A stretch of DNA of 64,000 bases from Leptolyngbya sp. (GTDB taxonomy: Bacteria; Cyanobacteriota; Cyanobacteriia; Leptolyngbyales; Leptolyngbyaceae). Within the stretch, counting starts at the first letter, position 1. Each line of letters starts with the position of its first letter. The notes under the pieces are model-generated. The model ran no database searches and was not told the DNA's origin. It saw nothing but the letters and a program-made list of their open reading frames with translations. The translations under genes and the position numbers were made by a program. Location: assembly GCA_003249025.1 (NCBI GenBank), contig QBMH01000003.1, positions 1 through 64,000 on the forward strand. Direction: 5' to 3'. Shown one piece after another: positions 1 to 64,000 of this stretch.

Positions 1-279
1 CATTTAGCCCATGACATCCCACTCCTATTTTCCTTCTTTCAATAGAACAGCCCTGCCCATAAAATAGGGGTTTGAGGCTCCCTCAAATTTAGGGATTCTT
101 CCAGAATTTGCAAGGGTTTGCACGGTTTCTTGCGATTTCCAACCACTCTTTTGGGGCTAAAACCCCTGCTCTGAAAGGGTTCATTAGGTTTTTCAGGGAC
201 GACTAACTATCTAGGAGGCTTTATTCAAGTCAAATTCGCGACTCCAATTGGAGAAGTATGCTTTGGGTGATAGCCCTCG

Positions 280-438
280 TTAGGATGTAGGGGTGATGAG
301 CCGTAGGTTGGGAATTTCGCGGAAATCTTTGATGTTTTGAGTGACGAGTGACAAGTCATGGCGTATGGTGGTTGCTGTACTTCAAGCATCTTGAGGTGAA
401 ATAGGTCGTCCGACATTTTGTAGATCGGCAAAAACAGA
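280..438 (-). pseudogene. PIN-domain (VapC-like) toxin C-terminal remnant
   Basis: Minus-strand translation in a frame not in the ORF track: SVFADLQNVGRPISPQDA*STATTIRHDLSLVTQNIKDFREIPNLRLITPTS*. Matches the PIN toxin C-terminal pattern (GRPIS.qDa.iAa.A..H.l.LVT.N..DF..i..L) with an in-frame TGA. Confidence 0.72.
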
Positions 439-494
439 GACGTTACGTGACGTGAACCCCAATCTGCCCTTTGAACTCCACACTCCATACCCAA

Positions 495-1799
495 TTATTC
501 GGCTTGTAGCGTTGTTTTAGAGACCATACGGGTTTTCTTACGATCGCCTTCCGACAGTTCTTCGCCGGATTGGAGTCGTGTCGCGTTTTGTTGCAGAACG
601 GTGGCGGCTCCTTCATCGCCCATTTGCAACGCAGTTTTGGCAGCAGTTTGCATCATCGTTGCTGCACCCGCCATATCGCCCTGTTGCAGCTTGGTTTCCG
701 CAATTTTGGTTTGTCGATATTTTCCTAATGCCAGGATTTGTTGCTGCACGTCAGGATTTGGATTTGGCTGAAAGTCGCTGAGATAGTCGGCATAAACCGG
801 AATTTTTTCAGAGAGCAACCCTTCGGCGTTGGTTGCTGGGTCATCGTAGCGAATCTGTGCTTGGGCGATCGCCTGCGATCCGGCTGCCATCTGATTCAGG
901 TATAAGTTCGCCAAAATGATTCTAGGCACCTCAACCATTAAATCTCCTAATCGCACAATGGACTGAGAACCTTCTTGTAGCACCGTTAGCTCAATCGTGT
1001 CGGGTGCCACCTGAGAAACGGGCTTTAGCTCTGCCAGCCGTACGCCAGGGGCAAGAGACAACAATAAATGAGCGTTGGTTAACCCAATGGATTGCACCCG
1101 GTTTAGCAACCGACTAAACTCTGCCACGGCTTCTTCTGGATTTTGAATGTAAGACATGGCACCTCCGCCCGCATCGGCAATGCTTTCTAATACATCTTGA
1201 TTCCAAGCATCACCTAAGCCGAGGGTGTTAATCGTCAGGTTGTAACCCGTCGCCAATTTAGCTAGTTTTAAGCAGCGATCGTTATCGCCATGCTCATTTT
1301 CGCCATCGGTGAGTAAAAACGCCTGGGAGATGGTGCCTTGCTTTCCTTTTGCCATTTCTTCTACGCCAAGACGCAGCCCCTCATCGATCGCCGTGCCCCC
1401 ACTTGCCTTCAGTTGATTGATTTGGAGTTTTAAACTGGCAGGATTATCCACGATTTGATGGGGCACCAGCACTTTTGCCTTGTGGTCAAACCCGATGATC
1501 GAAATGCGATCGCCCAACGATAATCGATCCACTAATCGCTGAGCCGCCTGACGAATCGTGTCGATCGATCGTCCGCTCATGGAACCACTGTGATCCAAAA
1601 TTAGGCAGAGATTCAGCGGTGCCGTGCGGCTAAATTCATCCGCGATTCCCGCAGGGAGCGTTTCACGAATCGCCGACATCGAAACTGATAGCTGGCGCTG
1701 ACTCAAGGGCTGAGCCACATCCACACTGGCATCACTCAGGGCAACCTGTAAACCAACTCTCATAAATGAATTATCCTGTCGCAGCGTGAGATAGAACAA
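495..1799 (-). CDS. VWA domain-containing protein
   Basis: 434 aa ORF; MIDAS motif DHSGSMSG, later TDGENEHGD, typical of von Willebrand factor A proteins. Confidence 0.9.
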   Translation of the reverse strand: MFYLTLRQDNSFMRVGLQVALSDASVDVAQPLSQRQLSVSMSAIRETLPAGIADEFSRTAPLNLCLILDHSGSMSGRSIDTIRQAAQRLVDRLSLGDRISIIGFDHKAKVLVPHQIVDNPASLKLQINQLKASGGTAIDEGLRLGVEEMAKGKQGTISQAFLLTDGENEHGDNDRCLKLAKLATGYNLTINTLGLGDAWNQDVLESIADAGGGAMSYIQNPEEAVAEFSRLLNRVQSIGLTNAHLLLSLAPGVRLAELKPVSQVAPDTIELTVLQEGSQSIVRLGDLMVEVPRIILANLYLNQMAAGSQAIAQAQIRYDDPATNAEGLLSEKIPVYADYLSDFQPNPNPDVQQQILALGKYRQTKIAETKLQQGDMAGAATMMQTAAKTALQMGDEGAATVLQQNATRLQSGEELSEGDRKKTRMVSKTTLQAE

Positions 1800-1964
1800 A
1801 GTCAGGGCTTAAAGGCTAAAATTAGGAGCTACTCAGAGAGTCCAAGGATTAAAAGCTTAATCTAATACTCCAGCATAGGCGAAATGCTGGAATAGGGACT
1901 GTCACGCTACTATGAATAAACAGTGCCGTTCTCCTAGGCAAAACATTTCAGGCGATACGCTGCT

Positions 1965-2657
1965 ATGACATCATCCATTCAAGCTGCTCAGTCCCCCTAC
2001 GGTGGTGGAGATTCCTACATGCGGACTCCGCCGCCGGATATGCCGTCTCTTCTCTTGAAAGAGCGCATCATTTACCTTGGATTGCCCCTTTTCTCATCCG
2101 ATGATGTGAAGCGGCGAGTCGGGATTGATGTGACCGAATTGATCATTGCTCAACTTCTTTATCTTCAGTTTGAAGATCCAGAAAAGCCCATTCGGTTTTA
2201 TATCAACTCCACTGGCACCTCTTGGTACGATGGCGATGCGATCGGCTACGAAACCGAAGCCTTCGCAATTTGCGACACCCTAAGCTACATCAAACCACCG
2301 GTACATACGATTTGTATTGGTCAAGCATTAGGCACCGCAGCCATCATTCTGTCTTCTGGTGCCAAAGGGTTTCGTGCCAGCCTGCCCCATGCCTCAATTG
2401 TGTTAAACCAACCTCGAACAGGCACTCAAGGACAGGCAACTGATATTCAAATTCGGGCAAAAGAAGTGTTGGCAAATAAGCAATCCATGTTGGATATCTT
2501 AGCCAAAACCACGGGTCAATCTCCTGAAAAGCTAGCAAAAGACACCGATCGGATGCTTTACATGACTCCGCACCAAGCGGTGGAGTATGGATTGATTGAT
2601 CGAGTTTTAGAAAGCACAAAAGACGCACCCAAAGAAGTTCTTGCCGCTGCTAGTTAG
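1965..2657 (+). CDS. clpR: ClpP-like protease subunit ClpR (catalytically degenerate)
   Basis: ClpP fold, but the catalytic Ser region reads GQALGTAA (ASMGA in ClpP) and the His region reads IVLNQPR (IMIHQP in ClpP). Lies directly upstream of a canonical clpP. Confidence 0.88.
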
Positions 2658-2701
2658 CATTATCGACTCAAGTAATTTTTTTATTCAAAGGAGTATCTCT
2701 T

Positions 2702-3298
2702 ATGCCTATCGGCATCCCTAGTGTTCCCTATCGTCTTCCCGGTAGCACTTACGAGCGCTGGATTGATATTTACACCCGGCTAAATCAAGAACGGATTATC
2801 TTTTTGGGGCAAGAGGTCACGGATTCCCTAGCAAATTCCACCATTGCAGCAATGCTGTACTTGGATTCGGATGATCAAAACAAGCCCATTTACCTTTACA
2901 TCAACTCTCCAGGGGGTTCGGTGACTGCTGGCATGGCAATTTATGACACCATGCAGCACATCAAATCTGAAGTAGTCACCATTTGTGTGGGCTTAGCAGC
3001 ATCCATGGGAGCCTTTTTACTAACAGCAGGCAGCAAAGGCAAACGGTTGGCACTCCCTCACGCGCGGATTATGATTCACCAACCGCTGGGGGGCACCGGA
3101 CGACGACAAGCGACTGACATTGAAATTGAAGCGAAGGAAATTTTGCGGATTCGCCACGAGCTTAACGGCTTGATGGCAGAGCGGACAGGGCAATCGATCG
3201 AAAAAATCCAAAAGGATACCGATCGCGACTACTTTATGTCTGCTCAAGAAGCAAAAGAATATGGCTTAATTGATAGCGTGATTGAAGCGGTTCATTAG
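2702..3298 (+). CDS. clpP: ATP-dependent Clp protease proteolytic subunit
   Basis: [32 protein letters not shown]; Ser and His motifs intact; 198 aa. Confidence 0.96.
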
Positions 3299-3330
3299 GA
3301 ATCCTCTTCAGGTTCTTGTCATCAAACTGC

Positions 3331-3371
3331 CTCAGCAATGGCAGAATGCTTATTATTTTGCCATTGCTGAG
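3331..3371 (+). promoter_or_regulatory. Hairpin immediately upstream of the J-domain gene start
   Basis: Perfect 13-bp inverted repeat CTCAGCAATGGCA (3331-3343) / TGCCATTGCTGAG (3359-3371), 15-nt loop, ending 4 nt before ATG 3376; no U-tract. Confidence 0.7.
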
Positions 3372-3375
3372 CTTA

Positions 3376-3984
3376 ATGAATTCCGCAGACTGCTATCGAT
3401 TGCTTGGACTTTCTGGTGAGGCTTCCTTTGAGGATGTCAAGTCTGCCTATCGAGGTTTAGCAAGAAAATATCATCCCGATGTTAGCTCTGGCGATCAACG
3501 AGCCAAGGATAAGTTCATTGAAGCAACCCTTGCCTACAAATGGTTGCTCAATAGCTTGCCTCGTGAAGGCACCCAACGCCAAACTGTAACAACCCAGTAT
3601 CGGCACCAAGCCTCAACATCAAAATCCAGTCCTAGCAAACAGGCTAAACAAGTGGTGCCGGTTCAAGTGAACCCGTCGCTTTCTCCTTTAGAGCAGCAGC
3701 TAAAGGCTAGCTCCTATCAACAGCTACAGCAGCTTTTGAGAACCCAAAAATTTCCCAGAGCGATCGCCCTAGTCGAAAGCTTAGCCCAACGCATGTCCCG
3801 CGACCCAGAAGTGATTCAGTGGCAAGCGATCGTCTACCAGCAATGGGGGCGTTTTCTGATTCGAGATCAGCAAATTGACAAAGCCCGAATTTATTTGAGA
3901 AAGGCGCTACAGACCGATCCCCATAACCGATCTCTGTGGGCAGAAGTTGAAAAAGATTTCCGCTGTATTGAGCAAATGGTCTAA
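3376..3984 (+). CDS. J-domain (DnaJ-like) protein with TPR-like C-terminus
   Basis: YRLLGLSGEASFEDVKSAYRGLARKYHPDVSSG contains HPD. Start moved from 3316 to ATG 3376 because the longer ORF runs through the hairpin. Confidence 0.85.
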   Translation: MNSADCYRLLGLSGEASFEDVKSAYRGLARKYHPDVSSGDQRAKDKFIEATLAYKWLLNSLPREGTQRQTVTTQYRHQASTSKSSPSKQAKQVVPVQVNPSLSPLEQQLKASSYQQLQQLLRTQKFPRAIALVESLAQRMSRDPEVIQWQAIVYQQWGRFLIRDQQIDKARIYLRKALQTDPHNRSLWAEVEKDFRCIEQMV

Positions 3985-4312
3985 AAGAAAATACTGAATT
4001 TTGACGAAGTTGAGCCTCATAACCCTTCTAAAAAGGCGAAGCTTCCCTCTACAGGTGCATTTTCGGAAGGACTTTGATATAATTTAAACGAAGGGATTCT
4101 ATTTAGACACTTTGGTTCTACGCAGTGAGACGCGCTTCTCACACAATCTCTCTAAATATTCTTTAGATCAAGCTCATAAAACTAGATTTAGCTAAGAACT
4201 TTGGTAGATCTCATCGAGAGTTTACGGATTTTATACTTTTGGTTTATTGCTAATACGGCGCTTAATTTTTGAGTTGTCCGTCTGACCTGTTGAATAGTAC
4301 AGGGTTTTTTGA

Positions 4313-4762
4313 GTGGTAGCTATTTCTTCTCATTCAGTGAAGCGAAGTTGGAACACGATTAGCTTTGCTTCAACTCTTTATTTAGTCCCTATTTTGGAGT
4401 TGCTGCTAGCGGAAATTCCACTTCAATGGCGACCAGAGGTGAAGCTTGGGTTGCAAGAGGCTTTGGTGAATGCAGCAAAGCATGGGAACAAGCTAGACCC
4501 CGGCAAAACGGTCTTAGTTCGTTTTTCAATTATCACCGACCAATATTGGTGGATCATTTCAGATGAAGGGGCTGGATTTAGACCACCCCAAGTTTGGGAG
4601 GTTGAGTTAGATCAAAGCCCAGTTTGCCAAGAGCGGGAATGCGGTCGTGGACTTTATATTCTCCACCAAGTTTTTGATAAAGTGCAATGGAATCGCCAAG
4701 GGACAGAGCTTCGCTTATGTAAGCAAGTGAAAAATCTCTCTAAGATGCCCATGGTTCCATAA
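4313..4762 (+). CDS. RsbW-like ATP-binding anti-sigma regulatory factor
   Basis: HATPase_c_2 signatures: LGLQEALVNAAKHGN, ISDEGAGF, GRGLYILHQVFDKV. Confidence 0.85.
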   Translation: MVAISSHSVKRSWNTISFASTLYLVPILELLLAEIPLQWRPEVKLGLQEALVNAAKHGNKLDPGKTVLVRFSIITDQYWWIISDEGAGFRPPQVWEVELDQSPVCQERECGRGLYILHQVFDKVQWNRQGTELRLCKQVKNLSKMPMVP

Positions 4763-4792
4763 AGAGGCACTATTTTTCACTCAGATAGGGTG

Positions 4793-5497
4793 TTATTTCT
4801 GCTCAGAATCAACCTTTTTTGTTGAGAGGGTTGGTGCCATGAAGTGATAAGGCGGCAAAGCTGTTTCAACCAAGAATTGGTAAAGTGTGCAGTGCTCTTG
4901 CAATATTTTAGTCACATCTTGAATAGTTCCATTGCCTGTCTGCTTGGCTAGTAAGAAGAGGATTTTTTCAGGTGTAGCGGTTTCAGTGGATAAAACCACT
5001 GGGCAGATTCGATTAATGGTTTCTAGCAATTGTTCAAATTGAGCTAACTGTAGTTGCTGTTGCTCTTGGTGCGTTTGAATGTGCTGTTTTTTGGCGCGAA
5101 AGTAGTCTTTTCCTTTAAGACCTGGTGGAATTGGGATTTCTAAAATTTCTAGAGGAATAAGCTTTAAGCGATATTCTGCTTTGCCACTGAAATACTTGAG
5201 ATAAGCAAGATAGCGAGATTGATGCGTATCTAGATCAGCAATTAACTCTTCCTCTGAGAGAAAAGCGCTGAATCGGAGCGGTAGAACGGTTGTTTGCAGA
5301 AATAGGGCGCGAATGATGCGATCGTGAGCCAAAATCGCGTTTAACAGGAGTGCGTCGTCCTTCTGTAAAGTTTCCAGTTCAAGATTTGGCTCTACAACAA
5401 TCGATAAAGCTCCATTGCTGACCATCTGCAACGTTTCTGAGGTGCCTTCTGGTAGCGTTAAAGCTATCGCAGCGTTCACAATGGCATAGGAATGCAT
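4793..5497 (-). CDS. GvpL/GvpF-family gas vesicle-like protein
   Basis: HSYAIVNAAI...VLPLRFSAFLSEEEL...LKYFSGKAEYRLKL...; GvpF/L family pattern. Confidence 0.75.
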   Translation of the reverse strand: MHSYAIVNAAIALTLPEGTSETLQMVSNGALSIVVEPNLELETLQKDDALLLNAILAHDRIIRALFLQTTVLPLRFSAFLSEEELIADLDTHQSRYLAYLKYFSGKAEYRLKLIPLEILEIPIPPGLKGKDYFRAKKQHIQTHQEQQQLQLAQFEQLLETINRICPVVLSTETATPEKILFLLAKQTGNGTIQDVTKILQEHCTLYQFLVETALPPYHFMAPTLSTKKVDSEQK

Positions 5498-5512
5498 TGG
5501 TCAAATCCCTCA

Positions 5513-6352
5513 TCAAGAGGGGCGAAAAAGGTGATTGTGTTCTGGATTGTACAAATGCGATCGCGCTTGCGAAATAGCAGGAGTGCATTCCTGATGGGCG
5601 ATCGATTTTGGTACAGTAGCCGCCGCCAAAGCAGGGCTAATAATATACATCGTTGTGCGAACCAAATGTTCCGCCTGGGTCACCTCTGCCATCTGGGACA
5701 ATGGCACCAGCAAAATTTTCTCATCCTGCCAACCAATACGAAAGCAAATCGCAACGGGAGTATGGGCAGGGTAGTGCTGCATTAACCGCTGCTGGGCATC
5801 CTCCACATGTCGGGCGCTTAAATATAAGCAAAGACTAGCCTGATGCGCTGCCAAGGTTGTCAATTCTTCTGACGCGGGTACTTGAGTGCGTCCACTGATG
5901 CGGGTCAGAATGATGCTTTGAACAACTCCTGGAACCGTTAGTTCCACTCGCAGTTTCGCAGAAGCAGCCTGAAAGGCGCTAATTCCTGGAATAACTTCAA
6001 AGGGGATCTCAGCTTCCAACAACGCCTGCATTTGCTCTTGAACGGCTCCATACAAACAAGGATCGCCTGAATGAAGCCGCACAACTGACTTTCCTGCCCT
6101 CACCCGCGCCACCATCACCGATAGAATTTCTTCTAAGGTTTTGTGCGCTGTCCGAATCACCTCAGCTTGGGAGCGCACTGATCGCAACATCGACTCAGGC
6201 ACCAAAGAGTCAGCAAATAAAATCACATCTGCTTGGGCTAATAGACGGTGTGCTTTGACTGTCAGTAGCTCTGGATCACCGGGACCCGCACCCACGATAT
6301 AAACCGCAGGTTGAAGCAAGGGCTGAATAGAATTTTTTAACGAATTTGTCAT
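5513..6352 (-). CDS. cobM: Precorrin-4 C11-methyltransferase
   Basis: TP_methylase fold: VYIVGAGPGDPELLTVKAHRLL...RLHSGDPCLYGAVQEQM...VIPGISAFQAA. Confidence 0.92.
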   Translation of the reverse strand: MTNSLKNSIQPLLQPAVYIVGAGPGDPELLTVKAHRLLAQADVILFADSLVPESMLRSVRSQAEVIRTAHKTLEEILSVMVARVRAGKSVVRLHSGDPCLYGAVQEQMQALLEAEIPFEVIPGISAFQAASAKLRVELTVPGVVQSIILTRISGRTQVPASEELTTLAAHQASLCLYLSARHVEDAQQRLMQHYPAHTPVAICFRIGWQDEKILLVPLSQMAEVTQAEHLVRTTMYIISPALAAATVPKSIAHQECTPAISQARSHLYNPEHNHLFRPS

Positions 6353-6435
6353 AGGTTTTGCAATTTAAATTCAATTACTCCGGATAGGAGCCTGAATTTT
6401 AGAAGAAAGAAGTGGTAGATGCACCCTGATTAAAG

Positions 6436-6466
6436 CCCTGGAGTTTATCTCCGGGGTTTTCTTTTC
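6436..6466 (+). terminator. Candidate terminator hairpin between lgt and cobM
   Basis: CCCTGGAG-TTTAT-CTCCGGGG followed by TTTTCTTTT on the + strand; function for the flanking minus-strand genes is uncertain. Confidence 0.5.
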
Positions 6467-6529
6467 TTCACGTTGGCTCAGCATTCCATCAGTGAGTGAT
6501 TGGGTCAATGATCAGCCTACTTACTGAAT

Positions 6530-7411
6530 TTATTGGTTAGAATCGCTCAGATCTGTATTTTGCAGCGCAGCAGGCACAACGTCGGGCAGCGATCGCCCCA
6601 GCTTATACAACCAAATTAATCCCAACACTCCTATCGTGATTTCAACGAGGCTGATCACTTGGGCTATGCGGAGCGCCCCAAACATCAAGCTATCGGTTCG
6701 TAACCCTTCAATCCAAAGCCGTCCGGAGCTATAAGCAACCAAATAAACCAAAAATAACGTGCCTTTCTTGAGTTTAGGGTTGCCTTTTAAGTCTCTAAAA
6801 AACAACATCATTAACAGGGTGAAAACCATCAAATTCCATAGCGACTCATATAAAAAAGTGGGATGGTAGAACTCTACGGTTTCAAAGCCAAAGGGACGGC
6901 GATCGCGGGGAATAAACAATTTCCACGGCAAATCTGTAGGGCTACCAAATGCCTCAGAATTAAAGAAATTGCCCCAACGCCCAATTGCCTGCCCCAGAAT
7001 TAACGAAGGTGCAACCAGATCCGCTAGCTGCCAAAAAGAAATCTGCTTTAAGCGCGAAAAAATCAGTGCTGCCACTAACCCGCCCAAGATGGCTCCATGA
7101 ATCGCAATACCCCCTTTCCAAATTGCGATGATTTGATCAGGATGGTTTGCATACTCTTGCCACTGAAACAGGACGTAATACAATCGGGCGCTAGGAATAG
7201 CCGCAACCACTAACCAAATCGCCAGATCGGCTATCAACTCTGGATCGATCCGACGACGACGCGCTAAATACTGAGATAAATTCACCCCGATTAATACCGC
7301 AGATGCAATCAGCAAGCCATACCAGCGAATCGAAAACCCAGTTCCCTGAAAAAAAGGAAACTCTGACCCTGGAGAAGTAAATTGAAAAGCAGGAAGCAGC
7401 ATGGAAGACAA
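6530..7411 (-). CDS. lgt: Phosphatidylglycerol--prolipoprotein diacylglyceryl transferase
   Basis: Multi-TM protein with [13 protein letters not shown], the Lgt signature. Confidence 0.96.
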
Positions 7412-7546
7412 GGGACGTTCTCCTAAGAACGATTAGATCAGTGACCGCTGTAAATGACTACCGTGCCACAGCCTTGATTCTAAATTGCTATGGATAATTT
7501 TGAAGGAAAAGTCTTCTGCTTAGAAAATTGCGATGAGCAACAAAAA

Positions 7547-7576
7547 AGTGGGGCAACCCTCAGGCTGTCTCCCACT
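7547..7576 (-). terminator. Candidate terminator of the sugar transferase gene
   Basis: Minus strand: AGTGGGAGACAGCCTGAGGGTTGCCCCACT followed by TTTTTG. Confidence 0.55.
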
Positions 7577-7658
7577 CCAATCCCGCTAGATTAATCATTG
7601 CTTAGCTTAGACACCGTTTAACGAACTGACCGATAAAGCAATTAATTGCGTCAGTTAT

Positions 7659-8420
7659 CTAAAATGCACCCTTTTTATTTAGAACCACTAACACCGTTTT
7701 TAGAATCAATTGAAGATCATATATAATCGACCATTTCGCTTGATACGCTACATCCATTTCCACGATCGCTTCAAAGTCCAACACGGTTGATCGACCGTTT
7801 GCCTGCCATTCCCCCGTGATTCCAGGTTTTACGTTCAATCGCTCCCAGTGGTGCCGCTTGTATGCTATGACCTCATCAATCGTTGGCGGACGAGTTCCTA
7901 CTAAACTCATGTCGCCTTTCAGCACATTCCAAAATTGGGGAAGTTCATCTAGACTGGTTTTACGTAAAAATCTGCCAACGCAGGTAACTCTAGGATCGTT
8001 GCGATTTTTAAAGATGCCGCCTTTCGCTTCGTTATTCACTAAATGCTTTAATTTATCTGCATCCACAACCATGGAGCGAAATTTCCAAATTTTGAAGGTT
8101 TTGCCTTGGTGACCGCACCGAATCTGGCTATAAAAAAGCGGACCAGGGTTGTCAAATTGGGTAGCGATCGCCACTGGAATAGCAACCATCGCAGTGATCA
8201 TTAGCCCAATTAAAGCCCCTGCAATATCAATGAAACGCTTAATGCTGCTCCGAACAGAAGGATGCACTACCGAAGGACAATCTTGAACTTCTTTGGTTAA
8301 TGACAGGGAAAACTGACTTGCTTGCTCTAACAGGAGGGATTGAACAGTAGATGAATTAGTGGTAATCACGGGCTTTGCCTGCACGGGTAGATAGGGATTG
8401 ACTTGCCTCAAGACAACCAT
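7659..8420 (-). CDS. Bacterial sugar transferase (exopolysaccharide-type)
   Basis: KRFIDIAGALIGL...GPLFYSQIRCGHQGKTFKIWKFRSM...RKTSLDELPQFWNVLKGDMSLVGTRPP...KPGITG. Confidence 0.93.
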   Translation of the reverse strand: MVVLRQVNPYLPVQAKPVITTNSSTVQSLLLEQASQFSLSLTKEVQDCPSVVHPSVRSSIKRFIDIAGALIGLMITAMVAIPVAIATQFDNPGPLFYSQIRCGHQGKTFKIWKFRSMVVDADKLKHLVNNEAKGGIFKNRNDPRVTCVGRFLRKTSLDELPQFWNVLKGDMSLVGTRPPTIDEVIAYKRHHWERLNVKPGITGEWQANGRSTVLDFEAIVEMDVAYQAKWSIIYDLQLILKTVLVVLNKKGAF

Positions 8421-8551
8421 AGGTAATTACGCTGAGAGTACCTAGTAAAAGTAAAAGCGTTTGCTCAATCTTTGAACTGGCGCTGCCTATTTAAAGTTCT
8501 GATGTTTTTTCTTATCTAAAACGCATTTTTGTTTTTAGTACAGATCGCAAA

Positions 8552-9979
8552 TCAAGGATGAAGTGCTATGTCTAAACTGTTTTTTGAAAAACCTGCAAAG
8601 ATTCTGGGTAGATAGAGACATCCTTTTTCACACTGAACCAGTGAATGAGTGCGCGATCGCGCTAAATCTGGTTGGGCTAAATCTGGTTTGACAGAGGATT
8701 GTTGTATTACTCCACTCAGAGAATGGGCTAAGTCGGTACTAATTTGCATCGCAACCACAGCGGCTCCATGACGATTCAGATGACTAGGATCGGCAAAGTA
8801 GCGATTTGCATCAAGCCCCAACTGCAAGCCAAGATCTTTAAATCTAAACCGCTGAGACCGATCAAATCGGCGCATCTCCCGACGAAACTGATTTTCATAG
8901 GTAAATCGCGCGCGATCTAAATAGGTTTGCGTCAAAGGAAGATTGACAAACACGAGGGGAATTCGCCTATTTTTTGCAAAACTGACCACTCGCTCCAGGG
9001 CATTTATTTGCCTACCAGCTAAAGTGAACCCGCGATAGTCTGCGTCGTAGTAACCCGATACTCTAGGAAACCGTTGAAAGTAAGTGTCAGGATTAAATTG
9101 AGTATTAACAGCTTGAAAGCCCAATGCTTCAAACGTTATAGCGGGTTGCATTGACAAAGTTGAAGGCATTTCTGCTCGTATTGTCACTTTGGCAGGTTGA
9201 TGACACAGAGTGTTTTTAATGGCACTCAATGGCATTTGTCTTGGTTTATTTGATAGGAATTTTAATGGAGATATCAATTGCAATGGCAGTGCATCCATGC
9301 AAATTTGCCCGACTTCTAACCCATGAATTGGGCGATTGGGTGAACGAATTTTTGCGTTGAACTGATAGCCCAGGGAGGCACGAATATTATTAAAGGTATG
9401 GTCAATCCGACCGCTGTTGAAGGCGCGTGCCCCATCTGCCCAAACAATCAGGCGAGGCAGTTGTTCAGCGGTTAGTAATTGCCGTAGCAGCCAGTCTACA
9501 ACTTGGGCGGTGGCACCATTGATGCCAAAGTTAAACACTTTAAGGTTAGGATAGCCGCGTTTTGTGAGGGCATACTGAAGCGCGATCGGATCGACTCCCT
9601 GTAAGGCACGGGAGCTACCCACAATCAAAATGTCGGGCTTGCCAAATTGGGTTAGGTAGGAGGCATAACGCTGGAGTTGGCGATCGAGTTGCTCACTATT
9701 AAATGAGGGATAGTAAGAGGGTGATAAAGGACTTTGGTCTGGCTTGGGAGACCCTAGCACTGGAGTTGGCGGCTGAAAATAGGGCTGCGATTCGTGAAAC
9801 GTTCGCGAAGCGTCTCCAAAGGAGAATCCCTTGGGGAATCGCTCGATTGGCGGCTCAATTTTAATTTCTACCACCACATCGCCCGGTGCAGGGGTTGCTG
9901 ATTTGGCAACAGGGGCGATCGCGCCTATCAGGACATTTGCTGCCACTAAACCGAACTTCGCTCGTTTGACCCATCCCAT
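8552..9979 (-). CDS. DUF1574-like SGNH-type protein
   Basis: ILIVGSSRALQGVDP...KVFNFGINGATAQVVDWLLRQLL...RLIVWADGARAFNSGR; N-terminal hydrophobic segment. Confidence 0.75.
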   Translation of the reverse strand: MGWVKRAKFGLVAANVLIGAIAPVAKSATPAPGDVVVEIKIEPPIERFPKGFSFGDASRTFHESQPYFQPPTPVLGSPKPDQSPLSPSYYPSFNSEQLDRQLQRYASYLTQFGKPDILIVGSSRALQGVDPIALQYALTKRGYPNLKVFNFGINGATAQVVDWLLRQLLTAEQLPRLIVWADGARAFNSGRIDHTFNNIRASLGYQFNAKIRSPNRPIHGLEVGQICMDALPLQLISPLKFLSNKPRQMPLSAIKNTLCHQPAKVTIRAEMPSTLSMQPAITFEALGFQAVNTQFNPDTYFQRFPRVSGYYDADYRGFTLAGRQINALERVVSFAKNRRIPLVFVNLPLTQTYLDRARFTYENQFRREMRRFDRSQRFRFKDLGLQLGLDANRYFADPSHLNRHGAAVVAMQISTDLAHSLSGVIQQSSVKPDLAQPDLARSRTHSLVQCEKGCLYLPRIFAGFSKNSLDIALHP

Positions 9980-10055
9980 ATAAAACTTGAGAACGTGTTA
10001 ACTCAAGTCAACCATAGCGATCTCTGCCTATGCAATCGGTTGTAATTAAAATTGC

Positions 10056-11147
10056 TTAAATCGGTCGCTTTTGTTGGGGTGGACGATTCACATTTTTGGC
10101 TTGCTTGATCGGCTGTTTGAGTCTGGAGACTGATTGCGGCACCGTACATCCTATGGGAATTTCAACTGTTTTGGGGTAAGTCTGCATTAGCTGAAAAAAA
10201 CGTGAGGAGCTAAAGTTTCTAGGGTCCATCCGTTGCCCTGAGCGATCGACGGCTTTGTGAGTGGTAATACGAGTATCGGGTACGCCCGTTTTGGCAACGA
10301 CCCAGGCAAGCGATTGATACTGCTGGATCGTATAGCCGCTGTGAGTTGGGGCATTTGTATTGCCGTCAGGTGGACTTTCCAGCGCTACATGGTAGGCAAA
10401 GTTATTGACAGACGGCGGAAATTTGGGATGGGTTTTAACGGCTTCTGCGACTCCATCGATTCCAATAAATATTGAATCGCCAGCGCCAAACGCTCGTTTG
10501 TCGGGAGGAACGAGATATAAAACTGTGCCATCGCGCTGAATCAAGGTATGGTAACTTGCCTGGTCATCATCATTGGGGTGGCGGGTACGGAAGAGGTTTA
10601 AGGTGCCGCCAGCAGAACCCACTGTCTCATGCAGCACCACTATTGGAGGTCGGTATGCAGGGTTGCCATTTACGTCTTTGAAGTAGCGATCGCCATAGTT
10701 CGTAGGATCAATCAAAAAAACCGCTTCTCGTGGCTGATAGCTGAATTGAGCGCGTGTTGTTGTGCTAAGAGTTTCACTAGGGGCGATCGCGGCTATCGTC
10801 CGATGAAAGCGCTCTAACTCGACTGACCCCAAAGCACGTTTGGACGAATTGCGTGATCTCAAAGCTTTACTTGTTTCTGGCTGCACTGCACAGGCTAACG
10901 GATCTACAGATTGGCTGATTTTTTGAGGAATTGTTGAGGCAACTTTTACAGACGGACTCTTGACAGATGACACTTTTGCGCGCGCGATCGATTTTGCTAA
11001 GGGTTTAATATCTACAGACCTAGAGACCATAGGAGACTCAAATTCAGATCGTTGAGTGTGCCCACTTGCCACAGTGACAACCAGTGTGATGGCGCATAGC
11101 GTGATTAGCAGAGTAACAGTGAACAGATTTCGCCTCACAACTCGCAA
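10056..11147 (-). CDS. N-acetylmuramoyl-L-alanine amidase (Amidase_2 type)
   Basis: PPIVVLHETVGSAGGTLNLFRT...ASYHTLIQRDGTVLYLVPPDKRAFGAG...ITTHKAVDRSGQRMDP; N-terminal TM anchor. Confidence 0.88.
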   Translation of the reverse strand: MRVVRRNLFTVTLLITLCAITLVVTVASGHTQRSEFESPMVSRSVDIKPLAKSIARAKVSSVKSPSVKVASTIPQKISQSVDPLACAVQPETSKALRSRNSSKRALGSVELERFHRTIAAIAPSETLSTTTRAQFSYQPREAVFLIDPTNYGDRYFKDVNGNPAYRPPIVVLHETVGSAGGTLNLFRTRHPNDDDQASYHTLIQRDGTVLYLVPPDKRAFGAGDSIFIGIDGVAEAVKTHPKFPPSVNNFAYHVALESPPDGNTNAPTHSGYTIQQYQSLAWVVAKTGVPDTRITTHKAVDRSGQRMDPRNFSSSRFFQLMQTYPKTVEIPIGCTVPQSVSRLKQPIKQAKNVNRPPQQKRPI

Positions 11148-11203
11148 TTACCTCGCAGCTTACAGAAAAATTCTCTAGTGGATACAATAACTGTTCACTT
11201 ATG

Positions 11204-11233
11204 AAATTTAAACACTCATAAAGTGTTAAATTT
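11204..11233. repeat. AT-rich inverted repeat between divergent genes
   Basis: AAATTTAAACACT (11204-11216) / AGTGTTAAATTT (11222-11233), one-base bulge. Confidence 0.6.
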
Positions 11234-11249
11234 TGCATCCTTCCTCAGT

Positions 11250-11291
11250 GTTATTTAAGATACATTCTGGTAGTTTGTTTTCAAATAGTCT
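11250..11291 (+). promoter_or_regulatory. Candidate NtcA-activated promoter of the BMP transporter operon
   Basis: GTT-N8-TAC at 11250-11263, 22-nt spacer, then TAGTCT (TAN3T) at 11286-11291; one mismatch to GTAN8TAC-N22-TAN3T. Confidence 0.6.
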
Positions 11292-11388
11292 GAGTATTAT
11301 TTTTCAAACTGTTCATCAGCAATTCGCTGTTCGTCCTCGCCCTGTTTGTGTTGTTAGTTCGATAAGCCATCAAGGAGACTTTTGCAGA

Positions 11389-12576
11389 GTGAGCAATCGA
11401 TATATGTATGTTCCCCGCCGTCAGGTCATTCGAGGACTGCTAGCAACAGCCGCATTTGGTGCAACTTCTAAGCTCTGGACGGGGTGTTCGCCTTCTCCAA
11501 CGGATACTGCCAGCACGGGCGGTGGTGCTAGCCCAGATGCAGGTAAACCCATCACCATTGGTTTTATCTACAATGCGCCCAAAGCTGACTATGGCTGGAA
11601 CCAAGCTCATGCGGTGGGTGCTGCCGCGATCGCCAGTATGCCCGGCATCAAAATTGTTGAGCAAGAGAGCGTTCCTGAAACCAAAGAGGTGCAGGAAGTT
11701 ATGCGAAACATGATCGATCAAGATGGCGCAACCGTTATAATTCCGACCTCGTTTGGTTACTTTGAGCCGCATGTATTAGAAGTTGCCAAAGCCTATCCAA
11801 AAGTTCAATTCCTACACTGCGGTACGCTTTGGAAAGAAGGTCTGGCTAGCAACATCGGCAGCTTTTTCGCGCTGGTCGATGAAGGGCAATACCTTGCGGG
11901 ACGCATTGCAGCCCAGGCAAGTAAAGGCGGCAAAATTGGCTTTGTGGGTGCAAAACCCATCAATCCTGTACTGCGGAACATCAACAGCTTCATGCTAGGG
12001 GCGCGTAGCGTTAAGCCCGACATCAAAATGCAGGTGATTTTTACAGGTGACTGGTCACTGCCCGTCAAAGAAGCAGAAGCCACAAACTCTCTTGCTGATC
12101 AGGGCTTTGATGTGATTGCGGTGCATGTTGATAGCCCCAAAGTAGTAATTGAAACAGCCGAGAAGAGAGGCGTATTATCAAGTGGTTTTCACTCCGATCA
12201 GTCTGCTTTGGCACCCAAAGGTTACTTAACTGGGACAATGTACAACTGGGGTACGATTTACAAAAAATATGTGGAGTTGTTAACAGCCGGTAAGACGCTG
12301 ATGGATGGCGGCATTCCGCACCAATTCATTGGCGGTATTGCAGAAGACTACATTGGTCTGGCACCTTTTGGTCCAGCGGTAACTGAGCCGATCAAAAAAG
12401 ATGTAGAGGCAGCAAAAGCCAAGCTAGTGGATGGATCAGCCGTTGTATACAAGGGTGCCATTAAAGATAATGTAGGCGCAGTCAGAATTCCCGCAGGCAC
12501 GACCTATAAAGTGACCGCTCCTGAATTGACCAAAATGGATTGGCTGGCTGAAGGCGTTTCTGGGAAGACAGGTTGA
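11389..12576 (+). CDS. BMP-family ABC transporter substrate-binding protein
   Basis: KPITIGFIYNAPKADYGWNQAHAVGAAAI...VGAKPINPVLRNINSFMLGARSV. GTG 11389 (AAGGAG at 11372) gives a Tat/lipoprotein-like leader RRQVIRGLLATAAFGATSKLWTGC. Confidence 0.9.
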   Translation: MSNRYMYVPRRQVIRGLLATAAFGATSKLWTGCSPSPTDTASTGGGASPDAGKPITIGFIYNAPKADYGWNQAHAVGAAAIASMPGIKIVEQESVPETKEVQEVMRNMIDQDGATVIIPTSFGYFEPHVLEVAKAYPKVQFLHCGTLWKEGLASNIGSFFALVDEGQYLAGRIAAQASKGGKIGFVGAKPINPVLRNINSFMLGARSVKPDIKMQVIFTGDWSLPVKEAEATNSLADQGFDVIAVHVDSPKVVIETAEKRGVLSSGFHSDQSALAPKGYLTGTMYNWGTIYKKYVELLTAGKTLMDGGIPHQFIGGIAEDYIGLAPFGPAVTEPIKKDVEAAKAKLVDGSAVVYKGAIKDNVGAVRIPAGTTYKVTAPELTKMDWLAEGVSGKTG

Positions 12577-12577
12577 T

Positions 12578-13723
12578 ATGGTGATAAATCGTTCTAACTG
12601 GCGATCGACGGCGGAATCTATCGCAATTCCGCTGGGGGCATTACTGGTTGCTCTGGTTTTGTTTGGCATCTTCTGCATGTTTGCTGGCAAAAATCCCTTT
12701 GCGGTTTATGGTGCGATCTTTAAAACCGCCTTTGGAAGTTGGAATGCATTTCAGGGAACGTTGATACGGGCTGCTCCTTTGATGCTGACCGCACTTTGTA
12801 CGGCTCTACCCGCACGCTTGGGATTGATGGTGATTGGCAATGAAGGAGCCTTGGTGTTGGGCGGGTTGGGAGCGGCGGCGGTAGGGCTAATTTTGTCCTA
12901 CGGCAGCATTACACCTAATCCAGCCCAACTGCAAACAACGTTGGGGCTGGCTCCAACGGTCGTGCAGATTGGCATGGCTCTTGGAGGGATCGTTGCGGGG
13001 GGCATCTGGATTGCGATCGTGGGTGCATTGCGCCATTATCGAGCAGTTAATGAAACGATCAGTAGTTTGCTGATGAATTATATTGCGATCGCTCTGCTTA
13101 ACCACTTGGTGGAAGGTCCCTGGAAAGATCCTGCTTCTTTGAACAAGCCGTCTAGTTTTCCGATTCCTGAGCTATACCGGATTGGTAACATTGGCTCTAC
13201 TCGGATTCACTACGGGCTGATTTATGGCTTAGTGGCTTGTGCGATCGCCTACTTTTTGATTCAGCACACCACGTTTGGTTTTGCTGCTCGCACGGCTGGC
13301 GGTAACGTCAAAGCGGCTCGAATTGCTGGGTTGCCTGTCGGTCAACTGACCATTATTATCTGCTTCCTAGCTGGCTCCTGTGCGGGTTTGGCAGGCATGG
13401 TCGAAGTTGCCGCTGTGCAAGGGCAGGCAAATGCCTCGATCGTCGCTGGCTATGGATATGCGGGCATTCTGGTTGCGTTTATTGCTCGCTATAACGCTTT
13501 AGCAGCCGTTGTTGTAGCGATTTTGTTAGGCGGCATTATTAACAGTGGTGGTGCGCTCCAGCGATCGTTTGGGATGCCCGATGCCACAGTTCTCGTGTTT
13601 CAAGGACTCGTCTTTTTAGTCGTTCTATACAGTGAATCGCTCTATGGACGCTTTAAAGTCTTCAAGGAGCCAGAGATTCCCTTAACTCCACCGACTGTGT
13701 CTTCTACAGCGGTGCCTGTCTAG
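12578..13723 (+). CDS. ABC transporter permease (BMP-associated)
   Basis: Multi-TM; NETISSLLMNYIAIALLNHLVEGPWKDP...GGNVKAARIAGLPV. Confidence 0.9.
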   Translation: MVINRSNWRSTAESIAIPLGALLVALVLFGIFCMFAGKNPFAVYGAIFKTAFGSWNAFQGTLIRAAPLMLTALCTALPARLGLMVIGNEGALVLGGLGAAAVGLILSYGSITPNPAQLQTTLGLAPTVVQIGMALGGIVAGGIWIAIVGALRHYRAVNETISSLLMNYIAIALLNHLVEGPWKDPASLNKPSSFPIPELYRIGNIGSTRIHYGLIYGLVACAIAYFLIQHTTFGFAARTAGGNVKAARIAGLPVGQLTIIICFLAGSCAGLAGMVEVAAVQGQANASIVAGYGYAGILVAFIARYNALAAVVVAILLGGIINSGGALQRSFGMPDATVLVFQGLVFLVVLYSESLYGRFKVFKEPEIPLTPPTVSSTAVPV

Positions 13724-13803
13724 CAGTTAAGGGGTTCGCTCATTGTTGATTGTTTCAATTGGTTTAACACAGTCCAGCAGTTTGATTTGGAGGCGCTCAT
13801 TCA

Positions 13804-14760
13804 ATGGCAGCAGAGGCACTCGGTTGGTGGGGAGTTCCATTAGGCATCTTGGCAGGCACCCTGCGAGGAAGCGCTCCCTTTTTATTCGTCAGTTTAGGAG
13901 AATGCTTGACTGAGAAAAGCGGCAAAATTAATTTGGGATTGGAAGGAACCTTGCTCACAGGCGCAATGAGTGCCTATGCCATTTCCTATCTAGCATCCGA
14001 TAGATGGGGCATTCCAGCGACCATTTCTCCTTGGCTGGGTGTGCTGGTGGCGGGGTGTGCTGGCATGATTTTGGGCTTTATTCACGCTTGGTTGTCTCAG
14101 CAGCCCAAAGTGAATGATATTGCGGTTGGGATTGCCATGATTATTTTTGGTAGTGGCATCGCTTTCTTTTTTGGCAAAGCGTTCATTCAACCCAAAGCGC
14201 CTCAATTGCCGACGATCGACCTAGGAGGATGGAGTACGATGCCAGCTCTTCAGTCTGCCCTCAAAATTAGCCCTCTGTTTATCTTTGGGGTTTTACTTGC
14301 CCCTTTGATGGCGTGGTTCTTTAAATCGACTCGCTGGGGCTTATTTGTACGGGCGGTGGGCGACAGTCCTGATGCAGCTTTGGCAATGGGAGTTTCGATT
14401 AAACGAGTGCGAATGCTTTGCATTATTGCAGGTAGCTTTTTGGCAGGAATCGGTGGAGCCTGCTTGTCTCTTTACTATCCAGGGCTGTGGTCAGAGAGCA
14501 TTTCCAGTGGTCAGGGTTTAATGGCGGTTGCTCTGGTCATTTTTGCCCGTTGGAACCCGATTCAATGTCTCTGGGCATCTTTATTCTTTGGCGGCGCTCA
14601 GGCGATCGGTCCCGCTTTACAGTCCGTTGGGATGGATCAAGGACGTTACCTGTTTAATGCGATGCCCTATATTTTGACCCTTTTGATCATGGTGATCACC
14701 TGTTCACCTAAGAAGACTTTATCGGGTGCGCCCGGTGCGCTAGGAACGATTACTGGCTAG
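13804..14760 (+). CDS. ABC transporter permease (BMP-associated)
   Basis: Multi-TM; GECLTEKSGKINLGLEGTLLTGA; syntenic with permease 1 and the ATPase. Confidence 0.9.
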   Translation: MAAEALGWWGVPLGILAGTLRGSAPFLFVSLGECLTEKSGKINLGLEGTLLTGAMSAYAISYLASDRWGIPATISPWLGVLVAGCAGMILGFIHAWLSQQPKVNDIAVGIAMIIFGSGIAFFFGKAFIQPKAPQLPTIDLGGWSTMPALQSALKISPLFIFGVLLAPLMAWFFKSTRWGLFVRAVGDSPDAALAMGVSIKRVRMLCIIAGSFLAGIGGACLSLYYPGLWSESISSGQGLMAVALVIFARWNPIQCLWASLFFGGAQAIGPALQSVGMDQGRYLFNAMPYILTLLIMVITCSPKKTLSGAPGALGTITG

Positions 14761-14854
14761 GGGCGATCGGGCAATTCGTCAACGATCCCTACAGGAATCG
14801 CGGTTACACAGGCTGAGTTCTAAAGGTTTACGGAAAGCAATCGGAGATTTTAAG

Positions 14855-16426
14855 ATGGCGGAAGTTGCGAATCCAATTGATCAGGTTGACCAAGCTATGC
14901 CGGCTGTGATTCATTCCACCGCTCCCCCAGATTTAGAAGTGGTCAATATGACCAAACGATTCGGCAACCTTGTTGCCTTGGATAGTGTGTCGCTGCATCT
15001 AAAGCCTGCCACGTTTCATGCGCTACTTGGTGAGAATGGTGCCGGAAAAAGCACTCTGGTGAAATGCATCATGGGCTTTTATCGTCCGACTCATGGGGAT
15101 GTGTTAGTTGATCAACATTCCCGTGAAATTGATAGTCCTCGTGATGCTCAACGGTATGGCATTGGCATGGTCTATCAGCATTTCACCTCTGTGCCTGCCA
15201 TGACTGTTGCCGAAAACCTGGTTCTGTCACGGCTGGAAAGTCCTAGCGTGATCAATTGGAAGCAGGAAATGGAGCATCTGGCGGCCTTTATGGAAAGTTC
15301 GCCATTTAAGGTGCCTCTAGAATTGCCTGTGAGTCAATTAGCGGCAGGACAAAAGCAAAAGTTAGAAATCTTAAAACAGCTTTATCTGAAAAGCAGAATT
15401 TTGATTTTGGATGAGCCAACCTCCGTGTTGACTCCCAGTGAAGCGGATGAAGTGCTGGGGTTGATTCGAGAACAGGTCACCGATCGCAAGTTGAGTGTGC
15501 TGATTATTAGCCATAAGTTCCGGGAAGTGACGGCATTCTGCGACGAAATTACGGTGCTGCGGAAAGGAAAATTTGCAGGCACGGGCTTAGTGAAAGATCT
15601 GGCTGTCTCAGATATGGCTGAGATGATGATGGGTGAAAAGCGGGAGCCGACCCCCGTTGAAAAAACGGCTCAGACTGAAATAATGCCTGTTTTGCAAGTG
15701 CAGGAAATGCGCGCGAACAAAGATAATGGCGTGGAAGCGGTTCAAGGATTGAGCCTGACGGTGAATAGTGGTGAAATTGTTGGCATTGCTGGAATCTCGG
15801 GCAATGGACAGCGAGAATTTGTCGAGGTGTTGGCAGGGCAGCGACCTGCAACTGGTGGGCAGATTTTGGTGAATGGGGAAGCCTATGGGATGACCCGTGC
15901 TGAAATGTATAAACACCGGGTATTTCTATTGCCAGAAGAACCGCTAAAAAATGCCTGTGTTGCTCATATGAGTGTGGCGGAGAATTTGGCGCTCCGCACG
16001 TTCGATCGCGCCCCTCAAGCAATGGGCATTTTGGTTCTGTTCAAAGCTATTCGAGAAATGGCAACGGGCTTAATCACCTCATTTAAGATTAAAACGCCTT
16101 CTCCCGAAACTCCTGTGGGAAATTTGTCTGGAGGCAACGTGCAGCGAACGGTTCTGGCGCGGGAGCTATCCGCCGATCATATTAATCTGCTGATTGCGGC
16201 AAACCCGTGTTTCGGTCTAGATTTTGCCATGGTGGATACGATTCATACGCAAATTTTGGCTGCCCGAAATCGCGGAGTGGCGGTGCTATTGGTCAGTGAA
16301 GATCTGGATGAACTGCTAAAGCTCAGCGATCGCATCTTGGTGATTAGCGAAGGGAACTTTACCTACGATAGCCCGATTGAGCAGGCAGACTTTAAGGCGA
16401 TCGGTCAAGCAATGGCAGGACATTAA
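14855..16426 (+). CDS. ABC transporter ATP-binding protein, two ATPase domains
   Basis: [29 protein letters not shown], second domain [17 protein letters not shown] and [15 protein letters not shown]. Confidence 0.92.
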
Positions 16427-16428
16427 TT

Positions 16429-17121
16429 ATGACAACGATCACCGCCCTTCCCTATGACTATGAGCTACCCAAATCAGGCAACGTGGCGCTCATTGTGATT
16501 GATATGCAGCGAGATTTTCTGGAGCTAGGAGGCTTTGGCGATGCATTGGGCAATAATGTCGGTTTGCTACGGGCGATCGTCCCTACCCTCAAATCGCTGA
16601 TTGAAGGGTTTCGCTCCATGGGATTGCCCGTCATCCACACGATCGAGTGCCATCAGCCCGATCTATCCGATTGTCCACCTGCCAAATTGAAGCGCGGCAA
16701 GGGAGATCTAACAATTGGCAGTGAAGGCGGCATGGGACGAATTTTGGTGAAGGGCGAACCGGGTAACGGCATTATTGCCGAACTCGCGCCTGTGCCAGGA
16801 GAGTTTGTGATTCACAAGCCGGGGAAGGGTGCGTTTTACGCCACCAATCTGGACTCAATTTTGAAAGAGCAAGGAATCACCCACTTATTCATTACGGGGG
16901 TGACTACGGAAGTGTGTGTGCAAACCACGATGCGAGAAGCCAACGATCGCGGCTATGAATGCCTCATGGTAGAAGACTGCACCGAAAGCTACTTTCCTGA
17001 ATTTAAGCAATCGACCCTTGAAATGGTGCGGGCGCAGGGCGGTATTGTCGGCTGGACAGCGATCGCGGCAGAAGTGCTTACAGGGCTGGAACAATGGCAA
17101 CCCGCCAAAGCTTTGGTTTAG
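16429..17121 (+). CDS. Isochorismatase-family cysteine hydrolase, biuret amidohydrolase-like
   Basis: [19 protein letters not shown]...[22 protein letters not shown]...[31 protein letters not shown]; Asp/Lys/Cys triad present; resembles BiuH-type sequences. Confidence 0.85.
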
Positions 17122-17163
17122 TGCGTTTCGACTTCGCTCAACGCACCAACGCGATCGCGTGTT

Positions 17164-17913
17164 TTATTCGCCAATTGCCAATTGCCCCTCGCCCCTCGCC
17201 TCTTTTTGCATAAACCCTTTTCCGGTGTAACTCCAAGCGATACCTTGAGGATCACGCGTTTGGCTCCACTCGCTGAAATCTGTGCGCTCTTTATAGCGGC
17301 TGATTGTACTGCTGCTGACTCCAAGGCGGTGGGCAAGTTGCCTGCCAGAGAGGGATTGAGTCTCCGCTTCAGCCATCCACTCCATGTAGGAATCCCAAAA
17401 AACTAACATCAGCGCCAGCGCCATCATGGCAACGATTTCTGGTCGCTGCAAAATAGTTTGCAGGGAGTTCCACTCTTCATATGCCGCAGAATCCATTGTT
17501 TTCTTTTGTGCACCCAACGTTCCTGGTGAAGGTGCTAAACGTTTAAGTGACAGGCTGGATTGATCAATCGCTGGATTTGACATGGTGCTGATGAAGGAAA
17601 AGGAAGGAGTCGCTTGAAAGGGTGCTTCTATCGTCTGCGTCCACAACATAGCGCGATCGCCCTGATGCTGGGTGTTAATTTCTACGGTTGAAATTTCCTC
17701 AATTGCCAATTCGCTGAGCACTTCATATACTAAGCGCACTAAAACCTCCTGCTCGACGCTAGAAGCGGTCTCAATGAACACAGATAGGTAATTCCCTAAA
17801 CGAATGACGCTAGCGGTAGCGTCGTAGCGCTGAGCTAAGGTGTCACTGAGGATCGTGGCGATCTCATCAGGATCACCTTGTTTTGCCAGTTCCAACGGGT
17901 TTGCAGAAGGCAT
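17164..17913 (-). CDS. Hypothetical protein with C-terminal HTH-like segment
   Basis: 249 aa ORF; LSGRQLAHRLGVSSSTISRYKERTDFSEWS resembles HTH. Confidence 0.7.
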   Translation of the reverse strand: MPSANPLELAKQGDPDEIATILSDTLAQRYDATASVIRLGNYLSVFIETASSVEQEVLVRLVYEVLSELAIEEISTVEINTQHQGDRAMLWTQTIEAPFQATPSFSFISTMSNPAIDQSSLSLKRLAPSPGTLGAQKKTMDSAAYEEWNSLQTILQRPEIVAMMALALMLVFWDSYMEWMAEAETQSLSGRQLAHRLGVSSSTISRYKERTDFSEWSQTRDPQGIAWSYTGKGFMQKEARGEGQLAIGE

Positions 17914-17977
17914 AATTCAGTCGAGTGTAAACTGTGAAGATGGTCACTACCGGGAATTATAGGAGGGTTGTTCACGA

Positions 17978-18199
17978 GTGGATAGTCAAATGGATAGTGA
18001 AAAACTGGCTCATTACATTGAGGCGACTAATGGCATCTCCAAACCGTGGCTGCTAACTCAACTGCGGCTCAAAAAACTACAAGAAGGCCGAGAGAATTTA
18101 TCGACAGAAGCCTATGAAGCTGCCTTAAAAGATATTCATACTGATCTGATGAACTTAGGAGAATGGTGGGTTGGGCAAGAAAATGAGGTATTTGGTTAA
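17978..18199 (+). CDS. Small conserved-type hypothetical protein upstream of ppk
   Basis: 73 aa; stop is 2 nt before the ppk start. Confidence 0.6.
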   Translation: MDSQMDSEKLAHYIEATNGISKPWLLTQLRLKKLQEGRENLSTEAYEAALKDIHTDLMNLGEWWVGQENEVFG

Positions 18200-18201
18200 T
18201 C

Positions 18202-20337
18202 ATGCCTAGACGCAAAATTTCGACGACGACTGAGCTAGACCTGAGCGATCCACAATATTATTTCAGCCGTGAACTCAGTTGGCTAGAGTTTAATAACCGC
18301 GTGTTGAATGAAGCGTTTGATCCACGCACTCCCTTATTGGAGCGGCTGAAATTCTTAGCGATTTTTAGCTCTAACTTAGATGAATATTTTATGGTGCGGG
18401 TGGCTGCCCTGAAGCAACAGGTTGAGGCACAAGTCACTAAGCGATCGCCCGACGGACGGACGGCTCAGGAACAACTTACCCTGATTCGCCAGCGGCTCCA
18501 CCCCATGGTTTCCCAAGCGCATCTTCATTTTGATCAGGCTCTTCGCCCGCCCCTCTCTTCCCACGGCGTTTATCTGCTGGATTACATCGATCTCAATCAA
18601 GAGCAGCGCACCTATTTTCAGCAATATTTTGATGAGCAAATTTTTCCAGTGTTGACCCCGCTGGCGATCGACCCTAGCCATCCGTTTCCCTACATTTCCA
18701 ATCTCAGCCTTAATCTTGCCGTGGTCATGAAAGATGGGGAAGATGGCAAAGAATTGTTTGCGCGGGTTAAGGTGCCCAAAAGCCTGCCTCGGTTTCTACC
18801 GCTGCCCGAAACCCTGCGCCATCAGCAAAAAGATGTCACTGCCATCTGGACAGGTGTACCCCTAGAGCAAGTGATCGCCCATAATTTGGCAGAGCTATTT
18901 CCAGGCATGGATATTCAGGAATATCATACTTTTCGAGTGACCCGCGACAGTGATTTGATGCTGGTGGAAGATGAAGCAGATGATTTACTGCTGGCGATCG
19001 AACAAGAACTCCACAAGCGGCGGTTAGGTGGTTCGATCGTCCGCTTAGAAATTCATTCATCAATGCCCGAAGCCTTACGAATCATGCTGATGGAAGAGAT
19101 GGATCTGACGGACGGGGATGTCTACGAAGCAACTGGTATCCTCTGTTTGCGAGATTTGATCACGTTTTTGGAAATCCCCTTACCCGACCTAAAAGATCCG
19201 CCTTGCCATTCTTCCGTGCCCCAACCATTGCGCGATCGCAGCAAGCTCAGCTTAGATGGCACCGAGCCAGATGATAATTTATTTGCCATCATTCGCAAGC
19301 AAGATCTGATGGTGCATCATCCTTACCAATCCTTTTCGCGCACTGTCCAACGATTTATCACGGAAGCGGCTGAAGATCCAGATGTGCTGGCAATTAAAAT
19401 GACGCTCTACCGCACCTCTGGGGATTCGCCCATTGTGCAAGCATTAATCACGGCAGCGGAAAACGGCATCCAGGTGGCGGCATTGGTGGAGATCAAAGCC
19501 CGATTTGATGAGGAAAATAACATTAACTGGGCGCGTAAGCTAGAAAGCGCAGGGGTTCATGTGATTTATGGGTTGGCAGGACTCAAAACCCATACGAAGG
19601 TGGTGCTAGTTGTCCGGCGAGAGGAAGGGCGCATTCGCCGCTATGTTCATATTGGTACTGGAAACTACAATCCAAAAACCTCTCGGATTTATACCGATAT
19701 GGGGCTATTAAGCTGTCGCGAGGAGTTGGGGGCTGATTTAAGCAATCTGTTTAACTATCTAACGGGCTATTCGCGCCATCACACCTATCAAAAATTGCTG
19801 GTGGCACCTTCCGGATTGCGGAACCGCATGATGGAATTGATCAATCGAGAAGCCGCGATCGCGCGTCAAGGTCACCATGCCCGCATTGTTGCCAAGATGA
19901 ATGCGCTGGTTGATCCACAAATTATCGTTGCGTTATATCAAGCATCTCAAGCTGGAGTGCAAATTGATTTGATTGTGCGGGGCATGTGCTGCTTGCGCCC
20001 TGGAGTAGCGGGCGTGAGTGACAATATTCGCGTAATCAGCATTGTGGGTCGCTTTTTAGAACACTCCCGCATCTTTTATTTCCACAATCAGGGTCAAGAA
20101 GAGATCTTTATTGGCAGTGCAGATTGGATGACGCGCAACCTGGATCGCCGAGTGGAAGCCGTTGTGCCGATTGAAGACCCCGCGATCGCCAAAGACCTGC
20201 AAGAGATTTTGGGCATCATGCTGGCAGACAATCGCCAAGCATGGGATTTACTCCCCGACGGTCGATATATTCAGCGTCGTCCCGCAGGAAATAGCCCAGA
20301 ACAAAGTTCTCAAAAAAAATTGATGGAAATTACGTAA
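18202..20337 (+). CDS. ppk1: Polyphosphate kinase 1
   Basis: FSRELSWLEFNNRVLNEA...DEYFMVRVAALKQQV...KMTLYRTSGDSPIVQAL...HIGTGNYNPKTSRIYTDMGL. Confidence 0.97.
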   Translation: MPRRKISTTTELDLSDPQYYFSRELSWLEFNNRVLNEAFDPRTPLLERLKFLAIFSSNLDEYFMVRVAALKQQVEAQVTKRSPDGRTAQEQLTLIRQRLHPMVSQAHLHFDQALRPPLSSHGVYLLDYIDLNQEQRTYFQQYFDEQIFPVLTPLAIDPSHPFPYISNLSLNLAVVMKDGEDGKELFARVKVPKSLPRFLPLPETLRHQQKDVTAIWTGVPLEQVIAHNLAELFPGMDIQEYHTFRVTRDSDLMLVEDEADDLLLAIEQELHKRRLGGSIVRLEIHSSMPEALRIMLMEEMDLTDGDVYEATGILCLRDLITFLEIPLPDLKDPPCHSSVPQPLRDRSKLSLDGTEPDDNLFAIIRKQDLMVHHPYQSFSRTVQRFITEAAEDPDVLAIKMTLYRTSGDSPIVQALITAAENGIQVAALVEIKARFDEENNINWARKLESAGVHVIYGLAGLKTHTKVVLVVRREEGRIRRYVHIGTGNYNPKTSRIYTDMGLLSCREELGADLSNLFNYLTGYSRHHTYQKLLVAPSGLRNRMMELINREAAIARQGHHARIVAKMNALVDPQIIVALYQASQAGVQIDLIVRGMCCLRPGVAGVSDNIRVISIVGRFLEHSRIFYFHNQGQEEIFIGSADWMTRNLDRRVEAVVPIEDPAIAKDLQEILGIMLADNRQAWDLLPDGRYIQRRPAGNSPEQSSQKKLMEIT

Positions 20338-20696
20338 TCATTTTCGCCATCGTCGTGTAGGATAAAGCCTTAGTTTGGATTGACGGAAAGAGTGACTTTA
20401 ATTCAGTTGCTCAGAAGTAGGTTTGAATCTTTTTTACAAGTATTCCTTTACTTCGCAATTCTCACTATTTCGTCGCTCAAAACTTTTGGTGAGTTAGTTT
20501 TTATAGCAACTCATTCATCTCTGCTTAAAATCCTGTTTAAGGAAAAGAGCGGTTTTTGCAAAATATCTTGAATGCCCCAATATTTGATACAAAAATTCAG
20601 ACTTTTTTTGGAAGAAAGGGGTGCATTGACCAAGATTTTTGATAGAGTTGGAGGCAATTTTACGCAACTTTTTTTCTAAAGATTATGTGAGTGTGT

Positions 20697-21728
20697 ATGA
20701 GTGCCGAATCGCCTTCCAAAATTAGCCAAATTGACGCTGAAGTAAGTTCCCTTGAACAAGAATTTGATGTCGATCTATCCGTTGAAATCGATATAGACTT
20801 GGATGAACTGAACAGTTTAGAGAAATTTGAAACGGTTGAATTTGCTCCTAGTAAACCACCCGTTAAAATTAGCAAAGCAGAGCGTCTAGGTCTGACCGAT
20901 GATTCAGTTGGATTATTTCTGCGTGAGATGGCGCGCTATCCGTTGCTGACTCAAACTCAAGAAATTGAGTTGGCGCGGGAGATTGCTAAAGGGGGTCCTC
21001 AAGCGGAACGTGCCAAACGTAAATTGGTTCGTTCAAACCTACGGTTAGTTGTTTCTATTGCCAAGAAATATCTCAATCGTGGAGTGCCTTTTTTGGATTT
21101 AATTCAAGAAGGTGCCATGGGTTTAATGCGGGCGGCTGAAAAGTTTGACTATGAGCGGGGCTATAAGTTTTCAACTTATGCCTATTGGTGGATTCGTCAA
21201 GGAATTACCCGGGCGATCGCATCCCAATCTCGCACGGTTCGTTTGCCTGTTCATATGGTCGAAAAGCTGAACCAAGTTCGCAAAGCTCGGCAATTGCTTT
21301 CTCAAAAACATGGACGTAAGCCAACAAAGCAAGAAATTGCTGAGGAGTTAGGCATTGATGAAGATAAATTAGATCACGTTTTAGATGTGAGTCAGGGAAC
21401 TCTTTCTCTTCATGCTTGGGTGGGCAGAGAAGAAGATACCGAACTGATGCAATTGATCGAAGATTCGGATAATGTTGCACCCAATGATTGTTTAGATCAC
21501 AAACTGCTGTGCGATCGCCTCGATTCTGTTTTAGAACATTTGAGCGATCGAGAACAAGAAATCATCCGGTTGCGGTTTGGTCTAACCGATGGACAACATT
21601 ACACCCTTTCTGAAATTGGTGAGCGGTATCAACTTTCCAGAGAACGAGTTCGCCAAATCCAAGCAAAAGCCATGCGAAAGCTGCGCCACCCCAGACGGCA
21701 AGCGCTTTTGAAGGATTGGATGCGCTAG
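20697..21728 (+). CDS. RNA polymerase sigma-70 factor (group 2-like)
   Basis: [17 protein letters not shown]...[44 protein letters not shown]...[18 protein letters not shown]. Confidence 0.95.
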
Positions 21729-21780
21729 GGAAAGTAGACACTCACATTGCAAGCTTCTGAGCAATCAGGAGATAGAAGCT

Positions 21781-21820
21781 AAAAGCCAGGAGAGTGTAGA
21801 AACTCACTCCTGGCTTTTTT
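21781..21820 (+). terminator. Rho-independent terminator of the sigma factor gene
   Basis: AAAAGCCAGGAG...CTCCTGGCTTTTTT. Confidence 0.88.
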
Positions 21821-21916
21821 GTACAGATTTTAGAGTGCGGAGGTGTGAGTGCGAAGCGTTTTCCCTAAGAGAAAGGATGATTGCTTAGTATTTAGGTGTT
21901 CTTTCCTCTTAAAAAA

Positions 21917-22105
21917 TTAGTTTTCTGTAGCGTTACCAGGAAAGGTGCGCTTGAATTCGTCAATTAAGTCATCCACCTCCTCGATCGCCTGATTCACATC
22001 AATTCTTAAGGTGCCTAAGTTGGGCTGTTCCAAGAGTTTCACTAAAAACTCACGCTTGCCCTCGATCTGAGTAAATTGCTCTCGCATCACTTGTGGATCT
22101 ACCAT
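21917..22105 (-). CDS. Small hypothetical protein
   Basis: 62 aa acidic ORF; coding-like composition. Confidence 0.55.
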   Translation of the reverse strand: MVDPQVMREQFTQIEGKREFLVKLLEQPNLGTLRIDVNQAIEEVDDLIDEFKRTFPGNATEN

Positions 22106-22218
22106 CAGCGTTTCTTTCCCTCTTAAATATCAACTGGTTATGCAAACCTATTTTAGGGTAGCGCACAGGTTTCGGGTTTCAGACTATAGAAACCTTGCAT
22201 CTATTCCCTGACCCCTGT

Positions 22219-22482
22219 TCAACGCAAAAACGGAGGACGTTTCACATCCGCAGGTTTTGTTTTAATCACTTCATCCATAAACCGCTTGAGGGCTTGTTCG
22301 CGATTTTTCATGAATGCCGCCCAAAAACCGGGATGAAATTCATCCATTGTTTTGGCGATCGCCCACACATCCACCGCTAAAATATTCTGCAACATCTCAT
22401 CTTCCCGCTTAAGGGAATTGATTTGCTCCATAACATCCCGTTCTTTAGAAACCTGTTGATTCTCATCTTTAGCCATTGTCAT
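22219..22482 (-). CDS. Small hypothetical protein
   Basis: 87 aa ORF; coding-like, no family recognised. Confidence 0.55.
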   Translation of the reverse strand: MTMAKDENQQVSKERDVMEQINSLKREDEMLQNILAVDVWAIAKTMDEFHPGFWAAFMKNREQALKRFMDEVIKTKPADVKRPPFLR

Positions 22483-22587
22483 AGTTCAATCCAAAAAACT
22501 CGATTCACTAATGAACGGTGACGCGGTTCAGGAGTCAGGGATAATAAAAGCTGACAAGTTATTTATAGCGCGACTGATTGTAACTCT

Positions 22588-23163
22588 ATGCTACGTCAAA
22601 TTTCCTTAGGAATGGTGGGGTTGGTGGTCGGTGGGATTCTAACTATCGTCGGCTTTGTTGCTTACTTTATTCTGGATAATGCCACTTTGAATTTGATCGG
22701 GTTTTTCTATGGAATTCCTATTTTGCTGGGTGGATTGGCGCTAAAAGCGTCTGAGCTAGAACCTGCCCCGTATTCGCAGCCCACCTCGGAAGCTATCGTG
22801 GCACTCCGCGATCGCCAAGCCACTGCCACTCAAACTCAGATCCGCAAAGATGTGACTCGGTTTCGCTATGGACAAAGTGCCCATCTGGATACTTCCCTTA
22901 AGGCATTAAAACTTAGCCCCACCGATGAAGAATGCCCCATATTGCAGAGCATTCGTGAGGAGGAAACCGACGGAGATTACACCCTAGTGCTGCAATTTGA
23001 GTCGCCGTTTTTTCCGGCTCAAGCCTGGAAAGATAAAGAGCAAAAGCTAACGGGCTTCTTTGGTCCCGGCGTGCGGGTGGAAGTAAATGCCCTTGATGAC
23101 GAATTAGTTGAGGTCGCTCTAATTTCCACTCCTCAGATCAGCGAAACTCCTGTGGCGGCATGA
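22588..23163 (+). CDS. DUF2854-like membrane protein
   Basis: Two TM segments plus ALKLSPTDEECPILQSIREEETDGDYTLVLQFESPFFPAQAWKDKEQKLTGFFGPGVRVEV. Confidence 0.8.
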   Translation: MLRQISLGMVGLVVGGILTIVGFVAYFILDNATLNLIGFFYGIPILLGGLALKASELEPAPYSQPTSEAIVALRDRQATATQTQIRKDVTRFRYGQSAHLDTSLKALKLSPTDEECPILQSIREEETDGDYTLVLQFESPFFPAQAWKDKEQKLTGFFGPGVRVEVNALDDELVEVALISTPQISETPVAA

Positions 23164-24593
23164 GCAAAACTTTCCGAGTGTCTCAGTTATCATTGCATCG
23201 TTGGTTTCAGCAGGCAGAAAATCGGGTATTGGCTGGCATGATCGCAGTCAGTACGGCGATTTTATTTTTGTGCAGCAGCGTTCGGCATTTATTGTTTCAC
23301 TCCACCGCCTACGATCTCGGCTATTTTGATCAGCTAGCTTACTTGCTGAGTCAGGGATTGCCGCCTGTGATTTCCTTTTGGGGATACCACTTTTTAGGCG
23401 GTCATGCAGATTGGATTATGTATTTTGTGGCGATGCCGTACAAAATCTATCCGTCTGTATTTTGGTTGTTAGGGATTCAGGCGATCGCGCTGTCTCTGGG
23501 CGCTTTGCCTACTTACCACTTAGCGCGTCAGGCTGGATTGAAGAGTGGTCAGACTATTGCGGTCGCGGCGGCTTATTTGTTGCATCCATTAATTTTCAAT
23601 CTAAATCTGTTTGATTTTCACCCAGAGGTGATTGCCCTACCGTTGTTTTTGACCGCAATTTTGACTGCAAGGCGCAATCAGGTTGGCTGGTTTAGCGTCT
23701 GTTTAATCCTGATTTTGGGCTGCCGGGATGCTCTGTCGCTGACTGTGTTTGCGATGGGTTTTTGGCTGTGGCTGTTTGAGAAAAAGCTTAAGTGCGGCGC
23801 GATCTCGATGATATTAGGCGGCGGCTGGTTTCTGTTTGCCACACAGATCCTCATTCCTTCCTTTCCGCCGGGTGGTGTAATATCGGTTGCCCGATTTGAC
23901 TATTTGGGCAGTTCCGTTGGGGAAATTGTGCTGAATTTATTCCTAAAGCCGCATCTGGTTCTTTCTGCTCTATTCACCTTGCCCAATCTGCAATATCTTT
24001 GCTTGCTATTTTTGCCTGTGATTTGGGGTTTGTCAGTGCATCATTTGGAATCGCTGATTGTGATTATTCCTACCTTGCTGCTTAACCTGCTTAGCACTTT
24101 GGAAACCCAAAAGGACTTGCTGCATCAGTATTCTCTGCCAGCGCTGCCGTTTTTGATGGTGGCAATCATGGCGGCACTGGCGGATGGTAAAGGGTTGGTG
24201 CAAAGTCGGCGGGGAATTTTGCTGTGTTCGCTAGTGGGCTTTGTGGCGCTGGCGAAGTTTGGCTATTTTGGCGATCGCTATCTCAACTCGCTAGACACTT
24301 GGCAGGCAAGCCGCAGCGCTGTCTCTCAAGTTCAGCCCCAAAGCCGCGTTTTGACTACTGCATCTATGGCACCACATCTGACCCATCGCCCTACAGTCCA
24401 ATTGGCGATCGCTGGCACGGAAGCGATCGACTTCGATCAGTTTGATGAGGTGCTGCTGAATGTGCGGCATCCCGGCTGGGCAAGTACTTCTACTCTTCAG
24501 CAGGGCTTAGTTGATCGACTCCAGCGTGATTCTCGATTTAAGCCGCTCGTTCAACAAGATGGGGTGTACTTGTTTACTCGTGTAGGCGCTTGA
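23160..24593 (+). CDS. DUF2079-family membrane protein
   Basis: FHSTAYDLGYFDQLAYLLSQG...FNLNLFDFHPEVIALPLFLTA; close paralogue at 26420-27841. Confidence 0.88.
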   Translation: MSKTFRVSQLSLHRWFQQAENRVLAGMIAVSTAILFLCSSVRHLLFHSTAYDLGYFDQLAYLLSQGLPPVISFWGYHFLGGHADWIMYFVAMPYKIYPSVFWLLGIQAIALSLGALPTYHLARQAGLKSGQTIAVAAAYLLHPLIFNLNLFDFHPEVIALPLFLTAILTARRNQVGWFSVCLILILGCRDALSLTVFAMGFWLWLFEKKLKCGAISMILGGGWFLFATQILIPSFPPGGVISVARFDYLGSSVGEIVLNLFLKPHLVLSALFTLPNLQYLCLLFLPVIWGLSVHHLESLIVIIPTLLLNLLSTLETQKDLLHQYSLPALPFLMVAIMAALADGKGLVQSRRGILLCSLVGFVALAKFGYFGDRYLNSLDTWQASRSAVSQVQPQSRVLTTASMAPHLTHRPTVQLAIAGTEAIDFDQFDEVLLNVRHPGWASTSTLQQGLVDRLQRDSRFKPLVQQDGVYLFTRVGA

Positions 24594-24616
24594 TGTATTT
24601 TTGGGCGAAGGCAAGC

Positions 24617-24730
24617 ATGGGTATTTTGACCGTGAGAAATTTTAAGGCTTGGATGCCACCGCGATTGGATTGTTCATCAATCGCTATGAGTTTGGGCGGG
24701 CAGTTTGATCTCATTGATCCCCATGTCTAG
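24617..24730 (+). pseudogene. Possible 5' fragment of a DUF2079 paralogue
   Basis: ATGGGTATTTTGACCGTGAGAAATTTTAAG... (MGILTVRNFKAWMPPR...) resembles MGDLTVKNRLKTFVPSR at 26420; stops after 38 codons. Confidence 0.5.
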
Positions 24731-24740
24731 AACATTACCC
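24717..24740 (+). repeat. 24-bp direct repeat, copy 1
   Basis: ATCCCCATGTCTAGAACATTACCC; identical to 24840-24863. Confidence 0.9.
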
Positions 24741-24744
24741 TCTT

Positions 24745-24806
24745 TTTGAAGCTCTGAACTACTCCGCCAACCGGGATGACGCACATTGAGCTGTGGGAGA
24801 ATTTAC
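24745..24806 (-). pseudogene. Inverted C-terminal fragment of a DUF2079 gene
   Basis: Minus strand CTC AAT GTG CGT CAT CCC GGT TGG CGG AGT AGT TCA GAG CTT CAA = LNVRHPGWRSSSELQ, compare LLNVRHPGWASTSTLQQ of the intact gene. Confidence 0.7.
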
Positions 24807-24839
24807 TGGATTCGAGTGCTCCCATTTTCCCTCACCCCT

Positions 24840-24863
24840 ATCCCCATGTCTAGAACATTACCC
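24840..24863 (+). repeat. 24-bp direct repeat, copy 2
   Basis: ATCCCCATGTCTAGAACATTACCC. Confidence 0.9.
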
Positions 24864-25013
24864 AATGCCAACACTTTGCAGTATTTCAATGTACCAAAAT
24901 CTTAACACTGTGATAAATTGGATATAATGACAAATTGTGAGATGTTTACCAAACTTTAGTATCACAAAAGAGCGTTAAAAGCCTTAGTAAAAAAGCAACA
25001 TCCAATTAAAAAA

Positions 25014-25880
25014 GTGCAATTATCTAATCTCAAATCATTTATTTATCAAAAAACTCCTTATTTTATTCTTAGGAGTTTTAGTCATTCTAAAGAAGTGATT
25101 AGATATTTAGAAAAATATGGCTTTTCTATGATCCTAAACTTAAATGATTACGCAATTAGCAGACCAATCCTAGTCAAAGGAGTCCATGAAGCTTCAGTTA
25201 CAAAAGTTTTTAAGCAATACATGAAACCAAACTTAAGGTTTATTGATATTGGCGCAAACTTAGGTTACTACAGTCTATTGGTAGCAAGTCAATGTCCTAA
25301 CTCTAAGATATATAGTTTTGAGCCTGATCTAAAAAATTTCCAATTATTCAGTAGTAGTATTACTTATAATCAATTTCAAGATAGAATTCAGGCTTATTGT
25401 CTCGCAGTAGGCAGTGAAAATAAAATAATTACTATTTCCGATCTAGGCAATAATAGCAATTCTGGAGCAAGATTTACAGGGGATAATAAGGAAGTCCTAA
25501 GACCCTATATTCATGGGGAAAATCCCTATTTTCGCGAAGTTGAAGCAGTTCAGTTAGATAGCTTTTTACCTGATTTTAAAATAGATTTAGTCAAAATTGA
25601 TATTGAAGGCTATGAGCCTTTTGCTATTCAGGGAATGTTTAACATTATTAAACAGAATAAACCTATTATTTTTTTAGAATTTGCTCCTTCCAATTTAAAA
25701 AATATTGGACTTACTGAGCCTGAAAAATTCTTACAGATTTTTACAGATATGGAGTACAACATTAATATTATTAACAAGCAAGGAGACACCATTTCTTATG
25801 GAAGAGAAATAACTCAATTTTTTCGAGATTTTTTCCAATATAAAGTTCATCACCTTGACTTGTTACTATTACCTACCTAA
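25014..25880 (+). CDS. FkbM-family methyltransferase
   Basis: LRFIDIGANLGYYSLLVASQ...IYSFEPDLKNFQLF...DLVKIDIEGYEPFAIQGM; AT-rich, GTG start. Confidence 0.9.
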   Translation: MQLSNLKSFIYQKTPYFILRSFSHSKEVIRYLEKYGFSMILNLNDYAISRPILVKGVHEASVTKVFKQYMKPNLRFIDIGANLGYYSLLVASQCPNSKIYSFEPDLKNFQLFSSSITYNQFQDRIQAYCLAVGSENKIITISDLGNNSNSGARFTGDNKEVLRPYIHGENPYFREVEAVQLDSFLPDFKIDLVKIDIEGYEPFAIQGMFNIIKQNKPIIFLEFAPSNLKNIGLTEPEKFLQIFTDMEYNINIINKQGDTISYGREITQFFRDFFQYKVHHLDLLLLPT

Positions 25881-25986
25881 TATTGTTATCAGCACCGATA
25901 AAACTGATAACAAAATGGAATTTTCAACCAACATTTAGATATTGACTTCCAGTAGCTACAATATCAACACCTGATGTAAGTTCGCT

Positions 25987-26118
25987 TGGAGTTACACCAT
26001 ACACAGCACCCAAAAAGAGTTTGTGGAGCGATTGCAGAAGGATACCCGGTTCAAGCAGTCCTACCAAAAAGATGACGTTCATCTATTCACGAAGGCGAAC
26101 TCATCACTGCTCAAGTAA
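25987..26118 (+). pseudogene. DUF2079 C-terminal remnant A
   Basis: In frame: HSTQKEFVERLQKDTRFKQSYQKDDVHLFTKANSSLLK*, compare STSTLQQGLVDRLQRDSRFKPLVQQDGVYLFTR. Not the frame in the ORF track. Confidence 0.75.
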
Positions 26119-26120
26119 CC

Positions 26121-26396
26121 TTCAAAGGCGCGATCGCTCAAATTCAGCCGCAAAGCCGCCTTTTAACCACCGCTTGGATGGCACCGCATCTGACCCATCG
26201 TCCAACGGTCAAATTGGCGATCGCCGGCACGGAAGCGATCGATTTAGGTCAGTTTGATGAGGTGTTACTAAATGTGCGGCATCCCGGTTGGGCGAGCACC
26301 TCCAGCCTTCAACAGGGCTTAGTCGATCGGCTCCAGCGTGAGCCTGGTTTTAAGCCTTTAGTTGAACAAGATGACGTGTACTTGTTTACTCGCTGA
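26121..26396 (+). pseudogene. DUF2079 C-terminal remnant B
   Basis: FKGAIAQIQPQSRLLTTAWMAPHLTHRPTVKLAIAGTEAIDLGQFDEVLLNVRHPGWASTSSLQQGLVDRLQREPGFKPLVEQDDVYLFTR*; near-identical to the C-terminus of 23160-24593, with no N-terminal TM region. Confidence 0.88.
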
Positions 26397-26419
26397 AAGA
26401 ACCCATACTGAAGGAACTC

Positions 26420-27841
26420 ATGGGTGATTTGACCGTAAAAAATCGTTTGAAAACTTTTGTGCCATCGCGATCGCTGCTGTGGATGCTGGTCATCAGTGCC
26501 GTAATTTTTTTTGCAAGCAGCACTCTGCGGCATGGATTATTTCATTCCAATGCCTGGGATTTGGGCATTTTTGATCAGCCGCTCTATCTGCTCAGTCGCG
26601 GATTGCCGCCCATTTCTTCCATCATTGGGGTACATATTTTGGGCGATCATGCCGCCTGGATCTTTTATCCCCTGGCAGGACTGTACTGGATTTATCCAGA
26701 TGTGCATTGGCTGTTTGCGGTGCAGGCGATCGCGCTGGCGCTTGGAGTTTTGCCGACTTACCATCTGGCGAAGCAATCAGGATTACCAGAAAAGCAGGCA
26801 TTAGCGATCGCGGTTGCCTATTTACTCTACCCGCTAATCTTTAACCTAAATTTATTTGATTTTCATCCTGAAGTGATTGCCTTGCCGTTGATGCTGACGG
26901 CAGTTTGGCTGGCACGCGCTGATCGCATCGTGGAATTTGTGATTTGCATCGTGGTTGTACTGGGCTGTCGAGATGCCCTCGCGCTGACGGTGGCGGCAAT
27001 GGGCGTATGGCTAGTCGTGTTTGAGAAAAAACGGGTCTGTGGCGCGATCGCCTTGGTTGCAGGACTGGTTTGGTTTTATCTAGCAACTCAGGTGATTTTG
27101 CCGCATTTTCAGCCTGCTGGCGTGTTGGGGCTATCACTATATGCTGAATTGGGCAACTCCATTCCCGAAATCGCCTTGAATTTGGTGCTAAAACCAGATG
27201 TGGTTTTACGGCGGGTGCTGACCTTTCCAAACCTCGGCTATCTAGTGATTCTGTTCATTCCTTTGGCATGGGGATTAACTCCACGCCATTTTGCGCCCAT
27301 GGTGGCGACAATTCCGCAGTTGGCAATGAATCTGCTATCTGAGAAGGAGGTACAAAAAAATCTGGTGCATCAATATTCTCTGCCAATTCTGCCGTTTATG
27401 CTGCTGGTGGTGATTGCTTCGTTGGCGGCAGGCAACGCTTGGATTCAGCGCCCTCAGCGCATTATATTATGGTCGCTGGTTGCGTTTACGGTGTTGGGTC
27501 AATGGCACTTATTCGGCACTCGCTACCTAAGTAAGCTGAGTACGTGGCAGGCAACCCGCAGCGCGATCGCCCATGTTACCACTCAAGATTCTGTTTTAGC
27601 GCCAGCCGCTCTGGTGCCGCATCTTAGCCATCGTTCTAGGATCAACGTTGTCAGGAATGCGGAAAGCGTGCAGCTAGAAAACTACCACTATTTGATATTA
27701 AATCAGCGCCATCCTGGAGGATTAAGCACCCCTAAAATTGTTTTGGAGTTAGTCAATCAAGCAAGGAAAAGCCCTTGCTTTCAGCTTAGTTTTCAGCAAG
27801 ATGATGTTTTTCTGTTCCAGAATACTTGTGGAATGAAATGA
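26420..27841 (+). CDS. DUF2079-family membrane protein
   Basis: FHSNAWDLGIFDQPLYLLSRGLPP...FNLNLFDFHPEVIALPLMLTA. Confidence 0.88.
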   Translation: MGDLTVKNRLKTFVPSRSLLWMLVISAVIFFASSTLRHGLFHSNAWDLGIFDQPLYLLSRGLPPISSIIGVHILGDHAAWIFYPLAGLYWIYPDVHWLFAVQAIALALGVLPTYHLAKQSGLPEKQALAIAVAYLLYPLIFNLNLFDFHPEVIALPLMLTAVWLARADRIVEFVICIVVVLGCRDALALTVAAMGVWLVVFEKKRVCGAIALVAGLVWFYLATQVILPHFQPAGVLGLSLYAELGNSIPEIALNLVLKPDVVLRRVLTFPNLGYLVILFIPLAWGLTPRHFAPMVATIPQLAMNLLSEKEVQKNLVHQYSLPILPFMLLVVIASLAAGNAWIQRPQRIILWSLVAFTVLGQWHLFGTRYLSKLSTWQATRSAIAHVTTQDSVLAPAALVPHLSHRSRINVVRNAESVQLENYHYLILNQRHPGGLSTPKIVLELVNQARKSPCFQLSFQQDDVFLFQNTCGMK

Positions 27842-28941
27842 TTGGGTCTCACTGGACTGCAAAGCGGACTTTTGTTTACCCAAGCTTGGCGATCGCGGTT
27901 TGGCTTCAACATGGGCTGCTCTGGTTATGGATTGCGCACACGCACGGCATATCCTGGTTAACGCTACTGAACTATTGGGATGCAGGGCGTTATAGCATCA
28001 TTGCAACCCAAGGCTATCAAGGATCAGACTGGGCTTTTTTTCCGCTCTATCCTCTGCTGGTTCGAGGATGGGCAGCAGTAACAGGATTATTGGCGGTGCC
28101 CCAAGTGGCAGGTACGCTGATATCGTCGTTGATCTTTTGGGGATGGCTGGCGATGGTGGTTTGGTTGCAAGCCTCACCCAAAAATTCTGAAGCAATCCAT
28201 GCAGGTCTACTCCCTAGTACTATTTGGGGCTGGCTGCTATTTCTCTACTCGCCAGGGTCGTTTATCTTTCACTCACACCATACCGAATCGCTGTTTCTGG
28301 TTCTGTCCTACCTTGCGTTTGCCGCCGCCGTTTTCTCCAAACCCAAAATGGCAACTATTTTGGCTGGGCTGGCTGGGTTAACGCGCACTCAAGGACTTTT
28401 TGTGATTGTGTCCATTGCGCTGATCATTGCGGGTCATAAGCGCGATCGCAAGGTTCAAGTCCGCCGTTTTACCTTCGTTTGCTTCGGCGGCATTGCAATC
28501 ATGCTGCTGTTTCCGCTGTATCAATATTGGCAAACGGGCAACCCTTGGCAGTCGGTGCAGATGCGGTCAAACTGGAGCCATGCCACATCTTGGTTTTCGG
28601 CGCTGCAAACGCTGTGGTTTGGCAACCCTTGGCAAAATACCAAGCTGGGTTCCATATTGCATCATGTAGTTTATGGGCTATTGATTGGCGGAACTGCGCT
28701 GCTGTGGCGGGTGTCTCGCCCAATGGCTCTCTATACAGCTTTATCGCTGGTCGTGATGCTGCAACAGGGTGAGCTTATTAATATATTTCGCTACGGCGCG
28801 GTGTTGTTTTCAGTGTGGTTTGTGTTGGGCGATCGCCTATCCCGCTGTCCGACTTGGCTCAAGATTGCCTGCCTCGCACTGATGGTTGCCCTGAATTACT
28901 CAGTCACCTGGAGCTATGCAATCAACCGATGGTCGTATTGA
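27826..28941 (+). CDS. PIG-V-like membrane mannosyltransferase
   Basis: NYWDAGRYSIIATQGYQGSDWAFFPLYPLLVRG...PGSFIFHSHHTESLFLVLSYLAF...GLTRTQGLF; overlaps the upstream gene by 16 nt. Confidence 0.75.
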   Translation: MWNEMIGSHWTAKRTFVYPSLAIAVWLQHGLLWLWIAHTHGISWLTLLNYWDAGRYSIIATQGYQGSDWAFFPLYPLLVRGWAAVTGLLAVPQVAGTLISSLIFWGWLAMVVWLQASPKNSEAIHAGLLPSTIWGWLLFLYSPGSFIFHSHHTESLFLVLSYLAFAAAVFSKPKMATILAGLAGLTRTQGLFVIVSIALIIAGHKRDRKVQVRRFTFVCFGGIAIMLLFPLYQYWQTGNPWQSVQMRSNWSHATSWFSALQTLWFGNPWQNTKLGSILHHVVYGLLIGGTALLWRVSRPMALYTALSLVVMLQQGELINIFRYGAVLFSVWFVLGDRLSRCPTWLKIACLALMVALNYSVTWSYAINRWSY

Positions 28942-29346
28942 TGAGCAGACATTGGGGTAACGATGGCGAGTTTCAGACAATTAAAGTAATTGCTAAATCA
29001 CACGGCAGAAAATTAGAATTTTGCCTTTTTTAACTATCCGAAAGAGTGATTTAAGTGATTAAATGAATTTCCATTCAACGGTCTATTAAAATCTGCTTAG
29101 AATCTCCAGTTTTTTAAGCAAAAAACTGAAGTTTAGATCTTTGAAAACACTAGGAATTGATTGAATCCATGAGGATTGGCAAACTCCCACAGCTTGGGGG
29201 CGATCGCGCCACGAAAACTAGCCCATCGTGGTACAATTGATGGGTTGAAGGTCATCTTTTTAAGCACACAAATTCAGTACTATTTGTTTGTCTTTTTTAA
29301 GAAGTTCCTTTTGCTAAAACCTTGATCTTTCGGAGTCTTTCATACT

Positions 29347-32028
29347 ATGACTTTTTCCCAGGAGCCGCCTCAAGATCGCATCGTCCCCACAGATCTACGA
29401 AACGAGATGCAGCGGTCTTACCTGGAATACGCCATGAGCGTGATTGTCGGGCGAGCGCTCCCCGATGCTAGAGATGGGTTGAAGCCAGTCCATCGGCGAA
29501 TTTTGTATGCGATGCATGAGTTGGGTTTAGCCCCCGATCGCCCCTTTAGAAAGTGCGCCCGTGTGGTGGGGGAAGTGTTAGGTAAATACCATCCCCACGG
29601 CGATACAGCGGTTTACGATGCCTTGGTGCGGATGGCGCAAGATTTCTCCATGCGATCGCCCCTGATTGACGGTCACGGCAACTTTGGCTCGATTGATAAT
29701 GATCCACCCGCCGCCATGCGGTATACCGAGTGTCGCCTGCGCCCCCTGACGCGGGATGCTCTGTTGCAGGATATTGAATCGGAAACGGTCGATTTTGGCG
29801 ATAACTTTGATGGCTCTCAGCAGGAACCGCTGGTCTTGCCCTCTCGCATTCCTCAACTGTTGCTGAACGGGTCTTCTGGAATTGCCGTCGGCATGGCAAC
29901 CAACATCCCGCCCCACAACTTGGGCGAACTGATTGATGGGCTAGTTGCCCTGATTCACAATCCCGACATCACGGTGCAGGAGTTGATGCACTACATTCCT
30001 GGACCAGACTTTCCCACGGGTGGGCAAATTTTGGGTTTAACTGGCATTCGTGAAGCCTACAATACGGGGCGCGGTTCTATTATCATGCGTGGGGTTGCCA
30101 GCATTGAAACGATTGAGCATCGCGGCAGACCCGATCGCGAAGCCATCATCATCACCGAGCTACCCTACCAAACTAACAAAGCCGCGCTGATTGAAAAAAT
30201 CGCGGAAATGGTAAACGAGCGCCGCTTAGAAGGCATTTCAGATATTCGAGACGAGAGCGATCGCGATGGGATGCGAATCGTGATTGAACTGCGGCGCGAT
30301 GCCTATCCCCGCGTTGTCGTCAATAATCTCTACAAGCAAACTCCCCTCCAGACAAACTTTGGGGCAAACATGCTGGCGCTGGTGGATGCCTACCCACAAC
30401 TGCTTAGCCTCAAACATTTTCTCTCTGTTTTCCTAGATTTCCGCATCGTCACAATCACCCGCCGCACTCAATACCAACTGCGAAAAGCGGAAGAGCGGGA
30501 TCATATCTTGCAAGGGTTACTGATTGCCCTGCTGAATCTAGATGCCATCATTATCTTGATTCGCGGTGCCGCCGATGCTCCTACTGCGCGGTTGGAATTG
30601 ATTGAACGATTTGGTCTGTCAGACGTTCAGGGGGATGCTATTTTGCAAATGCAACTGCGCCGCCTCACTGCCCTAGAAGCCGATAAGATTCAGCATGAAC
30701 ATGATGATCTGCAAACTCAAATTGCGGACTTGCGGGATATTTTGGCACGTCGAGAACGGATTCTAACGATTATTGAAACAGAACTTGCTGCAATCAAAGC
30801 TGCTCATGCTACTCCTCGCCGCACGGTGATCGAGCAGTCGGAAGATGAGATCATGGATGCGGATCTGATTGCCAATGAACGAGCGGTGATTTTGCTGACC
30901 GAGCAAGGCTACATCAAACGGATGCCCGTCAGCACGTTTGAATCCCAAAATCGGGCAACGCGGGGCAAGTCGGGCACCCGGATGAAAGATGATGATGGGG
31001 TGGAACAGTTCCTTGCCTGTCGCGATCACGATAGCATTCTGTTCTTTAGCGATCGCGGCGTGGTTTACTGCCTGCGAGCCTATCAGATTCCAGTTAGTTC
31101 TCGGACTGCCCGTGGGACTGCCATTGTGCAGCTATTGCCCATTCCTCACAACGAAAAAATTACCTCCATCGTTCCCGTTAGCGAGTTCAGCGAAGATGAG
31201 TATTTGGTGATGCTGACGAATAAGGGCTACATCAAAAAAACGGCGCTTTCGGCGTTTAAGAATATTCGTGCCAATGGCTTGATTGCGATTTCGCTGGAAG
31301 AAGCCGATCTGCTGCGCTGGGTGCGTCGTGCCCGTGCCGAAGACACGATCTTAATTGGTTCTCAGTTTGGTAAGTCGATTCACTTTCGGGCAAGCCACGA
31401 TCAACTGCGTCCTCTCGGTCGCGCCACGCGGGGTGTGAGGGCAATGGCACTCCGTAAAGGCGATAGTTTGGTGGGACTAGATATTTTGCCCAGCGAGATT
31501 GTGGAAACTCTCGCGGCTGATCTGGAGTCCGATAGCAGCGGCGAGGATGAGGTGACCAGCGATGACGCGACGGAAACCTTGGAAGCTTTAGAAACAGCGC
31601 CTTCCGGTCCTTGGATTTTGACGGTGACTGCCTACGGCTATGGTAAGCGGGTGCCTGTGACCCAGTTCCGCTTACAAAATCGGGCAGGCATGGGTATTGT
31701 GGCGACGAAGTTCCGCAAACCCGGCGATCATATGGCATCGCTGCGAATCGTCCATGAGGGCGAAGAGTTGATGCTGATCACCAATCGCGGCATTATCATT
31801 CGCCAAGCAATCAATGCCATCTCTTGTCAATCTCGCGCTGCCTCTGGGGTACGCTTGCAGCGATTGGATGAAGACGATGAGATTGTGGCGGTGGCGCTGG
31901 TGCCTGCTTCGGATGCAGAAGAAGATGCCCTGCTGGATGGGGAAACGGAAAGCGGGGAAGCGGCGATCGCAGCCTCTCCAGTTTTAGAAGCAATCACAGC
32001 AGAAGCCAGCGCACCAGTCGAAGAATAG
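29347..32028 (+). CDS. gyrA: DNA gyrase subunit A
   Basis: [30 protein letters not shown]...[25 protein letters not shown]...[12 protein letters not shown]-terminal pinwheel repeats. Confidence 0.93.
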
Positions 32029-32041
32029 GTTACATTCCCAG

Positions 32042-32087
32042 GCTGAGCTTGCGTCCTTTGAATGCTGATGCAAGCTCAGCTTTGTTT
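32042..32087 (+). terminator. Rho-independent terminator of gyrA
   Basis: Perfect 11-bp stem GCTGAGCTTGC (32042-32052) / GCAAGCTCAGC (32070-32080) then TTTGTTT. Confidence 0.85.
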
Positions 32088-32231
32088 GCATTCCGTTCCT
32101 TAAACGATTTTCAAACCAGCAGATTTCTCTAGCCAGAATTAACTTATTTCTTTCATACATTTGTTATGTAATCTTTCTGGTGTAATCTAATGGCGCAGAT
32201 GGTTTCAGGCGATCGCTAAGGGAATATTGTC

Positions 32232-35200
32232 ATGGCGGCAACCACTTCATATCAATTTTGGGACTTGCTAGGCGGCGTATTTAGCCTTAGCCTAGAAGCC
32301 TTTCAAGAGATTGCCGCCCTAAATAGAGGGATATTGCCATCGGTGCTGGTGGTGCTATTCGCCGGTTTATCCTTGGGGATTGGGCAAAGCATTGTGCTTT
32401 TCATCAACCGGGTTAAACCGATTCGCTTTGTCTTTAGTCTGTTGCTCAACGCCGTTCTGTTTACATTCGGCTTTTTCTTTCTGGCATTTAGCACTTGGTT
32501 GATTTGTTTGTTGCCTTGGTCGGTGCATGTTTCCTTCAAAACTCTGATCAAAGTATTTGGGTTCAGCTATGCGCCCCAGTTATTTAGCTTTTTAGGCGCT
32601 TTGCCCTACGCGGGACTTCCCATTCTAAATATCTTGTCGGTTTGGCGGTTGCTAGCAGCAGTGGTGGGCTTTGAAGCTGCCGCTGGAGTGGATGGCGCAA
32701 CGGCATTTGGCTACGTTGCCTTTGGCTGGGTGGCACTGCAAGTTTTGGAAGGTAGCATTGGGCAACCGATCGCGAGATTGGGGCAAACCCTTGCCGATCG
32801 CGTGGCTGGCGTGGAACTCGCAGATAATCGCTCTGATCTGCGGGATCGGGTGCAGGCGGGACGAGTGGCGGCTCCCATCGTGGCTGCCACTCAAACTACC
32901 GCACCAGAAATGAATCAGTTGATTCAAGCTTCGGATCGCTCCGATCCAGCCGCCGCCCAAGCCGTTGCTCAAGCCGTTGTCAATAATGCAGGCAGCACAC
33001 TGGCTGCCACCATCACTCAACGGGCGGATATCTCTGATCCACTGATGCAACTTCAGCAAAAAAACAGTGGCATTCCCCAGCAGATCAAGCTACTGGCGGG
33101 TTTGCTGGCGATGATTGTCGTATTTGTGGCGATCGCCCTGCTGCTGCGCCCGATTCGAGACAATTTATTTGGCTGGCACAACAATTTACCCAAGCTATTC
33201 AAATTTGTCTTTGATTTAATTTGGATTGGAGTCGTGGCGATCGTCTTTGCGGCAATTCTGGCTCCTCTAGAAACCTTGGGCTGGTGGGCTGGCTGGTATG
33301 GCGACGACCTAGACACTAGCCAAACTGTGATTGTAGATGATGCGATCGCATTATCTACAGTTTCAAGTAACCCCATATCCCGTTACATCGTTTATCTAGA
33401 TGGCGTTGGGCAATCGGGCGACAAATATACCCCCGACATCGTGGATTTTCTGAATGCATTCACGCCAGCACTGCCCAAAGATATGGAACTGGTGCAGGGA
33501 TTGATGATGTATTCCGTTTTGAATCAACCCTTGGATCAAGATCGCCCCCTGGCATTTGTTTGGAAACTGGCAGACAAGATGCGATGGAGCAACCCGGCAG
33601 CAATTTTGGGGCTAATGCTAAACCTGCGAAATGTATTCATTGTGGCGGTTTTAGCCGATAAGCGCTATGGTCCAATCTACAATCAGGGCATTGCTCAGGT
33701 GCTTTACGATGGCTTAACCAAACGCGGCTATCAACCCGGAAGCGGCATCCCGATTACGCTGATTGGCTATAGCGGCGGCGGTCAAATGTCCATTGCATCT
33801 GCGCCTTACCTGAAACGAGCAACAGGCGCGCCGATCGAGGTGATTTCCCTAGGCGGCGTGATGAGCGCCAACAATAATTTACTCAAGCTGGAGCATCTCT
33901 ACCATGTGGCTGGAGACAAAGACTTTGTTGAGCGGATTGGTCCAGCCATCTTCCCCGGTCGCCGCAAGTGGTTTCCCCTGTCCTACTGGAACCGGGCGAT
34001 GCGACGGGGTAAAATCACGCGACTGTCGATGACAGGGATAGGGCACCAGGTTCCCGGTGGCTACATGGACCCGCAAGCGACATTGCCCGATGGACGCACC
34101 TACCTGCAAGCGACTATTGAACTGATTCTGCAAATCCTGCGGGGTGAGCTGCTGCTGGCGGATCAAACTATTCCCCGGAAAGCCAGCAATTATTCGCTAT
34201 ATCAGCAGATCGCTTTTCTCCATTCTGACTACTATCCACTGGATCAAACGGTCGATCCGACGCTGTATCAACCGATTAATGCCTGGATGGGGCGACTGAT
34301 CTTGCCTCAACCAGAGGAACGCGCCCAAGTGAAAGGGGTGCTGTTTGAGGTGCATCACGCGCCAGTCGAGTATCAGCAGTGGGTTGGGCAGGTGGTGAAT
34401 CTACGCTGGGCAAATCGCCCAATTCTCAAAAAGCTGGTGATAGCGGTGACAAAGGATGTTCACTTTAGCGCCGATGCCGAATATAGCAGTAAGTATGGCG
34501 GATCGGTGAATCCCGATCGCTTGAACCATTGGCGACAAGTGGGTCCGCTGGAATCTTTAGCAGGCTGTCATCCTGTTGATGACATGATTGTGATGCTGAA
34601 TTATCCAGTTGACGTTGAGCAAGTGGAAAGTAAAAAGATTGGTGAAGATCAATCGCTTAACCTTTATATCCGCAGTCTGCCCGTAGAAATCACCGGGCGC
34701 TACTATGCCGTGGTTCAATTTTTGGCACCTGTGGCGACAGAACAGTATCGAGTAGCGCATTTCAATCGCGATTCTCAGCAGTTTGATGGCGCTCAGGAAG
34801 TGGTTTCGGTGCCCCAAGTGTTAATGGCACCCGAATATGGCAGCTATCCCTCAACAACCCGCAACCTTGAGCGATCGCCCTTAAATGAAATGGGGTGGTA
34901 CATTTACGGCGCGAAGAATGCAGCGGGTGTGTTTGTGGTGCAATCCTTGGCTCCTCGGTCATTGTTTCGGTTGCAGCCGGAGGAGGTTGCTTTTGGGTCG
35001 AAAGTGGGCTACCGCTATATTCGCAAACGCTCTTGGGCAGAGGCTACAGCGCAAAAAGGTAAGATTTCGTCGGTGTTGTGTGCGCCAAAATCGAATGGAT
35101 CATCGGGTGCGATTCAAGCGGCGATCAACGATTGGCAGGAAGGCGGTAGCGAAGCGTTTCCGGAAGGAACTCGCGCACTGCTGATCCATACCTATGGCGG

Positions 35201-36002
35201 GATTGGCGGTATTCAAAAAGAACCCGCTGCCGCTACCCCAATTTTCTTTGGGCACTTTGCCTATGGCATGGCTGAAGTGGTGCGAGAACCGCTGACGGGT
35301 GAACTGCGCTTTGAGATCGTCTATCACCAGGTCTATTGCCAAAATACCGATGGTCTCACGGCTGGAACAATCCATTGGTCGCGCTATATGGGCGATCGCC
35401 AACTGGGTTGGGCAGGCACCCGCCCCACCTGCGACCTTCTGGTTAAGCTGGATGCGTTTACCAAAGACTACGACGTGAATGGTGAGAAAAATAGCCCCTT
35501 GAATTTGATGATGCGTCAGTTGCAAGTGATGACTTCTCGCTATCGGATTGGTGATGGCACGGGCGCTACATTTGTCGGTCTTGCCAATAACTGCGCCCAA
35601 GACTCAAACCAGGCATTATTTGCCAGCATTCAACAAACGACCAACGCTCTGCAAGCTAACCCAGAACTGCTGCGATCGCTAATGGCAGACCCAGAACAAG
35701 CACAACGGTTTCAAGTGCTGCAAAAGTTGGGTCAAGAACTTCAGTCTAAGCTTCAGCCCCTAGGCGGTCCCCGCTCTGATTGGGCAAAGAACGAGTTTAA
35801 CTTGGGTAGTACGATGGAAGATAACCCACTACAAAATCTACGAATTGGGCTGGGAAGCTGGCGCACCGTGCTTCCACGGCTTGCCAGCGATACTGTTGTT
35901 CGTGTTTTCTTAAAGCATGGTGCCACCGTTTGGGTGCTTCGGACTAGCCAGATTGGCGGCTATGATCCAAATATCGCCCCGATCGCACCCATGACGCTTT
36001 AA
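32232..36002 (+). CDS. Large membrane protein with embedded alpha/beta-hydrolase-like domain
   Basis: 1256 aa; N-terminal TM helices, lipase-like elbow ITLIGYSGGGQMSIASAPYLKRATGAPIEVISLGG, long C-terminal region. Confidence 0.75.
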   Translation: MAATTSYQFWDLLGGVFSLSLEAFQEIAALNRGILPSVLVVLFAGLSLGIGQSIVLFINRVKPIRFVFSLLLNAVLFTFGFFFLAFSTWLICLLPWSVHVSFKTLIKVFGFSYAPQLFSFLGALPYAGLPILNILSVWRLLAAVVGFEAAAGVDGATAFGYVAFGWVALQVLEGSIGQPIARLGQTLADRVAGVELADNRSDLRDRVQAGRVAAPIVAATQTTAPEMNQLIQASDRSDPAAAQAVAQAVVNNAGSTLAATITQRADISDPLMQLQQKNSGIPQQIKLLAGLLAMIVVFVAIALLLRPIRDNLFGWHNNLPKLFKFVFDLIWIGVVAIVFAAILAPLETLGWWAGWYGDDLDTSQTVIVDDAIALSTVSSNPISRYIVYLDGVGQSGDKYTPDIVDFLNAFTPALPKDMELVQGLMMYSVLNQPLDQDRPLAFVWKLADKMRWSNPAAILGLMLNLRNVFIVAVLADKRYGPIYNQGIAQVLYDGLTKRGYQPGSGIPITLIGYSGGGQMSIASAPYLKRATGAPIEVISLGGVMSANNNLLKLEHLYHVAGDKDFVERIGPAIFPGRRKWFPLSYWNRAMRRGKITRLSMTGIGHQVPGGYMDPQATLPDGRTYLQATIELILQILRGELLLADQTIPRKASNYSLYQQIAFLHSDYYPLDQTVDPTLYQPINAWMGRLILPQPEERAQVKGVLFEVHHAPVEYQQWVGQVVNLRWANRPILKKLVIAVTKDVHFSADAEYSSKYGGSVNPDRLNHWRQVGPLESLAGCHPVDDMIVMLNYPVDVEQVESKKIGEDQSLNLYIRSLPVEITGRYYAVVQFLAPVATEQYRVAHFNRDSQQFDGAQEVVSVPQVLMAPEYGSYPSTTRNLERSPLNEMGWYIYGAKNAAGVFVVQSLAPRSLFRLQPEEVAFGSKVGYRYIRKRSWAEATAQKGKISSVLCAPKSNGSSGAIQAAINDWQEGGSEAFPEGTRALLIHTYGGIGGIQKEPAAATPIFFGHFAYGMAEVVREPLTGELRFEIVYHQVYCQNTDGLTAGTIHWSRYMGDRQLGWAGTRPTCDLLVKLDAFTKDYDVNGEKNSPLNLMMRQLQVMTSRYRIGDGTGATFVGLANNCAQDSNQALFASIQQTTNALQANPELLRSLMADPEQAQRFQVLQKLGQELQSKLQPLGGPRSDWAKNEFNLGSTMEDNPLQNLRIGLGSWRTVLPRLASDTVVRVFLKHGATVWVLRTSQIGGYDPNIAPIAPMTL

Positions 36003-36021
36003 CCCGACTCGCCTTTAACAA

Positions 36022-36870
36022 TCAACCATCATCATCGTGGGCAAAGCGGTTGTAGAGGTAGTCCAAAATATAGTTTCGCAGTTTATAGAATTCAGGATCT
36101 TCCATAATCCGATCTCGATCGCGCGGTCGGGGAAACGGAATCTCTAGAATCTCTCCAATCTTTGCTGCGGGACCATTCGTCATCATCACGAGGCGATCGG
36201 AGAGAAACAGCGCCTCATCGATGTCGTGTGTAATCATCAATACGGTGCATCGATGATCATTCCAAATCTTCAGCAACTCAATCTGCAATTCCTCTTTGGT
36301 AATCGCATCGAGGGCACCAAACGGTTCATCGAGAATCAACACTTCAGGACGAATCGATAGGGCACGGGCGATCGACACTCGTTGGCGCATTCCACCCGAC
36401 AGTTGACCCGGTTGCTTCTGGGCGGCTTCGGTCAGTCCGACCATTGCTAGATGTTCCTGAACAATCTGCTTTTTCTCAGCCTCAGATTTTTTTGAGTAGA
36501 CAGAATCCACAGCAAGATAAACATTTTCGTAGGCAGTCAGCCAAGGCAACAGGGCATAGCCTTGAAACACCATCATGCGATCGGGACCCGGTTCACTAAT
36601 TCGTTTACCCTGTAATGTCACCAGCCCATCGGTGGGTTGCGAGAACCCTGCCACCATGTTCAACAAGGTGGATTTGCCACAGCCCGAATGACCAATCACA
36701 CAGACAAATTCGCCTTCTTGAACTTGTAAATTGACTCCCTCCAGTACCACATAGTCGCCCTTGGGAGTGGGATAGACCTTTGAAACATTATCAATGACGA
36801 GAAACGGGTCTTGACTAGACGAAGAATTTTCTATTGATTGGGCGGTTAGAGTTTGCATTGTTCGTTGCAT
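36022..36870 (-). CDS. nrtD: Nitrate ABC transporter ATP-binding protein
   Basis: GHSGCGKSTLLNMVAG...LSGGMRQRVSIARAL...LILDEPFGALD; order nrtA-B-C-D. Confidence 0.9.
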   Translation of the reverse strand: MQRTMQTLTAQSIENSSSSQDPFLVIDNVSKVYPTPKGDYVVLEGVNLQVQEGEFVCVIGHSGCGKSTLLNMVAGFSQPTDGLVTLQGKRISEPGPDRMMVFQGYALLPWLTAYENVYLAVDSVYSKKSEAEKKQIVQEHLAMVGLTEAAQKQPGQLSGGMRQRVSIARALSIRPEVLILDEPFGALDAITKEELQIELLKIWNDHRCTVLMITHDIDEALFLSDRLVMMTNGPAAKIGEILEIPFPRPRDRDRIMEDPEFYKLRNYILDYLYNRFAHDDDG

Positions 36871-36892
36871 CGTGAGAAAGGATGAATGATCG

Positions 36893-38893
36893 TTATGCGG
36901 TAGTCAGAGAGTGGGTTAAGGGCACATCTGCCATGTAGATATCGTGCTTGATCTTCAAGTTGTTGAGATAGGCGATCGGGTCATCTGCATTGAATGTCGT
37001 GCCATCAAACAGTTGAATCGGACCTCGACTATAGGTAATCTCAGACAAGCCCAACTCCCGCGCAGCCGTGCTAAAGGCACTCACTCGACACACTCGCTCT
37101 AGAATCTCAACCCAGTTGCGAGGAAAGGGAACATCTCCCCACCGCGCCATTTGGGTCATCATCCAGAGATGCTCCGTTCGGCTAGGGCGGTTGACACCCT
37201 GACCATAGAATTGATGATGGGCGTATTCTTTGGGCGAGGGATGCAGACTACAGATTTGGGAATTGGGGTCGCCTAAATAGATGTATTGCAGGTCAGTTCC
37301 CAGGTATTCGCGACGAGATAAGATCTCACGGATTTCTTCGTGATTTGCCTCGTCGGTGCAATATCGACAAGCCTCTAGAAGTGCTTTCACCAGTGCAATG
37401 TGGGTGTTGGGATATGCCAACGCCCACTCCTCGCGCACCCCCAAAACTTTACCAGGATGCCCATCCCACACTTCTAAGTCGGTGGCGATCGTGTAACCAA
37501 TGCCCTCAACGGCGGCGCGCACATTCCAGGGTTCGCCGACACAAAATCCATCGATGTTACCCGCTTGCAAGTTGGCAATCATTTGAGCGGGAGGAATCGT
37601 ATCGAGTTGCACATCGCGATCGGGGTCAATGCCCCCGGCTGCCAGCCAATAGCGCAATAACAGATTATGCATCGAGGCTGGATGAACCACCCCAAACACA
37701 TGCTGTTTCGCTTGGGTATCTAGCAACATTCGCTTCAGGTCGGGCAGGCTATGAATTCCTTCATTGTAGAAGCGTTTGTCGAGGCTGACGGCATTCCCAT
37801 TGCGAGTCAGAGTCAATGCGCTCACGGTGGGTAAAGATCGCCCATCCATTCCCCCCAAGGTTAACCAGATTGGCATTCCAGAGGGCATTTGAGCAGCATC
37901 TAGATAATTCCCTGCAATGCCATCTTGAATCCCGCGCCAACTCGATTCGCGCACTAAGTTGACTTCATCCAAGCCATGGTGAGCAAAAAAGCCTTTCTCT
38001 TTAGCAACGGCGAGGGGGGCGCAAGCAGTCAGAGGCACGAAGCCGATTTCTAGATTGACTTTCTCTAGCCCGTGACGGGCGATCGCTCCTGTTTTGCGCG
38101 ATCGCAGTTGTTTGATCCGCTTCTGTTGATTGAGGAAATAGATGATTTCACTCCGCATTGAGTAGTAGCTGGGATGATTGATCACTTCCAATCGTTTGCG
38201 CGGACGGGGAATATCGACCTCTAGAATTTGCCCGATTTTAGATTCAGGACCATTGGTCAACATGACTACGCGATCGCTGAGTAACAAAGCCTCATCCACA
38301 TCATGAGTCACCATCACCGCCGTCACCTTGCTTTCATCGCAAATTTGCATCAAGCGTTCTTGTAAATTGCCGCGTGTCAGGGCATCCAACGCACCAAAGG
38401 GTTCATCTAGCAGCAATAGTTTAGGACGGATAGCCAAGGCACGGGCGATCGCCACTCGCTGTTTCATCCCACCCGACAATTGACCCGGCGGCTTATCAGC
38501 AGCGTGTTGCAAGCCCACTAAATCAATGTGATGTTCGATCACCTCGCGGCGCTCTGGAGCCGATAAATGAGACAGCACTTCATCCACTGCCAGGGCAATG
38601 TTTTCTCGTACCGTCAACCAGGGCAGCAGCGAGTAATTTTGAAACACGACCATCTTGTCGGGTCCCGGTCGACGAACCGTCTCACCATCCAGCAGAACCA
38701 TGCCCTCGGTGGGCAGATCTAAACCCGCAATGATGTTCAGCAGCGTTGATTTACCACAGCCAGAGTGACCAATCAGTGAAACAAATTCACCCTCGCGGAT
38801 GTTTAGATCAATACCTTTCAACGCGATATAGCTATCGCCATTGGCTAAGGGAAAGGTTTTTTCGATATTTTCAACAGCAACAAAGGAGGTCAT
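36893..38893 (-). CDS. nrtC: Nitrate ABC transporter ATP-binding protein with C-terminal NrtA-like domain
   Basis: ATPase domain plus NrtA-like domain (LEIGFVPLTACAPLAVAKEKGFFAHHGL...FCVGEPWNVRAAV). Confidence 0.92.
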   Translation of the reverse strand: MTSFVAVENIEKTFPLANGDSYIALKGIDLNIREGEFVSLIGHSGCGKSTLLNIIAGLDLPTEGMVLLDGETVRRPGPDKMVVFQNYSLLPWLTVRENIALAVDEVLSHLSAPERREVIEHHIDLVGLQHAADKPPGQLSGGMKQRVAIARALAIRPKLLLLDEPFGALDALTRGNLQERLMQICDESKVTAVMVTHDVDEALLLSDRVVMLTNGPESKIGQILEVDIPRPRKRLEVINHPSYYSMRSEIIYFLNQQKRIKQLRSRKTGAIARHGLEKVNLEIGFVPLTACAPLAVAKEKGFFAHHGLDEVNLVRESSWRGIQDGIAGNYLDAAQMPSGMPIWLTLGGMDGRSLPTVSALTLTRNGNAVSLDKRFYNEGIHSLPDLKRMLLDTQAKQHVFGVVHPASMHNLLLRYWLAAGGIDPDRDVQLDTIPPAQMIANLQAGNIDGFCVGEPWNVRAAVEGIGYTIATDLEVWDGHPGKVLGVREEWALAYPNTHIALVKALLEACRYCTDEANHEEIREILSRREYLGTDLQYIYLGDPNSQICSLHPSPKEYAHHQFYGQGVNRPSRTEHLWMMTQMARWGDVPFPRNWVEILERVCRVSAFSTAARELGLSEITYSRGPIQLFDGTTFNADDPIAYLNNLKIKHDIYMADVPLTHSLTTA

Positions 38894-38903
38894 AGGAATA
38901 GGG

Positions 38904-39017
38904 GTCAGGTGTTAGGGATCTGGAGTCAGATGTTAGGGAATGGCAAGTGGCAAGTGGCGAAGATTAAATTCACAACCCTCACAATTTCCTTCGTAATTCG
39001 TAATTCGTAATTCGTCC
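38904..39017. repeat. Heptamer-phased short tandem repeats in the nrtC-nrtB gap
   Basis: GTCAGGT-GTTAGGG-ATCTGGA-GTCAGAT-GTTAGGG; GGCAAGT x2; TCGTAAT x3 (38991-39011). Confidence 0.75.
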
Positions 39018-39862
39018 TATCGTTGTTCTTCTGGCAAAATCGCCGTTTGCAACCAAGCTAAGGATTTGTCAAGGATCAATCCCACCATGCCGATATAAAA
39101 CAATGACAAAATAATTTCACTCACCTGACCATTTTGGTAAGCATTCCAGATGAAGGAGCCAATGCCAACCACGCCAGACATGACGATTTCAGCGGCAATA
39201 ATGGCTAGCCATGCCAGCCCAATCGAGATTCGCAATCCGGTAAAAATGTAGGGCAACGATGCGGGAAAGAGAACCTTGAAGAAATATTTTTGCTGCGATA
39301 GTTGCAATACACGAGCCACGTTGTTGTAATCCTGAGGAATCTGGCGGACACCCACGGATGTGTTGATTAAGATGGGCCAGACCGCCGTAATGAAGATGAC
39401 GAATAGGGCGGCAGGTTGGTTTTGCTGTAGTGCGGCAAGTGCGATCGGCACCCAGGCTAGAGGCGGCACGGTTCGCAGCAGTTGAAAGATTGGATCGAGG
39501 GCTTTGGATAGGGTGTCGTTGAGTCCGACCAGAACCCCGACACTGATGCCGACGATCGCCGCAAAGGTATAGCCGATCGCCACCCGTTGCAAACTAGCAG
39601 CCACCTGCCAGAACAATCCCTTATCGGTGCCGCCTCTGTCATAAAAGGGATAGAGGATCAACATCCAGGTGTCTTGCACCACTCGAATCGGACCGGGTAG
39701 CGCTGCTCCTGGAAGCAACGAGAACAGTTGCCAGATAGTGAGGAAGATGATGATCGCGATCGTGGGTGGGATTAAATCTTTGAGTCGTTCTTTCAACTTC
39801 AACCGTGCCAGAAATGAAGAGTTAAGCCAAGTCTCAGAGGGTTGTTTACCGGCGATCGTCAT
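39017..39862 (-). CDS. nrtB: Nitrate ABC transporter permease
   Basis: LRTVPPLAWVPIALAALQQNQPAALFVIFITAVWPILINTSVGVRQIP. Confidence 0.92.
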   Translation of the reverse strand: MTIAGKQPSETWLNSSFLARLKLKERLKDLIPPTIAIIIFLTIWQLFSLLPGAALPGPIRVVQDTWMLILYPFYDRGGTDKGLFWQVAASLQRVAIGYTFAAIVGISVGVLVGLNDTLSKALDPIFQLLRTVPPLAWVPIALAALQQNQPAALFVIFITAVWPILINTSVGVRQIPQDYNNVARVLQLSQQKYFFKVLFPASLPYIFTGLRISIGLAWLAIIAAEIVMSGVVGIGSFIWNAYQNGQVSEIILSLFYIGMVGLILDKSLAWLQTAILPEEQR

Positions 39863-39921
39863 GGATATCTCCTTAAATTCAGTGATGAATGAATACTGCT
39901 GGTGGCAGCATATTGAATTAT

Positions 39922-40014
39922 TAGAACCTCATCCCCAGCCCTTCTCCTATAGGAGAAGGGAGCTAGTCTCAAAGTCCCTCTCCTCTGGGAGAGGGATTTA
40001 GGGTGAGGGGTCTA
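39922..40014. repeat. MITE/REP-like palindromic element between nrtA and nrtB
   Basis: Hairpins CCCTTCTCCTATAGGAGAAGGG (39939-39960) and CCCTCTCC-TCT-GGGAGAGGG (39976-39995), bounded by imperfect terminal repeats TTAGAACCTCA / TGAGGGGTCTAA. Confidence 0.8.
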
Positions 40015-41358
40015 AACTCGCTTAATCTTCAAGCTGTCTAAATAAGCTTGGGGATTTTCTGGGTCAAACTTAGCGCCATCAAAGAATGTTTCAACCCCAC
40101 GAGACGTACTGCTTGGAATATCCGCCGCCGCAACGCCGAGTTCCTTCGCGGCTTCCCGCCAAATATCTTCCCGGTTCACCTGTTTGATCAAGTCTTTCGC
40201 TTTGGTCAGCGTAGCTTTCGGCAAAAAGCCCCAACGCACACTTTCAGTCAGGAACCACAAATCATGGCTCTGGTAAGGATAGGAGACACTACCTTTCTCA
40301 TCCTTCCAATACAGCACTGCCATTGACTTATCATCCACCGATCGCTCACCCAGGTTGTATTTACCCATCAATGGCTCGATTAGCACTTTCTCTGGCACCC
40401 CAAAGTATTCGCGCTTAGCCAGAATTCCCGCTAACTCCTTGCGATTGTCAAAGTTGTCGCACCACTGCTGAGCTTCCATCACTGCCTTCAGGATTGCTTT
40501 GGTCGCCTTGGGATACTGGTCTACCCAGTCTTTGCGAATTGCCAGATATTCTTCGGGATGATTCTTCCAAATCTCCGCCGTGAGTGTTGAGATGAAGCCA
40601 ATCTTATCGGACACAATCCGGTTGGGCCAGGGATCGCCAGTGCTGAAGGCATCCATTGCCCCCCGCTTCATATCGGCAACTGTTTGAGCCGTGGGCACTG
40701 TCAACAATTCAACTTCTTTATCAGGGTCAATGCCATTTCCGGCTAGCCAATAGCGAATCCAAAATTCTTGGTTTGCTTTGGGAAAGGTGTATGCCGCTTT
40801 GAATTTTGCTCCGTCTGACTTCAATTTGTCAAAGAAGGCAACTTGTTCGGACATTTTAGTAGATAAGCCTTTACCCAGATGCTTGCTGGCGATCGCAATC
40901 CCATTTCCTTGGGTATTCAACTGTGCCAACACATACATTGGCACTTTGGTCTTATCGGTGATAATGCCTTCTGAAATCAGGTAAGGCATCGGCATTTGCC
41001 ACTGTCCACCATCAATTCCACCGCCAGCCGACCCAATTTTCACATTATCCCGCGCTGCGCCCCAGTTTGCCTGCTTATCAATCTTTACATCAGGCATTCC
41101 GTACTTCGCGAACAGCCCTTTCTCCTTGGCAACAATCAAGGGTGCCGCTTCCACAATCGGCAAATACCCCAGCTTGACTGTTTTTACTTCCGGCATCATT
41201 TCCGGCTTTAGCTCTGCAACTGGACTTGCCACCGGAGAACTTTGGCTTGAAGTGGTGTCTGGTGGATTACCTAAACAGCCCTTCAAAAATAGAGCACTAC
41301 TGGATGCTGTGGCGATCGTGATGAATCGGCGACGAGAAATATTTGAAAAAACAGGCAT
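40012..41358 (-). CDS. nrtA: Nitrate ABC transporter substrate-binding protein (NrtA/CmpA family)
   Basis: Tat-like [49 protein letters not shown]...[14 protein letters not shown]...[25 protein letters not shown]. Confidence 0.88.
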
Positions 41359-41610
41359 ACTATCTCCTAATATCTCAACCTAGGTTGTTAAAAATGGGTG
41401 GCGGGCAAAATGCGTGGTCTTGATGCAAACATCGAGTTCAAATACTCTGATGAATTGGCTCAGATCTTCCAGTCCTTAATCGAGACAAAACAGGCAACGC
41501 CCAACTCTTAAAAGAGTATTGAAGCTATTAACCTATCTCATCGAAAAAAGTCTATTCATTTTGGAGTAAAGATAGCCAAAAATCTATCCTAAAAATACTT
41601 TATCGGCATA

Positions 41611-41648
41611 CGATACAAAAAACAATTGGAAAATGTATAGAAAGTTAC
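41611..41648 (-). promoter_or_regulatory. Candidate NtcA-dependent promoter of nrtABCD
   Basis: GTA-N8-TAC at 41635-41648; on the minus strand a TAN3T -10 (TATCGT) follows after 19 nt. Confidence 0.6.
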
Positions 41649-41831
41649 TATGACAAAGCTAAAGATTTACCTATGCTTGCGTTGTCAGAATTTCTTAAGG
41701 TTATTGAGTGAGCGATCGCGTCTCAATTCATTGACTTTAGACAATAGACAGGAGAAAACCGAGCGGATTTAACCGCAATCGCCAATTCTATTGATAGACT
41801 GAGAAAGCCTTTTCTACTGGAAACTACGTTT

Positions 41832-42059
41832 ATGCAAAAGCGTCTTGTGTATGACAGCACGCATGTAATGCGCCGTGCCGATGAACTGATTGGAGCAGCA
41901 TCCAACCGCTATCGGATTACGGTTCAGGTTGCCAACCGTGCGAAAAGACGACGCTTTGAAGATTTTGACAACAACGATGATCCTTCCATGAAACCCGTGC
42001 TGCGGGCAATTATGGAAATGTCGGATGAATTGACCCAGCCTGAAATCATTGGTGAGTAA
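41832..42059 (+). CDS. rpoZ: DNA-directed RNA polymerase omega subunit
   Basis: [46 protein letters not shown]...[15 protein letters not shown]; cyanobacterial omega type. Confidence 0.88.
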
Positions 42060-42105
42060 GACCTTCACTTCAATGAAAGGTTAAGTGAGTGAGGGTTGAC
42101 TGACT

Positions 42106-42621
42106 ATGCTAAAACGCTTTCATCGTCTAGCCGCGATCGCCGTCGGTTTCGTCGCTATAGGATTCACGCTGACGACTGGAGACAGGTTTGCAGGATGGCA
42201 GCCCTCATCGGCGATCGCTCAATCAATTGTTCGCTCAGAAGGCGTATGGCGAACTGTTTACGAACAGCTTCCCGACTTTCCACGAGAAAATCAATACATC
42301 AGTAGGGAAACGGGCAAGATCGCCCCAGAAAATACATTGGTGAGTCGGCTGATTCGCTATCATCTCTACATCAAAGGACGACCTCCTATCTATCGCTTGG
42401 ATTGGAAGCTTACTCTTGCCGAGTATCTGGGTTTGACAGGAGCGCTTGAAACTAGCGACTATCCTGGGGCAAATAAGCTTAAAAAAAATCCTGCTGAAGG
42501 AGACATAGCAGCCATTCGCCAGCTAAACCGCGCTCAACGAGATGCCCTAGTGCAAGCGCTAGTGAATGGGTTTTCTCCCCAATCCGCGCGATCGCCCCTT
42601 CCCACGCCTCCCTCCAACTAG
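42106..42621 (+). CDS. Hypothetical exported protein
   Basis: 171 aa with signal-like N-terminus MLKRFHRLAAIAVGFVAIGFTLTTG. Confidence 0.65.
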   Translation: MLKRFHRLAAIAVGFVAIGFTLTTGDRFAGWQPSSAIAQSIVRSEGVWRTVYEQLPDFPRENQYISRETGKIAPENTLVSRLIRYHLYIKGRPPIYRLDWKLTLAEYLGLTGALETSDYPGANKLKKNPAEGDIAAIRQLNRAQRDALVQALVNGFSPQSARSPLPTPPSN

Positions 42622-42650
42622 CTTCCCTTTTCTCTCTTCCCTTTTCCCCT

Positions 42651-43016
42651 ATGGCTCGGCTGCTTAAAACTGGCGTTGGCTGGCGAGTTGGTTGGGATGC
42701 ACAAGCCGCCACCTTTCAAGGATTGATTGGAGCAGAGGACTGGGCATTCGAGCTAACCAATGCTGAACTTGAAGAGTTTGCTCGATTGCTCAATCAACTG
42801 GTTAGCGCGATCGCCCAGATGCAAGCCGAGTTAATGGATGAAGAAGCGATCTCCTGCGAAGTGGAAAGTGATTTGATCTGGCTAGAAGCGAATGGCTATC
42901 CCCACGCCTACAGTCTGCATCTGATGGTGCTGACCGGACGGCGTGGCGAGGGACACTGGGCTGCGGCTGTGGTGCCGGAGCTAATTCAAGCGGTGCGATC
43001 GCTCAAGATGTTTTAA
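42651..43016 (+). CDS. DUF1818-like protein
   Basis: KTGVGWRVGWDAQAATFQGLIGAEDWAFELTNAELEEFARLLNQL. Confidence 0.8.
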   Translation: MARLLKTGVGWRVGWDAQAATFQGLIGAEDWAFELTNAELEEFARLLNQLVSAIAQMQAELMDEEAISCEVESDLIWLEANGYPHAYSLHLMVLTGRRGEGHWAAAVVPELIQAVRSLKMF

Positions 43017-43208
43017 CCGAATAAACTTCAAAACAGCACCTTTTAGCAGGATATTTCTTGGATAAAGCCTGCTATTTGATCTCAATGGCTCTCTAAATAT
43101 TTGGGAGCTATCGTTCGATGTAGGGCAATTTAGCAAAGTACTATTTCACATTTCAAATGCACAAACGTCAGATATTAAAGACCATCAAATTCAAGAGAAT
43201 CTACCATC

Positions 43209-44051
43209 ATGCCCCAAGCAACTGTCAATGCGGCTACCTTCCTCAAAAAAAGCATCGTAGCCGCCAGTGAATTGCCAGATACCGATAAAGTCTTTTTGGA
43301 ACAGGGAAAAACTTTTACTGTCAGCGAGTTCAGTCCAGACCGCAATCAACATGTTCGTCTAATGCTGACCTCTCCCTTCACCGCAAAAGATGGTACGACG
43401 ACGCTCCAAGAAGTATATGCCTACGAACCCCACGTTACCGTTGAAGGGTCAGAGGCTACCCAAGTGATTAAGCTACCTGTGTCTTACTGTTCTCAGCTAA
43501 ATAATGACACAGCCATATTTGGAGAGGGCTGGCGGCAGTGTAACACCACGAGCAACACCATGCTCGCCGATTTTTTGCTGAAGGGAGAACTCACCAACAA
43601 GGCAAAGGAACAAGGGTTTCCTGAGCCAGAATCAGTTTATATGCGGATTGTGGGTAAATATGGCGACACCATTGACCATGAAGCTCAAACTTCAGCCTTA
43701 AAGGAACTTGGCATTGAATCTTACTTCAGCCATTCGCTTTCTGGAAAAGATGTGATGCTATCGCTCAAAGCAGGTATTCCAGTGGTAGTTGGCTTTGCCT
43801 ACAAGTCATCTGGTCATATTTGCGTCATTGTTGGACATGATCCAGTTAAAAAGGCTTGGCTTGTGCATGATCCCTATGGCACTCGCCATGGATATAGTGA
43901 CTCCTATGATATTGGCGCAGGGGGCGCATACGATCCCTACACCTACAGTACGATGCAGATGGTTTTTTGGGATCAAGGCGATGAGGCAGGTTGGGGAAGA
44001 ATCGTAACGAGTATCAAAGGTAAGCTTACAGGGTTACCAATGGGGCTGTAA
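43209..44051 (+). CDS. C39-like cysteine peptidase with N-terminal module, no signal peptide
   Basis: Cys motif WRQCNTTSNTMLADF, His motif GHICVIVGHD, Asp VHDPYG; N-terminal module resembles that of the GH19 protein at 59344. Confidence 0.78.
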   Translation: MPQATVNAATFLKKSIVAASELPDTDKVFLEQGKTFTVSEFSPDRNQHVRLMLTSPFTAKDGTTTLQEVYAYEPHVTVEGSEATQVIKLPVSYCSQLNNDTAIFGEGWRQCNTTSNTMLADFLLKGELTNKAKEQGFPEPESVYMRIVGKYGDTIDHEAQTSALKELGIESYFSHSLSGKDVMLSLKAGIPVVVGFAYKSSGHICVIVGHDPVKKAWLVHDPYGTRHGYSDSYDIGAGGAYDPYTYSTMQMVFWDQGDEAGWGRIVTSIKGKLTGLPMGL

Positions 44052-44145
44052 AAAAGTACGGGGTGTCGAGAATCCGGGGTTGTGAGTTCGATGTGAGTAA
44101 TTTGCTTTGCCCTCATCGCCCCGCGTCTCCCTCACCCTCTAGTAG

Positions 44146-46539
44146 TTATGGCAACGAAAGCCGGCTTGCCTCCAACCTCAGAGTTTGTTCAGCTTGGGCG
44201 ATCGCACCGTAGGTCGTTTCTACTGCTTCTGGAGCGACTGAAATTGAGGTGATGCCCCAGCGAATCAGGTCGGGAATGAGTTCTGGGTAACGCACAGGCG
44301 CTTCTCCACAAATGGAACAAGGAATATTATTTTCCTGCGCTTGCCGAATCAGTTGGGCGATCGCTCGTTTTACCGCCGGATGCCGTTCATCAATTTCCGC
44401 CCATGTCTGAGGCTGATTGCGATCGAGATCGAAGAGAAGCTGAGTTAAATCATTGGTGCCCAAAGAAATGCCCTGAACTCCAGCTTTGACGTAATCGGCT
44501 AAAAGAAACAATACGGAAGGCACTTCTGCCATAATCCAAAGTTGAAAAGCAGGATACTGAGTTAAACCCGCCTTTTCCACCCGTTCGCGGCAAAATTCAA
44601 ACTCCTCCACCGTCCGCACAAAAGGCAGTATTAAACAGAGATTCGTTGCTCCCGCCTGCTGCATTTGCGCCAAAGCTGCCAGTTCTAAATCAAATAAAGC
44701 AGGATTAGCTTGATAGCTGCGAGTTCCGCGAAGACCCCATTCGGTTGGAGAAATAGCACTTACAGATCCCAAAGGACGAAACTCTTGAGGGCGTAAATCG
44801 AGAGAACGATAAAAAACGGGGCGTGGGCTAACTGCTTGCGCGAGGGGCAGCAGGCTTGTTGTGAAACCTGTAATCAACTCAGCGCTAGTGTGATGCTGAA
44901 GCCAGGTAGTGGGATGTTCCGTTCCTAAAATTGAGGGTGCCAAAAGTTCTGCTCGAATCAGTCCAATTCCATCAATTGGCAATGTCTTCAACGTCGCTAA
45001 ATGCTCCAGATGGCTCAGGTTTACCATTAATTGGGTGGCGATCGCAGAGCGAATTGTTTCAGGATGGTGGACTGTATTTTGACTGGCTGCTTGATCAGTC
45101 AATGAGGCGGAATGGATTTTGAACGACTGGGGAACCCGGTATACTTGACCGCGATCGCCATCCACCCATAGAAAATCTCCGCGTTGAATTACATCCGTTG
45201 CATGGAGCGCACCAACTACCGCTGGAATGCCCAATTCTCGTGCCACAATCGCGCTATGGCTAGTTGGACTACCCTGTTCCATCACAATGGCAGCAGCGTG
45301 TTTCAATAGTGGCAACCATTCCAGCGGCAAGGTTTTGGTTACTAGGACGGAGCCTATCGGCAACTCTAAAGGTAGGTCATCTTCTATGTGCAAAATCCAA
45401 GCAGGGGCGATCGCGTGCCCTGGGGAAGCCGCCGTTCCTGATGCCACCAGTACCGCTTCTGATAACCCTTCTGGCATCAGCGCTTGAGTAGATTTGCGAT
45501 CAGGCATTACCTTTATAGGTGGAAACTGAGCGTTTGACGGCAAGGACGTAGATTTAAGCGGAATCACCTGAGTAAATTCTAAGGTTGGCATTCCATTGTG
45601 ATGATGCAACACCCACTCAAGTTCAACTGGTGCCCCTATCTCTGTTAGCACCTGCTGTCCCAATGTAGCTAGATGAATGATTTGTTCTTCCTCTAAAGCA
45701 AAGCTCTCCTGCTGAGCAGCATCCAGAATCTGAATTTGCAGGGGTTGTGAATTGAAGGTTGGTGCGATCGCTGTATAGGCGATCGTTCTAAACCCTAACT
45801 TTTTTGCAGTAATAATTTCCTCTAGGGCTTGAACTTGATAGGTGTCAGGAATCACTTCTCCACGGGCGATCGCCATTCCTAACCCTGGTGTGGCCTGAAT
45901 TTCCATGTGGTCATTCACTAAGCGCAACGTTCCAGCCGCGATCGCGGTTGGGATTGGCTGGATTAAAGTAGACAATTGAACCTGGTGCAGTGGAATCCCT
46001 AAGCGTTGCCAATAGAACAGACTTTTAGCCCCAAAAAAATCTGCCCACAAGTGTTGTATTGCCGATTCTAGCGCTGCGTCTTCTAATATACAGACTTGAC
46101 TGGTCATCAACACAGAGGTTCTCAAAAGTGCTTCTAGATTGGTTTTTGTATGAAGAGAACGCTTGCTGGATGCGAACCCTAAGGAAGGACGCACAATCAC
46201 CGTTGCCGGATGCCAATGTTGAGTGATTTCTACCAATGCCTGCTGCAACTCAGACGGAAGTGGCGTTGCCAAAATTGCGCGGCGCAAATGTTGAGCGATC
46301 GCCTGCAACTGCTGCCAATCTTCGATATTCAACCGCAGCGACGAGTTGGGTATGTCTGCAAACAGCGGATCAGACCAGTCTACCTGTGCCAAAAATGTCT
46401 GGAAAACTGTTCTAGGAATCACAACTCCCGGCACAACAGGATGCCCTTTTTGCAGGAGTTGACCTAAATAAAACGCTTTTTGCCCCACCAGCGCTATCTG
46501 ATCCAGTTCAATCTGGTCAAGCCGATACAGCGTATTCAC
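44146..46539 (-). CDS. PEP synthase-like PEP-utilizing enzyme
   Basis: AAIVMEQGSPTSHSAIVARELGIPAVVG (phosphohistidine domain), C-terminal PEP-binding barrel GISLGTNDLTQLLFDLDRN, CSICGEAPVRYPEL. Confidence 0.87.
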   Translation of the reverse strand: MNTLYRLDQIELDQIALVGQKAFYLGQLLQKGHPVVPGVVIPRTVFQTFLAQVDWSDPLFADIPNSSLRLNIEDWQQLQAIAQHLRRAILATPLPSELQQALVEITQHWHPATVIVRPSLGFASSKRSLHTKTNLEALLRTSVLMTSQVCILEDAALESAIQHLWADFFGAKSLFYWQRLGIPLHQVQLSTLIQPIPTAIAAGTLRLVNDHMEIQATPGLGMAIARGEVIPDTYQVQALEEIITAKKLGFRTIAYTAIAPTFNSQPLQIQILDAAQQESFALEEEQIIHLATLGQQVLTEIGAPVELEWVLHHHNGMPTLEFTQVIPLKSTSLPSNAQFPPIKVMPDRKSTQALMPEGLSEAVLVASGTAASPGHAIAPAWILHIEDDLPLELPIGSVLVTKTLPLEWLPLLKHAAAIVMEQGSPTSHSAIVARELGIPAVVGALHATDVIQRGDFLWVDGDRGQVYRVPQSFKIHSASLTDQAASQNTVHHPETIRSAIATQLMVNLSHLEHLATLKTLPIDGIGLIRAELLAPSILGTEHPTTWLQHHTSAELITGFTTSLLPLAQAVSPRPVFYRSLDLRPQEFRPLGSVSAISPTEWGLRGTRSYQANPALFDLELAALAQMQQAGATNLCLILPFVRTVEEFEFCRERVEKAGLTQYPAFQLWIMAEVPSVLFLLADYVKAGVQGISLGTNDLTQLLFDLDRNQPQTWAEIDERHPAVKRAIAQLIRQAQENNIPCSICGEAPVRYPELIPDLIRWGITSISVAPEAVETTYGAIAQAEQTLRLEASRLSLP

Positions 46540-46627
46540 AAGATAAAAAAGTTACACATCCCTTGATAGTAAAAGACAGAACCCATTTGGTTACTTAATT
46601 CTGTAGAAAAAATGAAGATTGGGAACA

Positions 46628-46675
46628 GGAATGACGAGGGGCGAATGGCGAGGAATGACGAGGGGCGAATGGCGA
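46628..46675 (+). repeat. Two perfect 24-bp tandem repeats
   Basis: GGAATGACGAGGGGCGAATGGCGA x2 (46628-46651, 46652-46675) plus a degenerate partial unit. Confidence 0.9.
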
Positions 46676-46795
46676 GGGACGAGTGTTTAAAAACCGATTT
46701 TTTTGTACTTCGGACTTCGGACTTCCCACTTCCTCCTGTTCTTTTCCTTTCTCTCAAGGGCACTCTGAAGGCGGATGGTTCATTCACGGAACGAC

Positions 46796-47479
46796 ATGAA
46801 TCCAGCTTGGAAGTTGAATAAGCTATTGGGGCTATTTCTAGAGTCGCCTTGTCCGCTTTGTCAGCGATCGCAGGCTCAAGCATTATGTTTTTCTTGCCAG
46901 CGGCAGGTTCAGCGGTGTCGGTGTGAATCAGCGGATGCAGGGCAAGTGGAACCATTACCAGTCTTTGCTTGGGGGCAATATAACGGTGCATTGAAACGGG
47001 CGATCGCGGCGCTGAAATATGAAGGGAATCCTCATCTTGCAGAGATTTTGGGAACGTGGATGGCGGAATCATGGCGATCGGCGAATCCATTTACGGATGG
47101 CATCGTTGTGCCAATTCCCATGCATTCCAGCAAAAAACGACAGCGTGGCTTTAATCAGGCGGAATTGCTGGCACAACATTTTTGCCACATTACCCAGCTA
47201 CCGATCGCGGTCAATGGATTGAAACGCGATCGCGCTACAGAAGCCCAATTCAAACTATCGAGTGCAGAACGGGAGCAAAACTTATCAGCAGCGTTCAGTG
47301 TCGGCAAACCTTTTTTGCAAAAACTGCCTTCTCGTCCGGTGTGGCTACTGGATGACATTTATACAACCGGAGCAACCGCTGTCTCAGCAGCAGAAACCTT
47401 AAGACAGCACGGAATTCATGTTCAAGGAATAATTGTCTTAGCGCAAACAGAGGCGAGAGTACGAAGTACGGAGTTTTGA
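46796..47479 (+). CDS. comF: ComF-family phosphoribosyltransferase
   Basis: CPLCQRSQAQALCFSCQRQVQRC...FAWGQYNGALKRAIAALKYEGNPHLAEILG...KRQRGFNQAELLAQ...VWLLDDIYTTGATAVSAAETL. Confidence 0.9.
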   Translation: MNPAWKLNKLLGLFLESPCPLCQRSQAQALCFSCQRQVQRCRCESADAGQVEPLPVFAWGQYNGALKRAIAALKYEGNPHLAEILGTWMAESWRSANPFTDGIVVPIPMHSSKKRQRGFNQAELLAQHFCHITQLPIAVNGLKRDRATEAQFKLSSAEREQNLSAAFSVGKPFLQKLPSRPVWLLDDIYTTGATAVSAAETLRQHGIHVQGIIVLAQTEARVRSTEF

Positions 47480-47518
47480 GTTCTAGGGTTTGAGTTTTGA
47501 ATTCAACCTGCCCTCTTC

Positions 47519-48217
47519 CTATCCGCTTGGACTATTTAATCCATTTTCTAGGGCAAAACGCACGAGTTCGGTGCGGCTATTGGTGCCTGTTTTGACGAAG
47601 AGGCGACTAACGTATTTTTCGACGTTGCGGACGCTAGTTTCCAGACGACGGGCAATTTCCTTATTCATTAAGCCATCGACCACTAAGTCCAAAACGCTTT
47701 GTTCGCGGGGGGTGAAATCGAGTTTGATTGGACTCGGCGATTGAACGATCGCGCCTCGTTGAGTCAACATACTTTTGATATCGGCAATCTGTCGCGCTAA
47801 ATCGGCGATATTGTGACCTTCATCATCACTGGTTGCAACCCGTGAAGCGGCTTGTTTTAACAAATTAGTGACGATCGCCACCAACTCATCGGGATCAAAA
47901 GGCTTTGGCAGATAAGCATCACAGCCTGCGGTATAGCCCTGAATGCGATCGCTGGTCATTCCCCTTGCCGTCAAAAAAACCACAGGCAGCCCCTTAAATT
48001 GAGGCTCTTCTCGCAACTGCTTTAGAAACTGGTAGCCGTCTACTTGGGGCATCATGATATCGGTGATGACCAAATCGGGCAACTTTTGCCGTGCTAACTC
48101 CAGTCCCTCACGCGCATTACTCGCAACATCAACCGTAAACCCACTATCTTCCAAGTAAGCTTGCACCGCTTCGCGCAACCCTGGTTCATCATCCACCAAC
48201 AACAGTTGACCTGCCAT
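47519..48217 (-). CDS. LuxR/NarL-family response regulator
   Basis: LLLVDDEPGLREAVQAYLEDSGF...PDLVITDIMMPQVDG...LTPREQSVLDLVVDGLMNKEIARRLETSVRNVEKYVSRLFVKTG-type HTH. Confidence 0.93.
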   Translation of the reverse strand: MAGQLLLVDDEPGLREAVQAYLEDSGFTVDVASNAREGLELARQKLPDLVITDIMMPQVDGYQFLKQLREEPQFKGLPVVFLTARGMTSDRIQGYTAGCDAYLPKPFDPDELVAIVTNLLKQAASRVATSDDEGHNIADLARQIADIKSMLTQRGAIVQSPSPIKLDFTPREQSVLDLVVDGLMNKEIARRLETSVRNVEKYVSRLFVKTGTNSRTELVRFALENGLNSPSG

Positions 48218-48277
48218 TCAATTCTGTTTCTCCTACCCGCGTTTGCTCTATTGTATCGGATGTATCGAACCTGTCTA

Positions 48278-48345
48278 AGTTCCGAGGGCAGAGTTCCGAG
48301 GGCAGGGTTCCGAGTTCCGAATGTAGAGTTCTAAGTGCAGAGTTA
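48278..48345. repeat. Degenerate 14-bp tandem repeats
   Basis: AGTTCCGAGGGCAG x2, GGTTCCG, AGTTCCGAATGTAG, AGTTCTAAGTGCAG, AGTTAGAG; heptamer-phased. Confidence 0.8.
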
Positions 48346-48451
48346 GAGATCGTCCTTCGCCTTTCGTAAATTGTTTGCTATTGACCATTCCGGTTGCTTT
48401 GAGCAAACTGGTTCTACAGGATATGCACTCCAGTTTTTCCAAGGTTCAACT

Positions 48452-49825
48452 ATGCTCCAAGTTACCCAAGCTCCAACAGGTCCCGTTTTGGCTCAACAGC
48501 GATTTTCGATTTTGGGTGTCGCGTCGATCACGGATGCAGGCAAGACGCTTTCGTTAGTCGTGGACGACCAATTTCGTACGGATGGACCAGTGATTAAGCC
48601 CAATGGCACTTGGCAGGTCGATTTTTTGTTTCAAGCGGCTGGCAATCGCCGCCTAAGAATTGAACTGGGGAATGACAGCACAGCGGTAGTGGTGCAGGTT
48701 GTGACCACGCTGCCCCAAGCTCAACAGCTTCGATTTACGCAGATACCGGCTCGCCTGCCAGCATTGCAGTCTGCCACGGTGGAGGGCACGGCTGTTAATT
48801 TTGCGGAGGGAACTCAATTAATCTTGCGTTCCGATCGCAGGTTTGAGTTGGCGCGTCCGACCGTATTGGCAGGCAAATGGCGATCGACTATCGGGTTCAA
48901 TCAAGCGGGTCGGCGAGTAATCGAAATTTTAAGTACGGATGGAACGATTCGAGCAGAAACTGAAATTGATGTGGTAGATGCCACACCGCGTCTGCCGCGC
49001 CTTAGTTTTACCAATCCTCCGCAGCGCGTGCAGGTAGAAACCGTGGTTACTCTGACAGGAACCGCAGAAAATTATAATGACGACGATCAACTGGTATTAC
49101 GGATAGATCAAAAGTCAGAATTGGCTCGCCCACAAGTGGTTGACGGCAAATGGCAAGCACGAACTTTGTTTCGTCAAGCTGGAAATCGTTTGATTGAAAT
49201 TATTGGCTCTGAGCAAGATCGGGCACAGATCATTATTGAGGTGCAAGCCCCGCCAGTCGCTACCTTTCGGGTGCTGTCGCGTAATACCTGGACGAGCAAC
49301 CCAACGCCAGCAGACTTGCCCGATCTCACGCCCAAACGGATTACGATGCATCACACGGCGCTCAGTGGGCAAGCTGCAATCAGTGGCACCCAAGCTCAAG
49401 AGGTCGCCCGAATGCGGGTCGTTTACAATGGGCACGTGAATGGCAATGGTTGGTCGGATATCGGCTATCACTTTGTTATTATGCCCAGTGGACGGGTCTA
49501 CGAAGGGCGATCAGAACGTAAGCGCGGCGCTCATGATCTGGTGAATGATGGACTGGGTATTGCATTTGATGGTGTGTATAGCGTCAATACCGTTAGTCAG
49601 CAGCAGTATCAGGCGGCGGTGTCACTTTGCACCGTACTCTGTAAACGCTATGGCTTTAAGAATACGGTGACTCCCGTGCCCACCCCAACGGCGGATTTTG
49701 GCACACGCAACTTGCCGCTAATCTGCGGGCACCGTGATCGCGTATCCACTGAATGCCCTGGCACTGAAGGTGGTAAAACTATTCGCTTGGCAGAGATTCG
49801 CACCGCAGTGAATGCTCAACTGTAA
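48452..49825 (+). CDS. PGRP/Amidase_2-type amidase with three N-terminal beta-domain repeats
   Basis: RITMHHTALSG...GWSDIGYHFVIMPSGRVYEGRSERKRGAHDL...ICGHRDRVSTECPG; three ~80-aa repeats; ATG 48452 preferred, no signal peptide. Confidence 0.85.
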   Translation: MLQVTQAPTGPVLAQQRFSILGVASITDAGKTLSLVVDDQFRTDGPVIKPNGTWQVDFLFQAAGNRRLRIELGNDSTAVVVQVVTTLPQAQQLRFTQIPARLPALQSATVEGTAVNFAEGTQLILRSDRRFELARPTVLAGKWRSTIGFNQAGRRVIEILSTDGTIRAETEIDVVDATPRLPRLSFTNPPQRVQVETVVTLTGTAENYNDDDQLVLRIDQKSELARPQVVDGKWQARTLFRQAGNRLIEIIGSEQDRAQIIIEVQAPPVATFRVLSRNTWTSNPTPADLPDLTPKRITMHHTALSGQAAISGTQAQEVARMRVVYNGHVNGNGWSDIGYHFVIMPSGRVYEGRSERKRGAHDLVNDGLGIAFDGVYSVNTVSQQQYQAAVSLCTVLCKRYGFKNTVTPVPTPTADFGTRNLPLICGHRDRVSTECPGTEGGKTIRLAEIRTAVNAQL

Positions 49826-50035
49826 ATCAGCGATCGTCTGTAATGGGCTATCGCTGACCATTTGCACTTCTCATGAGCCGAGCTACAAACCTATTTCTTT
49901 CGGTAGTAGACTAAGAAATTAAACCAAGGTAGGTAATAAAAGCTACGTTTTCTAAATTAAGAGAACGATGAGCGACAGGTACAGCTTTCGCGTTCAAACG
50001 ACCCTTTTATCCTTTAATAAAGCAGGTGTTTTGTC

Positions 50036-50332
50036 GTGGTCAATAGCAACGAAAAAGATAACGCAAAGGATAACTTTCTCTATCCCATTGGGCGTTATCG
50101 GGGCGAGTTTACGCCAGAGCAACTGGCTTTCAATGCCAATTTGCAAGAATTTGCCCAACGGGTTTCTCTGATTTGTGGATTAGAAACGGGCGGCAAGATT
50201 ACCTCAAAAGAGGCTTATCACCAAATCAAAAATTTATGGGCTACGGTGAAGCGCTCTAAAAAAGAATTGCTCGATCAGGCGAAACCTCCCAAACCCGATC
50301 TGCCAGAAGATGGCGAGGATGGTCTTAAATAG
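50036..50332 (+). CDS. Small cyanobacterial hypothetical protein
   Basis: 98 aa, GTG start; NFLYPIGRYRGEFTPEQLAFNANLQEFAQRVSLICGLETGGKI. Confidence 0.7.
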   Translation: MVNSNEKDNAKDNFLYPIGRYRGEFTPEQLAFNANLQEFAQRVSLICGLETGGKITSKEAYHQIKNLWATVKRSKKELLDQAKPPKPDLPEDGEDGLK

Positions 50333-50371
50333 AAAAGTTTTTTAATAGAAGGAGTAGTCTTAACTATTTTC

Positions 50372-50809
50372 ATGAAACCAAGGATCATGAAGCCCAAGGT
50401 CTACAGCAAGTACATCCGCTCTAAAGAGTGGCTTGGCAAACATCCCAAATGGCTGAAGTCGTTCAATTCTTGTGCAGCCTTGCCGTTCCTCCCTCTGGGC
50501 AAATCAAGCCGTGGCTATCATCGCTACAACATGCACCATACTCACTACAAAACTTTGGGACATGAGCGGCTGTGGTGGGATGTGCTGCCGCTGAGTCTCT
50601 TTGCCCACAAGCACATTGTTCATGGAGTGCTTTCGTTCTATAAGCGCCCCAGTCAGCAGAAGGTCTACCCGAATCTATGCCAACGGCTGTTCCATGCTTG
50701 GTGTCGATCGATGATTTTGCTGGTCTGGTTCTGGTGGCTTTTAATACCCGCTGGATTGTTGTTGGCGTGGAAAGTCAATCAATCTGGAGTTCTAGAATTC
50801 CTCAAATAA
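50372..50809 (+). CDS. HNH-like protein (degenerate) with C-terminal TM segment
   Basis: YSKYIRSKEW...YHRYNMHHTHYKTLGHERLWWDVLPLSLFAHKHIVHG resembles the HNH pattern (HH..Y..LG.E...D...LC..CH...H) without the second Cys pair; C-terminal SMILLVWFWWLLIPAGLLLAW. Confidence 0.6.
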   Translation: MKPRIMKPKVYSKYIRSKEWLGKHPKWLKSFNSCAALPFLPLGKSSRGYHRYNMHHTHYKTLGHERLWWDVLPLSLFAHKHIVHGVLSFYKRPSQQKVYPNLCQRLFHAWCRSMILLVWFWWLLIPAGLLLAWKVNQSGVLEFLK

Positions 50810-50864
50810 TTGGGTTTGTTCGATGATATCGGCGATCGCGACTGGGCGAATTAATCTTCCGCAG

Positions 50865-51983
50865 TTAAGAGTCTGCAAAATAATCTTTGACAATCGTGAG
50901 AATGCGATCGCTGGCATGTCCGTCTCCAAAAGGATTGACCGCTTTTGCCATCGCGTCATAGGCTTTAGAATTGCTTAATAGCTCTGATGCTGTTTGGAAA
51001 ATTTTGGCTGGGTTCGTGCCCACGAGCTTCGCCGTCCCTGCCATCACCGCTTCCGGGCGCTCCGTGGTTTCTCGCAGCACCAGCACCGGCTTGCCCAGGC
51101 TGGGAGCCTCTTCCTGCAATCCGCCAGAATCGGTCAGCACTAAAGTCGATCGCTGAATCGCGCCGACCAATTCGGCATAGTCCAACGGTTCGGTTAAAAA
51201 GACCCTGGGATGATTGCCTAGTTTTGCTTGCAGCGGTTCGCGCACAGTAGGATTACGGTGGAGAGGCAACAGCAGCGCCGTATCAGGAAACTTTTCTAAT
51301 ATCTGCAAAAATCCTGCCGCAATGTCGAGCAACGGTGCGCCCCAATTCTCTCGCCGATGAACGGTCGCCAAGATCAGCCGATGTTGATTCCAATCTAAAC
51401 CGGGGATCTGACACTGGGGCTGACGACTTGCCACAGATAACAGCGCGTCAATGACGGTGTTTCCGGTTTGGTGAATGGCTCCGGGCACCCGTGATTGATG
51501 TAGATGATCCATTGCTAGAGAAGTCGGCGCAAAATGCAGCGATGCAAGCTGAGAAATCAGGCGGCGATTGGCTTCTTCGGGATAGGGATTGTAGAGATTG
51601 TCGGTACGCAGTCCGGCTTCCACATGCCCGACGGGAATTTTTTGGTAAAACGCAGCAAGGGCAGCCGCAAAAGCTGTAGTCGTATCTCCCTGCACCAGCA
51701 CTAGCCGGGGCTGCAATTGCTGAAACAAGTCCTGCAATCCTTGCAAACTCCAGCAGGTGATGTCGGTCAGGGTTTGTTTCGGCTGCATAATTGCCAAATC
51801 GCGATCGGCAGTCAGGTTAAACAACTGCATCACCTGATCTACCATTTCTCGATGTTGCCCGGTTAAAACAACCTGAGCCTCAAAGTCTGGAGAGGCGCGA
51901 AATTTTTGGATGACCGGAGCCATCTTAATCGCTTCGGGGCGGGTGCCAACAATGAGGCTGACAGGAATAGGAGCTTGCGGCAT
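50865..51983 (-). CDS. wecB: UDP-N-acetylglucosamine 2-epimerase (non-hydrolysing)
   Basis: VGTRPEAIKMAPVI...VLTGQHREMVDQV...VQGDTTTAFAAALAAFYQKIPVGHVEAGLRT...DSGGLQEEAPSLGKPVLVLRETTERPEA. Confidence 0.95.
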   Translation of the reverse strand: MPQAPIPVSLIVGTRPEAIKMAPVIQKFRASPDFEAQVVLTGQHREMVDQVMQLFNLTADRDLAIMQPKQTLTDITCWSLQGLQDLFQQLQPRLVLVQGDTTTAFAAALAAFYQKIPVGHVEAGLRTDNLYNPYPEEANRRLISQLASLHFAPTSLAMDHLHQSRVPGAIHQTGNTVIDALLSVASRQPQCQIPGLDWNQHRLILATVHRRENWGAPLLDIAAGFLQILEKFPDTALLLPLHRNPTVREPLQAKLGNHPRVFLTEPLDYAELVGAIQRSTLVLTDSGGLQEEAPSLGKPVLVLRETTERPEAVMAGTAKLVGTNPAKIFQTASELLSNSKAYDAMAKAVNPFGDGHASDRILTIVKDYFADS

Positions 51984-52085
51984 TGCGATCGCGGGTTTTA
52001 GAAAAAGCCAACAGGTTTAGATCACTCCTATCATACGCTTGCTGGGGGTGTGGGAGGAGCGAATCGCGATCGAGATAGCAGCCCA

Positions 52086-52110
52086 ACAAAAAACCCGGTC
52101 GTACCGGGTT
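52086..52110 (-). terminator. Rho-independent terminator of the 52168-52542 gene
   Basis: Perfect stem AACCCGGT/ACCGGGTT (52092-52110); minus strand continues TTTTTTGTT. Confidence 0.8.
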
Positions 52111-52167
52111 CTTCAGGGGAAACTCAAGCAGTTAGTAGAATCAGCAGATAGTCAAACGAAACATGAT

Positions 52168-52542
52168 TTAATTGCGTGTGGCACAGGTCAAAGGGCAAGC
52201 CGCATAAACTGAGTTGTTTTTAGGGTTTTCTTCACCTTGCAGCCAGCGTAACCAAGTCACTTGATCAGGGTGAACACCGCGCAGTGTCAGCATGGCAGCA
52301 CCGAACATGACCCCAAAAATATTGAGACCAATAATTCCACCCGCTACCAGTAATACAGAACTCATCGGAATTACAGATTGCAAGATGACTGCTAGCAATG
52401 AGCCAACCACCACCATCAAAATAACCAGAGGAAATCCTGCAATTAGCAAACAAACGGCTAATGTAAACGTCCAAATTAGAAAACTTTTGATCATTAACAA
52501 TGCATAAAAATTACCCAGGCTTGGGCTGTGAGAGAGAGCCAT
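52168..52542 (-). CDS. Small hypothetical membrane protein
   Basis: 124 aa with several hydrophobic helices; followed by a clear terminator. Confidence 0.65.
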   Translation of the reverse strand: MALSHSPSLGNFYALLMIKSFLIWTFTLAVCLLIAGFPLVILMVVVGSLLAVILQSVIPMSSVLLVAGGIIGLNIFGVMFGAAMLTLRGVHPDQVTWLRWLQGEENPKNNSVYAACPLTCATRN

Positions 52543-52857
52543 GTCTTCCTCCTAAAAAATAAAGTGAATTGAATTTTTGAAATACTAAATGTGATCCCCA
52601 CACCGGGGGGCTAATGAAATTTAGTATAGAGAATTACCAAATAAAAATAAGGGTTCGTTAGGTAAATTTACACATTCAGGCATTTGTTTACACTTCTAAA
52701 GTGATTTTGCTGACAATCCATCGGATAGGAGCCAATCTTATCATTCGTATATTTGAGGCTTCAAAGTCTTTGTAGAAGTGCATAGTAGCTATATCGTAAT
52801 ATTGGCAAGCAGGTGACTTTCTAGATCTGAAAAGTTCTCTAAGCTTTCATAAACGTT

Positions 52858-54636
52858 TTACTTAACATTTCTTTTGCTTTTGCCTACTTCTTTCTCAGAA
52901 ATAGAGTTTGATGGAGGTATTTTCCAGAGTTTCTCTAGGGTAAGCGCACTCGATAACTTGCCGTAGGTTTGTTCTAGCGTTGCTTTGAGGTTTCTAGACG
53001 GGCGAAACGCGATCGCAGTGTTTCCTTGAAGGGCTACTTTAAACTCAGGCGTAGTTATAAATTCCGGATCTTTTACTAATAAAAAGTTAACGGGTTTATT
53101 CAATCGGTAGCTCAGAGAAAGCAGATCGCCCGTATTCGTATAGTCATCTCCAATATCGCTAATGATCAGTGGGTTAGGCGTTTGATTAATCACATCAGCA
53201 GTTTTGTCATTGGCATAGCTCAAGTCTTTGTTCCACCAACTGGTGGAAAGGGCGCTAACCGTCAGTGAAATGAGACAACCCGTTAGCAAAACAGCTAGGG
53301 TGCCGCGCCACAGAAATGGGACAAGCGGCGTAGTTGGGGAGGCAGGCTGCTGCGATCGCCCACTATAAAGCGTTTTCATGGATAGCTTGGTTGCTAAAAA
53401 GTAGGCAACTGCAAGCTGTACTCCCGGAAAGCTGGAAATGAGATAGCGACTGACCGCAGAGCGTTTATTGCCCAATACCAAATCTGGGATTGCCAGCAGC
53501 AAAAACGGCACCAGGATGGAGGTCAACACAAACAGCCAAGTGCTGGGACGAGTGTTTCGGCAGAGGCTATAGAGCGATACCAGAATCAAGAGCAGCACGG
53601 GCACCCTGAGCCAGTAGTTCCAGGGATTATCGAAGCCAAAATCCAGGTCGAAAAATAGGGCTGTAAAGCTGAGTGTCCAGAGTTTTAGCAGGTAGTCAAT
53701 TCCTGGAGAAAACTGTGTCCAATCGGTGGTGGCAAAGGCACGCTGGGCATTGACGATCATCACTCCAAGCCATGGCAGATAGAGAATGATTGCCCCGGAG
53801 ATCGCGCCTGCAAATCCCATCAGAGTGTTTTTGAGTGGTGTGCCTGTACTTTGAAACACCCATGCATCCAGACCTACATAAGCAGCGTGTCCTGCTAGGG
53901 TTAAGGCAAAAAATGGATGGGTGTATAGCCCAATCGCGACAGAGAAGCCATAGAGTGCCCAGCAATGCCAGAGCGGTGGCGGCTTACGATAGTGATGAGA
54001 ACGTTGGGGCGGTGGGGCATTCGTCAAACGCAATGCCCGTAATAATAAATAGCTGCTGACCACGACCATGACTGTGAGTAAGCTATATTGTCGCGCTGTT
54101 TGAGCAAACAACACATCAAAGGGAGACAGCGCTAATAAGGTTGTTGCCAGCAATGCAATCTCATGAGAAGCAAACAGTTCCCAGGCAAGGGCATACATGG
54201 CAGGCAGTGCCAGCAGGCTAATCAACGCTGGTAGCGATCGCGTTACGGTTAACGGGCTGTGAAATATCCACTCTAGGGGCGCTCCCAAGGCTTGCATCCA
54301 AAACCGCGTCATCAAAAAATAGAGCGGTGGATGTTGAGGATCTTCCACTGCCAGCGATCTCAGCGTATCGAGCGGCGTACTTCCTGGCTTAATCCGCTGA
54401 AACTTTTGCAACTCGCTAGTCGCAATCACCCGATTTTGAAATAACTCCTCATCGATTTCGCCCCGTGTATAGCCTGCTGCCCTTAGGGAGGTGTAAGTTT
54501 CATCATGCCAGTAGACTTTGTGGTTCAAATTAACGAAGCGAAACACCACTCCAAGAGCCATCAAGCCGACCAGCAGCCATTTGAGCCAAAGAGGAAAGCG
54601 AATTCGTTCAGCGCTCGATTTCAAAGGGTGCAGCAC
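52858..54636 (-). CDS. Family 39-type membrane glycosyltransferase
   Basis: KVYWHDETYTSLRAAGYT...DPQHPPLYFLMTRFW...RSLPALISLLALPAMYALAWELF; multi-TM. Confidence 0.85.
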   Translation of the reverse strand: MLHPLKSSAERIRFPLWLKWLLVGLMALGVVFRFVNLNHKVYWHDETYTSLRAAGYTRGEIDEELFQNRVIATSELQKFQRIKPGSTPLDTLRSLAVEDPQHPPLYFLMTRFWMQALGAPLEWIFHSPLTVTRSLPALISLLALPAMYALAWELFASHEIALLATTLLALSPFDVLFAQTARQYSLLTVMVVVSSYLLLRALRLTNAPPPQRSHHYRKPPPLWHCWALYGFSVAIGLYTHPFFALTLAGHAAYVGLDAWVFQSTGTPLKNTLMGFAGAISGAIILYLPWLGVMIVNAQRAFATTDWTQFSPGIDYLLKLWTLSFTALFFDLDFGFDNPWNYWLRVPVLLLILVSLYSLCRNTRPSTWLFVLTSILVPFLLLAIPDLVLGNKRSAVSRYLISSFPGVQLAVAYFLATKLSMKTLYSGRSQQPASPTTPLVPFLWRGTLAVLLTGCLISLTVSALSTSWWNKDLSYANDKTADVINQTPNPLIISDIGDDYTNTGDLLSLSYRLNKPVNFLLVKDPEFITTPEFKVALQGNTAIAFRPSRNLKATLEQTYGKLSSALTLEKLWKIPPSNSISEKEVGKSKRNVK

Positions 54637-54791
54637 AAATCAATCCTAAATAACGGTTGAATTATCCAGTGTTGTTAGTAGCAGGATAGAGGACAACGAA
54701 GGTTTTATTGATGTGACTCTAAAATCACATTAAAAATCAGCAATATTTGGCGAAAGTATAGAGATAAAAGCAGTGAGACGAAAAGACTAGA

Positions 54792-55463
54792 TTAAAGTTC
54801 TGACGAAGACTGAGCCTCTACCCTGGTTGAATTAGACGACACACCTAAACCAAAAAGCTTTGGCAGAATTAATCCAGACTGCGCCTGATAGGTCGCAAAC
54901 TCTGGATACCGCGCCAGGGATTGATCTTTCTTTCGCATATTGGGCACAAAAACAATGCTGACAAACGCTGCCAGAATTAGCCATGGCACCCAATGGCAGG
55001 CTAGCAACGCAAACGAACTGTAGATCAAAATTTCGCCCAGGTAGTTGGTATTGCGACACTTTGCAAAAAAACCTTCCGTAATCAATCCAGGCTTATATTT
55101 CAAGGTGTAGTATTTTTGAGCATCGCTAGTGTAATGCAAGAAGACTCCCACAATGTTACAGGCGATCGCCCCAGCAACCAACGACAAAGGCGGCACCACC
55201 CCGGAGCGAATCAATAGAAAAGGCGCAACCCAATACAGCCCCAACATCAAAAAGGTAATAATTCCCATTCCCAGAGTTGTTTTCTGTTCCCACTGTCTGT
55301 CGGGATAAATTCGATCTTTGACTAGCCAAAGAATGCCATAAGTACCATGCAGCGCTAGATAGACCCACGCACCCAACGTGAAATTTTGATACGCCACCAT
55401 TAGCCCAAATACGAATGGGGTAGTCAAGCCCTTATGCCAATTGATCGCGTGTTTTAGCTGCAT
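54792..55463 (-). CDS. DUF1295 / steroid 5-alpha-reductase-like membrane protein
   Basis: LHYTSDAQKYYTLKYKPGLITEGFFAKCRNTNYLGEILIYSSFALLACHWVPW; internal ATG at 55463 preferred. Confidence 0.78.
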   Translation of the reverse strand: MQLKHAINWHKGLTTPFVFGLMVAYQNFTLGAWVYLALHGTYGILWLVKDRIYPDRQWEQKTTLGMGIITFLMLGLYWVAPFLLIRSGVVPPLSLVAGAIACNIVGVFLHYTSDAQKYYTLKYKPGLITEGFFAKCRNTNYLGEILIYSSFALLACHWVPWLILAAFVSIVFVPNMRKKDQSLARYPEFATYQAQSGLILPKLFGLGVSSNSTRVEAQSSSEL

Positions 55464-55622
55464 CTCGATCGCTCCTTTCTCTCCAAACAATGGGTTGACA
55501 CAGTTCATATCAACTTACCTTACCTATAGCAGGTGATGGATTGGAGAAGTTAGGGTGTAGATGAATCAGGAAATTTCCTGAAACAGGCTGAAATTCTCTG
55601 ATTAGCTTGAGGAAGGCATACG

Positions 55623-57227
55623 GTGGGAGATGACATGGGAATTGAGCCAGCGATCGCGCAAAGCAGATCCCTCACGGGAAGCACACCTCAAGCCACTTGG
55701 TACAATCCCTTGGGGCGGCGGTTAGCCTTGGTGATCGGCGCGCCCAGCATGGCTCAGTTACTGGGCAGTGCCTTTAACATTTGGTACAACTTCACCTACA
55801 TTCGCCCGTTGTTGAACGCTGAGCAACTGTCGGTGTTTTTAGGCACCGTGGTGGTGTTTAATGCGGTGGTTTACCCTGTGGGTGCGGCATTATGGATTTG
55901 GACAGTCTTGGTTCTGCATCGCCCTTGTCAAAAGCTGCTGCACAATCAACCGATTTCAGCCGATCGCCTGCTCAAAGCCCGACAGCGCGTGATCAATTTG
56001 CCTTGGTGGGGCATGGCGATATCGGGTAGTCTCTGGCTGTTTTGCATTCCAGTTTTTTTATTGACGCTCTCCTTGGCTCCGGGTACGCTTAACCCCCGCA
56101 TCTGGTTTGATTTGCCCATCTCGTTCATCGTGGCAACCCTGATTGCCACCACTCACGGCTTTTTCTCCATCGAACTGTTGACTCAGCAGTTGCTCTATCC
56201 GATTTTGTTTCAAGATGCTCACCCCGCCCAGACCCCCGGCACTTTTCCCCTCAATTTGCGCTGGCGCTGGGTGTTTTTGGCATTTTGCGGCAGCATTTGC
56301 CCGATCGCCTCGCTGTTGTTGCTGGTCGTTGCGCCCCATACCTGTGAACAAAAAGATGCCTGGTTTGCGATCGCGGTGGGCACCTTGGGCATTGTTTTCA
56401 GCCTGACAAGCGCCTGGATGGTCAGCCAACTGGTGACTGAACCGATTAAAGAACTCCAGCGCGTGGCAACTGAAGTGGCGAACGGCAACCTAAAAGCCCG
56501 GATTACGTCCTTACGCGCCGATGAATTTGGTCCACTGATTGATGAAGTCAACCATCTAATTGAAGAACTTCAAGAAAAGCAACATCTGCGAGAAACCTTT
56601 GGGCAGCATGTAGGCGAACAAGCCGCCAGTCAACTTTTGCGCCGTAACCCCAACTTGGGCGGCATTGAACAAGAACTAACCGTCGTATTTGCCGATTTGC
56701 GAAACTTTACCCGTCGTTGCTCCACCGAATCGCCACAAAACATTGTGACGCTGCTCAATCTGTTTCTCACCGAGATGGTGGAGATTGTGGAGCAACGCCA
56801 CGGTGGTATGGTCAACAAGTTTTTGGGCGATGGCTTTATGGCGCTGTTTGGGGTGGGCGAAAACCTGCCTGACCACGCAGAACAAGCCGTGACCGCCGCT
56901 CAAGAGATGTTGGTGAGTTTGCAAGGCATCAATCGTTACCTGGAACAGCAGGGATTGGCTCCTTTAGCCATGGGGGTGGGCATTCACACTGGAATTGCGG
57001 TGGTGGGTAGCATTGGCTCCAGTCGGCGGTTGGAATATACGGCGATCGGCAACACGATCAACATTGCCTCACGGGTGGAATCGCTGACTAAGGAGGTGGG
57101 AGAGCCGATTTTGCTGACAGATGCAACCCAACAAGCACTACCAGCAAGCTTTTTAACGGAAGCTCTGCCGCCTCATCCGGTTAAAGGACAGTCCAAACCG
57201 CTGAATATTTATCGGGTAAAAGGGTAA
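55623..57227 (+). CDS. Class III adenylate/guanylate cyclase with TM and HAMP region
   Basis: ELTVVFADLRNFTRRC...VNKFLGDGFMALFGVGE...GVGIHTGIAVVGSIGSSRRLEYTAIGNTINIASRVE. Confidence 0.93.
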   Translation: MGDDMGIEPAIAQSRSLTGSTPQATWYNPLGRRLALVIGAPSMAQLLGSAFNIWYNFTYIRPLLNAEQLSVFLGTVVVFNAVVYPVGAALWIWTVLVLHRPCQKLLHNQPISADRLLKARQRVINLPWWGMAISGSLWLFCIPVFLLTLSLAPGTLNPRIWFDLPISFIVATLIATTHGFFSIELLTQQLLYPILFQDAHPAQTPGTFPLNLRWRWVFLAFCGSICPIASLLLLVVAPHTCEQKDAWFAIAVGTLGIVFSLTSAWMVSQLVTEPIKELQRVATEVANGNLKARITSLRADEFGPLIDEVNHLIEELQEKQHLRETFGQHVGEQAASQLLRRNPNLGGIEQELTVVFADLRNFTRRCSTESPQNIVTLLNLFLTEMVEIVEQRHGGMVNKFLGDGFMALFGVGENLPDHAEQAVTAAQEMLVSLQGINRYLEQQGLAPLAMGVGIHTGIAVVGSIGSSRRLEYTAIGNTINIASRVESLTKEVGEPILLTDATQQALPASFLTEALPPHPVKGQSKPLNIYRVKG

Positions 57228-57330
57228 TTCGTCCTGGCATTCTCGCACTGCCTTGAGGGATTCGCAATAACGATTTGCCAAATGGTAGGGTTAGAAGACA
57301 TGGAAGCTCGTAGGTTGAAATGGAGAAAGC

Positions 57331-58119
57331 ATGGAGTGGAATGAATCAAGCCGCATCGCAGCAGCCGAGCCAATTGTGCAATTTCAGCAGGTTGGGGTGG
57401 AGGCAAATGGGCGAACCCTCCTGTCTGATTTAAGCTTCACGATTCAAAAAGGCGAGCTTTTGGTGCTTTTGGGGCGCAGCGGCTCTGGCAAAACCACCAC
57501 CATGAAATTGATCAATCGCTTACTCACGCCCACCTCTGGACAAGTGCTGGTTCAAGGAAAAGCAACCACGGACTGGGATGAAATTCAACTGCGGCGGCAA
57601 ATTGGCTATGTGATTCAAGAAACCGGGCTGTTTCCCCATTTTACGATTGAGCAAAATGTGGGAGTGGTGCCCACGTTACAAGGGGAGAAACCCCAGCGGG
57701 TGAAAGCGCGTGCCCATGAATTGCTGCACAAGGTGGGGCTTGATCCGGCTGAATTTGCCAGTCGCTATCCGCATCAACTGTCGGGGGGACAACGGCAGCG
57801 GGTAGGCGTGGCGCGATCGCTGGCTGCTGACCCGCCAATTTTGCTGATGGATGAACCGTTTGGCGCGCTCGATCCGATCACTCGTATGGAATTGCAACAG
57901 GAGTTTCGCCGATTGCAGCAGGATCTCAATAAAACTGTCGTGTTTGTCACCCACGACATTCAAGAAGCCTTCATTTTGGCATCCCGGATCGGCTTGCTGG
58001 AAAATGGACGCTTGGTGGAACTAGCCACCCCGGAAGCATTTGCGCGATCGCCCCATCCCGAAGCCCAAACCTTTCTTAACACGCTGAGATCGGTTCCTGA
58101 ATTTGTAGTGGGAGCTTAA
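57331..58119 (+). CDS. Osmoprotectant-type ABC transporter ATP-binding protein
   Basis: LLGRSGSGKTTTMKLINRLLTPTSG...LSGGQRQRVGVARSL...LLMDEPFGALDPITR. Confidence 0.88.
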   Translation: MEWNESSRIAAAEPIVQFQQVGVEANGRTLLSDLSFTIQKGELLVLLGRSGSGKTTTMKLINRLLTPTSGQVLVQGKATTDWDEIQLRRQIGYVIQETGLFPHFTIEQNVGVVPTLQGEKPQRVKARAHELLHKVGLDPAEFASRYPHQLSGGQRQRVGVARSLAADPPILLMDEPFGALDPITRMELQQEFRRLQQDLNKTVVFVTHDIQEAFILASRIGLLENGRLVELATPEAFARSPHPEAQTFLNTLRSVPEFVVGA

Positions 58120-58122
58120 CCC

Positions 58123-58746
58123 ATGCAAGATTTCTTTTTGATTCGCTATGGCTCCGAGATTGTGCAGCGCACGGGCGAACACCTGCTACTGGTAGGCGTT
58201 GCCGTCGCGATCGCCATTCTGATTAGTATTCCCCTGGGTGTGTTGATCACGCGCAAAAAATCACTGCGCCAGCCGGTACTCGCGATCGCCAACATTCTGC
58301 AAACCATTCCTAGCTTGGCGCTGTTTGGCTTGTTGATTCCCCTGGTCGGCATTGGCGCAGTTCCCGCCATTATTGCCCTGACGGTTTATTCCTTCCTGCC
58401 GATCATCCGCAACACCTACACAGGCATTATGAATGTTGATCCCGCCGTGCGCGAAGCGGGACGGGGTATGGGCATGACCGATTGGCAACTGCTGTCTCGT
58501 GTGGAACTGCCGCTGGCATTGGGCGTGATTTTGGCAGGAGTGCGGGTCGCCGTCGTGATTGCCGTGGGCATTGCGACCATTGCAGCCGCGATCGGGGCAG
58601 GCGGTTTGGGCGTGTTTATTTTTCGCGGGATCGCCGTGGTCAACAACCAATTGATTTTGGCAGGAGCCGTTCCCGCCGCCGCGATCGCCCTGATTGCCGA
58701 CTATGGCATTGGCTTCCTAGAACGACAACTTACGGTGAAACGCTAA
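58123..58746 (+). CDS. Osmoprotectant-type ABC transporter permease
   Basis: GVLITRKKSLRQPVLAIANILQTIPSLALFGLLIPLVGIGAVPAIIALTVYSFLPIIRNTYTGI; OpuCB/ProW-like. Confidence 0.9.
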   Translation: MQDFFLIRYGSEIVQRTGEHLLLVGVAVAIAILISIPLGVLITRKKSLRQPVLAIANILQTIPSLALFGLLIPLVGIGAVPAIIALTVYSFLPIIRNTYTGIMNVDPAVREAGRGMGMTDWQLLSRVELPLALGVILAGVRVAVVIAVGIATIAAAIGAGGLGVFIFRGIAVVNNQLILAGAVPAAAIALIADYGIGFLERQLTVKR

Positions 58747-58853
58747 CCAGTTGTAAGGTTTGGCATTCGGAACATTATTCTTGGATAAATTGCGGCGATC
58801 ATTGCCCGTAGCTCGCTGCCCACAGGGTATGCCGAACCCCTACCAAAACTCTC

Positions 58854-59228
<375 letters not shown>

Positions 59229-59276
59229 CTACTAAAAGACTAGCGCTCCCTGCTGTTTGGCAAGCCTATTTACAGC

Positions 59277-59313
59277 AAAGAAGTTGCCTAGCGGTTTCCC
59301 AGACAACTTCTTT
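59277..59313 (-). terminator. Candidate terminator hairpin of the GH19 gene
   Basis: AAAGAAGTTG (59277-59286) / CAACTTCTTT (59304-59313). Confidence 0.55.
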
Positions 59314-59343
59314 ACATTGACATTTCTATGCTAAATCGATCGC

Positions 59344-60084
59344 TTACCTAAGAACCTCACAAGCTTTGTTGTAGTAATGCTGGCGATCATCCAAGCCGTT
59401 GTAACCACCATTGACGCACTTGGTCACCTGCTCGACGGTTGCCCCTTCATCACAGTATGAATTCATATCATTGTTGTGCCACCAAAAACCAGCACTGGTA
59501 AAGGGGTAGGTTGTCGCAACATAGTCGCAGCCTTCCATCACCCGTGGATCGGCAAGCAATTTAGACAACGCTTCATAATTGGATCGCCCTGTCAACTGGA
59601 TTACTCCAGCACCTTTAAACCGAGGACCATCGCCGGGGTTGATATTACCCAAATCATCCCGTCCTTCTAGGTAGCTGCCATCATCTAGCTCTCGTAGCCA
59701 CTGTAGCCCACCTGATTCATGAGCGATTTGGCTTAAAAAGTGCCGCATTCTAGCAGGTGTATTGATTTGGTATCGAATTAAGCACTGGTTCAAATCTTTT
59801 AACAGATCGCTAGAAATGTCGCTGCCAAAAATAGCATCTGCTTGCTGCTTGGAGATTGTGTATAGCCCATCCCAATGCTGATTGAAGATATAAAAGGTGC
59901 CGCTGTTTGCAGCTAAAGTAATTTTGCTATGTCCACCATCAGCAGGTTCAATCTCATCTATGCCATAGCATTTGCCAATAGGAACAGCAATCATTTCAGT
60001 GGGTTGCAGTTCCGAAGAGCATACAGGCTTTTTCTTTAGCTTGGTTTCAAGTGTGGCAGTGATAGTTTGCATCCGCTTCTCCAT
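59344..60084 (-). CDS. GH19 chitinase/endolysin-like protein with N-terminal module, no signal peptide
   Basis: MRHFLSQIAHESGGLQWLRELDDGSYLEGRDDLGNINPGDGPRFKGAGVIQLTGRSNYEALSK...CVNGGYNGLDDRQHYYNKA. Confidence 0.88.
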   Translation of the reverse strand: MEKRMQTITATLETKLKKKPVCSSELQPTEMIAVPIGKCYGIDEIEPADGGHSKITLAANSGTFYIFNQHWDGLYTISKQQADAIFGSDISSDLLKDLNQCLIRYQINTPARMRHFLSQIAHESGGLQWLRELDDGSYLEGRDDLGNINPGDGPRFKGAGVIQLTGRSNYEALSKLLADPRVMEGCDYVATTYPFTSAGFWWHNNDMNSYCDEGATVEQVTKCVNGGYNGLDDRQHYYNKACEVLR

Positions 60085-60325
60085 AAGTGAAAAAGAATCT
60101 CGTAAAGCGATGGCGCATCAAAAATCAACACTTAATTGTGTTTATCTAGCTTGAATGAAGCCATAGCTTTGAGCGTTATAAAAAAGACGGTCGAGGAAAG
60201 CGTGTGTGAATTAATTTGATCTAGAAAAGTAAAATATTTGCTTCCTTGAAAAAATTTCTAGATGCTCTTTGAGAAGTCCCTTGTGTTGATGTTAGAGTTT
60301 CTCCGCGCTGGGGAAAACTATGAGT

Positions 60326-60406
60326 CAAATGGCGACTAACAGTTCATACTGCGGTGCTAAAGAAGACTGACTAAAGCAACGCCTTGTTATTAAGAGTCGC
60401 CATTTG
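60326..60406. ncRNA. Candidate structured RNA
   Basis: Perfect 12-bp closing helix CAAATGGCGACT (60326-60337) / AGTCGCCATTTG (60395-60406) and nested helix GCGGTGCT (60351-60358) / AGCAACGC (60375-60382), in a ~790-bp gap. Confidence 0.4.
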
Positions 60407-60871
60407 TCCTGGTTGCTAGTACGCCGAATGAAAAATATCTTGCTCGCTCCCATTAGAGAGAGATCGCCCAAACTCCCACTCAGCAATATTGAAGGTAAGG
60501 AGAATAAAGTTACTAGGTTAAGAAAAGGCTGTGCGTAGAACCACGTAATATCCTGTTCCTAAAGATTAAAGAGTTTATGTGGTCATAACAAGTTCTAAGT
60601 AAAGACTCTGTAAAATAATCAGAATCTCTGCCTTAAGGGGGATGCCAAATCAGTTAATCTACTCACCAGTGAGATTTTCTGGTTGTCCTTATTAGCCACC
60701 GATTTCTCAGATCATCCTTTAAGTGGGTTGAAATGTAAGTTTTTAAGAAATGATTCAATCGCGACAAAGGTGTGCATCTCCTTCTGATTTTCCTAGATCA
60801 AGTTACAAAAACTTCAGGGCAAAACCTTAGGTTTGGCTATCGCATCTACCCCCAAATGAAGGTCATCTACT

Positions 60872-61576
60872 ATGCAAACACAAGCATTGCTCAACTATGA
60901 GCCTATTGTTGGACACTTAAATGGTTCAAAAAATAAAAAAATTAAATTAAGCTCAACCGCTGTCAACTCTTGGCTGAAACAGATTTCTTTAGGTAACTAT
61001 TCTTGCTTTTGGAATTTATGGGTACAGTATCAAGCTGATTTATACAAACATTGCTTGCGCTGGATGGAAAACAATTCTGCTGATGCTGAGGATGTTTTGA
61101 GTCAGGCAAAGCTCCTAGCTTGGACTAAATTGCAGCAATACGCAAACACGATTACCAACCTTAAAGCTTGGTTGACACGCCTCACCCACAACCTTTGTAT
61201 GGATGTTTGGCGAAAACGACGCAAAGAAGTGATTATCCACGACCCTCAAGAGAGCATCAGCCAAGGACAAATTTTTCTTGCCTCACCCATTGGCACTCCA
61301 GAAAGCTGCTTACTCAATCGTGAGTTGCTGTTAATCATTCATCGATCCATTGAAGAACTCCCCGATCGCCTACTTCAACCGTTTCAATTACGTTTTTTTC
61401 AAGATTGCTCCTATGCCGCGATCGCAGATCATCTCTCCATTACTCAAGGCACAGCCCGCAAGCGAATTCAAGAAGCAAGAGAGTTTCTTCGCCACCGAAT
61501 CACCGTCTATTTAGCTGGAGAATCCAAAATTCACAACTCATACTTCCCTGCCGTCTTTTCTACAGAATCAAACTAG
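60872..61576 (+). CDS. ECF-like RNA polymerase sigma factor
   Basis: Region 2: DAEDVLSQAKLLAWTKLQQY...NLKAWLTRLTHNLCMDVWRKRRKE; region 4: RLLQPFQLRFFQDCSYAAIADHLSITQGTARKRIQEAREFL. Confidence 0.85.
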   Translation: MQTQALLNYEPIVGHLNGSKNKKIKLSSTAVNSWLKQISLGNYSCFWNLWVQYQADLYKHCLRWMENNSADAEDVLSQAKLLAWTKLQQYANTITNLKAWLTRLTHNLCMDVWRKRRKEVIIHDPQESISQGQIFLASPIGTPESCLLNRELLLIIHRSIEELPDRLLQPFQLRFFQDCSYAAIADHLSITQGTARKRIQEAREFLRHRITVYLAGESKIHNSYFPAVFSTESN

Positions 61577-61657
61577 TTAGGATTCACGTTAAAAAGCGAG
61601 GGGTTATTTTTGAAGTCGCTGCCCAATTTTGTATTAAACTAGCTGAGATGAAAAGTT

Positions 61658-62776
61658 ATGGTGGAGCATCACGAGTGGGAGTGGTTAAAACGGGATGATC
61701 TTCCACCCGCTAAAAAAGAGACGGAAACTGGCGATCGCCAGATAGACGATCTTAGGCGCTGGGTTGATACAAATGCTTCCAATTCACCAAAAGCAGAGGA
61801 TTATCCGCGAGACCGTTCTCTGGATCGTCATCGCGAACGAATACGACAGCGTATAGAGGCTGCTAAAATTTGGCTACAAAATAATAGACCGCCCAACGAG
61901 AATGCACAGACCTCCTCTCATCGTGTTCAACCCATTTCAGCGGTAACTTCTTCCACGCCTGAACCACCATCAATTTCTGTCCCTGTAAAGCTGACGGTTG
62001 TTGCGACAAATCCGTCCCTTCCCGTTTCCAGTGTTAGTGCGTCGGCTCCTGCTGTCATTGGCTCATTGCCGTCCACTGCTATTGATGAAAAGCAGCCGAG
62101 CGAACAAAAATTAGTTAAGCAATCCTCCCAAAAACCTATGGCACCGAAGAAAGATGATTATCGCGAGGGTTTGAAGCAAGAGTTTACGAACTTGTTTGAA
62201 ACTCTTGACCTTAAAGACACACAAAAGCACTATCTGCGATCGCGTTGGTTAGACCAAGTACTGTGGATGGAAGGACGGGCTGGTAAGGCACGAGATTTCC
62301 ATTACCGCTTGCGACTGACGACCATCATTGGAGGCGTGCTAATTCCAGCCTTAGTGAGCCTCAATTTTATGGATGCTAACAATGAGCGGCTGAAGCAGTT
62401 TTTGGGAGTGTCTACTTTTGCCCTTAGCCAAATTGTGGCGGTGAGTGCAGCAACAGAGCAATTTTTTAACTATGGTGAGCGCTGGCGACACTATCGACGC
62501 GGTGTGGAATCCCTCAAAACTCAAGGCTGGCAGTTTTTTGAGTTGGGTGGTCCTTATCAAACTTATAAAACTCATGACGAAGCTTTTCATACGTTTGCGG
62601 GGCAAGTAGAGTCAATTCTTCAGCAAGACGTTGAAGTGTATGCGACTCAAGTCACTCAGCCAAAGAAAGATACCGAGCCCAAGGAGAACAGCAACAGTGT
62701 CGCAATCACTAACACTCCAATCAGCAGTGAGGCGAGCAATCGCAGAGAACCTGCTGCTATGAAGACACCCTCTTAG
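61658..62776 (+). CDS. DUF4231 (SLATT-like) two-TM membrane protein with disordered N-terminus
   Basis: HYLRSRWLDQVLWMEGRAGKARDFHYRLRLTTIIGGVLIPALVSLNF...GERWRHYRRGVESLKTQGWQFFELGGPY...AFHTFAGQVESIL. Confidence 0.85.
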   Translation: MVEHHEWEWLKRDDLPPAKKETETGDRQIDDLRRWVDTNASNSPKAEDYPRDRSLDRHRERIRQRIEAAKIWLQNNRPPNENAQTSSHRVQPISAVTSSTPEPPSISVPVKLTVVATNPSLPVSSVSASAPAVIGSLPSTAIDEKQPSEQKLVKQSSQKPMAPKKDDYREGLKQEFTNLFETLDLKDTQKHYLRSRWLDQVLWMEGRAGKARDFHYRLRLTTIIGGVLIPALVSLNFMDANNERLKQFLGVSTFALSQIVAVSAATEQFFNYGERWRHYRRGVESLKTQGWQFFELGGPYQTYKTHDEAFHTFAGQVESILQQDVEVYATQVTQPKKDTEPKENSNSVAITNTPISSEASNRREPAAMKTPS

Positions 62777-62787
62777 AGTGAGAAAAA

Positions 62788-62813
62788 GGTCTTACAGCGA
62801 TCGCTGTAAGACC
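62788..62813. repeat. 26-bp perfect palindrome centred on HIP1
   Basis: GGTCTTACAGCGATCGCTGTAAGACC. Confidence 0.9.
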
Positions 62814-62870
62814 CATATACAATTCTGTAACGCGTTCCTAAGTAATCAGCGAGTATCTCTAAAACAATAC

Positions 62871-62982
62871 TCCGGACAGTTTTTGAGACAGAGGCTGAAA
62901 CCCCCATTCTGCCGTTGGCATTTGACCTCCCTGAGGAGGCTAAAACCCGCATTCTACCGTTAGCGATTTAAAATTGTCCGGA
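62871..62982. repeat. Small MITE-like element with TIRs and internal direct repeats
   Basis: TIRs TCCGGACAGTTTT (62871-62883) / AAAATTGTCCGGA (62970-62982), 12/13 match; internal copies AGGCTGAAACCCCCATTCTGCCGTTGGCATTT (62892-62923) and AGGCTAAAACCCGCATTCTACCGTTAGCGATTT (62937-62969). Confidence 0.7.
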
Positions 62983-63098
62983 CTGGTGCTAAAAGATGCA
63001 TTAAAGAACTTCGCTGGAATGATTTAAAGTTTGTCGCTTAATTTATTTAGTTGGTGGTCTAAACCCCCGTCTATATCCCACTTTACTGCTTGATAATC

Positions 63099-64000
63099 AT
63101 GACAATCTCTGAAGATGTATCCGCTTCCCCTGATCACACAGATTTTGCATTAGACTCAACCGCCAACAGTGGGAGCCGGTTTCAAGATGCATTTATTTCC
63201 TATGGACGGGCAGATAGTAAGGCATTTGCAACCAAGCTATATGGTCGATTGGTTGAGCAGGGGTTCAGAATCTGGTTTGACCAAAATGATATTCCCTTAG
63301 GCGTTGACTTTCAAAATCAAATTGATGATGGCTTGGAAAAGTCGGATAATTTCATCTATATCATCGCGCCTCATTCAATCAATTCCATTTATTGTGGCAA
63401 AGAAATTGATTTAGCACTTCAACGAAATAAACGAATTATTCCACTATTACATATTGAGCAAATTACTCAGGAAATTTGGCAGCAGCGAAATCCTACTCGA
63501 AACTTAACTGATTGGGAAGAGTATCAGGCGAAAGGTTTACACTCCAGTTTTCCTAATATGCATCCAGCGATCGGTAAGATCAACTGGGTCTATTTTCGTG
63601 AGGGAATTGATGATTTTGAGAAATCATTTTCTGGACTGTTAGAAATCTTCGATCGCCATCGAAATTATGTTCATCAACATACCTACTTTCTTGCAAAAGC
63701 ATTAGAGTGGGAGCGAAATCAGAAGCAATCCCCCTACCTGCTGGTTAGTGAAGACCGCAAAGCTGCGGAAACCTGGTTGAAAACTCGGTTTACTCAGGAA
63801 CAGCCTCCCTGTTTTCCAACAGATTTGCATTGCCAATTCATCTGCGACAGCATCAAGAACGCCAATAACTTGATGACAGATGTGTTTCTGTCCTACTCCG
63901 AGCGGGAACGCCCTGTGATGGAGAAAGTGGCACTGACACTGATGAGAGAAGGGCTGACGGTCTGGACAAACAAAACTGATATTAAAACAGGCGTTGAGTT
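63099..64000 (+). CDS. Tandem TIR-domain protein, 3'-truncated by the window end
   Basis: Open from ATG 63099 to 64000, absent from the ORF track. TIR 1: RFQDAFISYGRADSKAFATKLYGRLVEQGFRIWFDQNDIPLGVDFQNQIDDGLEKSDNFIYIIAPHSINSIYCGKEIDLALQ. TIR 2: MTDVFLSYSERERPVMEKVALTLMREGLTVWTNKTDIKTGVE. Confidence 0.92.
   Translation, partial: MTISEDVSASPDHTDFALDSTANSGSRFQDAFISYGRADSKAFATKLYGRLVEQGFRIWFDQNDIPLGVDFQNQIDDGLEKSDNFIYIIAPHSINSIYCGKEIDLALQRNKRIIPLLHIEQITQEIWQQRNPTRNLTDWEEYQAKGLHSSFPNMHPAIGKINWVYFREGIDDFEKSFSGLLEIFDRHRNYVHQHTYFLAKALEWERNQKQSPYLLVSEDRKAAETWLKTRFTQEQPPCFPTDLHCQFICDSIKNANNLMTDVFLSYSERERPVMEKVALTLMREGLTVWTNKTDIKTGVE

Follow-up and report, generated by a model that had tools for sequence, protein, structure and literature searches.

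Bacterial TIR defence proteins studied so far mostly sense infection inside the cell; with a TIR array attached to a CHASE2 receptor that spans the membrane, bacteria would have a TIR sensor at the cell surface. Burroughs and Aravind are said to have predicted SLOG/SLATT nucleotide-centric systems in 2015. Thoeris couples a TIR enzyme to an effector arm that is of SLOG type or lies in the membrane: type I combines the TIR protein ThsB with the SIR2-SLOG protein ThsA, and type II combines a TIR protein with a macro-TM ThsA (PMC12948488). SLATT proteins have been predicted to be nucleotide-responsive pores or two-TM effectors answering TIR-type products, and TIR-SLATT gene pairs have been reported in firmicute phages (PMC7159879, PMC9503650). 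Because a SLATT protein answering TIR- or NAD-derived nucleotides is thus already a published idea, the kind of system considered here is not new.

The cyanobacterial locus described below shares with Thoeris the pairing of a TIR enzyme with such an arm, but its TIR array belongs to a family fused to CHASE2 or WD40, its SLOG protein is separate and of the TRPM type (LSDAT), the effector is SLATT or patatin, and there is no SIR2 or macro domain of the ThsA kind among the genes read. As in the SLOG/SLATT systems, which were extended by later work (Kaur 2020, PMC7159879; PMC9503650), a putative effector of the SLATT family, predicted to respond to a nucleotide made by TIR or related domains, lies beside a TIR gene; unlike those systems, this one adds LSDAT as a third partner to a triple-TIR receptor with a transmembrane CHASE2, can have patatin or SLATT-C39-GH19 in the effector's place, and includes a surface TPS/CHAT operon. 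The combination of a signal enzyme with interchangeable membrane-damaging effectors recalls CBASS with patatin (CapV) or 2TM effectors, although here TIR stands in for the CD-NTase and the patatin falls under the CBASS_lipase cut-off (121 vs 200). Cyanobacterial CHAT-CHASE2 and metacaspase-CHASE2 (PMC2853523) loci contain the same CHASE2, DUF928, TPS and CHAT genes, whereas the locus described here has a TIR array as its cytoplasmic input/output part, where those have CHAT or a metacaspase.

The SLATT gene, the triple-TIR receptor and their surroundings

The window, i.e. the whole stretch of 64,000 nucleotides that was analysed, belongs to a contig of 74,770 bp (C333) in a cyanobacterial genome, and the sequence can be read past 64000. 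The features at its end are as follows.

60872..61576, + strand: ECF-type sigma factor, 234 aa (Pfam, NCBIfam); adjacent, judged not to be a module member
61658..62776, + strand: SLATT (DUF4231) protein, 372 aa (Pfam, NCBIfam, structure model)
62787..62814, no strand assigned: hairpin with a 12-bp stem and a GCGATCGC core (HIP1-like), directly 3' of the SLATT stop (z=-5.4)
62863..62990, no strand assigned: mobile-element-like repeat of ~126 bp between the SLATT and TIR genes, its inverted ends reading CCGGAC
63099..64000, + strand: 5' portion of the gene for the TIR-TIR-TIR-CHASE2 receptor, starting at ATG 63099 or TTG 63090 and ending at contig position 66311
63165..63590, + strand: TIR1 domain, with its catalytic Glu in SINSIYCGKE
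63855..64000, + strand: start of TIR2, with its catalytic Glu (YCQKE) just beyond the window

Pfam and NCBIfam matches bear out the three consecutive, co-oriented genes that a first-pass annotation had described here, so that as an observation it is confirmed. The protein that it called "TIR-TIR" does carry TIR domains, and there are three of them: the full product, read past the window, has 1073 aa with three TIR_2 domains (E=9e-78 for the whole protein). That annotation also proposed reading beyond 64000 for C-terminal domains, where CHASE2 was indeed found (PF05226, E=1e-55). It missed the LSDAT (SLOG) partner, the CHASE2 sensor and the operon with DUF928, TPS and CHAT because these are located beyond the window's end or, in the case of LSDAT, on a different contig.

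The C/W-x-x-E motif is present in TIR1 and TIR2, the catalytic position being Glu, Glu and Gln in the three successive domains; across the family, 43/43 first TIRs retain Glu, as do 40/43 of the second and 37/43 of the third ones. TIR1 aligns with the AbTir and SARM1 chains in the PDB. PADLOC models match the TIR domains only, as does the NCBIfam model ThcB4 of type III Thoeris (101 bits vs a cut-off of 220). An AlphaFold2 model built with nine homologues (mean pLDDT 81) shows three TIR modules of alpha/beta fold with a helical segment behind each, then a hydrophobic helix at 662–681 before CHASE2 and C-terminal helices at 992–1012, 1016–1041 and 1048–1069. In the model CHASE2 is thus framed by an upstream TM helix and C-terminal TM helices, as in a CHASE2 transmembrane receptor, and this usual layout would place the TIRs on the cytoplasmic side.

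The SLATT protein lies well above the family cut-offs (PF14015, 105 bits against 24.7, E=3e-30; NF033634 SLATT_1, 101 bits against 41). Its SLATT domain, of a two-TM family, spans residues ~165–335 with two long helices in the model, and residues 1–160 form a low-complexity or helical extension that is absent from 17/17 aligned relatives. One hydrophobic segment is clear (220–238), and the model places long helices at 187–236 and 243–294 (pLDDT 64–95). A structure search of the PDB with this model returned nothing under E=0.1; profile matches to designed PPR proteins in the PDB were set aside as arising from the low-complexity tail.

The hairpin between the SLATT and TIR genes has a T-run on the minus strand only. 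About 18 near-identical copies or fragments of the ~126-bp repeat occur elsewhere in the genome, the copies being about 97–99% identical, and the element has apparently been mobile recently. Because the hairpin and this repeat lie between the two genes, a single transcript is not evident and they may be transcribed separately. An Rfam search of the extended locus gave no matches.

The TIR3-CHASE2 gene is followed on the same strand, after a gap of 42 bp, by the DUF928 gene; 30 bp further on comes the gene of a two-partner-secretion exoprotein and 26 bp beyond that the gene of an exported TPR-CHAT protein. The same DUF928/TPS/CHAT set stands beside TIR-CHASE2 proteins in L117, L119, L120, L223 and L224 and beside single-TIR versions in L269 and L270. 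Other CHASE2 genes of this genome have CHAT in place of TIR and are preceded by a different sigma factor and DUF1822 (L133), and CHASE2-DUF928 pairs are common in cyanobacteria, joined to other inputs such as CHAT. Since the set recurs elsewhere and CHAT takes the place of TIR in the sister genes, TIR3-CHASE2 is one of the input/output forms of a surface module that is widespread in cyanobacteria. A single protein in L270 (1755–6353) unites a TPS secretion domain with a CHAT protease domain, a fusion which suggests that CHAT acts outside the cell in CHASE2-DUF928 operons. The end of C333 carries a YifB/ComM-like gene of only 250 aa (L009, 13481–14771) and then the start of a recombinase-like reading frame; possibly an island is inserted in comM.

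Recurrence of SLATT, TIR and LSDAT among cyanobacteria

We searched a phylum sample of 388 cyanobacterial genomes with the SLATT, TIR protein and LSDAT families, taking triple-TIR matches at E<=1e-100 and applying Fisher tests to the 387 genomes that remain when this one is left out. The genomes are related rather than independent, so the following p-values overstate the significance: this SLATT subfamily occurs in 10/11 triple-TIR genomes against 25/387 overall (p=1.9e-12), LSDAT in 10/11 against 29/387 (p=1.1e-11) and LSDAT in 24/25 SLATT genomes (p=3e-32), while among 58 relatives LSDAT is found in 15/15 triple-TIR genomes against 28/58 overall (p=1.3e-6).

Physical linkage nevertheless supports the association, in that SLATT lies <=13 kb away in 7/14 other triple-TIR loci of the phylum sample, and the partners are often separated by only a few genes. 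SLATT is nearby in only 3/14 TIR3-CHASE2 loci; where loci were found via SLATT or LSDAT, a TIR gene lies within 6 kb in only 6/47 (controls, 0/20). A scan of contigs with one protein gave 15 loci, nearly all of them TIR3-WD40. The layouts read were these.

LSDAT-SLATT-(SLATT-C39-GH19)-TIR3WD40: L225, with L095 similar
LSDAT-SLATT-TIR3WD40: L207, L260
SLATT-TIR3WD40, twice in tandem: L228
SLATT/LSDAT/TIR3WD40: L227
LSDAT-patatin-TIR3WD40: L210, L213, L217, L219, L229

The closest homologues of the receptor (58–59% identity) are in L223 and L224, where SLATT, LSDAT, TPS, ShlB, CHAT, TIR3-CHASE2 and DUF928 lie within about 18 kb, and the window locus looks like a cluster of this type with LSDAT elsewhere and the order changed. 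The TIR tree groups the protein with L114, L223 and L224 (support 84/83) and shows that WD40 and CHASE2 ends have been exchanged for one another at least twice. SLATT, double SLATT, SLATT-C39-GH19 and a CBASS-like patatin, whose best-scoring defence models are CBASS phospholipases, interchange as effectors, as WD40 and CHASE2 do as sensors. A constant sensor-enzyme pair with swappable membrane-attacking proteins would be typical of nucleotide-signalling defence. SLATT and TIR recur as a pair, in most cases accompanied by LSDAT, and the sigma factor is no part of it; for the arrangement we coin the name TIR-LSDAT-membrane-effector module, and the window locus has SLATT immediately upstream of the TIR3 gene and an LSDAT gene that is present in the genome, though unlinked.

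Three further observations concern these families. SLATT is fused to a C39 peptidase and/or a GH19 chitinase/lysozyme in L095, L225 and L228 (also L233), which joins a membrane effector to cell-wall enzymes. A GH19-type endolysin-like gene at 59344–60084 (minus strand), which has no Pfam match at E 0.1, is 42–43% identical to the GH19 domain of the SLATT-C39-GH19 fusions in L095 and L225; because its relatives occur in 38/59 genomes and the closest ones lie away from SLATT loci, we discarded it as a split-off piece of such a fusion and treat its position as a coincidence. LSDAT also has a second recurring setting with neither TIR nor SLATT, between a ~530-aa and a ~440-aa protein (L244, L246, L249).

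A possible route from NAD+ to the membrane

The explanation that we prefer, and to which we give an even chance, is Thoeris-like signalling by an NAD-derived molecule with a membrane TIR receptor, a TRPM2-like sensor and SLATT as membrane effector. The domains, the catalytic residue, the predicted topology, linkage and co-occurrence, and the swapping of effectors and sensors were computed, and from these we infer that the TIRs are NADases, what the ligand is, that LSDAT is its receptor and SLATT a pore, and that the system serves defence. The TIR protein, as the signal-maker, would hold three TIRs in the cytoplasm; a single TM helix would connect them to a CHASE2 sensor outside the cytoplasm, and three more TM helices would form the C-terminus. 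A cue from outside would change CHASE2, and the exported TPS/CHAT/DUF928 proteins encoded in its operon may take part in handling that cue; the change in CHASE2 would lead the TIR array to assemble. TIR1 and TIR2 could then cleave NAD+ to an ADP-ribose-type product, which the TRPM2-like LSDAT (SLOG), encoded on another contig here, would sense. SLATT, once switched, would permeabilise or depolarise the membrane, with growth stop or cell death as the outcome.

The proposed order from NAD+ through the TIR product and LSDAT to SLATT is supported by the catalytic Glu, by the TRPM2-like LSDAT and by the published prediction of a SLATT pore. The single LSDAT of this genome matches the MHR1/2 region of TRPM2, with a best E=1.3e-8 on the TRPM2 chanzyme, and in zebrafish TRPM2 this region has been reported to bind ADP-ribose and open the channel (PMC13143021). 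The recurrence of TIR, TRPM-type SLOG and membrane effector would show concretely how cleavage of NAD+ can end in damage to the membrane, and the defined three-gene set makes a ten-year-old prediction, of SLATT as a nucleotide-gated effector, directly testable. More tentatively, the three proteins may form a receptor-to-channel pathway in which a transmembrane TIR protein senses the outside and produces ADP-ribose as a signal, and SLATT opens once a TRPM2-like SLOG protein has read it; if true, this would be a prokaryotic counterpart of Toll-receptor logic (sensing outside, TIR inside) and likewise of the ADP-ribose-gated TRPM2 channel, in which either CHASE2 or WD40 could serve as sensor and SLATT, patatin or SLATT-lysozyme as effector.

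Several results count against this NAD-derived signalling: LSDAT is on contig C46, unlinked to the locus, SLATT is near few TIR3-CHASE2 genes, the hairpin and the mobile element lie between the SLATT and TIR genes, the catalytic Glu has been lost from TIR3, and few loci found via SLATT or LSDAT have a TIR gene close by. A rival reading is that the two genes are neighbours by chance, with TIR3-CHASE2 belonging only to the CHASE2-DUF928-TPS-CHAT module and SLATT (with or without the sigma factor) doing another job with the LSDAT of C46. The frequency of CHASE2-DUF928 pairs fused to other inputs such as CHAT, the TIR3-CHASE2 loci that mostly have no SLATT, the interrupted gap and the many SLATT-LSDAT pairs with no TIR gene nearby all agree with it. 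We nevertheless regard a chance origin as somewhat doubtful, as SLATT and LSDAT share the cluster in the nearest homologues, L223 and L224, SLATT adjoins TIR3-WD40 in several other lineages, and co-occurrence between genomes is strong.

The TIR array might instead be a scaffold which, like adaptor TIRs, signals by protein contact and recruits SLATT or CHAT directly, with no nucleotide involved. Three consecutive TIRs suit filament assembly and TIR3 has Gln for Glu, but the near-complete retention of the catalytic Glu in TIR1 and TIR2 across the family, and a partner LSDAT that belongs to the ADP-ribose-binding SLOG family, make this improbable.

The adjacent sigma factor gene

The sigma factor is well defined (Sigma70_r2 E=5.8e-10, Sigma70_r4_2 E=1.5e-11; TIGR02937, 78.7 bits vs a cut-off of 42.9), and homologues at E<=1e-18 occur in 29/388 genomes. 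SLATT, TIR or LSDAT lies near the homologue in 0/20 loci read, and the same search found no homologue in L223 or L224, the nearest TIR3-CHASE2 clusters, so this gene probably lies beside the SLATT gene by accident. Neither conserved linkage to a target (0/20 near SLATT/TIR) nor an anti-sigma gene ties it to a regulated operon here. A three-gene operon in which it controls SLATT and TIR as one signalling module, despite the shared strand, the 81-bp spacing to SLATT and a weak genome-level co-occurrence with TIR3 (p=0.005), is very improbable, and on the strength of the 20 loci we rejected the factor as regulator of the module. The interpretation in the first-pass annotation is thus partly supported: the link between SLATT and TIR holds, in that they recur as neighbours and TIR1 and TIR2 keep their catalytic Glu, whereas conservation of the trio and control of its expression by the sigma factor are not supported by those same loci.

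What does accompany the sigma homologues is a conserved TPR gene of ~530 aa, which the 3' end of the sigma gene overlaps by up to 60 bases in 13/20 loci (L187, L189, L190, L192, L193, L196, L199, L200, L202, L203, L205 and others). It is possible that the ECF-like sigma factor and the overlapping TPR protein are a sigma/regulator pair.
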